This document shows positions 1-37,618 of a stretch of DNA of 37,618 nucleotides, one piece after another. Positions within the stretch are counted from its first letter, which is position 1. The number at the start of each line of letters is the position of its first letter. Source of the stretch: an uncultured Oscillospiraceae bacterium (GTDB taxonomy: Bacteria > Bacillota > Clostridia > Oscillospirales > Oscillospiraceae); NCBI GenBank assembly GCA_950097245.1, contig CATNCS010000018.1, forward strand, positions 1 to 37,618, read 5' to 3'. Both the position numbers and the translations under genes were made by a program. The notes beneath the pieces are model-generated. The model had not been told where the DNA came from and made no database searches. It saw only the letters and a program-made list of their open reading frames with translations.

Positions 1-978
1 GCCCACCTCTACGCCTACGTTCTGTTTATTATCTACATGATCCCCGTGGTGATGATTATCATTTTCTCCTTCCAGACCTACGGGGCCATCCGAATGAAGA
101 AGCTGGACCTGTCCAACTGGACCCTCATCAACTTCTTCGGCACCCAGGACTACCAGTATCTCACCAACCGGGGCACCTACAAAACCCGGAAGGGGTCCAT
201 CTCCGGCCTGTTTGCCAACGAGGCCACCCTGGGGGGCATCAAGCTCAGCTTTGTCCTGTCCGCCATCGCCGCCGCCCTGGCCTGCGTCATTGTGGTGGTG
301 GCCTGCAACTACATCTTTAAGAACCGGAACAAGAAGTCGGGCACCGTTCTGGAGTACTGCCTGCTCTTCCCCTGGCTGCTGCCCACCATCCTTATCTGCT
401 ACTCCTACCGGGTGTACTTCAACAGCGAGGACGTGTGGTACGTGGGCGGGACCAACCTGTACTACGCAGGCCATGTGCGGCTGCTGATTATCCTGGCCTA
501 CACGGTGGTCAAGCTGCCCTTCTCCCTGCGGATGATCAAGGCGGCCTTCTACGCCATCGACGAGGAGCTGGAGGACGCCGCCCGGAACCTGGGCTCCAGT
601 CCCCTGGTCACCTTCCTCAAGGTGAAGCTGCCCATCATCCTGCCCTCGGTGCTGGCGGTGTTTGCCCTGAACTTCAACGCCCTGTTCACCGAGTACGACA
701 TGTCCGCCACCTTTGCCAGCTCCTACGGCACCACCTACGCCATGGTCATCCAGTCCATGTGCGCCGAGGAGGGGCTGTACGGCTACAACGTCAACGCCTC
801 GGGCCGGCGGTGCGCCTCCACGGTGTTCATTATGATTGTCTCCGGCATCATTTTGTACCTGGTCTACGGGGTGGGTGCCCGGGACCTGGGAGAGCGGCTG
901 GAGATCAAGGATCGCCGCCGCAAGCGGCTGGAGAAGCTGAAGAGCTTCGGAAAAAAACCCAAGGAGGTCCAGGTATGA
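1..978 (+). CDS. ABC transporter permease, 5'-truncated by the window
   Basis: The frame is open from base 1, so only the C-terminal 325 or so residues are seen. It is an inner-membrane permease of a binding-protein-dependent importer. Several hydrophobic segments are visible, and a typical EAA loop (ELEDAARNLGSSPLVTFLK, followed by KLPIILPS) is where the ATPase subunit docks. The arrangement most resembles the iron(III)/thiamine/polyamine/phosphonate class of permeases; the substrate cannot be told from this fragment. The C-terminus is a basic cytoplasmic tail. Its TGA stop overlaps the ATG of the HAD gene (ATGA), so the two are translationally coupled. The ATPase, binding protein and partner permease presumably lie upstream of the window. 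Confidence 0.85.
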   Translation, partial: AHLYAYVLFIIYMIPVVMIIIFSFQTYGAIRMKKLDLSNWTLINFFGTQDYQYLTNRGTYKTRKGSISGLFANEATLGGIKLSFVLSAIAAALACVIVVVACNYIFKNRNKKSGTVLEYCLLFPWLLPTILICYSYRVYFNSEDVWYVGGTNLYYAGHVRLLIILAYTVVKLPFSLRMIKAAFYAIDEELEDAARNLGSSPLVTFLKVKLPIILPSVLAVFALNFNALFTEYDMSATFASSYGTTYAMVIQSMCAEEGLYGYNVNASGRRCASTVFIMIVSGIILYLVYGVGARDLGERLEIKDRRRKRLEKLKSFGKKPKEVQV

Positions 979-1601
979 TTCGTAATATTGTATTTGACAT
1001 GGGCAATGTGCTTATCTACTGGCGGCCGGAGCTGCTGATTCAGCGGCTGGGCGTCCCGGAGGAGGACTATCCCCTCATACTGCGGGAGGTCTTTGGCGAC
1101 GTGAACTGGATCCAGCTGGACCGGGGGATTGTCACCGCCGAGGAGGCCGCCGACCGCATGTGCCGCCGCCTGCCGGAGCGCCTCCACAGCGCCGTCCACC
1201 AGCTGACCCGGGGCTGGTGGGAGCGCCCTCTGGTCCCCGTGGAGGGGATGGCGGAGCTCATCCGGGAGCTGAAGGGACTGGGCTGCGGCATCTATCTGCT
1301 GTCCAACGCCGGTGTGGACCACCCCCGGTATTTTGACCGCGTTCCGGGCAGCGAGTGCTTCGACGGCCGCGTGGTCTCCGCCTTTTATCACCTGCTCAAG
1401 CCCCAGCCGGAGCTGTATCAGGTCCTCCTCCGGGAGTACGGCCTGAAGGCGGAGGAGTGCTTCTTTGTGGACGACCTGAACATCAACATTGAGGCGGCCG
1501 TGCTGGTGGGCATGTCCGGCGCCGTCTTCCGCGGGGCGGATGAGCTGCGCCGCAGCCTTATCGCGGCGGGGGTCCCTGTCCGGCCGCCGGAAGACGGATG
1601 A
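975..1601 (+). CDS. HAD-superfamily phosphatase (YihX-like, subfamily IA)
   Basis: This 208-residue protein has all four HAD motifs: motif I FDMGNVL with nucleophile D8, motif II LLSNAG, motif III lysine in HLLKPQPELY, and motif IV FFVDDLNINIEAA. The second Asp of the usual DxD is Gly, as in YihX-type sugar-phosphate phosphatases and haloacid dehalogenases. A phosphatase on a small phosphorylated metabolite is therefore likely but the substrate is unknown. The start at 975 is set by an AAGGAGG seven bases upstream and by the ATGA overlap with the permease. The same reading frame stays open far upstream, but that part is a shadow of the permease gene. Coupling to a transporter is suggestive only. 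Confidence 0.85.
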   Translation: MIRNIVFDMGNVLIYWRPELLIQRLGVPEEDYPLILREVFGDVNWIQLDRGIVTAEEAADRMCRRLPERLHSAVHQLTRGWWERPLVPVEGMAELIRELKGLGCGIYLLSNAGVDHPRYFDRVPGSECFDGRVVSAFYHLLKPQPELYQVLLREYGLKAEECFFVDDLNINIEAAVLVGMSGAVFRGADELRRSLIAAGVPVRPPEDG

Positions 1602-1608
1602 GTCCTTC

Positions 1609-1637
1609 TTGCCTTCCCGTTTGTTTTGTGGTAGAAT
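1609..1637 (+). promoter_or_regulatory. Sigma-A promoter of the thyA-folA operon
   Basis: TTGCCT at 1609-1614, a 17-base spacer and TAGAAT at 1632-1637, placed 32 bases before the thyA start. A GAGAGGAG ribosome site follows. It makes thyA-folA independent of the upstream permease/HAD unit. Confidence 0.7.
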
Positions 1638-1669
1638 GACGCAAGCTGCCAGAAGAGAGGAGCCCCGCC

Positions 1670-2500
1670 ATGAGCTACGCCGACCAGGTATTTATTCAAA
1701 ACTGTAAAGACATCCTGTCCAGAGGGGTGTGGGATACCGGCTGCCAGGTCCGCCCCCGGTGGGAGGACGGCGCTCCCGCCCACACGGTAAAGCTGTTTGG
1801 AATCGTCAACCGCTACGACCTGCGCCGGGAGTTCCCCGTCCTCACCCTCCGGAAGCAGTTTATCAAGTCGGCGGTGGACGAGCTGCTGTGGATCTGGCAG
1901 AAGAAGTCCAACAACATCCGCGACCTGAACAGCCACGTGTGGGACGCCTGGGCGGACGAGTCCGGCTCCATCGGCAAGGCCTACGGCTATCAGCTGGGAG
2001 TCAAACACCACTACCCCCAGGGGGATATGGACCAGGTGGACAAAATTCTCTGGGACCTCACCCACGACCCCGCCTCCCGGCGGATTATGGCCAACCTCTA
2101 CAACCACCACGACCTGAGCGAGATGGCCCTGTACCCCTGCGCCTACTCCATGACCTTCAACGTGTCGGGGAACACCCTCAACGCCATTCTGAACCAGCGC
2201 TCCCAGGATATGCTCACCGCCAACGGCTGGAACGTGATGCAGTACGCCGTGCTGCTCCACATGATTGCCCAGGTCACCGGCTTTGAGGCCGGGGAGCTGG
2301 TCCACGTCATCGCCGACTGCCATATCTACGACCGCCACGTCCCCGTGGTGGAGGAGCTCATCGCCCGGACGCCCTTCGACGCGCCGAAGTTCAGTCTGGA
2401 CAGGAGCGTCACCAATTTCTACGCCTTCACCCCGGACAGCGTCCATCTGGAGGGCTACCGGGCCCACCCCCTGGACCAGAAGATTCCAGTGGCGGTATAG
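1670..2500 (+). CDS. thyA: Thymidylate synthase ThyA
   Basis: Converts dUMP and methylene-tetrahydrofolate to dTMP and dihydrofolate in the cytoplasm. The 276-residue length is normal for ThyA. The catalytic cysteine is C157 in MALYPCAYSMTF. The dUMP-binding segment NQRSQDMLTANGWNVMQYA (from about 175) and the HIYDRHV motif (about 218-224) are present. The active-site sequence PCAY rather than PCHA places it with the ThyA subgroup found in Bacillus and clostridia. The ATG at 1670 follows GAGAGGAG. It is followed after 11 bases by folA, whose product recycles the dihydrofolate that ThyA makes, a classical pairing. No sign of transfer is seen: codon use matches its neighbours. Confidence 0.97.
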   Translation: MSYADQVFIQNCKDILSRGVWDTGCQVRPRWEDGAPAHTVKLFGIVNRYDLRREFPVLTLRKQFIKSAVDELLWIWQKKSNNIRDLNSHVWDAWADESGSIGKAYGYQLGVKHHYPQGDMDQVDKILWDLTHDPASRRIMANLYNHHDLSEMALYPCAYSMTFNVSGNTLNAILNQRSQDMLTANGWNVMQYAVLLHMIAQVTGFEAGELVHVIADCHIYDRHVPVVEELIARTPFDAPKFSLDRSVTNFYAFTPDSVHLEGYRAHPLDQKIPVAV

Positions 2501-2511
2501 GGGGGAACACC

Positions 2512-2991
2512 ATGAACGTGATCGTTGCTGTAGACCGGAACTGGGCCATCGGGAGGGACGGCGACCAGCTGATCTATCTCCCGGAGGATTTGAAGCGGTT
2601 CAAGGCCCTTACCACCGGGCACCCGGTGGTCCTGGGCCGGAAAACCCTGGCCACCTTCCCCGGCGGACGGCCTTTGAAGGGACGCCGGAATTTGATTCTG
2701 TCCCGGGACCCCGCCTTTGCCCCGGAGGGGGCGGAGGTCTTCCGTGACCTGGAGACCCTGCTGGCCGCCGCCCCCGAGGACTCCTTTGTCATCGGCGGCG
2801 CGTCGGTGTACGCCGCCCTGCTGGACCGGTGTGACACCGCCTATGTCACCAAAATCGAGCAGAGCTTCCCCGGGGCCGACTGCTTCTTCCCCGACCTGGA
2901 TGCCCGCCCGGACTGGCGCGTTGAAGAGGAGGGCCCGGAGCTGGAGGACCAGGGGGTCAGATTCCGGTATGTGACCTACCGATGTACATAA
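2512..2991 (+). CDS. folA: Dihydrofolate reductase
   Basis: Reduces dihydrofolate to tetrahydrofolate with NADPH, closing the thymidylate cycle with the upstream thyA. The protein has 159 residues, normal for chromosomal DHFR. Visible landmarks are NWAIGRDGDQL, LPEDLKRFK with the acidic active-site residue after LP, VVLGRKTLATFPGG (NADPH), and FVIGGASVYAALL. The tryptophan that usually precedes the LP.DL motif (W22 in E. coli numbering) is isoleucine (QLIYLPEDL). From memory, hydrophobic or charged replacements there are common in clostridial DHFRs, so I do not read it as a defect. A GGGGGGAACACC sequence precedes the ATG. The gene ends directly before a strong hairpin terminator. Confidence 0.96.
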   Translation: MNVIVAVDRNWAIGRDGDQLIYLPEDLKRFKALTTGHPVVLGRKTLATFPGGRPLKGRRNLILSRDPAFAPEGAEVFRDLETLLAAAPEDSFVIGGASVYAALLDRCDTAYVTKIEQSFPGADCFFPDLDARPDWRVEEEGPELEDQGVRFRYVTYRCT

Positions 2992-2992
2992 G

Positions 2993-3118
2993 AAAACCGC
3001 CTCGAAATGGGGCGTTGCTTTAAGAAACCATGTAGGGGCGGCTATCAGCCGCCCGCGGGCGCATAATATGCGCCCCTACAGACGTTTTCTTATTCAACGC
3101 CTCTTTCGAGGCGGTTTT
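2993..3118. terminator. Bidirectional terminator with a repeat element nested in its loop
   Basis: The outer arms, 2993-3017 and 3094-3118, are complementary over about 24 bases (AAAACCGCCTCGAAA with TTTCGAGGCGGTTTT). They have an A-run at one end and a T-run at the other, so they can terminate folA on + and the stalk-domain gene on -. Between the arms sits a complete 48-bp family 1 repeat (3032-3079), as if it had inserted into the original terminator loop. Confidence 0.8.
3032..3079. repeat. Palindromic repeat family 1, copy 1
   Basis: Starts GTAGGGGCGGC and ends GCGCCCCTAC. It folds into two hairpins (GGCGGC/GCCGCC and GGGCGCAT/ATGCGCCC) joined by the complementary outer ends. It is the shortest complete copy in the window and lies inside the loop of the folA terminator. 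Confidence 0.8.
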
Positions 3119-3122
3119 TTAT

Positions 3123-4688
3123 TTACCCTGCGTAGGGCTTGTCGGATTCCACAACCACGCCGTTGTTCCAGCTCACGTTGAAGCCCAGGGCCTTGCCCAG
3201 GTCGCGGAGCTTGAAGTAGTTGTAGCCGCCGCCGTTGTCGTCGGTGAGGGTGATGGCCGTCATGGCCACGTCTTTGCCGTTGATTTTGACGGTCTGGGCG
3301 CCGCCGGAGTAGGCCCGGTCGCCGGAGTAGGGGGTGGTCATCTCGGTGCCGCCGGCCTGGTAGGGCTGGCCGGTGGTGAGGGAGATGGTGCCGTCATACC
3401 CCACGGCAAACTGGGCCTTGGTGCCGTTGAGGATATAGGCCATGTCCCGGAGCTTGATGTAGTTGGTCAGATTTCCATTTCCGTCCTTCAGGGCGTACAT
3501 CTGGAAGTCCACCTTCTTCCCGTCCACCGTCACGGTCTGGTTGCTGGCAATGGCCGTGCCGCTGGCGGGGATGTCCTCCACCTCGACGACGGGGTCGGCG
3601 GGGTCGGGATCGGCGGGCTTTTCGGCCTGGGACAGCAGCCTGGCGGCCTCCCCGGCGGAAATTTTCTCCACCTTGTAGCCCTTGCCGGTCAGATGGGAGG
3701 CATAGCTCTCAGTGATGTAGGCCAGACTCTCATTCTGGAACTCATAGAGATACTTGCCGTCGCTGTGGGCGGTCTCAGAGAAGCTCTCCAGCTCGTTGGC
3801 TCCGTCGCCGGAGGCCTCCGCCACACCCCAGAAGTTGAAGTGCCCCTTGCTCTCCTGGCCCTTGGGGATGGTGATATTCACGGTGGTGTCGTCAGCCAGA
3901 AGCAGGACAACAATATCACAGTCATTGCCCAGGCCGTCGGTCCCCACAACGTGGACCCAGCTGATGGGGTTCTTGGAAACCTTGAGATATTTGTTGCCGC
4001 TCAGGTCAACACCGCCCGGTGCGGCGGGCTGGTTCTCAGAGATCACGATCAGAGCCTGGGTTGAACCGTAAGCGTTCGACCAGCTCTCACTGACGCGGTA
4101 GGTCCCGGGCTGGGACAGGGTGACAGACGACCCGATCTCAATAGAGGGAGCGGACCAGAAGTATTCCTCGTGGGTATCCTCATCCTGAGAATAGTACTCC
4201 CGGATGGTACAGGGGTTCTTTCCGTCAAAATAGATCATACCCTCGAAGAATGCGGCATTTTCCTGGAGTACGGTGATAGACTTGTCCGCCTCGTTATAAG
4301 TCACCTTATCTACGCAAAGGGTGCTCACACCGCCCTCAAACTCGCCGCTCGCGATATATTGAAGCGTTTCTTCTTTGGTACAGCCCTCTGTCAGCGTAAC
4401 CTTAACAGGGGAGGTGGAGGAATAGACCGGATAAGGGCCGGTGAGATCGTCCCCCCACGCTTCATAAAAGGCTCCGGTCTCTGTCAGGCCGTCGGATTCC
4501 AAGCGGAGGGAGGCATTTTTCTCCTCTCCGGCGGGGGCCGTGCGTGAACTGGATACGGTCAGGCCGGAATTGTCTTTGGAATCGGCGTATTGAACAGAAA
4601 TGGTTTTCTGCGATGCGGCAAAAGCCGGTACGGTCAGGCCCAAACATATAATCAGGGCCAGCGCCAGGGATAACATTTTCTTTTTCAT
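3123..4688 (-). CDS. Secreted protein with C-terminal stalk (copper amine oxidase N-like) domain
   Basis: This 521-residue protein begins with a clear signal peptide: a KKK n-region, a hydrophobic core to about residue 20, and a likely cleavage after AFA-A near residue 24. The middle (about 25-350) is acidic and low-complexity-poor; I recognise no enzyme. A proline/aspartate linker (KPADPDPADP, about 357-366) leads to two repeats of the stalk-type fold (YIKLRDMAYILNG and YNYFKLRDLGKALGFNVSW). These are common at the C-termini of exported clostridial proteins and are usually read as wall-associated or copper amine oxidase N-terminal-like domains. A role in the envelope is inference. A weak AAGGAAGG site precedes the ATG. 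A promoter about 310 bases upstream gives it a long leader. Confidence 0.75.
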   Translation of the reverse strand: MKKKMLSLALALIICLGLTVPAFAASQKTISVQYADSKDNSGLTVSSSRTAPAGEEKNASLRLESDGLTETGAFYEAWGDDLTGPYPVYSSTSPVKVTLTEGCTKEETLQYIASGEFEGGVSTLCVDKVTYNEADKSITVLQENAAFFEGMIYFDGKNPCTIREYYSQDEDTHEEYFWSAPSIEIGSSVTLSQPGTYRVSESWSNAYGSTQALIVISENQPAAPGGVDLSGNKYLKVSKNPISWVHVVGTDGLGNDCDIVVLLLADDTTVNITIPKGQESKGHFNFWGVAEASGDGANELESFSETAHSDGKYLYEFQNESLAYITESYASHLTGKGYKVEKISAGEAARLLSQAEKPADPDPADPVVEVEDIPASGTAIASNQTVTVDGKKVDFQMYALKDGNGNLTNYIKLRDMAYILNGTKAQFAVGYDGTISLTTGQPYQAGGTEMTTPYSGDRAYSGGAQTVKINGKDVAMTAITLTDDNGGGYNYFKLRDLGKALGFNVSWNNGVVVESDKPYAG

Positions 4689-4859
4689 ACGGTTTTTTCC
4701 TTCCTTTTTGTTTTTCTCAGCGGTTTACCCGGGGAGGGGGCCCGATGAGGAGATGGGGAATCCCCTCCCAAGGCGCTCACCGCCGAGACAAACAAAAGCG
4801 GCGCAGGACAATTTAATCCCACACCGCATTTATCCAGACATAAAACCCTCAACCAGAGC

Positions 4860-4888
4860 TTGTAAAACAGGAGGCTTTCCGGTATAAT
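4860..4888 (+). promoter_or_regulatory. Sigma-A promoter reading into the 4895-5070 RNA candidate
   Basis: TTGTAA at 4860-4865, exactly 17 bases, then perfect TATAAT at 4883-4888. No open frame with a ribosome site follows on this strand before the terminator at 5043-5070. Confidence 0.65.
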
Positions 4889-4995
4889 GAGGGCTGGTGT
4901 AGCAAACGCTGTTGTGTGGGAGGTGCGTTCTCCCGCATAGGGGTGTGGGGCGGTTCCAGCGCCCCGCGCCTTGCCTTTATTTGCCTCGTAACGCT

Positions 4996-5024
4996 ACTAT
5001 ACCACACTTTATCGGAATACGCAA
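4996..5024 (-). promoter_or_regulatory. Promoter of the secreted stalk-domain gene
   Basis: On the reverse strand TTGCGT (5019-5024), 17 bases, then TATAGT (4996-5001). Predicted start near 4990, giving a leader of about 300 bases before the ATG at 4688. This leader is antisense to the + strand RNA candidate. Confidence 0.6.
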
Positions 5025-5042
5025 GTAAATTTTACAGAAAAA

Positions 5043-5070
5043 AGCCGCCCATCATCGGGGCGGCTTTTGC
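5043..5070. terminator. Intrinsic terminator after the HEPN gene
   Basis: AAGCCGCCC-ATCATC-GGGGCGGCTT stem with T-runs on both sides. The stronger run is on the reverse strand (GCTTTTTT), directly after the HEPN stop codon. It can also stop + strand transcription of the RNA candidate. Confidence 0.8.
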
Positions 5071-5469
5071 TTACAGCATAGAAATCCAGTTTTGTTCCAG
5101 GTCGGCCTTCAGAGCCCGGAACATATCCAGGTAGGTCTCCCGGGTGAGGCGGACGATCTCCAGGGCCAGGGCCTGATTATAGGCGTGGGTCACGTTGTTC
5201 CGGGCGGCCAGGGCAGACAGCCAGGCCTCCTGGTCGCGGATCATCCCCGCCTGGTAGGCCAGCCGCAGCACCATCCTGGGGGAGCCGGTGGCGCTCTCGG
5301 CGTAGCCGTGGCGCTCCAGGGTGTCCTTCATGGCCTTCCAGGCCTGCTCGAAGCAGACCTCATACAGGGCCACCAGCCCGGTGAGGACGACGGTGTCGTA
5401 GGGGGGCGCGTACCGGGCGCCCTGCTCCAGGTTGTCCAGGGCGCGGCAGAAGTTTTCAAACTTTTTCAT
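5071..5469 (-). CDS. HEPN-domain protein, HI0074/HepT-like putative toxin
   Basis: This 132-residue helical protein matches the HI0074 nucleotidyltransferase substrate-binding family. It carries R90-NNVT-H95-A-Y97, which fits the RX4HXY motif of HepT-type HEPN ribonucleases. In HEPN/MNT pairs the MNT partner adenylylates the tyrosine of this motif and so neutralises the RNase (family knowledge, MntA/HepT). It follows the MNT gene with a 14-base overlap, the normal tight coupling of such pairs. The terminator lies immediately downstream. The GC content resembles the neighbourhood, so a recent arrival is not indicated. Toxicity or defence is inferred from the family; some HI0073/HI0074 pairs have no known effect. 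Confidence 0.85.
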   Translation of the reverse strand: MKKFENFCRALDNLEQGARYAPPYDTVVLTGLVALYEVCFEQAWKAMKDTLERHGYAESATGSPRMVLRLAYQAGMIRDQEAWLSALAARNNVTHAYNQALALEIVRLTRETYLDMFRALKADLEQNWISML

Positions 5470-5728
5470 AGAGCACGACCCCCTCCCTTCGGATGGATTC
5501 CAGAAGCTCGGCCTGGACGGGCCCGTCCAGGTCTACGATGTCCAGGGAGAGGAGGGTGGGCAGCGCCTCCTCGGCCCGCAGGGCAAACCGGACCCGGTCG
5601 CCGCCGCTGACGGCCAGATCAATGTCGCTGCGCTCCCGGTTGTCCCCCCGGGCCCGGGAGCCGAAGAGGACAACCCGGTCCAGGCCGCACTCCCGGGCCA
5701 GGGAGGGCAGTGCTTCCTTCCAACCCAT
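5456..5728 (-). CDS. MNT-type minimal nucleotidyltransferase, putative antitoxin
   Basis: This 90-residue protein has the minimal nucleotidyltransferase signature G23-S24 followed by ten residues and D35-I-D37 (FGSRARGDNRERSDIDLAV), with a likely third acidic residue in LDIVDLDG. It is the HI0073/MntA type, expected to transfer AMP from ATP onto the partner HEPN protein. The ATG at 5728 follows AAGGAGG. The frame is open further upstream but that stretch is the antisense of xpaC and lacks a ribosome site. It lies 10 bases after xpaC and overlaps the HEPN gene, so all three are one operon. Confidence 0.87.
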   Translation of the reverse strand: MGWKEALPSLARECGLDRVVLFGSRARGDNRERSDIDLAVSGGDRVRFALRAEEALPTLLSLDIVDLDGPVQAELLESIRREGVVLYEKV

Positions 5729-5738
5729 GCGTACCTCC

Positions 5739-6950
5739 TTACAGTCCCAGCGTGAGGCCCTCCTGGTCGGACAGGCCGTCCTTGGCCAGCATCCGCTCCA
5801 GCACCTCCACGTCGGTGGTGATGTCCATGGCGTCCCCCTGGAAGAGGAGGTCCAGCTGCTTCTCAAAGCCCTCCACTACCTTGTCCATCATCCCCTCGAT
5901 GCGGGACATGGCGGCGGTGATATTCTGGCCGGACACCTCCTGGTCCTCCAGCTGGCCGTAGGCCCGGAGGATTTTCAGGGTGGTGGGCAGGTAGTAGCTC
6001 AAAAAGCTGTGGAGCTGGGGGGCCTTGTCCGGGTGGGCCTTCTGGTAGTCCAGAATCTTGGCGGTGATGACCCCGATGCGGTCGATCTGGGCGGACATCT
6101 TCTCATTGTCGATGGCGTCGTTGACCGCCTTGATCTCGTTGAGGATGGCGTTTTCGTCCTCCCTGGGGGGCGGGGGAGGGGCGGTCTCCTCCCGCTTGGG
6201 GGGCTGGGTGACGCCGCCGCCGGAGAGGACCAGCCGGTCGCCGCCGTAATCCAGAAAGCCCTGGGGGAACAGGCCGTCGTCCAGCATGTCTGCCAGGTCG
6301 TCCCGCACCTTGGCGGGGGAGCGGCCGGTGGCTGAGGCCAGGGCGGAGATGGACACCGAGCTCTGCTGGCCGATCATGGCCAGGTAGCTGCGCCAGCGGC
6401 TGGCCTGCTTCCGCTTGCGCAGGCCGGCCCACAGGCAGCCCAGCCCCCCGGCCACGCAGCACAGCAGCACCAGCGGCCCGGTGAGCTCCTCTATAAAGAA
6501 GGCGATGTCGCCGTTGAACAGCCAGAACAGCGGCCCGCCCAGGCTGCCGATCAGACCGATAAAGCACCCCGCGGCCGTGGCGCCCCCGGCGATGGCCCAG
6601 GCCTTGCCCTTTTTGTCCAGCTCGGCGATGAGGTCCCGGCCCTTGGCCTTCTTGTTCCGGGGCTTGAGAGAGTCCTGCTCCTCCCAGGGAGGAGCGGCCT
6701 GGAAGGACTCCTCCCAGGATGTACTCTCCCGGGTGGTCCGGGCACCCACGCTCCCCTGGCCGTACCGCTGCTGGTAGTAGGGGTGGCGGCCCTGCTGACG
6801 CTTCTTTTTCTTCTTGCCGTCTCCGTCCAGCAGCTTTAAAACGATCATCAGCACGCCGATCCAGGAGCCGAAACCGGTACATAATAGCCCCAGGGCAATC
6901 AGCCAGTAAAATCCGTCGCTGCTGTTCTTTTTGTCCTGATAGTCAGACAT
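5739..6950 (-). CDS. xpaC: XpaC-like membrane protein (5-bromo-4-chloroindolyl phosphate hydrolysis family)
   Basis: This 403-residue protein has one hydrophobic segment near residues 13-40, a basic KKKKKR stretch, a second hydrophobic pair around 115-175, and a C-terminal helical domain (about 270-395) with YYLPTTLKILRAYGQLEDQ, which is typical of the XpaC family. The enzymatic name comes from a blue-colony phenotype and the true function is unknown; family members often sit near TelA-like genes and have been linked to envelope stress. Between them (about 190-240) is a winged-helix-like stretch (SISALASATGRSPAKVRDDLADMLDDGLF). A proline run PPPPPR follows. The HEPN/MNT pair is co-transcribed downstream. 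Confidence 0.75.
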   Translation of the reverse strand: MSDYQDKKNSSDGFYWLIALGLLCTGFGSWIGVLMIVLKLLDGDGKKKKKRQQGRHPYYQQRYGQGSVGARTTRESTSWEESFQAAPPWEEQDSLKPRNKKAKGRDLIAELDKKGKAWAIAGGATAAGCFIGLIGSLGGPLFWLFNGDIAFFIEELTGPLVLLCCVAGGLGCLWAGLRKRKQASRWRSYLAMIGQQSSVSISALASATGRSPAKVRDDLADMLDDGLFPQGFLDYGGDRLVLSGGGVTQPPKREETAPPPPPREDENAILNEIKAVNDAIDNEKMSAQIDRIGVITAKILDYQKAHPDKAPQLHSFLSYYLPTTLKILRAYGQLEDQEVSGQNITAAMSRIEGMMDKVVEGFEKQLDLLFQGDAMDITTDVEVLERMLAKDGLSDQEGLTLGL

Positions 6951-7151
6951 GTTATACCCCCCAGGCTGTCAATGGCTCTATCATAACAGAATGCGCCTCA
7001 AAAGGAAATTGATTTTTCCTTAAAATTCAGTGAAGAAATAGGGCGCGGGCCTGTATCCTCTATCATAGCGCAGCGGAGGGAAAAAGTAAATGGCTCATCC
7101 CGTTTTTTTCCTGGAAAAGAGCCACTGTTCTGGATGAATTTTTCGGGGAGT

Positions 7152-7195
7152 TGTAACTATTCTGTAATTCTTTCGGACAGGCCCCGTGCTATAAT
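7152..7195 (+). promoter_or_regulatory. WalR-like box and -10 element of the VanW gene
   Basis: TGTAAC at 7152-7157, five bases, TGTAAT at 7163-7168: an exact fit to the WalR consensus TGTWAH-N5-TGTWAH. A consensus TATAAT lies at 7190-7195 with no good -35, and the box covers the -35 position. This suits an activator-dependent promoter. The target is a cell-wall protein, in line with the WalR regulon. No walRK genes are in this window. Confidence 0.6.
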
Positions 7196-7241
7196 ATAAA
7201 ACTGGCTCACAATAGGGAGCCGTAATCTTACATGAAAGTAC

Positions 7242-7256
7242 CACACAAATTGTGTG
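7242..7256. promoter_or_regulatory. 15-bp perfect palindrome in the VanW gene leader
   Basis: CACACAA-A-TTGTGTG, about 40 bases downstream of the predicted transcription start and 35 before the ATG. It could be an operator or an mRNA hairpin. A second short inverted repeat rich in CCGGC lies between it and the ribosome site. Confidence 0.35.
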
Positions 7257-7290
7257 ACGCCGGCCCGAGCCGGCCGGGAGGGATTTCAGC

Positions 7291-9162
7291 ATGGAAGGAC
7301 AGCGTATTGCAAAGAAGGAAGGGGGCGGCGGCAAGCTGCCCTGGATCATCACCGGCTCGGTGGTGGGGGTGCTGGCGGCGGCCTACATCGGCACCTGCGC
7401 CTGGGCCTCCGGACGGGATGCCATCCTGCCCAACGTGTCGGTGGCGGGCATCGATGTCTCCAACATGACGGTGGAGCAGGCCAGGGATACGGTGCAGTCT
7501 GCCCTGGACCGGCAGAGCGGCGATGTGAAGCTGGAAGTGGTTGTGGGAGACCAGGGGGGCATCAGCGCCCGGCTGATGGCCGCCGATGTGGACATAGATG
7601 CCGGCCAGAGCGCCCAAAATGCCCTGGAGATCAGCCACGGGAACTTTTTTGCCGGCGGGCCCCAGCTGGTGGGCCACATGATGGGCATGTCCAGCGAGAC
7701 GCCCCTGGTGATTCCGGAGAACGACCCGGCTGTGAAGGAGATGCTGGACGACCTGGCCCGGCAGACGGCCGCCAGCAGCGAGAACTCCGGGTATGAGATC
7801 GACGGAGAGCAGCTGACAATGGTCAAGGGCGCCCCCATCCTCACCGTGGACTGGGGACGGGCGGAGGAGAAGGTCAGAGACACCCTCCAGCAGGAGCTCC
7901 GGGCCCGCTTCCGCCAGGAGGAGGGCATTGAGATGAGGGTGCAGCTCCAGGCATCTCAAAGCCAGAACAAGGACCCGGACTTTGAGGCCATCCACCGGGA
8001 GGTGTACACCGAGGCCAAGGACGCCTCTCTGGACCTGGAGTCCATGGAGATCACCGACCACGCGGTGGGGATGGACTTCGACGTTCAGACCCTGAAGACC
8101 GCCTACCAGAAGGCCGGAAGCGGCGAGACCGTCTCCGTCCCCCTGACCATCACCCGGCCCAAGGTGACCAAGGAGGACCTGGGGGGCCAGCTGTTCAAGG
8201 ACCTGCTGGGGGAGGGCACCACCCGGGTGTCCGGCTCCGCCAACCGGAAGAGCAACGTGAAGCTGGCCGCCGAGGCCTGCAACGAGAAGATCCTCCTGCC
8301 CGGGGAGGAGTTCTCCTACAACAGCACCACCGGCAGCCGCACCGCCGACAAGGGCTACAAGAACGCCCCCATCTACCAGCAGGGCCAGTCGGTGGACGAC
8401 ATCGGCGGCGGCATCTGCCAGACCTCCTCTACCATCTACTACGCCGTCCTCCACACCAATTTGGAGGTGGTGGAGCGCCACTGCCACCAGTTCAACACCG
8501 GCTATGTGGACCCCGGCATGGATGCTACCGTCTTCTTTGGCAGCCTGGATTTCCGCTTTAGGAACAGCACTGACTACCCCATTAAGATCGTCACCAGCAG
8601 CTATGATTCCAACGGAAACCGGTACCTGAACGTGAAAATCTACGGCACCAACCCGGAGGGAGTTTACGCCGTGCCTAAGAGCAGTACCTTTGACCGGGTG
8701 ACCCCTACCACCGCCTATGTCGCCGACCCCAGCGTACCTCAAGGCACTCTGGTAAAAGACCGCCAGCAGAACGCTTACACCGGCCTCAGCGCCCGCACCT
8801 ACCGTTATGTCTACGATAAAGACGGCAATGAAATCGCCAAGCAGGACATGGGAGCCAGCAAGTATAAGATGCGGCCCACCACCTATCACTACAACCCCGC
8901 CGACGGCGATCCCTCCACCTGGGTGAACGGCCAGCCCGGCACTACCACCGATCCTGGCGCTGCCGTCGATCCGGGTACGACCACCACCCCACCCACAGAT
9001 CCGGGTACAACAACTCCTCCAGTTGACCCTGGCACCACCACCCCTCCTATGGACCCGGGAACTACTGTACCCCCCATCGATCCAGGAACCACCGATCCGG
9101 TAACACCGCCCTCCGCTGACACCGGGATTGCACCCGTCGACCCCGGCCAGATGGCAGGCTGA
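7291..9162 (+). CDS. VanW-family cell-wall protein with PGTT-repeat tail
   Basis: This 623-residue protein is anchored by a single N-terminal membrane segment (about 17-40) with a short basic cytoplasmic end. The extracellular part has peptidoglycan-binding-4-type modules (about 45-300) and a VanW domain (about 320-435; EEFSYNSTTGSRTADKGYK, GGGICQTSSTIYYAVL, HQFNTGYVDPGMDATVFF). The tail from about 545 is a degenerate repeat of DPGTT/PP units, likely a wall-spanning spacer (bases about 8935-9130). VanW domains occur in many Gram-positives without vancomycin resistance; none of the van resistance enzymes are here. The ATG at 7291 follows GGGAGG. A WalR-like box upstream supports a wall-homeostasis role. 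A strong terminator follows. Confidence 0.85.
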   Translation: MEGQRIAKKEGGGGKLPWIITGSVVGVLAAAYIGTCAWASGRDAILPNVSVAGIDVSNMTVEQARDTVQSALDRQSGDVKLEVVVGDQGGISARLMAADVDIDAGQSAQNALEISHGNFFAGGPQLVGHMMGMSSETPLVIPENDPAVKEMLDDLARQTAASSENSGYEIDGEQLTMVKGAPILTVDWGRAEEKVRDTLQQELRARFRQEEGIEMRVQLQASQSQNKDPDFEAIHREVYTEAKDASLDLESMEITDHAVGMDFDVQTLKTAYQKAGSGETVSVPLTITRPKVTKEDLGGQLFKDLLGEGTTRVSGSANRKSNVKLAAEACNEKILLPGEEFSYNSTTGSRTADKGYKNAPIYQQGQSVDDIGGGICQTSSTIYYAVLHTNLEVVERHCHQFNTGYVDPGMDATVFFGSLDFRFRNSTDYPIKIVTSSYDSNGNRYLNVKIYGTNPEGVYAVPKSSTFDRVTPTTAYVADPSVPQGTLVKDRQQNAYTGLSARTYRYVYDKDGNEIAKQDMGASKYKMRPTTYHYNPADGDPSTWVNGQPGTTTDPGAAVDPGTTTTPPTDPGTTTPPVDPGTTTPPMDPGTTVPPIDPGTTDPVTPPSADTGIAPVDPGQMAG

Positions 9163-9172
9163 ACCTGGCAGT

Positions 9173-9203
9173 AGTTCCCGCCCCGGTTGGGGCGGGAACT
9201 TTT
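9173..9203 (+). terminator. Terminator after the VanW gene
   Basis: AGTTCCCGCCCC and GGGGCGGGAACT arms around a four-base loop, followed by TTT. It lies just before the ribosome site of the next gene, so some read-through into the DUF2461 gene is likely. Confidence 0.75.
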
Positions 9204-9220
9204 AGAAAGAAGGAATCTCT

Positions 9221-9898
9221 ATGTTTCAAGGCTACACGCAGGGCGCCATCGACTTTCTGTGGGGGTTGGCCCTGAACAACGAGCGGTCCTGGTTTCAGGA
9301 CCACAGGCAGGAGTTCGTCGATCTGGTGGACCGGCCCACCCGGGAGCTGGCCGGGCAGCTCCTGGACGAGATGACGGACCTGTACCCCGGGCTGGGCCTG
9401 GAGCTGAAGGTGAGCCGCATCTACCGGGACGCCCGGCGGCTCTTCGGCCGGGGGCCCTACAAGGACCACCTGTGGTTCTCCCTGCGCAGGCCGGGGGAGC
9501 ACGACGGGCAGATCCCCTGCTTCTGGTTTGAGATCGCCGCCGACCGCTACGGCTACGGCATGGGCTGCTGGGAGATGCCCCCCGCCGTCATGGCCAGGCT
9601 CCGCGCCCGCATCGACCGGGACCCCAAGCCCATTGAAAGGCTGGCCCGGGCAGTGAAAAAGCGGGGGGAGTTCACCCTGGAGGGCCGGGAGTACAAGCGC
9701 CCCAAGGGGGACCCCGGCCCCCTGCTCTACCCCTGGTACAACCGGAAGGGCATCGGCTTCACCTGCGAGCGCAACTGCGAGGGCATCTTCTTTACCCCGG
9801 AGCTGGCCGGCCAGGTGCTGGAGGGGTGGAAGTCCCTGGTGCCCCAGTACCGGCTGCTGTGCGCCCTGCCCGGCGACCCCGAGCCGGAGACCGAATAA
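9221..9898 (+). CDS. DUF2461 family protein
   Basis: This 225-residue soluble protein matches the DUF2461 family (TIGR02453 type). Recognisable features are the N-terminal DFLWGLALNNERSWFQDHRQEF, the SRIYRDARRLFGRGPYKDHLWF core with its basic residues, and FWFEIAADRYGYGMG. No biochemical function is established for the family. A promoter of its own is not evident; the terminator at 9173-9203 lies between it and the VanW gene. The start is supported by AAGAAGGA eight bases upstream. It is followed directly by a good intrinsic terminator, so it is effectively a single-gene unit. Confidence 0.85.
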   Translation: MFQGYTQGAIDFLWGLALNNERSWFQDHRQEFVDLVDRPTRELAGQLLDEMTDLYPGLGLELKVSRIYRDARRLFGRGPYKDHLWFSLRRPGEHDGQIPCFWFEIAADRYGYGMGCWEMPPAVMARLRARIDRDPKPIERLARAVKKRGEFTLEGREYKRPKGDPGPLLYPWYNRKGIGFTCERNCEGIFFTPELAGQVLEGWKSLVPQYRLLCALPGDPEPETE

Positions 9899-9904
9899 GG
9901 GACG

Positions 9905-9938
9905 GCCCTGGAGGATAAAACCTCCAGGGGCGATTTTT
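9905..9938 (+). terminator. Terminator after the DUF2461 gene
   Basis: GCCCTGGAGG and CCTCCAGGGGC arms with an AT-rich loop, followed by GATTTTT. Confidence 0.8.
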
Positions 9939-10014
9939 GCAGGATTGTCCCGCCGGCTATTCAAAATGTAAAAAAAGGAGCTCTATATTTGTTGAAAAAA
10001 ACGAACAAAAAAGC

Positions 10015-10043
10015 TTGACAGGATTGCGCTAGTGTGGTAAATT
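10015..10043 (+). promoter_or_regulatory. Strong promoter of an orphan transcription unit
   Basis: Consensus TTGACA at 10015-10020, 17 bases, TAAATT at 10038-10043. It drives the interval to 10482, which holds no convincing long gene. Confidence 0.7.
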
Positions 10044-10049
10044 ATAACC

Positions 10050-10482
10050 AAGCAAAGGAAAGGTGAGTCCAATGTACAAGTAAGTGTCCCAGCAGCTGAA
10101 ACCGTATGTTTGGTCAAATCATTCTGTGTTAAAATATTCCATCGGCCTTGAGAGGGAGCCAAGGAGAGAAAAGCTTCAGGATTTCTTAAAGTTCAGATCT
10201 CCAAATGACCGGAAGACATCGGGGTTCAGCCAGCGCAAAGCCCAGCCTGAAAGGCAAGCAGGAAAGTGATCCGACCAAGGGCCTCACATATGAGGAGTTA
10301 GGCCGTAATAATGGCAACAAAATGGTGGTCGCGGAAGAGCTGGAGGATTGCCGGAGGGAATGAGGCGGAGCGTATCCAATAGAAACGGAGGTAGCCATAT
10401 GATGTTAGATAATAAGACAGAACAGGAATGACCCTTGACTGTAACGGATTACGAAACGGACAGTCAAGGGTCATTTCTTTTT
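10050..10482 (+). other. Orphan transcription unit, no long ORF (RNA or decayed gene)
   Basis: About 430 bases, more AT-rich than the surroundings, run from a consensus promoter to a perfect terminator. A good ribosome site (AAAGGAAAGGTGAG) leads only to ATG TAC AAG TAA at 10072-10083. Beyond that stop the same frame stays open to 10269, and another frame (ATG 10205) is open to 10363. A third short frame at 10399-10431 (MMLDNKTEQE) has a GGAGG eight bases upstream. None resembles a protein I know. It could be a structured RNA, a leader of short peptides, or a small mobile-element gene broken by nonsense and frameshift changes. I cannot decide between these from sequence alone. Confidence 0.45.
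10427..10482 (+). terminator. Perfect 15-16-bp intrinsic terminator
   Basis: AATGACCCTTGACTGT (10427-10442) pairs with ACAGTCAAGGGTCATT (10460-10475), followed by TCTTTTTTG. It closes the orphan unit upstream of clpB. Confidence 0.85.
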
Positions 10483-10489
10483 TGTTTTT

Positions 10490-10513
10490 AAGCGGCCGAG
10501 GGGCCGTTTTTTT
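10490..10513 (+). terminator. Second, tandem terminator before clpB
   Basis: CGGCC and GGCCG arms with a short loop and seven T. Together with the previous hairpin it isolates clpB from upstream transcription. Confidence 0.7.
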
Positions 10514-10539
10514 GTGTCCTCGGGACAGAAAAATTTGGA

Positions 10540-10566
10540 TTAGCACTCAAGCGGGTAGAGTGCTAA
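10540..10566. promoter_or_regulatory. CIRCE operator (HrcA site) of clpB
   Basis: TTAGCACTC at 10540-10548, nine bases, GAGTGCTAA at 10558-10566: a perfect match to the CIRCE inverted repeat. HrcA bound here represses heat-shock genes. A TATACT -10-like element lies downstream at 10607-10612. The clpB start is 87 bases past the operator. Confidence 0.95.
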
Positions 10567-10653
10567 AAATTCACACTCTGTTCATGAAATTCCCCGCGCG
10601 ATGGCCTATACTACAACCATACCGCAGGCTGTTCCATGAAAGGAGTGCTAATT

Positions 10654-13248
10654 ATGAACATGAATCAGTTTACGCAGAAGTCCCTGGCCGCCATTCAGGG
10701 GGCCCAGGATATCGCCCTGGAGCACGGCAACCAGCAGATTGAGCAGCCCCACCTGCTGCTGGCCCTGGTGGGGGACGGGGAGGGCTTCATCCCCCAGCTC
10801 CTCACAGCCATGGGCATGACTGTCCCCAGCTTTGAGGCGGCGGTGCGGGCCGAGGTGGATAAGCTGCCCAAGGTGTCCGGCTCCGGCCGGGAGAGCGGCA
10901 AGGTGTATGTCTCCCAGGATGTGGACCGGGCCCTCCAGGGGGCCGAGCGGGAGGCCCAGGCCATGAAGGACGAGTACATCTCAGTGGAGCACATCCTCCT
11001 GGGTCTGCTGGCCCACCCCAACGCTGCCCTGAAGGAGCTGTTCCGCACCTACCGCCTGGAGAAGGAGGCGGTGATGCAGGCCCTGGCCCAGGTGCGGGGG
11101 AGCCAGCGGGTCACCTCCGACAACCCGGAGGAGACCTACAACGCCCTGAAAAAGTACGGCTCCGACCTGGTGGAGCGGGCCCGGCACAACAAGCTGGACC
11201 CGGTCATCGGCCGGGACGACGAGATTCGCAACGTCATCCGCATCCTGTCCCGCAAGACCAAGAATAACCCCGTCCTCATCGGCGAGCCCGGCGTGGGCAA
11301 GACGGCCATCGCCGAGGGGCTGGCCCAGCGGATTGTCAAGGGGGACGTGCCCGCCTCCCTGAAGGACAAGACCATTTTCTCTTTGGACATGGGGGCCCTG
11401 ATTGCCGGGGCCAAGTACCGGGGGGAGTTTGAGGAGCGGCTGAAGGCCGTCCTCAACGAGGTGAAGAAGTCGGAGGGGCGGATTATCCTCTTCATCGACG
11501 AGCTCCACACCATCGTGGGCGCCGGCAAGACCGAGGGCTCCATGGACGCGGGCAATCTGCTCAAGCCCCTGCTGGCCCGTGGGGAGCTGCACTGCATCGG
11601 GGCCACCACCCTCAACGAGTACCGGCAGTATATCGAGAAGGACGCCGCCCTGGAGCGGCGGTTCCAGCCCGTCATAGTCAACGAGCCCTCGGTGGAGGAC
11701 GCCATCGCCATCCTCCGGGGTCTGAAGGAGCGGTACGAGGTGTACCACGGGGTGAAGATCACCGACGGGGCCATCATCGCCGCCGCCACACTGTCCAACC
11801 GGTATATCTCTGACCGCTTCCTCCCCGACAAGGCCATCGACCTGGTGGACGAGGCCTGCGCCATGATCCGCACCGAGATGGACTCCATGCCCACCGAGCT
11901 GGACGTCATCCAGCGGAAGATCATCCAGCACGAGATTGAGGAGGCGGCGCTGAAAAAGGAGACCGACAAGCTGTCCCAGGAGCACCTGGCGGAGATTCAA
12001 AAGGAGCTGTCCGACATGCGGGACGACTTCAACGCCAAGAAGGCCCAGTGGGACAACGAGAAGGGGGCCATCGGCAAGGTACAAAAGCTGCGGGAGGACC
12101 TGGAAGCGGCCAATGCCGCCCTGGAGAAGGCCCAGCGGGAGTACGACCTGGAGAAGGCCGCCGAGCTGCAATACGGCCGCATCCCGGAGCTGCGCCGCGC
12201 CCTGGAGGCGGAGGAGTCCATCGCCAACGAGAGCAAGGCCCGCTCCCTCCTCCGGGACAAGGTGACCGAGGAGGAGATCGCCCGGATCATCGAGCGGTGG
12301 ACGGGCATCCCGGTAGCCCGGCTGATGGAGGGGGAGCGGGAGAAGCTGCTCCACCTGGAGGGCATCCTCCACAGGCGGGTGGTGGGCCAGGACGAGGCCG
12401 TCCGGCTGGTGAGCGAGGCGATTTTGAGAAGCCGCGCCGGCATCGCCGACCCCGACAAGCCCATCGGCTCCTTCCTCTTCCTGGGGCCCACCGGCGTGGG
12501 CAAGACCGAGCTGGCCAAGACTCTAGCCGAGGCCCTCTTCGACAGCGAGAAGAACCTGGTGCGCATCGACATGAGTGAGTATATGGAAAAATTCTCCGTC
12601 TCCCGGCTCATCGGGGCGCCTCCGGGGTATGTGGGCTATGAGGAGGGTGGCCAGCTCACCGAGGCGGTCAGGAGAAAGCCTTACAGTGTCGTCCTCTTCG
12701 ACGAGGTGGAGAAGGCCCACCCGGACGTGTTCAACGTGCTGCTCCAGGTGTTGGACGACGGCCGGATTACAGATAGTCAAGGCCGGACGGTGGACTTTAA
12801 AAACACCATCCTCATTCTCACCTCCAACCTGGGCAGTCAGGCCCTGCTGGACGGCATCGGTCCCGACGGGGATATCAGCGAGGAGGCCCGGAACCAGGTG
12901 AGCGAGCTGCTCAAGCGGTCCTTCCGGCCCGAGTTCCTCAACCGGCTGGACGAGATCGTCTTCTACAAGCCGCTGACCAAAGAGAACATCACCCACATCA
13001 TCGACCTGCTGGTGGAGGGGCTGAACCGGCGGCTGGCCGACAAGCAGCTCACCGTCACCCTCACCCCCGCCGCCAAGGAGAATGTCATTGAGGCGGCCTA
13101 CGACCCCGTCTACGGGGCCCGGCCCCTGCGCCGCTACCTCCAGCACACGGTGGAGACCCTCATCGGCCGGAAGATCATCGCCGACCAGGTGGAATCGGGC
13201 GCGGCGCTGACGGTAGATGTGCAGGACGGGGAGCTGGCAGTCCTCTAA
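10654..13248 (+). CDS. clpB: ATP-dependent disaggregase ClpB
   Basis: This 864-residue Hsp100 hexameric disaggregase works with DnaK/DnaJ/GrpE to solubilise aggregates in the cytoplasm. In order it has the Clp N domain (1-145, two repeats), NBD1 with Walker A GEPGVGKT at about 210 and Walker B ILFIDELH, the long coiled-coil M-domain (about 405-530) that separates ClpB from ClpA/ClpC, NBD2 with Walker A GPTGVGKT at about 611 and Walker [14 protein letters not shown], and sensor-2 GARPLRR. I take ATG 10654 ([11 protein letters not shown]) because AAGGAG lies at the right distance; an ATG at 10636 in the same frame has no ribosome site. It has its own CIRCE-controlled promoter. Confidence 0.97.
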
Positions 13249-13258
13249 AGAATGGAGC

Positions 13259-13287
13259 TTGACTTTTCTCCCGGCTGGTGATATGAT
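13259..13287 (+). promoter_or_regulatory. Promoter of the thrS T-box leader
   Basis: TTGACT at 13259-13264, 17 bases, TATGAT at 13282-13287, starting 11 bases after the clpB stop. Transcription start predicted near 13294. Confidence 0.75.
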
Positions 13288-13293
13288 GTCACC

Positions 13294-13518
13294 GTCAAAA
13301 TGGCTTTGACGGAGAAGAGGTTCGCAAAAGCACCCAGAGAGGGGCGTCCTGTGCTGAAAACGCCCTGTGTGACAGCGGGCCGGTACCACTCCGGAGCCGC
13401 CCGGGATGACCGGGCCGGGGCCTCCCGTTACAGAGGACACAAGCGGCGGTCTGTGGACCGCAAGCAGGGTGGAACCGTGGAGATTTCTTCACCCCTGGAT
13501 TTGCAGGGGTGATTTTTT
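13294..13518 (+). ncRNA. T-box riboswitch, threonine-specific
   Basis: This leader of about 225 bases precedes thrS. The diagnostic T-box AGGGTGGAACCGTGG lies at 13466-13480. It is followed by the competing terminator CACCCCTG-6 nt-CAGGGGTG-ATTTTTT (13490-13518). An ACC threonine codon at 13385-13387, in GGTACCACT on the 3' side of the stem I region, is the probable specifier, matching the downstream synthetase. Uncharged tRNA-Thr pairing at the specifier and T-box would favour the antiterminator and raise thrS expression. Stem I as a whole was read by eye, not folded. Confidence 0.9.
13490..13518 (+). terminator. T-box-controlled terminator
   Basis: Eight-base-pair stem CACCCCTG/CAGGGGTG with ATTTTTT, overlapped by the antiterminator alternative that uses the T-box. 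Confidence 0.85.
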
Positions 13519-13525
13519 ATCCCCT

Positions 13526-13612
13526 GTAGGGGGCGGCGCCCTCGCCGCCCCGCATTTATCAGGCATCAAGCTATATTATTACATACGGGCCGCCGAGGGC
13601 GGCGGCCCCTAC
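13526..13612. repeat. Palindromic repeat family 1, copy 2, in the thrS leader
   Basis: GTAGGGGGCGGCG...CGGCGGCCCCTAC, 87 bp. Each arm holds a GGCGGCG-type hairpin and an AT-rich loop of about 40 bases separates them. It sits between the T-box terminator and the ribosome site GGGAGG, so it is part of the read-through thrS mRNA. Confidence 0.75.
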
Positions 13613-13628
13613 GGGAGGTAACAACATC

Positions 13629-15386
13629 ATGTCCGAAGAAAATCTGTACACCTTCGAAAATCCTGAATATCGCAGGACCTACTGGCACACCTGCTCCCAC
13701 GTGATGGCCCAGGCGGTGAAGCGCCTGTGGCCCGAGGTGAAGCTGGCCATCGGCCCCTCCATCGACGAGGGCTGGTACTACGACATGGACGCCCCCTTCG
13801 CCTTCACCCCCGAGCACCTGGAGCAGATTGAGGGGGAGATGCGGAAGATCTGCAAGGAGAAGCTGAAGCTGGAGCGGTTCGAGCTGCCCCGGGACGAGGC
13901 CCTCAAGTTCATGGAGGAGCGGGACGAGAAGTACAAGGTGGAGCTCATCAACGATCTGCCCGAGGGGGAGACCATCTCCTTCTACAGGCAGGGCGAGTTC
14001 ACCGACCTGTGTGCCGGCCCCCACCTGGACTCCACCGGGCGGATCAAGGGTAACGCCATCAAGCTCACCGCCTGCAACGCCGCCTACTGGCGGGGGGACT
14101 CCAGCCGGGAGACCCTCCAGCGCATCTACGGCATCGCCTTCCCCAGGAAGGACGAGCTGGACGAGTATCTGGCCCGGATTGAGGAGGCCAAGAAGCGGGA
14201 CCACCGCCGCCTGGGCAAGGAGCTGGGGCTGTTTATGCTCCGGGACGAGGGGCCCGGCTTCCCCTTCTTCCTGCCCAAGGGCATGACCCTGAAAAACACC
14301 CTGCTGGATTACTGGCGGAAGGTCCACAAGAAGTACGGCTATGTGGAGATATCCACTCCTATCATGCTCAACCGGCAGCTGTGGGAGCGGTCGGGCCACT
14401 GGGACCACTACAAGAACAACATGTACACCACCGTCATCGACGACGTGGACTTCGCGGTAAAGCCCATGAACTGCCCCGGCGGGATGCTGGTCTATGCCAG
14501 CGAGCCGCACTCCTACAAGGAGCTGCCCCTGCGGGTGGGGGAGATCGGGCTGGTCCACCGCCACGAGCTGTCCGGGGCCCTCCACGGCCTGTTCCGGGTG
14601 CGCTGCTTCAACCAGGACGACGCCCATGTGTTCATGACCCGGGACCAGATGCAGGACGTGATTCAGGAGACCGTCCGCCTCTTTGACGAGGTCTACTCCG
14701 TCTTCGGCCTGAGCTACACCATCGAGCTTTCCACCATGCCCGAGGACCACATCGGTACCGTGGAGGAGTGGGAGCGGAACCAGGACATCCTGAAGGCCGC
14801 CATCACCGCCATGGGCAAGGACTTTGTCATCAACGAGGGGGACGGGGCGTTCTACGGCCCCAAGCTGGACTTCCACCTGGCCGACTCCCTGGGCCGGACC
14901 TGGCAGTGCGGCACCATCCAGCTGGACTCCCAGCTGCCCGAGCGCTTCGAGCTGGAGTACACCGGCGAGGACGGGGAGAAGCACCGCCCTGTTATGATCC
15001 ACCGGGTGGTGCTGGGGTCTATCGAGCGGTTTATCGGCGTCATCACCGAGCACTTCGCCGGGGCCTTCCCCGCCTGGCTGGCCCCCGTCCAGGTGAAGCT
15101 GCTCCCCGTCACCGACCGGGCCGCGGAGTATGCGGAAAACATTGCCGGCCAGCTGGACAGCCAGGGCTTCCGGGTAGAGGTGGACGGCCGCAACGAGAAA
15201 ATCGGCAAGAAGATCCGGGAGGCCACCCTGGAGAAGATCCCCTATATGCTGGTGGTGGGCGACCGGGACATGGAGAATGGCACCGTCTCCGTCCGGCACC
15301 GCTCCGGCGAGGACCTGGGGGCCATGACCCTGGACCAGTTCGCCGCCCTGCTGGGGGACGAGGTCAAGGAAATGACCATCAAATGA
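13629..15386 (+). CDS. thrS: Threonyl-tRNA synthetase, short form without TGS domain
   Basis: Charges tRNA-Thr. The protein has 585 residues against about 640 for the full-length enzyme. It starts directly at the N2 editing domain (HTCSHVMAQA, the HxxxH editing-site pair, near residue 22) and lacks the N-terminal TGS domain. The class II core follows (about 210-480) with KPMNCPGGM supplying the zinc cysteine, RVRCFNQDDAHVF (motif 2) and RPVMIHRVVLGSIERF (motif 3). The anticodon-binding domain is at about 490-585. ATG 13629 follows GGGAGGTAAC; no in-frame extension upstream could encode TGS. Expression is governed by the T-box leader. Confidence 0.96.
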   Translation: MSEENLYTFENPEYRRTYWHTCSHVMAQAVKRLWPEVKLAIGPSIDEGWYYDMDAPFAFTPEHLEQIEGEMRKICKEKLKLERFELPRDEALKFMEERDEKYKVELINDLPEGETISFYRQGEFTDLCAGPHLDSTGRIKGNAIKLTACNAAYWRGDSSRETLQRIYGIAFPRKDELDEYLARIEEAKKRDHRRLGKELGLFMLRDEGPGFPFFLPKGMTLKNTLLDYWRKVHKKYGYVEISTPIMLNRQLWERSGHWDHYKNNMYTTVIDDVDFAVKPMNCPGGMLVYASEPHSYKELPLRVGEIGLVHRHELSGALHGLFRVRCFNQDDAHVFMTRDQMQDVIQETVRLFDEVYSVFGLSYTIELSTMPEDHIGTVEEWERNQDILKAAITAMGKDFVINEGDGAFYGPKLDFHLADSLGRTWQCGTIQLDSQLPERFELEYTGEDGEKHRPVMIHRVVLGSIERFIGVITEHFAGAFPAWLAPVQVKLLPVTDRAAEYAENIAGQLDSQGFRVEVDGRNEKIGKKIREATLEKIPYMLVVGDRDMENGTVSVRHRSGEDLGAMTLDQFAALLGDEVKEMTIK

Positions 15387-15431
15387 GCGCAAACACCCTC
15401 CTTGCCTTAAGTTAAGCCCAAAATCCCACGA

Positions 15432-15472
15432 AAAAAGCTCCCCCCTCTTGCGCCAAACGGTCAAGAGGGGGG
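15432..15472. terminator. Hairpin after thrS
   Basis: CCCCCCTCTTG and CAAGAGGGGGG arms (15440-15450, 15462-15472). The T-run is strong on the reverse strand (AGCTTTTTT) and weak on the forward strand (ATCTTCTGCTTTTC). It probably ends thrS transcription but is better shaped to stop antisense transcription coming from the flippase gene. Confidence 0.6.
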
Positions 15473-15594
15473 AATCTTCTGCTTTTCAGTTGTGTGCAGA
15501 TAGCCCCATTATAGTACAACCCCTTCCGCAGTGCAACCAAAAATGGATAAATCTCCCTCCTCCCGAATAGAGTGTCAGGAGAGGGGGGATATTT

Positions 15595-17124
15595 TTGTCT
15601 GAAAAAATGCTGTCCGCCGGGAGGGGGGCGCTGTTCCTCACGGCGCTGAGCGCCATCTCCCAGCTGCTGGGCTTCGGCTACCGGGTGGTGCTGTCCCGGC
15701 TGGTGGGGGCGGAGGTGATGGGGCTGTATCAGCTCATCATGCCGGTGTACTCGGTGATTATGTCCCTCACCGCCGTGGGGCTGGTGTCGGCCACCTCCAA
15801 TCTCACCTCCCAGCACCTGGCCCTGGGCAACCGCAAGGCCGCCGACCAGACCATTTCCGCCTGTCTGAAGCTCTTCTTTCTTCTGCTCTTCCCGGTGGGG
15901 ACGGCGGTGATTTTGGGCTCCGACGCCATCTCGGTCTATCTCCTGGGGGACGCCCGCACCCAGCTGGGGCTGATTCTCCTCATCCCCTGCGTGGCCCTCA
16001 CCGGAATTGAGAACTGCCACAAGCATTTCTTTTACGGCTCCGGGGTGGTCCGCCCTCCCGCCGTGGTGGAGCTGCTGGAGCAGTTTGTCCGTACCTTCGC
16101 GGTGATCGCCCTGCTGGTGACCTTTCTGCCCCAGTATCCGGAGCGGGTGGTAGGCCTCATCGTGGCGGGCATGGTGATCTGCGAGGTGTTCTCCTCCTGC
16201 ACCCTGGTGATTCTCTACCGCCGCCGGCGGGGGCCCCTCACCGGCCGGGGGGAGGAGGGAAAAGTCCGCCGCCGGCGCATCCTCGCCATCGCCCTGCCGG
16301 TGGGGCTCAACGCTCTGCTGGGCAACCTTCTCAGCGCGGCCAACTCCGCCCTCATCCCCCAAAAGCTGGTGGAGGGAGGCGTCGACCGCTCCGCCGCCGT
16401 CTCTCAGTTCGGGGTGGTGTGCGGCATGACCATGCCCATGCTGTCATTGCCCATCGTCTTTCTGGGGGCGCTGAACCTGGTGATGGTGCCCCGCCTGGCC
16501 CGGGCCTGCGCCCTGAACCGCCCCGGCGAGGCCCGGCGGCTCATCGCCCAGGCCATCTCGGCGGTGTCGCTGCTCACCCTGCCCTGCATGGCCCTGATGG
16601 TGGTGGTGGGCCCCGATTTAGGCCGGGCCATGTTCCACCAGGAGGGGGTGGGGGAGTATCTCATGCCCCTGGCCTGGGTTATGGCCATGAGCTGCGGCAC
16701 CTCGGTGCTGGCCTCCGCCCTCAACGGGGTGGGCCGTCAGCGGACGGTGGCCGCCATCTCCCTGACAGGCGGGGCGGTCCAGCTGGGCTTTACCCTGACC
16801 CTGGTCCCTCTGCCCGGGGTGGGCATGGCGGGCTATGTGGCCGGGGCGGTGGTCTCCACCGCCCTGGAGCTGGGGCTGTGCCTGTGGCAGGTGGTCCGGG
16901 CCACCGGGCTGGAGGTGCGGCCCTTCCAGTGGATGGCCGCCCCCGGCCTGGCCGCCGCCCTGGCCGGGCTGACGGGCAACCTGCTCTTCCGGGTCCTCAA
17001 GGACTCCGGCCTCTCTCCCGTCCCCGCCGGGCTGGCGACGCTGGTCTTCGCCCTGGTGCTCTACCTGGCCGCCCTCCAGGCCCAGGGGGTCAGGGCCCGG
17101 GAGGTCCTGCGGCTGGACTGGTGA
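15595..17124 (+). CDS. SpoVB-like oligosaccharide/lipid II flippase family protein
   Basis: This 509-residue polytopic membrane protein of the MATE/MOP superfamily, polysaccharide biosynthesis branch, resembles SpoVB. It has about 14 hydrophobic segments and the N-terminal signature ALSAISQLLGFGYRVVLSRLVGAEVMGLYQLIMPVYSVIMSL split over helices 1-2. Such proteins flip lipid-linked wall or spore-cortex precursors; a sporulation link is inference. The start is TTG 15595, because AGGAGAGGGGGG ends six bases before it; the first ATG (15607) is too far from that site. Its last 56 bases (17067-17122) are repeated exactly at 18026-18081. Confidence 0.8.
   Translation: MSEKMLSAGRGALFLTALSAISQLLGFGYRVVLSRLVGAEVMGLYQLIMPVYSVIMSLTAVGLVSATSNLTSQHLALGNRKAADQTISACLKLFFLLLFPVGTAVILGSDAISVYLLGDARTQLGLILLIPCVALTGIENCHKHFFYGSGVVRPPAVVELLEQFVRTFAVIALLVTFLPQYPERVVGLIVAGMVICEVFSSCTLVILYRRRRGPLTGRGEEGKVRRRRILAIALPVGLNALLGNLLSAANSALIPQKLVEGGVDRSAAVSQFGVVCGMTMPMLSLPIVFLGALNLVMVPRLARACALNRPGEARRLIAQAISAVSLLTLPCMALMVVVGPDLGRAMFHQEGVGEYLMPLAWVMAMSCGTSVLASALNGVGRQRTVAAISLTGGAVQLGFTLTLVPLPGVGMAGYVAGAVVSTALELGLCLWQVVRATGLEVRPFQWMAAPGLAAALAGLTGNLLFRVLKDSGLSPVPAGLATLVFALVLYLAALQAQGVRAREVLRLDW
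17067..17122 (+). repeat. 56-bp direct repeat, resident copy (3' end of the flippase gene)
   Basis: Begins GGCCGCCCTCCAGGCC and ends CTGGACTGGT, encoding the last 18 residues of the flippase plus the first base of its stop. It is identical to 18026-18081. The resident copy ends in TGA, the other in TAA. Confidence 0.95.
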
Positions 17125-17158
17125 AAAAAAGGTCGAAATCTTTGGTGGTTTTGCATAG

Positions 17159-17187
17159 TTGCTTTTTTTCGTACAACTGCGTATAAT
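17159..17187 (+). promoter_or_regulatory. Promoter of the cassette RNA
   Basis: TTGCTT at 17159-17164, 17 bases, perfect TATAAT at 17182-17187, starting 35 bases after the flippase stop. Predicted start near 17194. Confidence 0.65.
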
Positions 17188-17193
17188 AAAGTC

Positions 17194-17341
17194 AGCTGAA
17201 AGAAAACTTTCAGGAGGGCTCGGCAGCCGCCCTTCCCCCGTCGCATCTGGGGCTTATAATTAGATTGCAATGTGAAAAGCGAGTGCTTTTCTGCTGCCAA
17301 AATAGTTAGCGGCATCTTCTTTTGAGGATGCCGCTTTTTTT
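17194..17341 (+). ncRNA. Candidate structured small RNA upstream of the nuclease-like gene
   Basis: About 145 bases between a promoter with perfect TATAAT and an intrinsic terminator. Hairpins visible are CTGAAAG-AAAA-CTTTCAG (17196-17213), AGGGC/GCCCT and CCCC/GGGG elements, and GAAAAGC-GAGT-GCTTTTC (17274-17291). GGCAGC (17222-17227) can pair with GCTGCC (17293-17298) to close a multibranch domain. No tandem repeats are seen. The gene at 17350 begins nine bases after the terminator and has no promoter of its own that I can see. The RNA is therefore either its attenuating leader or a partner RNA. I recognise no known family. Confidence 0.5.
17308..17341 (+). terminator. Terminator between the small RNA and the nuclease-like gene
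   Basis: AGCGGCATC (17308-17316) pairs with GATGCCGCT (17327-17335), followed by six or more T. It lies directly before the start codon of the next gene, as in attenuators and type III toxin-antitoxin loci. Confidence 0.85.
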
Positions 17342-17349
17342 GAACGGAT

Positions 17350-17877
17350 GTGCGAATGATGTCGGATTATCTGCAACTGTTGATCGAAGATTACGAACGG
17401 GATTTGATGGGAAATGTCTACACCTTTTTATTTTCTAATCATGAGAGGATTTCCTTTGGGATCAAGAAGCAAAATGTCCCCCATCTTTTGGGGATTGGAC
17501 GGCTCCCGCTGCGGCAGGTTCGGGGCAGGTTTGCAAACGAATTGTATACCCTTTTAAAAAATGGCAGTTTGACATTGGAGCATGTCACCAGCGTTCCAAA
17601 GCACAAGGAAGTATACAAAAAAATTATGAATTTTCAGCATATTATTTCCATGCTTCACAGTGGGGATGCCGTAAAGGTGGTAAAACGGGTTGGGACTTTA
17701 AAATCTGCATACCTTCTCTATCTGGATCACCAACCAAATGAGATTATACATTTGGGAATTGCACAGGATGAAGTGGGCGGTTGGTATCCGGAGTCCCTGC
17801 TTGTACTGCAAAGGAATGTGACAGCCTACATTGACGGCCAGATACCATTAGAAATTGTTGATTTTAAAGTGGAGTAA
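17350..17877 (+). CDS. AT-rich orphan gene, possible PBECR4-type nuclease fold
   Basis: This protein has 175 residues if it starts at GTG 17350; ATG 17356 or 17359 are alternatives, and none has a clear ribosome site. The pattern FLFSNHERISFGIKKQNVPH, LLGIGR, LYTLLKNGSLTLEHV and the all-beta C-terminus ending ...IPLEIVDFKVE recall the phage PBECR4 domain (barnase/EndoU/colicin E5-D/RelE-like nuclease). I make that match from memory and hold it loosely. Base composition is clearly more AT-rich than its neighbours, suggesting transfer. It is flanked by duplicated ends of the two neighbouring genes and preceded by a structured RNA and terminator. A toxin or defence role is inference; it might instead be an orphan phage gene. 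Confidence 0.55.
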   Translation: MRMMSDYLQLLIEDYERDLMGNVYTFLFSNHERISFGIKKQNVPHLLGIGRLPLRQVRGRFANELYTLLKNGSLTLEHVTSVPKHKEVYKKIMNFQHIISMLHSGDAVKVVKRVGTLKSAYLLYLDHQPNEIIHLGIAQDEVGGWYPESLLVLQRNVTAYIDGQIPLEIVDFKVE

Positions 17878-17881
17878 TTTT

Positions 17882-17909
17882 ACAGCCCCGTCCGGCCGGA
17901 CGGGGCTGT
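17882..17909. terminator. Bidirectional terminator carried with the MATE fragment
   Basis: ACAGCCCCGTCC-GG-CCGGACGGGGCTGT stem directly after the stop of the nuclease-like gene. It is the counterpart of the hairpin at 18647-18674. Confidence 0.8.
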
Positions 17910-18020
17910 ATCTGTTATTTCATTTCCCGTATGGGGGCGACCTCTTTTTTGTAGGCCCAATAGAAAAACAGGGCGCTCATCGTGGTGGAGAACAGCTTCA
18001 CAAAGGGGAAGGACCACCAC
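17882..18020 (-). pseudogene. 3'-end fragment of a diverged MATE transporter gene
   Basis: These 139 bases match 18647-18785 (the resident MATE 3' end plus its terminator) with about 15 mismatches, roughly 89% identity. The reverse strand still reads in frame for about 35 codons to a TAA, ending YKKEVAPIREMK where the resident gene has YKKEVAPMREPK. Most changes are silent or conservative, so this is the end of a functional allele from another lineage rather than a copy decaying in place. It breaks off at GACCACCAC and is followed, after five bases, by the flippase 3'-end copy. It includes its own terminator hairpin (17882-17909). Confidence 0.9.
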
Positions 18021-18025
18021 ATTCA

Positions 18026-18081
18026 GGCCGCCCTCCAGGCCCAGGGGGTCAGGGCCCGGGAGGTCCTGCGGCTGGACTGGT
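18026..18081 (+). repeat. 56-bp direct repeat, second copy (flippase 3'-end fragment)
   Basis: Identical to 17067-17122 but detached from any flippase gene. It is preceded by the MATE fragment and followed by TAA and a different downstream sequence. It looks like the original end of the resident locus before the cassette arrived, or the end of a second allele. Confidence 0.95.
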
Positions 18082-18109
18082 AATGTTCCGCGGCTGGACG
18101 GATCGTCCA

Positions 18110-18138
18110 TTGACTTTCTTTCCATTTCCTGTTACTCT
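18110..18138 (+). promoter_or_regulatory. Possible promoter of the GNAT gene
   Basis: TTGACT at 18110-18115, 17 bases, TACTCT at 18133-18138. The -35 is good and the -10 poor. Confidence 0.4.
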
Positions 18139-18159
18139 CGCCCCAGGAGGGATTGAACC

Positions 18160-18627
18160 ATGGAACTGATTTACAAAAGAGCCGCACTGGAGGACATCGA
18201 TTTATTGACCGAAACCCGGATTGAGGTGCTGCGGGCGGCAAACAGGCTGGACGCGGATACCGACATGTCCCTTGTGGAGTCGGAATCCAGAGAATACTAT
18301 CAAAGAGCCCTGGCCGACGGCAGCCACACAGCCTATCTGGTATTTGACGGCGGCCTCTTTGTGGGGGCGGGCGCCGTCAGCTACTACACCGTCATGCCCA
18401 CCTACCACAACCCCACCGGTCAAAACGCCTACATTATGAACATGTACACCCGCCCGGAGTACCGGAGAAAAGGAATTGCCATGAAAACTCTGGAGCTGCT
18501 CGTTCAGGACGCCAGGGGCAGAGGGGTCCGCCGCATCTCCCTGGACGCCACCGACATGGGCCGGCCCATGTATGAAGCATACGGATTTGTCCCTATGCCC
18601 TGCGAGATGGAGCTGCCTGAGCAATAA
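18160..18627 (+). CDS. GNAT-family N-acetyltransferase
   Basis: This 155-residue single-domain GNAT protein would transfer the acetyl group of acetyl-CoA to an amine of an unknown substrate. The acetyl-CoA pyrophosphate loop is RPEYRRKGIAMKTLELL (about 98-114, the R/Q-x-x-G-x-A motif), followed by the beta-strand RRISLDAT and the usual C-terminal MYEAYGFVPM. The start at 18160 is supported by CAGGAGGG. It lies in the cassette position between a flippase 3'-end copy and the MATE gene, convergent with MATE and separated from it by a bidirectional terminator. Its GC content is near the local average, unlike the neighbouring cassette gene. Confidence 0.88.
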   Translation: MELIYKRAALEDIDLLTETRIEVLRAANRLDADTDMSLVESESREYYQRALADGSHTAYLVFDGGLFVGAGAVSYYTVMPTYHNPTGQNAYIMNMYTRPEYRRKGIAMKTLELLVQDARGRGVRRISLDATDMGRPMYEAYGFVPMPCEMELPEQ

Positions 18628-18646
18628 ACGGTTGTCAATACAAGGA

Positions 18647-18674
18647 ACAGCCCCGTCCAACCGGACGGGGCTGT
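18647..18674. terminator. Bidirectional terminator between the GNAT and MATE genes
   Basis: ACAGCCCCGTCC-AA-CCGGACGGGGCTGT, followed by GTCTGTTATTTT. It serves both converging genes. Confidence 0.85.
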
Positions 18675-18679
18675 GTCTG

Positions 18680-20059
18680 TTATTTTGGCTCCCGCATGGG
18701 GGCGACCTCTTTTTTGTAGACCCAGTAGAGGAACAGGGCGCTCATTGCGGTGGAGAACAGCTCCGCAAAGGGGAAGGACCACCACACCACATGCAGCCCG
18801 CCCAGCCGGGCCAGGAGGAAGGCGGCCGGCAGCAGCACAATCAGCTGTCGAACCACCGACACCGCCAGTGACAGCACCCCGTGGCCCAGGGCCTGGAACA
18901 CCGAGCCCGCCACGATGTTGAACCCAGCCATCAGAAAGCTGACAGAGATGATCCTCAGGGCGGGCACGCCGATGGCCAGCAGGTCGCCGGCGTCCTCCCC
19001 CTCCGCCTCGAACAGGCTGAGGAACACATCGGGGAAGAGCTGGAACAGGGTAAAGCCGATCACCATAATGCCCACGGCGTAGGTCACCGCCAGCCGGACG
19101 GTTTTGATGATCCGCTCCGGCTTTTGGGCGCCGTAGTTGTAGGCCACAATGGGCACCATGCCGTTGTTCAGGCCGAAGACGGGCATGAAGATGAAGGACT
19201 GGAGCTTGAAGTAGATGCCGAACACCGCCGTGGCGGTGGAGGTAAAGGCAATGAGAATCTGATTCATGCCGAAGACCATCACCGAGCCGATGGACTGCAT
19301 GATGATGGAGGGCAGGCCCACGCTGTAGATGCCGCCGATGATGTCTCTGCTGGGCTTCAGGCCCTTCCAGGACATGTGGATCTCCGGGTTGTGGGTGAGG
19401 GACAGGTAGAGCCCCACCAGCCCGCCGATAATCTGGCCGGCCACGGTGGCCACGGCGGCCCCGGCCACCTCCAGCCGCGGGAAGGGGCCCAGGCCGAAGA
19501 TCAGGATGGGGTCCAGGATCAGGTTAATGACGGAGCCGGTGCCCTGAATGACCATGGCGTACACCGTCCGGCCGGTGGCCTGGACCAGCCGCTCGGGGGC
19601 CACGGACACAAAAATGCCCATGCTGCACCCGGCGACGATGGTCAGATAGTCGGTTCCGTAGGAGATAATGCCGGGGATGTCGGTTTGAATGGTGTAGAAC
19701 ATCCGGGCGCAGGTCAGGCCGAGCACGGTAAACACCAGCCCGCTGACCAGCTCCAGCAGCACGCCGTTCATGGCGGTGCGGTCGGCCCGCACCTGGTCCT
19801 TCTGGCCCAGACTGCGGGACAGCAGGGCGTTGATGCCCACCCCGGTGCCCACCGCCACGGCGATCATCAGGTTCTGCACCGGGAAGGCCAGTCCCACCGC
19901 GTTCAGCGCGTCCTGGCTCAGCTTGGCCACAAAGTAGCTGTCCACAATGTTGTAGCAGGCCTGGATCAGCATGGAAATAATCATGGGCAGGGCCATGTTC
20001 AGCAGCAGCTTGTTTTCGGGCATAATACCCATTTTATTTTCGCTCGCGGGCTGTGCCAC
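18680..20059 (-). CDS. MATE-family multidrug/cation efflux transporter
   Basis: This 459-residue polytopic protein has about 12 hydrophobic segments in two homologous halves. The N-terminal signature ALPMIISMLIQACYNIVDSYF and the second-half counterpart VGLPSIIMQSIGSVMVFGMNQIL are typical of DinF/NorM-like MATE pumps, which expel drugs or metabolites in exchange for Na+ or H+. The substrate is unknown. The start is a GTG at 20059, chosen because AAGGAGG lies seven bases upstream. It diverges from ilvA. Its 3' end has been copied at 17882-18020 in a diverged form. Confidence 0.9.
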   Translation of the reverse strand: MAQPASENKMGIMPENKLLLNMALPMIISMLIQACYNIVDSYFVAKLSQDALNAVGLAFPVQNLMIAVAVGTGVGINALLSRSLGQKDQVRADRTAMNGVLLELVSGLVFTVLGLTCARMFYTIQTDIPGIISYGTDYLTIVAGCSMGIFVSVAPERLVQATGRTVYAMVIQGTGSVINLILDPILIFGLGPFPRLEVAGAAVATVAGQIIGGLVGLYLSLTHNPEIHMSWKGLKPSRDIIGGIYSVGLPSIIMQSIGSVMVFGMNQILIAFTSTATAVFGIYFKLQSFIFMPVFGLNNGMVPIVAYNYGAQKPERIIKTVRLAVTYAVGIMVIGFTLFQLFPDVFLSLFEAEGEDAGDLLAIGVPALRIISVSFLMAGFNIVAGSVFQALGHGVLSLAVSVVRQLIVLLPAAFLLARLGGLHVVWWSFPFAELFSTAMSALFLYWVYKKEVAPMREPK

Positions 20060-20160
20060 CTCAATTCCTCCTTTTTCTCTCTTCTTATGACAGAGGACTA
20101 TTATAGAGGAATCAAATTTTTATGTCAATGGCTGATTAAACAGTTTTTTTCAGGTTCTCA

Positions 20161-20189
20161 TTGACTTGCAAGCATAAAATGAGTATGAT
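20161..20189 (+). promoter_or_regulatory. Promoter of ilvA
   Basis: TTGACT at 20161-20166, 17 bases, TATGAT at 20184-20189. Transcription start predicted near 20196, with AAGGAG before the ATG at 20232. Confidence 0.75.
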
Positions 20190-20231
20190 AGAGGACAGTT
20201 TATTCCATTTCACAACAAGGAGATTTCAAAC

Positions 20232-21452
20232 ATGCTTACCCTGGAATCCTTCAAGGCCGCCCGCGGCGTCCTGCAGGCCGTGCTGCGGCCCACGCCGCTG
20301 ATTCACTCCCCCTATCTGTCCAAAAACTGCGGAAACAACGTCTACCTCAAGCCGGAGAATATGCAGGCCACCGGGGCCTACAAGCTCCGCGGCGCCTACT
20401 ATAAGATCAGCACCCTGACCCGGGAGGAGAAGGAGCGGGGCCTGGTGACGGCCTCCGCCGGCAACCATGCCCAGGGGGTGGCCTACGCCGCCCAGGCCGC
20501 CGGAGTGGCGGCCACCATCGTCATGCCCACCACCACCCCCCTGGTGAAGGTGAACAACACCAAGGACTACGGGGCCAGGGTGGTGCTCCACGGCGAGGTC
20601 TTTGACGACGCCGCCGAGCTGGCCGCCAAAATGGCGGAGGAGGAGGGGCTGACCTACGTCCACCCCTTCAACGATTTAACCCTGGCCACCGGCCAGGGCA
20701 CCATCGCCTATGAGATTTTCCAGGACCTGCCCGACGTGGAGGCCATCCTGGTGCCCATCGGCGGAGGCGGGCTGGCCGCCGGGGTGTCCACCCTGGCCAA
20801 GCTGCTCAACCCCCACGTGGAGGTTATCGGGGTGGAGCCCACCGGGGCGGCCTCCATGCACGCCAGCCTGGAGGCGGGCCACGTGGTCACCCTCCCCTCC
20901 GCCACCACCATCGCCGACGGCGTGGCGGTAAAGACCCCGGGGGACAAGGTCTTCCCCTTTGTGCAGAAAAATGTGGACCGCATCATCACCATCGACGACA
21001 GCGAGCTGGTGGAGGCCTTTCTGGACATTATGGAGCGGCACAAGATGGTGGTGGAGAATGCCGGCCTGCTGCCCGTAGCCGCCCTGCGCCACCTGGGCTA
21101 CGAGGGCAAAAATGTAGTCTGCGTCCTGTCCGGGGGCAACATGGACGTGATTACCATGTCCTCCCTGGTCCAGCACGGGCTGATTCAGCGGGGGCGCATC
21201 TTCACCTTCGCCGTCCAGCTCCCCGACCGGCCCGGCTCCCTGCTGGCGGTGGCCCAGATTCTGGCCGACAACAACGGCAACGTCATCAAGCTGGAGCACA
21301 ACCAGTTTGTCAACATCAACCGCCAGTCCGGCGTGGAGCTGCGGGTCACCCTGGAGGCCTTCGGGCTGGAGCACAAGGCCCAGATCCTCGCCGCCCTCCG
21401 GGCCCAGGGTTTCCAGGCCGTGGAGGCGGACACCGGGGATTTTTACAATTAA
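20232..21452 (+). CDS. ilvA: Threonine ammonia-lyase with C-terminal ACT domain
   Basis: Deaminates threonine to 2-oxobutanoate and ammonia with PLP, feeding isoleucine synthesis or catabolism. It has 406 residues. The PLP lysine is K51 in TGAYKLRGAYYK, the phosphate-binding glycine loop is PIGGGGLAAG (about 177-186), and the serine/asparagine loop SAGNHAQG is at about 75. A single ACT domain occupies about 325-400 (FAVQLPDRPGSLLAVAQILA). This single-ACT layout is the one seen in the roughly 400-residue enzymes of many Firmicutes, whereas classical biosynthetic IlvA has two ACT-like modules. Whether it is feedback-regulated by isoleucine cannot be read from sequence. It is a single-gene unit with its own promoter. 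Confidence 0.94.
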   Translation: MLTLESFKAARGVLQAVLRPTPLIHSPYLSKNCGNNVYLKPENMQATGAYKLRGAYYKISTLTREEKERGLVTASAGNHAQGVAYAAQAAGVAATIVMPTTTPLVKVNNTKDYGARVVLHGEVFDDAAELAAKMAEEEGLTYVHPFNDLTLATGQGTIAYEIFQDLPDVEAILVPIGGGGLAAGVSTLAKLLNPHVEVIGVEPTGAASMHASLEAGHVVTLPSATTIADGVAVKTPGDKVFPFVQKNVDRIITIDDSELVEAFLDIMERHKMVVENAGLLPVAALRHLGYEGKNVVCVLSGGNMDVITMSSLVQHGLIQRGRIFTFAVQLPDRPGSLLAVAQILADNNGNVIKLEHNQFVNINRQSGVELRVTLEAFGLEHKAQILAALRAQGFQAVEADTGDFYN

Positions 21453-21658
21453 ATTGTCCTCTGCCGCCCGCCGGAGGCCTCAAAGGCCCCCGACGGACGG
21501 CTATCTGAAAGCGGCGGGCCGGCCGGGCCGGTGAGGACGGGGTTGGGCCGTGGGTCCGGCCTGGAGCGGTCCTCCCCAACCCGGGGCCTCTCTCCGCTGC
21601 ATTATCCTATGCGCCGGGGCTGTCCCCAGCGCCTGTCCATAGAAAGGAGGAGCTTGTT

Positions 21659-22309
21659 ATGATAAAGATCGCGCCCTCAATCCTCTCCGCCGACTTCGCC
21701 GACCTGAAGCGTGACATTCAGCGGACCTCCACCGCCGATTATCTCCACGTGGATGTGATGGACGGCGCCTTTGTGCCCAACATCACCATTGGAATGCCGG
21801 TGGTAAAGTCTATCCGGAGCTGCACCGACATGTTTCTGGACGTCCACCTGATGATCGACAAGCCGGTACGGTATGCGGAGGCCTTCGCCAGGGCGGGAGC
21901 CGACCTGATTACCGTCCACCTGGAGGCCGACCTCCCCGCCCGTATCGCCGACGCCCTGCGGATCATCGGGGACTGCGGCGTGAAAAGGGCGGTGGCCCTC
22001 CGGCCCATCACAAAGGCGGAGGCCGTCCTGCCCTACATTGAGGAGCTGGACCTGGTGCTGGTCATGACCGTTGAGCCCGGCTTCGGCGGCCAGAAATTTA
22101 TGGAGTCCCAGCTGGACACCATCCGCCAGGTGCGCTCCATCATCGAGAAATACAACCCCGCCTGCGAGCTGGAGGTGGACGGCGGCATCAACGCCAGAAC
22201 CGCCCCCCTGGCCGTGGAGGCCGGGGCCAACGTGCTGGTGGCCGGCTCCGCCGTCTACGGCGCCGCCGATATTCCCGGGGCTATTCAGGCGCTGCGCGGA
22301 ACCGTGTAG
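21659..22309 (+). CDS. rpe: Ribulose-phosphate 3-epimerase
   Basis: Interconverts ribulose-5-phosphate and xylulose-5-phosphate in the pentose phosphate pathway. It is a 216-residue TIM barrel of normal length. Catalytic and metal positions are visible: S8 in PSILSADF, the HVDVMDG motif (H and D metal ligands), HLMIDKP, the flexible loop MTVEPGFGGQKF, and the phosphate-binding EVDGGIN and VAGSAVYG. AAAGGAGGAG precedes ATG 21659. The TAG stop lies in the first four bases (GTAG) of a family 1 repeat. The 206 bases upstream are GC-rich and can form a GGTTGGG/CCCAACC hairpin but show no recognised leader class. Confidence 0.96.
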   Translation: MIKIAPSILSADFADLKRDIQRTSTADYLHVDVMDGAFVPNITIGMPVVKSIRSCTDMFLDVHLMIDKPVRYAEAFARAGADLITVHLEADLPARIADALRIIGDCGVKRAVALRPITKAEAVLPYIEELDLVLVMTVEPGFGGQKFMESQLDTIRQVRSIIEKYNPACELEVDGGINARTAPLAVEAGANVLVAGSAVYGAADIPGAIQALRGTV

Positions 22310-22376
22310 GGGCGCACATTGTGCGCCCGCCGCTTTGGCCTGCCAAAAAATACGGGCGCACAATGTGCGCCCCTAC
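22306..22376. repeat. Palindromic repeat family 1, copy 3
   Basis: GTAGGGGCGCACATTGTGCG...CGCACAATGTGCGCCCCTAC, 71 bp. Each arm has a near-palindromic GCGCACAATGTGCGC core, with a short loop between. Its first GTAG contains the rpe stop codon, and it ends 24 bases before the recR start. Confidence 0.85.
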
Positions 22377-22399
22377 AACCGCCTATGGAGGTCCTTCCC

Positions 22400-23002
22400 A
22401 TGCAGTATTTTCCCCCCGCCCTGGAAAATTTAGTGGAGCACTTCGCCAAGCTGCCCGGGGTGGGCGTCAAGTCCGCCCAGCGGCTGGCTTTTCATGTGCT
22501 GTCTCTGCCCGAGGAGGAGGCCGCCGCCTTCGCCCGGGCCATCACCGACGCCAAGGCCCACATCCACACCTGTCCCGTCTGCCAGAATCTGACCGAGGGG
22601 GACGGCCCCTGCCCCATCTGCGCCAGCGCCAAGCGGGACGAGACCACCGTCTGCGTGGTGGCCGACCCCAAGGACGTGGTGGCCATGGAGCGCAGCCGGG
22701 AGTACAACGGACTGTACCACGTCCTCCACGGGGTGCTCTCCCCCATGAACCACGTGGGGCCGGACGACCTGTATATCCGCTCCCTGGTGGAGCGGGTGGC
22801 CGCCGGGGGGATTGAGGAAGTGATTATGGCCACCAACCCGGACACCGAGGGTGAGGCCACCGCCATGTACCTGGCCCGCCTGCTTAAGCCCTTCCAGGTG
22901 AAGGTTACCCGCCTGGCCTACGGCATCCCCGTGGGCAGCCACCTGGAGTACGCCGACGACGCCACCCTGGTCCGGGCCCTGGAGGGCCGGAGGGAGATAT
23001 AG
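22400..23002 (+). CDS. recR: Recombination mediator RecR
   Basis: This 200-residue protein acts with RecF/RecO to load RecA on gapped DNA. It has the N-terminal helix-hairpin-helix (LAKLPGVGVKSAQRLAFH type, about 14-30), a four-cysteine zinc finger CPVCQNLTEGDGPCPIC (about 57-73), a Toprim domain (VCVVADPKDVVAMERS, about 80-175) and the C-terminal Walker-B-like segment. ATG 22400 follows GGAGG at eight bases; the longer frame upstream runs through the repeat and is not coding. The order dnaX-ybaB-recR is not seen here; recR instead follows rpe. Confidence 0.97.
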   Translation: MQYFPPALENLVEHFAKLPGVGVKSAQRLAFHVLSLPEEEAAAFARAITDAKAHIHTCPVCQNLTEGDGPCPICASAKRDETTVCVVADPKDVVAMERSREYNGLYHVLHGVLSPMNHVGPDDLYIRSLVERVAAGGIEEVIMATNPDTEGEATAMYLARLLKPFQVKVTRLAYGIPVGSHLEYADDATLVRALEGRREI

Positions 23003-23033
23003 CGGCGGCTTGAAAGGAAAGGAGGCGCTTCAA

Positions 23034-24017
23034 ATGGAGAAGGTCGTAACCGGTGAGATACTGCCAGAGGAGACGGATAAAAAGCGCCCAAAGCTGACAA
23101 TCCCCCGGCAGATTGAATATATGCGGGATGAAAAGGGAATCAAATTCAATCTTGTGACAGAAGATTCCGCCGCAGAATTTTTAAGAAAGAATAACTATTA
23201 TTTTAAGCTGAAGGCCTTTGAGAAGAACTATGAGAAATATGCCAGCGGAGAAAACGCAGGAAAATATTTCGACCTCGAGTTTGCCTATTTGCAGGAGCTT
23301 TCAACCTTGGATATGTATTTGCGGGAACAAATTTTATCCATGACCTTAGACATTGAACATTACCTTAAAGTGCGCCTGTTAAATGATATCTCAGAGAACA
23401 ACGGCGAGGACGGCTATTCAATTGTAGAGAAGTTTTTTGCGTGCCAGCCGGATATATTGCAGGGAATCCAGGACAAACGGAAAAACTCTTACTGTGAGGA
23501 CCTGATCCGTAAATATGTGGACGCATTTGCTGTGTGGAATGTTGTGGAAATCCTTTCTTTCGGCGACTTGCTGGAGCTTTCCGCCCTCTACTATGCCACA
23601 GCGCCAAACAGGGAACCGGCCCCTAATATTGGCAATCTGCGCGTTGTGAAGTTTTTGCGGAACGCAGCCGCCCATAACAACTGCCTTATTAACAATTTAA
23701 GAGACAATTCCGGGCAGGGGTTTCCGCAGAATCGGGAAGCGAACACCTTTGTGGGCAAAATTCCGGATATCTCCAATAAAGTACGGATTAAAAAAATGGG
23801 AAACAGATTTATTCACGACTTTGTAACCATGCTCTGTTGCTTTCATACAATTGTAAGTAGTGACAAGGTAAAACAGCACCAAATGCAAAAAATAAAGGGC
23901 CTGCTGGATGGGCGGTTCACAAAGCACAGCGAATATTTTTCCAAAAATCAACTGCTTGTTTCCAATTATGAGTTTTCTAAAAAAGTGGTTGACAAATTTG
24001 CCGGGATGTGCATATAA
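23034..24017 (+). CDS. AbiD/AbiF-type abortive infection protein (Abi_2, HEPN)
   Basis: This 327-residue protein, clearly AT-rich against its roughly 60% GC neighbours, suggests transfer. The N-terminal TIPRQIEYMRDEKGIKF, AAEFLRKNNYYFKLKAFEKNYEKY is the Abi_2 signature. A central helical region with LREQILSMTLDIEHYLKVRL precedes R209-NAAA-H214-N, which fits the catalytic RX4H of HEPN ribonucleases. The family is known from lactococcal AbiD/AbiF phage-abortive systems. The start is ATG 23034 behind AAAGGAGG; a TTG eight codons upstream would place that ribosome site inside the gene. It begins 31 bases after recR and may share its transcript. A small-RNA gene overlaps its 3' end. Confidence 0.87.
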   Translation: MEKVVTGEILPEETDKKRPKLTIPRQIEYMRDEKGIKFNLVTEDSAAEFLRKNNYYFKLKAFEKNYEKYASGENAGKYFDLEFAYLQELSTLDMYLREQILSMTLDIEHYLKVRLLNDISENNGEDGYSIVEKFFACQPDILQGIQDKRKNSYCEDLIRKYVDAFAVWNVVEILSFGDLLELSALYYATAPNREPAPNIGNLRVVKFLRNAAAHNNCLINNLRDNSGQGFPQNREANTFVGKIPDISNKVRIKKMGNRFIHDFVTMLCCFHTIVSSDKVKQHQMQKIKGLLDGRFTKHSEYFSKNQLLVSNYEFSKKVVDKFAGMCI

Positions 24018-24018
24018 T
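23989..24018 (+). promoter_or_regulatory. Promoter at the end of the abi gene, driving a small RNA
   Basis: Consensus TTGACA at 23989-23994, 18 bases, perfect TATAAT at 24013-24018. The -35 lies in the last codons of the abi gene and the -10 spans its stop, so promoter and coding region overlap. Confidence 0.75.
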
Positions 24019-24024
24019 AACGGT

Positions 24025-24087
24025 GTAGCTCAAAAGGATAGTTAGGTATCCTTTCCAGGGACTGGTGCCTGCACCGGTCCCGTTTTT
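24025..24087 (+). ncRNA. Small RNA associated with the Abi_2 HEPN gene
   Basis: A predicted transcript of about 63 bases starts seven bases after a perfect -10. It has a short single-stranded 5' end (GTAGCTCA). Hairpin 1 is AAAGGATA-GTTAGG-TATCCTTT (24033-24054, eight perfect pairs), and hairpin 2 is the terminator GGGACTGGTGC-CT-GCACCGGTCCC (24058-24081) followed by GTTTTT. There is no ribosome site or ORF. The compact two-hairpin design and its location suggest a dedicated partner or antitoxin RNA for the HEPN protein; that is inference supported by what I recall of AbiF-ncRNA systems. Confidence 0.65.
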
Positions 24088-24093
24088 CTGTAA

Positions 24094-24123
24094 AAAATGC
24101 CCGGCCTGCGCCGGGCATTTTGT
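24094..24123. terminator. Bidirectional terminator
   Basis: AAAATGCCCGGC-CTGC-GCCGGGCATTTT, directly at the stop codon of the reverse-strand gene 24124-24645. Confidence 0.85.
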
Positions 24124-24645
24124 CTATTCTTCTGTGCCGGAGGCGGCCTCGCCGGAGCCCTCGGTCTCTGCTCCGCCGTTTTTGTCCTCCTCGTCCAGAA
24201 CGCTTTCGCACTCCTTCTCGTCCTTTTTGGGCGGCTTGCGCAAGGCCATAGCGATCTTATAGCCCTCCGGGTCGTTCTCCATCAGGTACTGCTCGTCCTC
24301 CGGAGGAATCTTCTTGCCTTTCATGAGGCGCATGGCGATCTCCAGGCACTTCATCTGGGTCTTCAGCTGCTGAGACAGGGCGTCCAGCTCCTCTTCCTCG
24401 GCGCTGTTTCCGTCCAGCATGTCCAAAATGCCCTCAGACTGCTCTCTCTTGTCCCCGGGCCGGGTCACAAGGGCCCGTATCTGGGCGCTCTGCTCCTCCA
24501 TCCGCTCCACCCACTGCCGGGACAGCTCCACCCGGTCTGCGGCGGGGCGGACAGCGCTGTCCGCCGGAGCGCTCTCTGTCTTCCTCGCCGGTCGGGCGGC
24601 GGAAAAGCCGGTGTTTTCTCCCCGCAATACGCGCTGTATCTCCAT
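24124..24645 (-). CDS. Hypothetical charged helical protein
   Basis: This 173-residue soluble protein has no signal peptide or membrane segment. The central part (about 40-140) is strongly helical and probably coiled-coil (SRQWVERMEEQSAQIRALV; LDALSQQLKTQMKCLEIAMR) with a conserved-looking KGKKIPPEDEQYLMENDPEGYKIAM. The C-terminal 30 residues are acidic and low complexity. I do not recognise the family. AAAGGAGG precedes the ATG. It is the second gene of a two-gene operon with the 105-residue protein upstream (15-base gap), which has a similar LxLQQKCQDIAALMM helix, so the two may be partners or distant relatives. Confidence 0.75.
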   Translation of the reverse strand: MEIQRVLRGENTGFSAARPARKTESAPADSAVRPAADRVELSRQWVERMEEQSAQIRALVTRPGDKREQSEGILDMLDGNSAEEEELDALSQQLKTQMKCLEIAMRLMKGKKIPPEDEQYLMENDPEGYKIAMALRKPPKKDEKECESVLDEEDKNGGAETEGSGEAASGTEE

Positions 24646-24660
24646 AGCCGCTGCCTCCTT

Positions 24661-24978
24661 TTATTCCTCCTCCAGCTCATCCACCATCATCAGGGCGGCG
24701 ATGTCCTGACACTTCTGCTGGAGCTTCAGCCACCGGGATCTGGCCTCCCGCTCCTCCTCCGTCCCGCCGCTGTCCGTAAGCGCTGAGACATCCCTCGGCA
24801 TACGCGCTCTGGCGGCCTTCTCATACAGGGCCATGGCCTCCTCCACCTTCTCCTCCTCTTCCCGCTCCTCAAATCTTCGGACTGCCTCAAAGCGGTCGAC
24901 GGAGCTGTGGCCCTCCCGGTCCGGAGCCGGGGCCGGAGCGGCAGGGGCCTTGCCCTCCACGGTATCGAGAATCTCCAC
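24661..24978 (-). CDS. Hypothetical small acidic helical protein
   Basis: 105 residues from GTG 24978, which is chosen because AAAGGAGG ends six bases upstream; the frame is open far beyond but that stretch is antisense to sfsA. An N-terminal Ala/Pro-rich segment (APAAPAPAP) is followed by a glutamate-rich helix (RFEEREEEEKVEEAMALYEKAARARM) split by few breaks and a C-terminal helix WLKLQQKCQDIAALMMVDELEEE. No known domain is recognised. It shares an operon and a helix motif with the 173-residue gene downstream. Confidence 0.7.
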   Translation of the reverse strand: MEILDTVEGKAPAAPAPAPDREGHSSVDRFEAVRRFEEREEEEKVEEAMALYEKAARARMPRDVSALTDSGGTEEEREARSRWLKLQQKCQDIAALMMVDELEEE

Positions 24979-25000
24979 ACAGACCCTCCTTTCTGTTCTT

Positions 25001-25029
25001 ACAATAGAACTATCGGCAGATCTGTCCAA
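25001..25029 (-). promoter_or_regulatory. Promoter of the two-gene hypothetical operon
   Basis: Reverse strand TTGGAC (25024-25029), 17 bases, TATTGT (25001-25006), starting 12 bases beyond the sfsA stop. Confidence 0.6.
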
Positions 25030-25040
25030 AACTTTAGTCC

Positions 25041-25733
25041 CTACAGCCGCACCGGGATTTTCCCTCCTGCCAGCAGCCGTCCCGGCTCCACGGCGCACTC
25101 CAGGGCCAGCACCGCCACGCCGGCCCGGGCGGCCCTTCGCAGGGCTTCGCCGAACGCCGGGTGGGTGGCGTCGTTGGGCTCCACATGGTCCATCCCCGCC
25201 ATCTGGACAATGAAGCACACCCCGGCCTCATAGCCCGCCTCACGGGCGGCGATGAGCTCCTCCAGGTGCTTCACCCCCCGGAGGGTGGGGGCGTCGGGGA
25301 AGCGGGCCACGCTGTCCCGCTCCAGGGTGACCCCTTTCACCTCCCAGAAGCCCCGGCGGGGGCCGTACTCCCAGTAGAAGTCGAACCGGGAGCTGCCATA
25401 GGCCGTCTCCGGCCGCAGGAGGGTGGGGACAAAGCCCAGTCCCCCCGCCGCCGCCCACTCCCCAAATACACGGTTGGGGGCCTGGGAGTCCATGTTGATA
25501 AGCAGGGGGCCGCCCTTCCGCTCCTTCTCCACGGCGATGAGGTCGTACTGCGTCTTTCGGGCGGGGTTGGCGCTCTCCTCCAGCCACACCGTCACCCCGG
25601 GGAGGAGCAGCTCCCGGCACCGGCCTGTGTTCTTCACGTGGCAGACCTCCAGCCGGCCCTCCACCTCCACATGGGCGATAAATCGGTTGGGCCGGGCCCG
25701 AAAAACGCCCGGCAAAATTTTTCTGTAGACCAT
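25041..25733 (-). CDS. sfsA: SfsA-family nucleic-acid-binding protein/nuclease
   Basis: 230 residues from ATG 25733, supported by CAGGAGAA; an ATG ten codons upstream abuts the repeat and has no ribosome site. E. coli SfsA has 234 residues. Visible family features are the OB-like N-terminal FRARPNRFIAHVEV, VKNTGRCRELL, and the nuclease-like core RFDFYWEYGPRRGFWEVKGVTLERD with acidic/lysine residues of a PD-(D/E)xK-like site, followed by FPDAPTLRGVKHLEEL. Originally named sugar fermentation stimulation protein; a DNA/RNA nuclease role is proposed for the family. The family 1 repeat copy 4 lies directly upstream. Confidence 0.92.
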   Translation of the reverse strand: MVYRKILPGVFRARPNRFIAHVEVEGRLEVCHVKNTGRCRELLLPGVTVWLEESANPARKTQYDLIAVEKERKGGPLLINMDSQAPNRVFGEWAAAGGLGFVPTLLRPETAYGSSRFDFYWEYGPRRGFWEVKGVTLERDSVARFPDAPTLRGVKHLEELIAAREAGYEAGVCFIVQMAGMDHVEPNDATHPAFGEALRRAARAGVAVLALECAVEPGRLLAGGKIPVRL

Positions 25734-25763
25734 CTTGCTATTTCTCCTGTTTCCCGATATCAT

Positions 25764-25830
25764 GTAGGGGCGGATATCATCCGCCCGAAAACGGGCCGAT
25801 AACCGGCGGGCGCATAATATGTGCCCCTAC
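25764..25830. repeat. Palindromic repeat family 1, copy 4
   Basis: GTAGGGGCGGATATCATCCG...GCGCATAATATGTGCCCCTAC, 67 bp, between the divergent sfsA and EamA-transporter genes. The left arm uses the GGCGGATATCATCCGCC core also seen in copy 6, the right arm the GGGCGCATAATATG core of copy 1. Arms are thus modular. Confidence 0.8.
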
Positions 25831-25864
25831 ATCATACCCCATTCACGAAAGCGAGACAACCCCC

Positions 25865-26740
25865 ATGAAAAAAGCCTACCTGCAAATCATTGCCGCCGCC
25901 GCCCTGTGGGGGTGCATCGGTCTGTTTTTAAAGCTGCTCACCGCCGCCGGGCTCACCTCCATGGAGGGGGTGGCCCTGCGCGCCCTGGCGGGCTGTGTCA
26001 GCTATGGGCTCTTCCTGTTTTTCACTGACAGAAAAGCCCTGTTTATCGTACCGGGAGACTGGTACTATTTCTTCGGCACCGGGGTGTGCTCCCTGCTGTT
26101 TTTCAACTGGTGCTACTTCAACGCCATCACCCGCAGCTCCATGTCGGTGGCGGCGGTGCTGCTGTACACCTCCCCGGTGTTCGTCATCCTCATGTCCGCC
26201 CTGTTCTTCCGGGAGAAGATTACTCCTGTGAAGACGGCCGCCCTGGCGGTTACCTTCGCCGGCTGCGCCCTGGTGACGGGACTGTTCCCCCTGGGACAGG
26301 AGACCGTCTCCCTGCCGGTGGTCTTCTTCGGCCTGGGCTCCGGCTTTGGCTACGCCCTGTACTCTATTTTCGGCAAATTCGTGCTGAACAAATACACCCC
26401 CGCTACCGTCACCTTCTACACTATCCTGTTCTGCGCTCTGTTCTCACTGCCCCTGTCGGGGCTTCAGAACAATCTGTCCGCCCTGGGGGACTGGCGGGCC
26501 TGGGCGGGGGCGCTGGGGACGGGGGTGCTGTGCTGCGCCCTGCCCTACCACCTGTACACCGCCGGCCTTCGGGAGGCCGAGCCGGGCCGGGCGGCTATCC
26601 TGGCCACCGTCGAACCCCTTGTGGCCGCCGGACTGGGCATCCTGCTCTTCCACGAGGCGGTCACTCCCTGGAAGCTGCTGGGTATGGCCGCCATTCTGGG
26701 GGCGGTGGGACTGCTGAACCTGCCGGGAGAAAAACCGTAG
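25865..26740 (+). CDS. EamA/DMT-family transporter
   Basis: This 291-residue protein has ten hydrophobic segments in two EamA halves (about 5-135 and 150-287), each starting with a small-residue-rich helix (AAAALWGCIGLFLKLL; FGLGSGFGYALYSIFGK). It is a drug/metabolite exporter of RhaT/YdcZ type, substrate unknown. The second half ends EPLVAAGLGILLFHEAVTPWKLLGMAAILGAVGLL split as in the family. The ATG has only a weak ribosome site (AAGCGAG). The stop TAG lies in the GTAG that opens family 1 repeat copy 5, giving a C-terminus GEKP. Confidence 0.92.
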   Translation: MKKAYLQIIAAAALWGCIGLFLKLLTAAGLTSMEGVALRALAGCVSYGLFLFFTDRKALFIVPGDWYYFFGTGVCSLLFFNWCYFNAITRSSMSVAAVLLYTSPVFVILMSALFFREKITPVKTAALAVTFAGCALVTGLFPLGQETVSLPVVFFGLGSGFGYALYSIFGKFVLNKYTPATVTFYTILFCALFSLPLSGLQNNLSALGDWRAWAGALGTGVLCCALPYHLYTAGLREAEPGRAAILATVEPLVAAGLGILLFHEAVTPWKLLGMAAILGAVGLLNLPGEKP

Positions 26741-26806
26741 GGGCGGATACTGTCCGCCTCCTGCCCTGCGACCCGTAATATGCGGGCGGGTAATACCCGC
26801 CCCTAC
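26737..26806. repeat. Palindromic repeat family 1, copy 5
   Basis: GTAGGGGCGGATACTGTCCGC...GCGGGTAATACCCGCCCCTAC, 70 bp. Its first GTAG carries the stop codon of the EamA gene, and it ends 20 bases before the HD-hydrolase start. Confidence 0.85.
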
Positions 26807-26825
26807 AGAAGAAAGGAGAAAACAT

Positions 26826-27410
26826 ATGTCCTGCAAGGAAGAATTCATTGAGATTTTCAAGGCCAATATCACCCGGGAGGGGGCCGACAAGCTGCTGGAC
26901 TACCTGGAGCACAAGAGCGACTTCTTCACCGCCCCCGCCTCCGCCCGCTACCACGGGGCCTACGAGGGCGGGCTGTGCGAGCACAGCCTGAACGTGTACC
27001 ACTGCCTGGTGGACTACCTTCAGCGGGAGCGGGTGCAGGAGCTGTACGGCCTGGACTACAGCGACGAGTCCATCGCCATTGTGGCCCTGTGCCACGACTT
27101 CTGCAAAATCGGCTGCTATAAAAAGACCTTCCGCAACGTGAAGGACGACGCCACCGGCCAGTGGACCAAGGTGCCCTCCTACACCTTCGACGACCCCCTG
27201 CCCTACGGCCACGGGGAGAAGAGCGTGTACATCACCAACGGCTTTATCCGCCTCACCCGGGAGGAGGCCATGGCCATCCGCTGGCATATGGGCTTCTCCG
27301 GTCCCGAGGACAACCGCACCGTGGGCCAGGCACTGCGGATGTACCCCCTGGCCTTCGCCCTGGCTACCGCCGATTCGGAGGCGTCCTACTTCCTGGAGAA
27401 CGACGAATAA
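26826..27410 (+). CDS. HD-domain hydrolase
   Basis: This 194-residue protein has the metal-dependent phosphohydrolase HD signature: H53 in GGLCEHSLNVY, H90-D91 in ALCHDFCKIGCY, H129 and H154 as further likely ligands, and D183 in TADSEAS. Members of this superfamily cleave phosphate or phosphodiester bonds of nucleotides or act on RNA; the substrate here is not evident. The length and single-domain layout resemble stand-alone HD proteins found in many Firmicutes and some phages. AGAAAGGAG precedes the ATG. The gene sits between a family 1 and a family 2 repeat, so it is likely its own unit. Confidence 0.85.
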   Translation: MSCKEEFIEIFKANITREGADKLLDYLEHKSDFFTAPASARYHGAYEGGLCEHSLNVYHCLVDYLQRERVQELYGLDYSDESIAIVALCHDFCKIGCYKKTFRNVKDDATGQWTKVPSYTFDDPLPYGHGEKSVYITNGFIRLTREEAMAIRWHMGFSGPEDNRTVGQALRMYPLAFALATADSEASYFLENDE

Positions 27411-27413
27411 TAA

Positions 27414-27554
27414 AAAAGCCTCCCTTCGCAAAGGGAGGTGGCATTTACGAAGTAAATGACGGAGGGTTTTCCTGATCGAAACGCGTTTCTCTCTGCTAAG
27501 GGAAAACCCCCACCCGGCTTCGCCGGGAGCCCCCTTTCCGAAGGGGGCCTTTTT
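27414..27554. repeat. Palindromic repeat family 2, copy 1
   Basis: AAAGCCTCCCTTCGCAAAGGGAGG starts the element (first 24 bases form hairpin 1). Then come GGAGGGTTTTCC, a variable centre, GGAAAACCCCCA, hairpin CCCGGCTTCGCCGGG, and the closing hairpin GCCCCCTTTCCGAAGGGGGC with TTTTT. It lies between the converging HD-hydrolase and queT genes and would act as a bidirectional terminator. Confidence 0.85.
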
Positions 27555-27558
27555 GTAC

Positions 27559-28086
27559 TCAAATGCGGGTCAGCTTCTGCTTTTGGGCGTAAGGCCGCAG
27601 GACGGGAACCTTGGGCAGGGCGAACAGCAACAGGGTGCCCAGCACATAGCAGGCCAGTGCCTCACCGGGGATAAAGGTGCCTACATTGAACCCGCATGCC
27701 GCCCAGAAGGCGGGATTCACAGCCCCCACCTCTGTCCAGGCCCATATGGGGGGCAGGATAACAGCGTTGACCAGGATAGGGGGCAGGGCCGCCAGATACC
27801 AGCGGGGCATTTTCATGGTGAGCCAGGCGGCGATGGCGGTGGCCAGCGTGCCGAAGACCATGTCCAGAGGGCCGTACAGAGAGAGTAGATTGGTGAGGAA
27901 GCACCCAACAACCAGTCCCGGAGCGGCGGCCGGGAACACAAAGGGAAGGACGGTGAGGGCCTCGGCAAAGCGGCACTGGACTGGCCCGAAGGTCAGACCG
28001 AAGATGTTCCCGAAATACCCCATCACGGCGTACAGCGCCGCCACCATGGCGGCCAGAGTCAGGTCACGGACAGTAAATTTGCGCAT
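27559..28086 (-). CDS. queT: QueT family transporter (queuosine precursor ECF substrate-binding component)
   Basis: This 175-residue integral membrane protein has five to six hydrophobic helices and matches the QueT family (TLAAMVAALYAVMGYF; FGPVQCRFAEALTVLPF; GCFLTNLL; FGTLATAIAAWLT). The QCR-AE motif near residue 37 is a strong family mark. QueT is the S component that gives an energy-coupling-factor transporter its specificity for queuosine precursors such as preQ0/preQ1 or queuine; the shared ECF ATPases are not in this window. The ATG follows GGAGG. The leader of about 100 bases is structured. Confidence 0.9.
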   Translation of the reverse strand: MRKFTVRDLTLAAMVAALYAVMGYFGNIFGLTFGPVQCRFAEALTVLPFVFPAAAPGLVVGCFLTNLLSLYGPLDMVFGTLATAIAAWLTMKMPRWYLAALPPILVNAVILPPIWAWTEVGAVNPAFWAACGFNVGTFIPGEALACYVLGTLLLFALPKVPVLRPYAQKQKLTRI

Positions 28087-28223
28087 AAAAAAACCTCCAT
28101 TTTTTGTTTAGAGAACGGCGGCAGACCGCCGAACGAACACCGGATTGAAAAATTTTCCGGCGCTTGGACGAGATGGTACAAACTCGTCAGAGGTATTGTA
28201 GCACAACAGGGACGGTTTGTCCA
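28087..28223 (-). promoter_or_regulatory. queT promoter and structured leader
   Basis: Reverse strand TGGACA (28218-28223), 17 bases, TACAAT (28195-28200). The leader of about 100 bases holds three hairpins: GACGA/TCGTC, CGCCGGA/TCCGGTG and GGCGG-TCT-CCGCC, before AAAAAATGGAGG. Regulation by a queuosine precursor would be natural, but I cannot fit a known preQ1 class. Confidence 0.5.
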
Positions 28224-28255
28224 GCCTTGCGTTCTCACTGGGAAGGGCGTAAAAT

Positions 28256-28310
28256 GTAAGAAATCCGTAAGAGAAACCCCACGGACTTTGTAAGAAACTT
28301 CTGTTATTCT
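28256..28310 (+). promoter_or_regulatory. Promoter region of the two-component operon with 11-bp direct repeats
   Basis: GTAAG half-sites begin at 28256, 28267 and 28290, spaced 11 and 23 bases, the periodicity of OmpR/PhoB-type binding sites. TATTCT at 28305-28310 could be the -10; no good -35 is present. Autoregulation by the adjacent OmpR-family regulator is a reasonable inference. Confidence 0.45.
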
Positions 28311-28342
28311 GGTCCCAGCGAACGAGGGGAGGAGCAAACCCG

Positions 28343-29038
28343 ATGAACGAGACGATTTTGGTGGTGGACGACGACCGGGAGATTGTGGGCGCCATCGCCG
28401 CCGCTTTGGAAAAGGAGGGCTACCGGGTCCTCCGGGCCTACGACGGCATGGAGGCGCTGGACAGAGCCCTGGACCCCGACCTGCGGCTGATTCTCATGGA
28501 CGTGATGATGCCCAGGCTGGACGGGCTGTCCGCCGTGCTGCGCATCCGGGAGCGGCGGAACCTGCCGGTGATTGTGCTGTCGGCCAAGAGCGAGGAGAGC
28601 GACAAGGTGCTGGGGCTGTCCATGGGGGCGGACGACTACGTGACCAAGCCCTTCAGCATGGGGGAACTGACCGCCCGGGTGCGCAGCCAGCTGCGGCGGT
28701 ACACCAGCCTGGGGGACGTGAACACCGCCCCCGCCGGCATGATCGTCAACGGCCGCCTGGCCTACGACCCGTCCAACCGGGAGCTGACAGCGGACGGCGA
28801 GCCGGTACGCCTGACCAACATCGAAACGGGCATTGTGGACCTGCTCATGCGCAACCTGGGCCGGGTGTTCCCCGCGGAGGAAATTTACCGACGGGTGTGG
28901 GGAGAGGAAGCCTGGTCCTCCGAGGGCACGGTGATGGTCCACATCCGGCGCATCCGGGAGAAAATCGAGCTCAACCCTCGTGAGCCAGACTATTTAAAGG
29001 TGGTGTGGGGCATTGGATACAAAATGGAAAAAAAGTAA
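28343..29038 (+). CDS. OmpR-family response regulator
   Basis: This 231-residue protein has an N-terminal receiver domain (1-120) with acidic pocket DDD at 10-11, phosphoacceptor D53 in LMDVMMPRLDG and K105 region GADDYVTKPFS, then a winged-helix DNA-binding domain (about 130-228) ending VWGEEAWSSEGTVMVHIRRI, REKIE, VVWGIGYKM. It activates or represses genes when phosphorylated by the histidine kinase encoded immediately downstream, whose start overlaps this gene by 26 bases. The ATG follows GGGGAGGAG. Targets are unknown; VanR/PhoP-like members of this type often act on envelope genes. Confidence 0.95.
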   Translation: MNETILVVDDDREIVGAIAAALEKEGYRVLRAYDGMEALDRALDPDLRLILMDVMMPRLDGLSAVLRIRERRNLPVIVLSAKSEESDKVLGLSMGADDYVTKPFSMGELTARVRSQLRRYTSLGDVNTAPAGMIVNGRLAYDPSNRELTADGEPVRLTNIETGIVDLLMRNLGRVFPAEEIYRRVWGEEAWSSEGTVMVHIRRIREKIELNPREPDYLKVVWGIGYKMEKK

Positions 29039-31364
29039 GGCAATCGTCGGATTTCTGGCTTTCCTGCTGGGCGTTTCTCTGCTTCTGGATGGGGTGCTGT
29101 TCTTCGGCACGGCGATGACCTCCTCGGGCAGTCGCAGGTGGATTTCCGACAGCTTCGCCTCCGACTGGCGGGATACAAGCGAGTTTCAGGGGTTTACCTC
29201 CCAGCGGCTGGAGCGGCTGATTATCATGGGCGCCGGGGGCCGAGCGTACCGGGTCTATGGCAGTGATTACGGCTATGGAGACACCCTTCCGAACTACGCG
29301 CAGATCAATGAAGCGCGGAACAAAGCGGTCCATAACTCTATGAAGGAGGACAAAAATGTTCTCTATACCGTGGTCAAGGAAGGGAAAACCCTTTACAGCA
29401 ACAGCGACGGGCTGACTTCGGCTACCACGGCAACCCAGCTCCCCGAGGGTTACGGTTTCCTCCTGCAGTTCGACGGGGAGAAGGTCCGGGCCTGGAAGGC
29501 CGGGACCGAGCTGGACCTCTACGGTAACGGCTACTACCGCTTTGAGGGCATCGACGAGCCCTACCAGTGGTATGTCCCCGGCTACAAGAACTTCACCGTG
29601 GACGAGGCGGGCAGCAAGGTCAAGGTGACTATGGCCGTTATCGACGAACCGCAGATTTTTATTAAAGGCAGCTACGGCAGCTCTGGGCCGGAGGAATACA
29701 ACGAGCTGTATTATCTAAAACGGAACCTGGCCGCTTACCGGGAGGACATCATGGGGCACGCTGTCCGCGTGGGTGTGGGCTTGGCCCTGGTGGTGGTGTA
29801 CATCCTGCTGCGGAAAGATAAGCAGCGGGCGGACATTGCCCTGGCCCGAGGGACGGGTAAGCTCTGGTTTGAGGTGAAAATTCTGGCCGCCCTGCTGCTG
29901 GTGTTCTTCTGCCTCCCCCGTCCGGAGTACCTGGGGGATATCTGGCAGGAGCTGACCTATGCCTATGGCGATACGCCGGTGGCTGAGGCCATCCCCGGAG
30001 ACGTCTATCTCAACGGCGACATCATGGCGGAGCTGGAGCAGAATGGGATCAGCTATGAGGAGTGGCTGACGGAGAATGGTTTTTATGACAGCTACAATAT
30101 TCCCCTCGTGGAGCAGACCGCCAGCATCGGCACGGCGGTGGCCATCCTCAGCGAGAACGGCGGCTGGCTGCTGCGGGAGTACCTGGGGGAGCTGGCGGAC
30201 CACTCCCTCAACCTGCTGGTGGTCCTCTGGGGGCTGTACCTGCTGATTTTCAATGACTGGCGGTATAATAAGCGCCCCTGGAAACAGGGCGTATTGGGAA
30301 TGCTGGCCGTCCGTGAGCTGAAGTACCCCCTGCAAAAGCGGCTGAGCCGGATGAACGGCTGGCTGGGGCTGGCGGTAGCGCTGCTCTGGCTGGAGGTGCT
30401 GTTCTTCCTGGTGGCCCAGACACTGGAGCTGTACCTGCCCTCCTGGGCCATCTGGAACCTGCTGGGCCTGCCCTGGATTCTTTCCTTGGGGGTGTACGCC
30501 TGGTTCTTCTGGCGGCAGCGGAGGATATGGACCGACTTCGGAGCGGTGGCCGGACAGCTGGAAGCCCTTCGGGCGGGCGGACTGGAAGGGGAATTGACCT
30601 TACAGGAGAGCAGTGACCTGTACCAGCTGGCCGACGACCTGAACCACGTCCGCCAGGGCCTGCACCAGGCGGTGGAGGAGCGCACCCGCAGCGAGCGGAT
30701 GAAGGTGGAGCTGGTCACTAACGTGTCCCACGACCTGAAAACGCCGCTGACCTCCATCATCAGCTACACCGAGCTGCTGGCCCAGGAGCCGCTGGCTCCC
30801 CCGGCCAGCGAGTACGTCCAGATTATGGGGGAGAAGGCCCAGCGGCTCAAGGCCATGGTCCAGGACGTGTTTGAGGTGAGCAAGGCGGCCTCGGGACAAC
30901 TCCCGGTAAAGCTGGAGCAGCTTGATTACGCCCGGTTATTGCGCCAGACCCTGGCCGACATGGCCCAGGCCATTGAGGACAGCGGCCTCACCCTGCGCAC
31001 CGCCATCCCCGAGGGGGAGGTGCCCATCACCGCCGACAGCGACCGGATGTACCGGGTATTTCAGAATCTCATCGGCAACGCGCTGAAGTACTCCCTGCCC
31101 GGCTCCCGGGTCTATCTGTCCCTGACAGTGGAGGGCGGAACCGCCTCCGCCAGCGTGCGAAATACCTCCGCCGCCGAGCTGAGGCCGGGCGCGGACTACA
31201 CCGCCCGGTTCGTCCGTGGGGACGAGAGCCGCACCGACGGCGGCTCCGGCCTGGGGCTGTCCATCGCCGACTCCTTCACCCGGGCCTGCGGCGGAACGCT
31301 GACCGTCGCCACTGAGGCGGATCTGTTCACCGCCGTAGTGACCTTTCCGGTCGTAGAGGCATAA
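29013..31364 (+). CDS. Sensor histidine kinase with six membrane segments
   Basis: 783 residues from TTG 29013, the only in-frame start ahead of the first membrane helix, with AAAGGTGG in the regulator's coding end. Hydrophobic segments lie at about 11-33, 249-266, 287-301, 398-413, 449-470 and 479-500. Large loops at 34-248 and 302-397 are probably extracellular sensors of unknown ligand. Next comes a HAMP-like/linker helix (about 505-565), the dimerisation H-box NVSHDLKTPLTS with H573, and a HATPase with N box FQNLIGNALKYS and G box GGSGLGLSIA. The six-helix two-loop input is more complex than the usual two-helix kinase. It phosphorylates the upstream OmpR-type regulator. Confidence 0.9.
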   Translation: MDTKWKKSKAIVGFLAFLLGVSLLLDGVLFFGTAMTSSGSRRWISDSFASDWRDTSEFQGFTSQRLERLIIMGAGGRAYRVYGSDYGYGDTLPNYAQINEARNKAVHNSMKEDKNVLYTVVKEGKTLYSNSDGLTSATTATQLPEGYGFLLQFDGEKVRAWKAGTELDLYGNGYYRFEGIDEPYQWYVPGYKNFTVDEAGSKVKVTMAVIDEPQIFIKGSYGSSGPEEYNELYYLKRNLAAYREDIMGHAVRVGVGLALVVVYILLRKDKQRADIALARGTGKLWFEVKILAALLLVFFCLPRPEYLGDIWQELTYAYGDTPVAEAIPGDVYLNGDIMAELEQNGISYEEWLTENGFYDSYNIPLVEQTASIGTAVAILSENGGWLLREYLGELADHSLNLLVVLWGLYLLIFNDWRYNKRPWKQGVLGMLAVRELKYPLQKRLSRMNGWLGLAVALLWLEVLFFLVAQTLELYLPSWAIWNLLGLPWILSLGVYAWFFWRQRRIWTDFGAVAGQLEALRAGGLEGELTLQESSDLYQLADDLNHVRQGLHQAVEERTRSERMKVELVTNVSHDLKTPLTSIISYTELLAQEPLAPPASEYVQIMGEKAQRLKAMVQDVFEVSKAASGQLPVKLEQLDYARLLRQTLADMAQAIEDSGLTLRTAIPEGEVPITADSDRMYRVFQNLIGNALKYSLPGSRVYLSLTVEGGTASASVRNTSAAELRPGADYTARFVRGDESRTDGGSGLGLSIADSFTRACGGTLTVATEADLFTAVVTFPVVEA

Positions 31365-31495
31365 AAAGGCCCCCTTTTTAAGGGGGCTCCCGGCAAAGCC
31401 GGGTGGGGGTTTCCCCGTAGGAAGCAGTATCTTACGGGGAAAACCCTCCGTCACCGCCTTTGGCGGTGCCACCTCCCTTTGCGAAGGGAGGCTTT
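31363..31495. repeat. Palindromic repeat family 2, copy 2 (inverted orientation)
   Basis: Starts AAAAAGGCCCCCTTTTTAAGGGGG and ends CCTCCCTTTGCGAAGGGAGGC, the reverse complement arrangement of copy 1. It overlaps the kinase stop codon and separates it from the converging ACT gene. Confidence 0.85.
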
Positions 31496-31505
31496 CCATT
31501 GCCTT

Positions 31506-31940
31506 TTACAGCTTATCAATCTCTTCCTGCTCCACCGTCTTGATGCCCCGCTTGCCCAAGGCGGCGGTGGCGGCGGCGCTGTCCGCCACCCGGAAGATCA
31601 TGTAGGCGTGGTCCACGTCCCTGCCCCCCAGGAAGGCGTACATGTACTCCACATTCACCCGGGCGTCGGTGAGGGCCTGGAGAACCTTGTTCAGCCCGCC
31701 GGGCACGTCGGGGATGGCCACCCCCAGCACAGGGGTGATGTTGTGGACGTAGCCGGCGTCCTTGAGGACGGTGGTGGTCTTGTACACGTCGTCCACAATG
31801 ATCCGGGCGATGCCGAAGTCGCTGGTCTCAGCCAGGGAGAAGGCCCGCATGTCGATCTGGTTCTGGGCCAGAATCCCGGTCATGGCATAGAGGGCGCCGG
31901 GCTGGTTCTCCAAAAAGACAGAAATCTGTTTAATCATCAT
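31506..31940 (-). CDS. Tandem ACT-domain protein
   Basis: This 144-residue protein is made of two ACT folds (about 3-70, QISVFLENQPGALYAMTGIL; and 72-140, PVLGVAIPDVPGGLNKVLQAL), with the DxPGxL-type ligand turns visible. Small double-ACT proteins like this commonly follow paaK in clostridial ior/paaK clusters and are presumed to sense an aromatic amino acid, though no direct function is proven. The start at 31940 (or the adjacent ATG 31937) follows GAGGAGGGG. The gap to paaK is 10 bases, so it is the last gene of the operon. Confidence 0.88.
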   Translation of the reverse strand: MMIKQISVFLENQPGALYAMTGILAQNQIDMRAFSLAETSDFGIARIIVDDVYKTTTVLKDAGYVHNITPVLGVAIPDVPGGLNKVLQALTDARVNVEYMYAFLGGRDVDHAYMIFRVADSAAATAALGKRGIKTVEQEEIDKL

Positions 31941-31950
31941 TTACCCCTCC

Positions 31951-33252
31951 TCAAATCTTCCGCTTGTCGATGACCCGGACGGCCTTGCCCTCGCTGCGGA
32001 CAATGGTCTTGGGGGCCACCAGAGTGACCTTGGCGGCCAGCCCCAGCATGGACCGCAGGCCGTCCACCAGCTCCTTCTGCCGCTTGTTGATCTCACCCAT
32101 GTTGTCGGTGAACATCTCGGGAGTCATCTCCACCTGAACGTCCAGGGTGTCGGTGTTGCGCACCCGGTCCACAATGATCTGGTAGTTGGCGGGGTAGCCG
32201 TGGTTGAGCAGAACGGTCTCAATCTGAGACGGGAAGACGTTGACCCCCCGGATGATGAGCATGTCATCGGTGCGGCCCTGGGGCTTGGTCATCTTCACAT
32301 GGGTGCGGCCGCAGGGGCAGGGCTCCCGGGTGAGGGTGCAGATGTCCCGGGTGCGGTAGCGCAGCAGGGGGAAGGCCTCCTTGGTGATGGAGGTGAACAC
32401 CAGCTCGCCCTGGGAGCCCTCGGGGAGGACCTCGCCGGTCTCCGGGTCGATGATCTCGGCGATGAAGTGGTCCTCGTTGATGTGCATCCCCGTCTGGGCG
32501 GAGCACTCGAAGGACACGCCGGGACCGGACAGCTCCGTCAGGCCGTAGATGTCGTAGGCCTTGATGCCCAGGGTGTTCTGGATGTCCTGGCGCATCTCCT
32601 CCGACCAGGCCTCCGCGCCGAAGATGCCCGCCTTCAGGGGGATCTGGTCGGGGGTGAGGCCCATCTCCTTCATGGTCTCGCCGATGTAGGCGGCGTAGGA
32701 GGGGGTGCAGCACAGGATGGTGGCGGACAGGTCCCGGATGAACATAATCTGCCGCTCGGTGTTGCCCGAGGAGGTGGGGATGGTGAGGCAGCCCACCTTG
32801 TGGGATCCGCCGTTCAGGCCGGGGCCGCCGGTGAACAGGCCGTAGCCGTAGGACACCTGGCACACGTCCTCGTCGGTGCCGCCGGCTGCCATGATGGCCC
32901 GGGCGCAGCAGTCCTCCCACAGGTCGATGTCGTGCTGGGTGTAGAAGGCCACCACCCGCTTGCCGGTAGTGCCCGAGGTGGACTGGATGCGCACGCACTC
33001 CTTCAGGGGCTTGGCTACCAGCCCGTAGGGGTAGGCCTCCCGCAGGTCGGCCTTGGTGATGAAGGGCAGCTTGTGCAGGTCGTCGCTGGAGCGGATGTCG
33101 TCAGGGGTGAGGCCCTTCTCCTCCATCTTCTTGCGGTAGTAGGGCACATTGTTCCAGACGTGGCGCACCTGCTTCACAAGCCGCTCATCCTGCCAGGCCT
33201 TGATTTGTTCCCGGGACGCGCACTCGATCTCGGGCTGGTAGTATCTTTCCAT
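31951..33252 (-). CDS. paaK: Phenylacetate/aryl-acetate CoA ligase
   Basis: 433 residues from ATG 33252; an ATG three codons upstream touches the GGGGAGG ribosome site and is less likely. It is an adenylate-forming enzyme that activates aryl acetates with ATP and CoA. Motifs: P-loop STSGTTGKRVV (about 91-101), YGLTELSGPGV, YRTRDICTL, and GRTDDMLIIRGVNVFPSQIE at the domain hinge. CPCGRTH is a typical PaaK cysteine motif. Beside iorAB it probably handles aryl acids from phenylalanine, tyrosine or tryptophan breakdown, either using aryl-CoA or recycling free acid; direction is inference. Confidence 0.95.
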   Translation of the reverse strand: MERYYQPEIECASREQIKAWQDERLVKQVRHVWNNVPYYRKKMEEKGLTPDDIRSSDDLHKLPFITKADLREAYPYGLVAKPLKECVRIQSTSGTTGKRVVAFYTQHDIDLWEDCCARAIMAAGGTDEDVCQVSYGYGLFTGGPGLNGGSHKVGCLTIPTSSGNTERQIMFIRDLSATILCCTPSYAAYIGETMKEMGLTPDQIPLKAGIFGAEAWSEEMRQDIQNTLGIKAYDIYGLTELSGPGVSFECSAQTGMHINEDHFIAEIIDPETGEVLPEGSQGELVFTSITKEAFPLLRYRTRDICTLTREPCPCGRTHVKMTKPQGRTDDMLIIRGVNVFPSQIETVLLNHGYPANYQIIVDRVRNTDTLDVQVEMTPEMFTDNMGEINKRQKELVDGLRSMLGLAAKVTLVAPKTIVRSEGKAVRVIDKRKI

Positions 33253-33285
33253 TGGAATCATTCCTCCCCAAAATAAGGTATGTTT

Positions 33286-33669
33286 TTATTTTGCCAGCAG
33301 GCGGCCCCGGTTCATAGTGACCTTGGTCTTGCCAAAGTCCATGTCAAAAATGACGGTCACTGTCACCGGCGGCTCGGGCAGCAGGTCGAATACCCGCTCC
33401 GACTCCCAGTCCGCCAGCTCCGCAAAGTTCTCTTTGGCAAAGCCGTCATAGGTGGAGCCGTCCGCCCCCATGTCCATGTTGATCCGGGCCTCATAGCCCT
33501 TGTCACCACGGGTGATGGAGATGGTATACTTTGCCGAATTTGTAAACTCACTGGGCAGCTTCTCCTTGAAAAACTGCTTCAGAGCCTGGGCGTTGGCGTC
33601 ATCGGCCTCCTCCGCCTTCTTGCCGCCGCCGCCAAAGAGGTTAGAAAAAAGATTGGAGAAAAATCCCAT
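33286..33669 (-). CDS. Hypothetical protein in the ior-paaK operon
   Basis: This 127-residue protein has a glycine-rich phenylalanine N-terminus (MGFFSNLFSNLFGGGGKK) that may be an amphipathic membrane-binding or assembly segment. A predicted mixed alpha/beta body (about 25-127) follows. No cysteines or known catalytic motif. The family is not recognised. AAAGGAACG is a modest ribosome site before the ATG. It lies 33 bases upstream of paaK on the same strand, with family 2 repeat copy 3 between it and iorB, so it may start a sub-unit with paaK or read through from iorB. Confidence 0.7.
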   Translation of the reverse strand: MGFFSNLFSNLFGGGGKKAEEADDANAQALKQFFKEKLPSEFTNSAKYTISITRGDKGYEARINMDMGADGSTYDGFAKENFAELADWESERVFDLLPEPPVTVTVIFDMDFGKTKVTMNRGRLLAK

Positions 33670-33718
33670 ATTTCATCGTTCCTTTCCAAATTTATAAGTA
33701 GCTTAAAGGATTGCGCTC

Positions 33719-33861
33719 AAAGCCTCCCTTGCCAAAGGGAGGGGGACCGCCGGACGAAGTCCGGTGGTGGAGGGATTCCGTTAAACGAAGGGCTTCCATA
33801 AAACGGAATCCCCCAGTCACGGCTTCGCCGTGCCAGCCCCCTTTCGCAAGGGGGCCTTTTT
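33719..33861. repeat. Palindromic repeat family 2, copy 3
   Basis: AAAGCCTCCCTTGCCAAAGGGAGG, a GGACGAAGTCC hairpin, GGAGGGATTCCG ... CGGAATCCCCCA, CACGGCTTCGCCGTG, and GCCCCCTTTCGCAAGGGGGC with TTTTT; 143 bp. It lies within the ior-paaK operon, between iorB and the 127-residue gene, unlike copies 1 and 2, which separate converging genes. Confidence 0.85.
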
Positions 33862-33883
33862 CGCCTGCGGGCGGGACGAGAGA

Positions 33884-34456
33884 TTACGCCTTCTTTCCCA
33901 ATTCAAAGGCCTTTTTGTTCAGCTCCAGGAATTTGGGGGGCACCATGGCCTCCAGGGACTCCTGCCAGGCCGCGTCGGGCAGGTCGAAGTAGTGGGACAG
34001 CCGGCCCATGAGGATGATGTTCACCGCCTTGCTGCTCCCGGCCTCCTCGGCCAGCTTGAGGCAGTCCAGGGCGTCCACCTTGGCCCCGGCGGCGCGCATT
34101 TTCTCCACCAGATTGTCCGGGTAGGAGGCCGCGCCGGTGATGACGGGCATGGGGTCGATCTGCTGGGTGGAGGTGACGATCTGGCCGTCTGGCTTGAGGT
34201 AACTCAGCCACCGGGCGGCCTCCAGCAGCTCGAAGGAGACGATATAGTCCGCCTCTCCCTTGTCGATGATGGGGGAATTTACCTTATCCCCATAGCGCAC
34301 ATAGGTGACCACCGACCCGCCCCGCTGGGACATGCCGTGGACCTCGGAGACTTTCACGTCATAGCCCTGCTCCATCAGCAGATGGCCCAGCAGCTTGGAG
34401 GCCAGCAGGGAGCCCTGGCCCCCCACGCCGACAATCATAATATTTTTGGTTTCCAT
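33884..34456 (-). CDS. iorB: Indolepyruvate:ferredoxin oxidoreductase, beta subunit
   Basis: This 190-residue gamma-domain subunit of the 2-oxoacid:ferredoxin oxidoreductase family binds CoA near the active site. Signatures: IMIVGVGGQGSLLASKLL at the N-terminus, VSEVHGMSQRGGSVVTYVRYG, and ADYIVSFELLEAARWL. It pairs with IorA to oxidise aryl pyruvates (from transaminated Phe, Tyr, Trp) with CoA and ferredoxin to aryl-acetyl-CoA and CO2 in anaerobes. The gap to iorA is 3 bases, so translation is coupled. Confidence 0.96.
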   Translation of the reverse strand: METKNIMIVGVGGQGSLLASKLLGHLLMEQGYDVKVSEVHGMSQRGGSVVTYVRYGDKVNSPIIDKGEADYIVSFELLEAARWLSYLKPDGQIVTSTQQIDPMPVITGAASYPDNLVEKMRAAGAKVDALDCLKLAEEAGSSKAVNIILMGRLSHYFDLPDAAWQESLEAMVPPKFLELNKKAFELGKKA

Positions 34457-34459
34457 CTC

Positions 34460-36202
34460 TCAGCCCTCCTTTTTGGTGCTCTGGAACGCCTGCACTGGGC
34501 ACAGCTGCTCACACACGCCGCAGCCCACGCACAGGGTATTGTCCACATGGGCCTTGCCCCCCTTGATGGAGATGGCGGGACAGCCGATTTTCATACAGCT
34601 GCGACAGCCCACGCACTTCACCGGGTCCACGGTGAGGGGGGCCTCGTGCTTGACATACTTCAGCAGGGCGCAGGGCCGGCGGCTGATAATCACAGAGGGC
34701 TGGTTGGCGGCCAGCTCCTCCTTCAGGACGGCGTCGCAGGCTTTCAGATCGTAAGGGTCCACCACCCGGACCCGTTGGAAGCCCATGGCCTTGCACAGGG
34801 CCTCCAGGTCGATCTTGCCGGCGGGGTCGCCCTTGATGTTGTAGCCGGTGGTGGGGTTCTGCTGGTGGCCGGTCATGCCGGTGATGGAGTTGTCCAGGAT
34901 AATCACCGTGGAGTTGGACTGGTTGTAGGCGATATTGGCCAGGCCCGTCATGCCGGAGTGCATAAAGGTGGAGTCGCCGATGACGGCCACCGTCTTGCCC
35001 TCGGCCTCCGCGCCCCGGGCCTTATTGAAGCCGTGGACGGCGGAGATGGAGGCCCCCATGCACAGGGTCATGTCCATGGCGGACAGGGGGGCCACCGCCC
35101 CCAGGGTATAGCAGCCGATGTCCCCCAGGACGGTGACCTTGTTCTTGCTGAGGATGTAGAACAGTCCCCGGTGGGGGCACCCGGCGCACATAACGGGGGG
35201 CCGGGGCGGGATGGGGTCGTCGATGGTCCGGCCCTCATAGACTTCCTCCCCCATCTTTTTCGCGATGAGGTTCTGGGAGAATTCCCCCTCCATAGGCAGA
35301 AATTCCTTGCCAGAGACGGCAAGTCCCAAAGCTTTACAGTGGTTCTCTATGATAGGGTCCAGCTCCTCAATGACAACAAGCTTTTCCACTTTACAGGCAA
35401 AATCTTTTATCAGCTTTACCGGCAGGGGGTTGGTCATGCCCAATTTAAGTACGGAGACATCGTTCCCGAATACCTCCTTCACATACTGGTAGCTGGTGGA
35501 GGAGGTAATCACGCCGATTTTGGTGCCGCCCATTTCCACCCGGTTGACGGGGGCGGTCTCCGCCCACTCCTGGAGCTTGTGGGCGCGCTCCTCCACGAAG
35601 GGGTGGCGGCGGATGGCGTTGCCCGGCATCATGACGTACTTGGCGATGTTCTTTTCATAGGGCTTCATCCCGGGCTCCACCCGGTCAGAGGTCTCCACCA
35701 GGGACTGGGAGTGGGCCACCCGGGTACACATCTTCAGCAGCACCGGGGTGTCGAACTGTTCGGACAGCTCATAGGCCAGCTTGGCGAAGGCCAGCGCCTC
35801 GGCGGAGTCGGAGGGCTCCAGCATGGGCACCTTGGCGGCGATGGCGTGGTGGCGGGAGTCCTGCTCATTCTGAGAGGAGTGCATCCCCGGGTCGTCGGCC
35901 ACGCCAATCACTAAGCCGGCGTTGACCCCGGTGTAGCTCATGGTATACAGGGGGTCGGCGGCCACGTTCAGGCCCACGTGCTTCATGGCGCAGAAGGACC
36001 GCTTGCCCGCCAGGCAGGCCCCGAAGGCGGTCTCCATGGCTACCTTCTCATTGGGGGCCCACTCGCAGTAGATGTCGTCATACTTGACGGCCTCCTCGGT
36101 GATCTCGGTGCTGGGGGTGCCGGGGTAGCTGGAGATCACACAGCACCCCGCCTCATACAGTCCCCGGGCAACAGCGGCGTTGCCCAACATCAGTTGTTTC
36201 AT
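34460..36202 (-). CDS. iorA: Indolepyruvate:ferredoxin oxidoreductase, alpha subunit
   Basis: This 580-residue catalytic subunit has a pyrimidine-binding domain first (GNAAVARGLYEAGCCVISSYPGTPSTEI), then a domain for thiamine diphosphate (about 330-470; CAGCPHRG, GDIGCYTLG, GDSTFMHSG...NQSNSTVIILDN). The C-terminal two-cluster ferredoxin module (about 528-572) has C-x2-C-x2-C-x4-C in CVGCRSCMKIGCP and C-x2-C-x2-C-x3-C in CVGCGVCEQLCP. It makes aryl-acetyl-CoA and reduced ferredoxin with IorB. A weak ribosome site (CAGGGA) precedes the ATG. The repeat at 36241-36374 separates it from yerC upstream. Confidence 0.97.
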   Translation of the reverse strand: MKQLMLGNAAVARGLYEAGCCVISSYPGTPSTEITEEAVKYDDIYCEWAPNEKVAMETAFGACLAGKRSFCAMKHVGLNVAADPLYTMSYTGVNAGLVIGVADDPGMHSSQNEQDSRHHAIAAKVPMLEPSDSAEALAFAKLAYELSEQFDTPVLLKMCTRVAHSQSLVETSDRVEPGMKPYEKNIAKYVMMPGNAIRRHPFVEERAHKLQEWAETAPVNRVEMGGTKIGVITSSTSYQYVKEVFGNDVSVLKLGMTNPLPVKLIKDFACKVEKLVVIEELDPIIENHCKALGLAVSGKEFLPMEGEFSQNLIAKKMGEEVYEGRTIDDPIPPRPPVMCAGCPHRGLFYILSKNKVTVLGDIGCYTLGAVAPLSAMDMTLCMGASISAVHGFNKARGAEAEGKTVAVIGDSTFMHSGMTGLANIAYNQSNSTVIILDNSITGMTGHQQNPTTGYNIKGDPAGKIDLEALCKAMGFQRVRVVDPYDLKACDAVLKEELAANQPSVIISRRPCALLKYVKHEAPLTVDPVKCVGCRSCMKIGCPAISIKGGKAHVDNTLCVGCGVCEQLCPVQAFQSTKKEG

Positions 36203-36240
36203 GTTGTTTCCCTGCTTTCTGTTTGGTTTCGTTTTACTCT

Positions 36241-36374
36241 GTAGGGGCGGATATCATCCGCCCGTCTTTGTTTTTTTCGGGCGGATAATATCCGCCCCTG
36301 CATTTCGTCGCTGTGGGGCGCAGGGGCCGCCGCCCTCGGCGGCCCGTCTCTGGAAAATGCGGGCCGGCCCCTAC
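36241..36374. repeat. Palindromic repeat family 1, copy 6 (double element)
   Basis: Two units in tandem: 36241-36300 (GTAGGGGCGGATATCATCCG...GGATAATATCCGCCCCTGC) and about 36319-36374 (GCAGGGGCCGCCGCCC...GGGCCGGCCCCTAC). The outer ends keep GTAGGGG/CCCCTAC while the inner ends are both mutated to the matching GCAGGGG/CCCCTGC. The right end contains the reverse-strand TAG stop of yerC. Confidence 0.8.
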
Positions 36375-36682
36375 GGCTCGTCCTTTTCATGCAGTCCGTG
36401 GCGCTGGATAACCTCCCGCATGACGCCGCCCGCCCCGTTGTCCAGCATGGACCGGCGAACCCGGCTGATGGTGGCGCTGGAGGCGCCTGTTTTGTCCAGA
36501 ATGTCCAGATAGACCAGCCCCTGCTGGAGATAGACCGCCACATCGAACCGCTGCTCCAGGCTCCTCAGCTCGGTGGGGGTACACAGGTCGTCGAAAAACC
36601 GGCAGCACTCGTCCAGGTCCTTCAGCTTCAGGATGGTCTCATACAGGGCCAGGCTCCGCTCTTTCTTTTCCCCTTTCGCCAT
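36371..36682 (-). CDS. yerC: YerC/TrpR-like DNA-binding protein
   Basis: This 103-residue helical protein belongs to the YerC/YecD family with a TrpR-type helix-turn-helix. The segments LYETILKLKDLDECCRFFDDLCTPTEL (split over two helices), RSLEQRFDVAVYLQQGL and the recognition region LDKTGASSATISRVRRSM are typical. The role in the cell is not well defined; a repressor-like function is presumed from the fold. AAAAGGAG precedes the ATG. Its TAG stop falls in the outer end of family 1 repeat copy 6, so the C-terminus is KDEP. It is divergent from the acyl-CoA ligase gene. Confidence 0.92.
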   Translation of the reverse strand: MAKGEKKERSLALYETILKLKDLDECCRFFDDLCTPTELRSLEQRFDVAVYLQQGLVYLDILDKTGASSATISRVRRSMLDNGAGGVMREVIQRHGLHEKDEP

Positions 36683-36804
36683 GGATTAACACTCCTTTTC
36701 AAAAACGCCCTTTGGAAGGGAATTCAACTGTGTAAAGTGTAACACAGGAAAGTGGGGAAGTAAAGAGTGCTCCCCTTAAAATTTTTGGTTTTCCGGGAAT
36801 TTTC

Positions 36805-36848
36805 TTGACAATATCCCAAAAATGCGCTACACTGCTTTAACGGTTAAA
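36805..36848 (+). promoter_or_regulatory. Promoter and palindromic operator of the acyl-CoA ligase gene
   Basis: Consensus TTGACA at 36805-36810, 17 bases, TACACT at 36828-36833, with the start near 36840. A perfect palindrome TTTAAC-G-GTTAAA covers 36836-36848, on the start site itself, where a bound repressor would block transcription. Confidence 0.65.
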
Positions 36849-36897
36849 ATCAATGAAGTACTGCGGACCATGTCCGTTTCAGAAAGGAACGAGCGCA

Positions 36898-37618
36898 ATG
36901 CCTATCACCGATCTGCTGGAGCGCAACAGCAAGCTGTACGGCGACGAGGTCGCCCTGGTGGAGATCAACCCCGAGGTCCGGGAGGAGCAGCGGGTCTCCT
37001 GGCAGGAGTATGAGCTGATTCAGCCCACCGGCGACGCCCCCTACCGCAGGGAGATCACCTGGTCCATCTTCGACGAGAAGGCCAACCGGGTGGCCAATAT
37101 GCTGCTGGGCCGGGGCATCCGGAAGGGCCAGAAGGTAGCCATCCTCATGATGAACTGCCTGGAGTGGCTGCCCATCTACTTCGGCATTCTGAAGACAGGG
37201 GCCATCGCCGTCCCCCTGAACTTCCGCTACACCTCCGACGAGATTGACTACTGCCTGAAGCTGGCGGACGCCGACGTGCTCTTCTTCGGCCCGGAGTTTA
37301 CCAGCCGCATGGAGCCCATCGTGCCCAAAATCACCCGGCAGATGCTGCTGTTCTTTGTGGGGGAGCACTGCCCCTCCTTCGCCGAGGACTACCTCCGCGC
37401 CACCGCCAACTGCTCCAGCCGCGCCCCCAAGGTGCTGGTGGACGACGAGGACGAGGCCGCGATTTACTACTCCTCCGGCACCACCGGCTTCCCCAAGGCC
37501 ATCCTCCTCAAACACACCGCCCTGATGCAGTCGGCCCGGATGGAGGCCATCCACCACGAGACCACCCATGACGACGTCTTCCTGTGCATTCCCCCCCTGT
37601 ACCACACCGGGGCCAAGA
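36898..37618 (+). CDS. AMP-dependent acyl-CoA synthetase, 3'-truncated by the window
   Basis: The first 240 residues of an adenylate-forming acyl/aryl-CoA ligase are seen; the gene runs off the window. The start ATG 36898 (MPITDLLERNSKLYGDEVALVE) follows AAAGGA. The family features are the N-terminal TWSIFDEKANRVANMLLGRGIRKGQKVAILMMNCLEWLPIYFGILKTGAIAVPLNFRY region (split here by motif: FDEKANRVANMLL, GAIAVPLNFRY) and the P-loop YYSSGTTGFPKAILLKH near residue 185. The chain length of its acid substrate cannot be told. It has its own promoter with a palindromic operator and diverges from yerC; proximity to ior/paaK suggests a linked acid-activation role, which is inference. Confidence 0.9.
   Translation, partial: MPITDLLERNSKLYGDEVALVEINPEVREEQRVSWQEYELIQPTGDAPYRREITWSIFDEKANRVANMLLGRGIRKGQKVAILMMNCLEWLPIYFGILKTGAIAVPLNFRYTSDEIDYCLKLADADVLFFGPEFTSRMEPIVPKITRQMLLFFVGEHCPSFAEDYLRATANCSSRAPKVLVDDEDEAAIYYSSGTTGFPKAILLKHTALMQSARMEAIHHETTHDDVFLCIPPLYHTGAK

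Follow-up and report, generated by a model that had tools for sequence, protein, structure and literature searches.

This locus raises the question of whether an Abi_2-type gene that follows recR carries a small RNA of its own at its 3' end and, if so, whether the two belong with the AbiF systems, as the original prediction had it. We analyzed the locus within a stretch of 37,618 nucleotides (the window) from an uncultured Oscillospiraceae bacterium. The gene, here abi, occupies positions 23034–24017 of the forward strand and encodes a 327-residue Abi_2 family protein from its likely start, ATG 23034, which has a GGAGG 8 nt upstream; TTG 23010 is the other possible start. Depending on the start, the stop of recR precedes abi by 31 nt (ATG 23034) or 7 nt (TTG 23010).

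The abi product covers the whole of the Pfam Abi_2 profile (PF07751, 2–184) with an E-value of 7.2e-21 and a score of 75.8 bits against the curated cut-off of 25.6. It also matches the AbiD profile of PADLOC (1.6e-21) and the phage family phrog_2158, 'abortive infection resistance protein' (2.6e-34), while an NCBIfam search with it returned no match. Each chain has only one R-x4-H motif of the HEPN type, R209-N-A-A-A-H214 counted from ATG 23034 (R217/H222 in P0001), and its sequence RNAAAH conforms to the HEPN ribonuclease active-site motif R-(N/H/D)-x3-H. Across 29 aligned relatives, R217, N218 and H222 (P0001 numbering) are invariant. The GC content of abi is 0.43, compared to 0.61 for the window, and just one of 733 sliding windows is equally low. 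The description of the locus as an AT-rich Abi_2 gene with a HEPN motif behind recR was thereby borne out. The protein is sporadic: 8 of 200 family genomes have a match, counting its own, and three genomes of the same genus in this set have none. An empty-site comparison yielded no clean empty site, the region after recR being different in five genomes, three of them of the same genus.

Across the last abi codons and the stop lies the promoter that had been claimed there, TTGACA-18-TATAAT at 23989–24018 (+), which matches the consensus in 12 of 12 positions; the 37.6 kb contain only one other perfect match, at 20128 on the minus strand. The small RNA predicted to start from it spans 24025–24087 (+), about 63 nt, with the first base estimated at 7 nt past the −10 box. 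A 5' tail of about 6–8 nt, very similar among the nearest relatives (L002, L003, L104), leads into hairpin 1 (24033–24054), which has 8 bp and a 6-nt loop and whose stem letters vary while the pairing is kept. The linker CCA (24055–24057) is unpaired in the fold, and an intrinsic terminator located by a terminator scan follows at 24058–24087, comprising the second helix of the RNA, the 10-bp hairpin 2 (24058–24081), and a U-run (24083–24087). Folding of 24024–24087 gives hairpins of 8 and 10 bp at −27.1 kcal/mol (z = −4.16), with none of 200 shuffles equally stable, so that the coordinates and the description of a two-hairpin RNA of about 63 nt were right for what is a predicted transcript. 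Taken by itself, the terminator scan of the window is at chance level (3 found, 3.4 expected), and the weight for the RNA therefore comes from the comparison with relatives. An Rfam scan, at the gathering cut-off and at E ≤ 10, yielded no plausible family; the weak Rfam matches in the window (E 0.17–7.2) are mostly terminator look-alikes. A further palindromic, terminator-like hairpin is found directly after the RNA, at 24094–24121, before a convergent ORF on the other strand.

For the comparison, an 8-row profile of the protein matched 33 of 394 genomes of the order; the close relatives stand at E < 1e-80, the other Abi_2 proteins begin only at E 3.8e-17, and no match falls in between. The close set comprises 25 loci, including that of the window, and the distant set 22 Abi_2 loci of the same order or class; counts over 23 loci leave out L069, which has masked bases, and L045, a near-copy of L020. 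A scan of viral contigs with the single abi protein found no relative, a scan with the alignment as query found 44 loci, and a further scan of genome contigs found two. A promoter matching at least 11 of 12 consensus positions lies near the abi stop in 24 of the 25 close loci, but in one of the 22 distant ones. A simple two-hairpin pattern is present in 19 of 25 close loci (in L068 elsewhere), 3 of 14 loci from Bacilli and others, and 3 of 22 distant loci, as against 3/250, 0/140 and 1/220 in the respective shuffles. Two relatives, L019 and L070, retain promoter and hairpins even though their abi frame is broken in two or interrupted by an in-frame stop.

Since MAFFT by itself was unable to align the variable stems, so that RNAalifold recovered hairpin 2 only, we used a covariance model from three loci (R1) together with iteration. 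R1 scores the window RNA at 87 bits (24028–24087), the copy in the window being part of the model. Searches of 21 of the 44 viral-contig loci, all outside the build of R1, gave ten matches with E < 1e-4, every one of them directly 3' of abi and on the same strand, in loci that had been found by protein alone. On the close loci, R1 also produced weak matches elsewhere than the RNA, from E 0.018. In 250 family genomes there were 36 matches at E ≤ 0.01, of which only three reached 87–89 bits, all beside abi; when 20 R1-matched loci were fetched, four had an Abi neighbour, which indicates that the weak R1 matches are mostly due to chance.

In an alignment of 16 sequences, which was fitted to the model and thus leans towards the structure, 98.2% of cells are paired and 13 of 18 base pairs have changed on both sides. 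Five of these are among the eight pairs of hairpin 1 (100% of cells paired) and eight among the ten of hairpin 2 (96.9%), and 57 cells have changed on both sides, whereas shuffles give 15.8 such cells and slid structures no more than 12. An arm-swap test on 23 loci, independent of this alignment but with linker positions placed by eye, gave a mean of 6.9 bp for stem 1 against 5.18 (sd 0.20, maximum 5.91, 2000 permutations) and a score of 9.1 for stem 2 against 3.7 (maximum 5.9). The constancy of the linker is no finding, since its 3 nt were imposed on the loci. A second covariance model, R2, made from the 16 loci, had 17 matches at E ≤ 0.01 in 45 held-out loci, all 17 directly 3' of abi, and none at this threshold in 25 control loci with distant Abi_2 or RF03085, where the best reached 0.012. 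At E ≤ 0.01, 28 of the 45 held-out loci had no match, although some of these showed a weaker one at the right place, amid noise. Sequence comparison thus strongly supports a conserved two-hairpin RNA beside abi, and its pairing with the gene is not a matter of chance. A covariance search had been named as one check on whether the HEPN-motif gene has a two-hairpin RNA dedicated to it, and the matches in 10/21 viral and 17/45 held-out loci answer it in favor of such an RNA.

The link between AbiF, RNA antitoxins and Cas13, which the original prediction had drawn, is established in the literature (PMC12373285, PMC12165695, PMC12737573). AbiF of Clostridioides difficile is described as toxic, and the RNA RCd22 as neutralizing it, in cis as well as in trans, by binding to it directly; the toxicity requires the motif residues R202/H207, and RCd22 is further reported to regulate the expression of abiF (PMC12373285). 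PbAbiF is described as an RNase held by its RNA (PMC12737573), AbiD/F proteins as forming one clade with the HEPN domains of Cas13an (PMC12165695), and a descent of Cas13 from AbiF has been proposed (PMC12165695, PMC12737573).

The locus resembles the pairs AbiFCd–RCd22 and PbAbiF–AbiFr (PDB 8vz6) in having an Abi_2/HEPN protein with an R-x4-H motif and a short structured RNA beside the gene, as well as in the consensus promoter and terminator on the RNA (PMC12373285). In an hhalign comparison, the close clade and canonical AbiF relatives align over 202 columns at 99.4%, with the motifs superimposed (RNAAAH with RNxCAH). Yet the AbiF RNA lies 5' of its gene and is co-transcribed with it, whereas the RNA of the window lies 3' with a predicted promoter of its own, is built of two different hairpins without the RF03085 motifs, and accompanies a protein of another deep Abi_2 lineage. 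We found no RF03085 match at the window locus, at the gathering cut-off or at E ≤ 10, and none in 20 relative loci, 9 further loci and 20 viral loci; a search of 37 genomes found the family in three, where one copy lies 28 nt before an AbiF start codon. The AbiF beside this RNA in L042 matches PbAbiF (8vz6) at 3.9e-33, while sequence searches with the window protein and its 8-row profile gave no match to 8vz6 at E ≤ 1. In a quick tree of 82 proteins, labelled by groups of loci rather than by scored RNAs, a branch with 98% SH-aLRT support parts 19 distant Abi_2 proteins, including that of L042, from 63 others, including the window protein. L043 and L044 have RF03085-like matches, just under the cut-off in L044, with no obvious Abi gene among the nearby listed ORFs; these are possibly orphan abiF RNAs.

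The window protein is therefore of the Abi_2/HEPN type, but the locus differs from the AbiF/RF03085 systems in RNA motif, in the 5' order and in protein grouping. The comparison with published AbiF–RNA pairs confirmed the protein family and the motif and failed on RNA match, RNA position and protein lineage; of the compact AbiF-type member with a 3' RNA, comparison upholds the 3' RNA and not the assignment to AbiF/RF03085. That the pair would work like AbiF is well founded by homology; that it is a member of the AbiF system is not.

AbiD1 of the Lactococcus lactis plasmid pIL105 is a further Abi_2-type protein with a short RNA beside its gene. According to PMC2661086, this RNA has 50 bases and adjoins the gene on its 5' side, unlike the 3' RNA of the window. 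In our tree, AbiD1 groups with the canonical AbiF side on a long branch. The leader before L. lactis abiD1 (L148:7290-7330) resembles the abiF RNA by eye, but cmscan gave no such match at E ≤ 1.

Another abi gene from this broad Abi_2 lineage with an RNA behind it is found in a contig labelled Staphylococcus phage (L058:1118-2632), where it is followed 10 nt on, on the same strand, by sau-5971 (RsaL, RF02397), as identified by Rfam. By eye, the other-strand ORF after the RNA is the end of rpsR, and the contig, though filed as phage, looks like Staphylococcus chromosome. PMC3386247 places RsaL/SAU-5971 between rpsR and SA0355, in the same order as L058, and annotates it as 'Highly expressed' and 'Processed from large 3'UTR of SA0355'; because the order of the parts matches, SA0355 is putatively an abi of the L058 type. 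In PMC5826253, sau-5971 is listed as a bona fide sRNA with a Northern blot. No paper tying it to an Abi protein was found in the literature searched, which covers few of the subscription journals. Like the window RNA, sau-5971 lies directly behind its gene on the same strand; it differs in its 96 nt, its separate terminator hairpin and its sequence, which is unrelated by the Rfam model, RF02397 having no match in the window or in the whole genome to which the window belongs. Bacilli relatives show another 3' RNA layout by eye, in which GGAAA and a hairpin precede GC and a longer paired segment (L052:2400-2490, L055:2395-2480, L060:2455-2545, and behind abi in L136 and L144). In L047, L048, L049, L052 and L057, which span streptococcal phages, satellite phages and a Ligilactobacillus plasmid, abi adjoins or is near an integrase gene.

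As to how the pair may work, the best reading, and in our analysis a probable one, is a type III-like toxin–antitoxin defence module with a 3' RNA antitoxin. Type III systems (ToxIN, CptIN, TenpIN) have a similar logic, an RNase toxin and a structured RNA that neutralizes it, with the RNA located 5' of the toxin gene and a toxin fold different from that of the Abi_2 protein. Antitoxin RNAs of the ToxIN type are described as tandem repeats in PMC12373285, unlike the window RNA, which is a single unit of two different hairpins of about 63 nt. In the proposed mechanism, Abi would be a HEPN ribonuclease whose cutting site forms by dimerization, and the RNA (about 24025–24087), transcribed from a strong promoter of its own at the gene end, would bind and block it in the manner of the AbiF RNAs. 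Read-through from abi would in addition append the RNA to the 3' end of the toxin mRNA. A healthy cell would hold the short RNA in excess over the toxin; should a phage shut down host transcription or degrade the RNA, the toxin would be released, RNA cut and the infection stopped. We infer the roles of RNase toxin and RNA antitoxin, the expression of the RNA in the source organism and the phage trigger.

The RNA could instead regulate other mRNAs or abi expression, acting in trans or in an antisense-like way, whether as a type I-like RNA or as an ordinary sRNA; this would be in line with sau-5971 being listed so far only as an sRNA in the sources cited and with the reported effect of RCd22 on abiF expression noted above (PMC12373285). 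We consider this unlikely. The RNA is on the strand of abi and so is no cis antisense to it; the letters of the stems vary freely while their pairing is kept, which fits binding by shape better than binding by base pairing; and all three strong matches among the 250 family genomes adjoin abi.

The hairpins might also be nothing but the terminator or 3' UTR of the abi transcript, with the promoter incidental, its TTGAC spelled by Val-Asp codons. Hairpin 2 is indeed a good terminator, the −35 box does fall within conserved C-terminal Val-Asp codons in the window and many relatives, and processing from a 3' UTR is what the annotation of sau-5971 states (PMC3386247). But the covariation extends to hairpin 1, for which a terminator has no need, and the promoter keeps its distance to this hairpin while its position relative to the abi stop ranges from −56 to +32. 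Measured from the best promoter, the gap between the end of the −10 box and hairpin 1 is 13–15 nt in 21 of 23 close loci, and 12–16 nt in all 19 viral loci with a model match, several of which are near-copies; with both sets pooled, 40 of 42 loci fall within 12–16 nt. The exceptions are L008 with 34 nt and L065 with 59 nt as scored, where by eye a weaker promoter lies at about 14 nt. In the viral set, the RNA begins anywhere between 16 nt upstream and 77 nt downstream of the abi stop. By these sequence comparisons the promoter is tied to hairpin 1 rather than to the end of the gene. This weighs against a simple 3' UTR, and we regard that explanation as quite improbable. In L017 (307-371), RNA and promoter lie inside the 3' end of the abi ORF, and the same bases may code for both.

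A guide role for the RNA, directing the HEPN nuclease to its targets in the manner of Cas13, is very improbable. Cas13 does share the HEPN active-site motif, and AbiD/F proteins are placed in one clade with the HEPN domains of Cas13an (PMC12165695). But Cas13 requires two HEPN motifs and a variable guide segment, whereas the protein here has one motif, and the short 5' tail of the RNA, alike in the nearest relatives, leaves no room for a long variable segment that could serve as a guide. We saw no CRISPR array at the window locus.

Returning to the antitoxin reading, we lean slightly towards a wider picture of two old Abi_2 lineages with different RNA partners, the RF03085 RNA of AbiF in front of the gene and the RNA of the window lineage behind it, with sau-5971 belonging to the latter as an antitoxin. 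If so, the RNA of the window lineage would have no sequence likeness to RF03085 and a promoter in or adjoining the end of the toxin gene; it would take the two-hairpin form in Clostridia and viral contigs and be differently built in Bacilli, plasmids and satellite phages. Cas13 has been proposed to descend from AbiF, and the guide RNA from the AbiF RNA; a sister lineage whose RNA is of another kind and in another place would offer an independent comparison of how RNA controls a HEPN RNase. It would also offer a partner for sau-5971, long listed as an sRNA, and the RNA model, without any Rfam family match here, is a tool for finding more such systems. RNAs 3' of Abi_2 genes may have had earlier notice in the literature. 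As a further observation from the viral contigs, L138 carries a skipping-rope RNA (RF02924) at 832-915, about 1.1 kb before its abi match.
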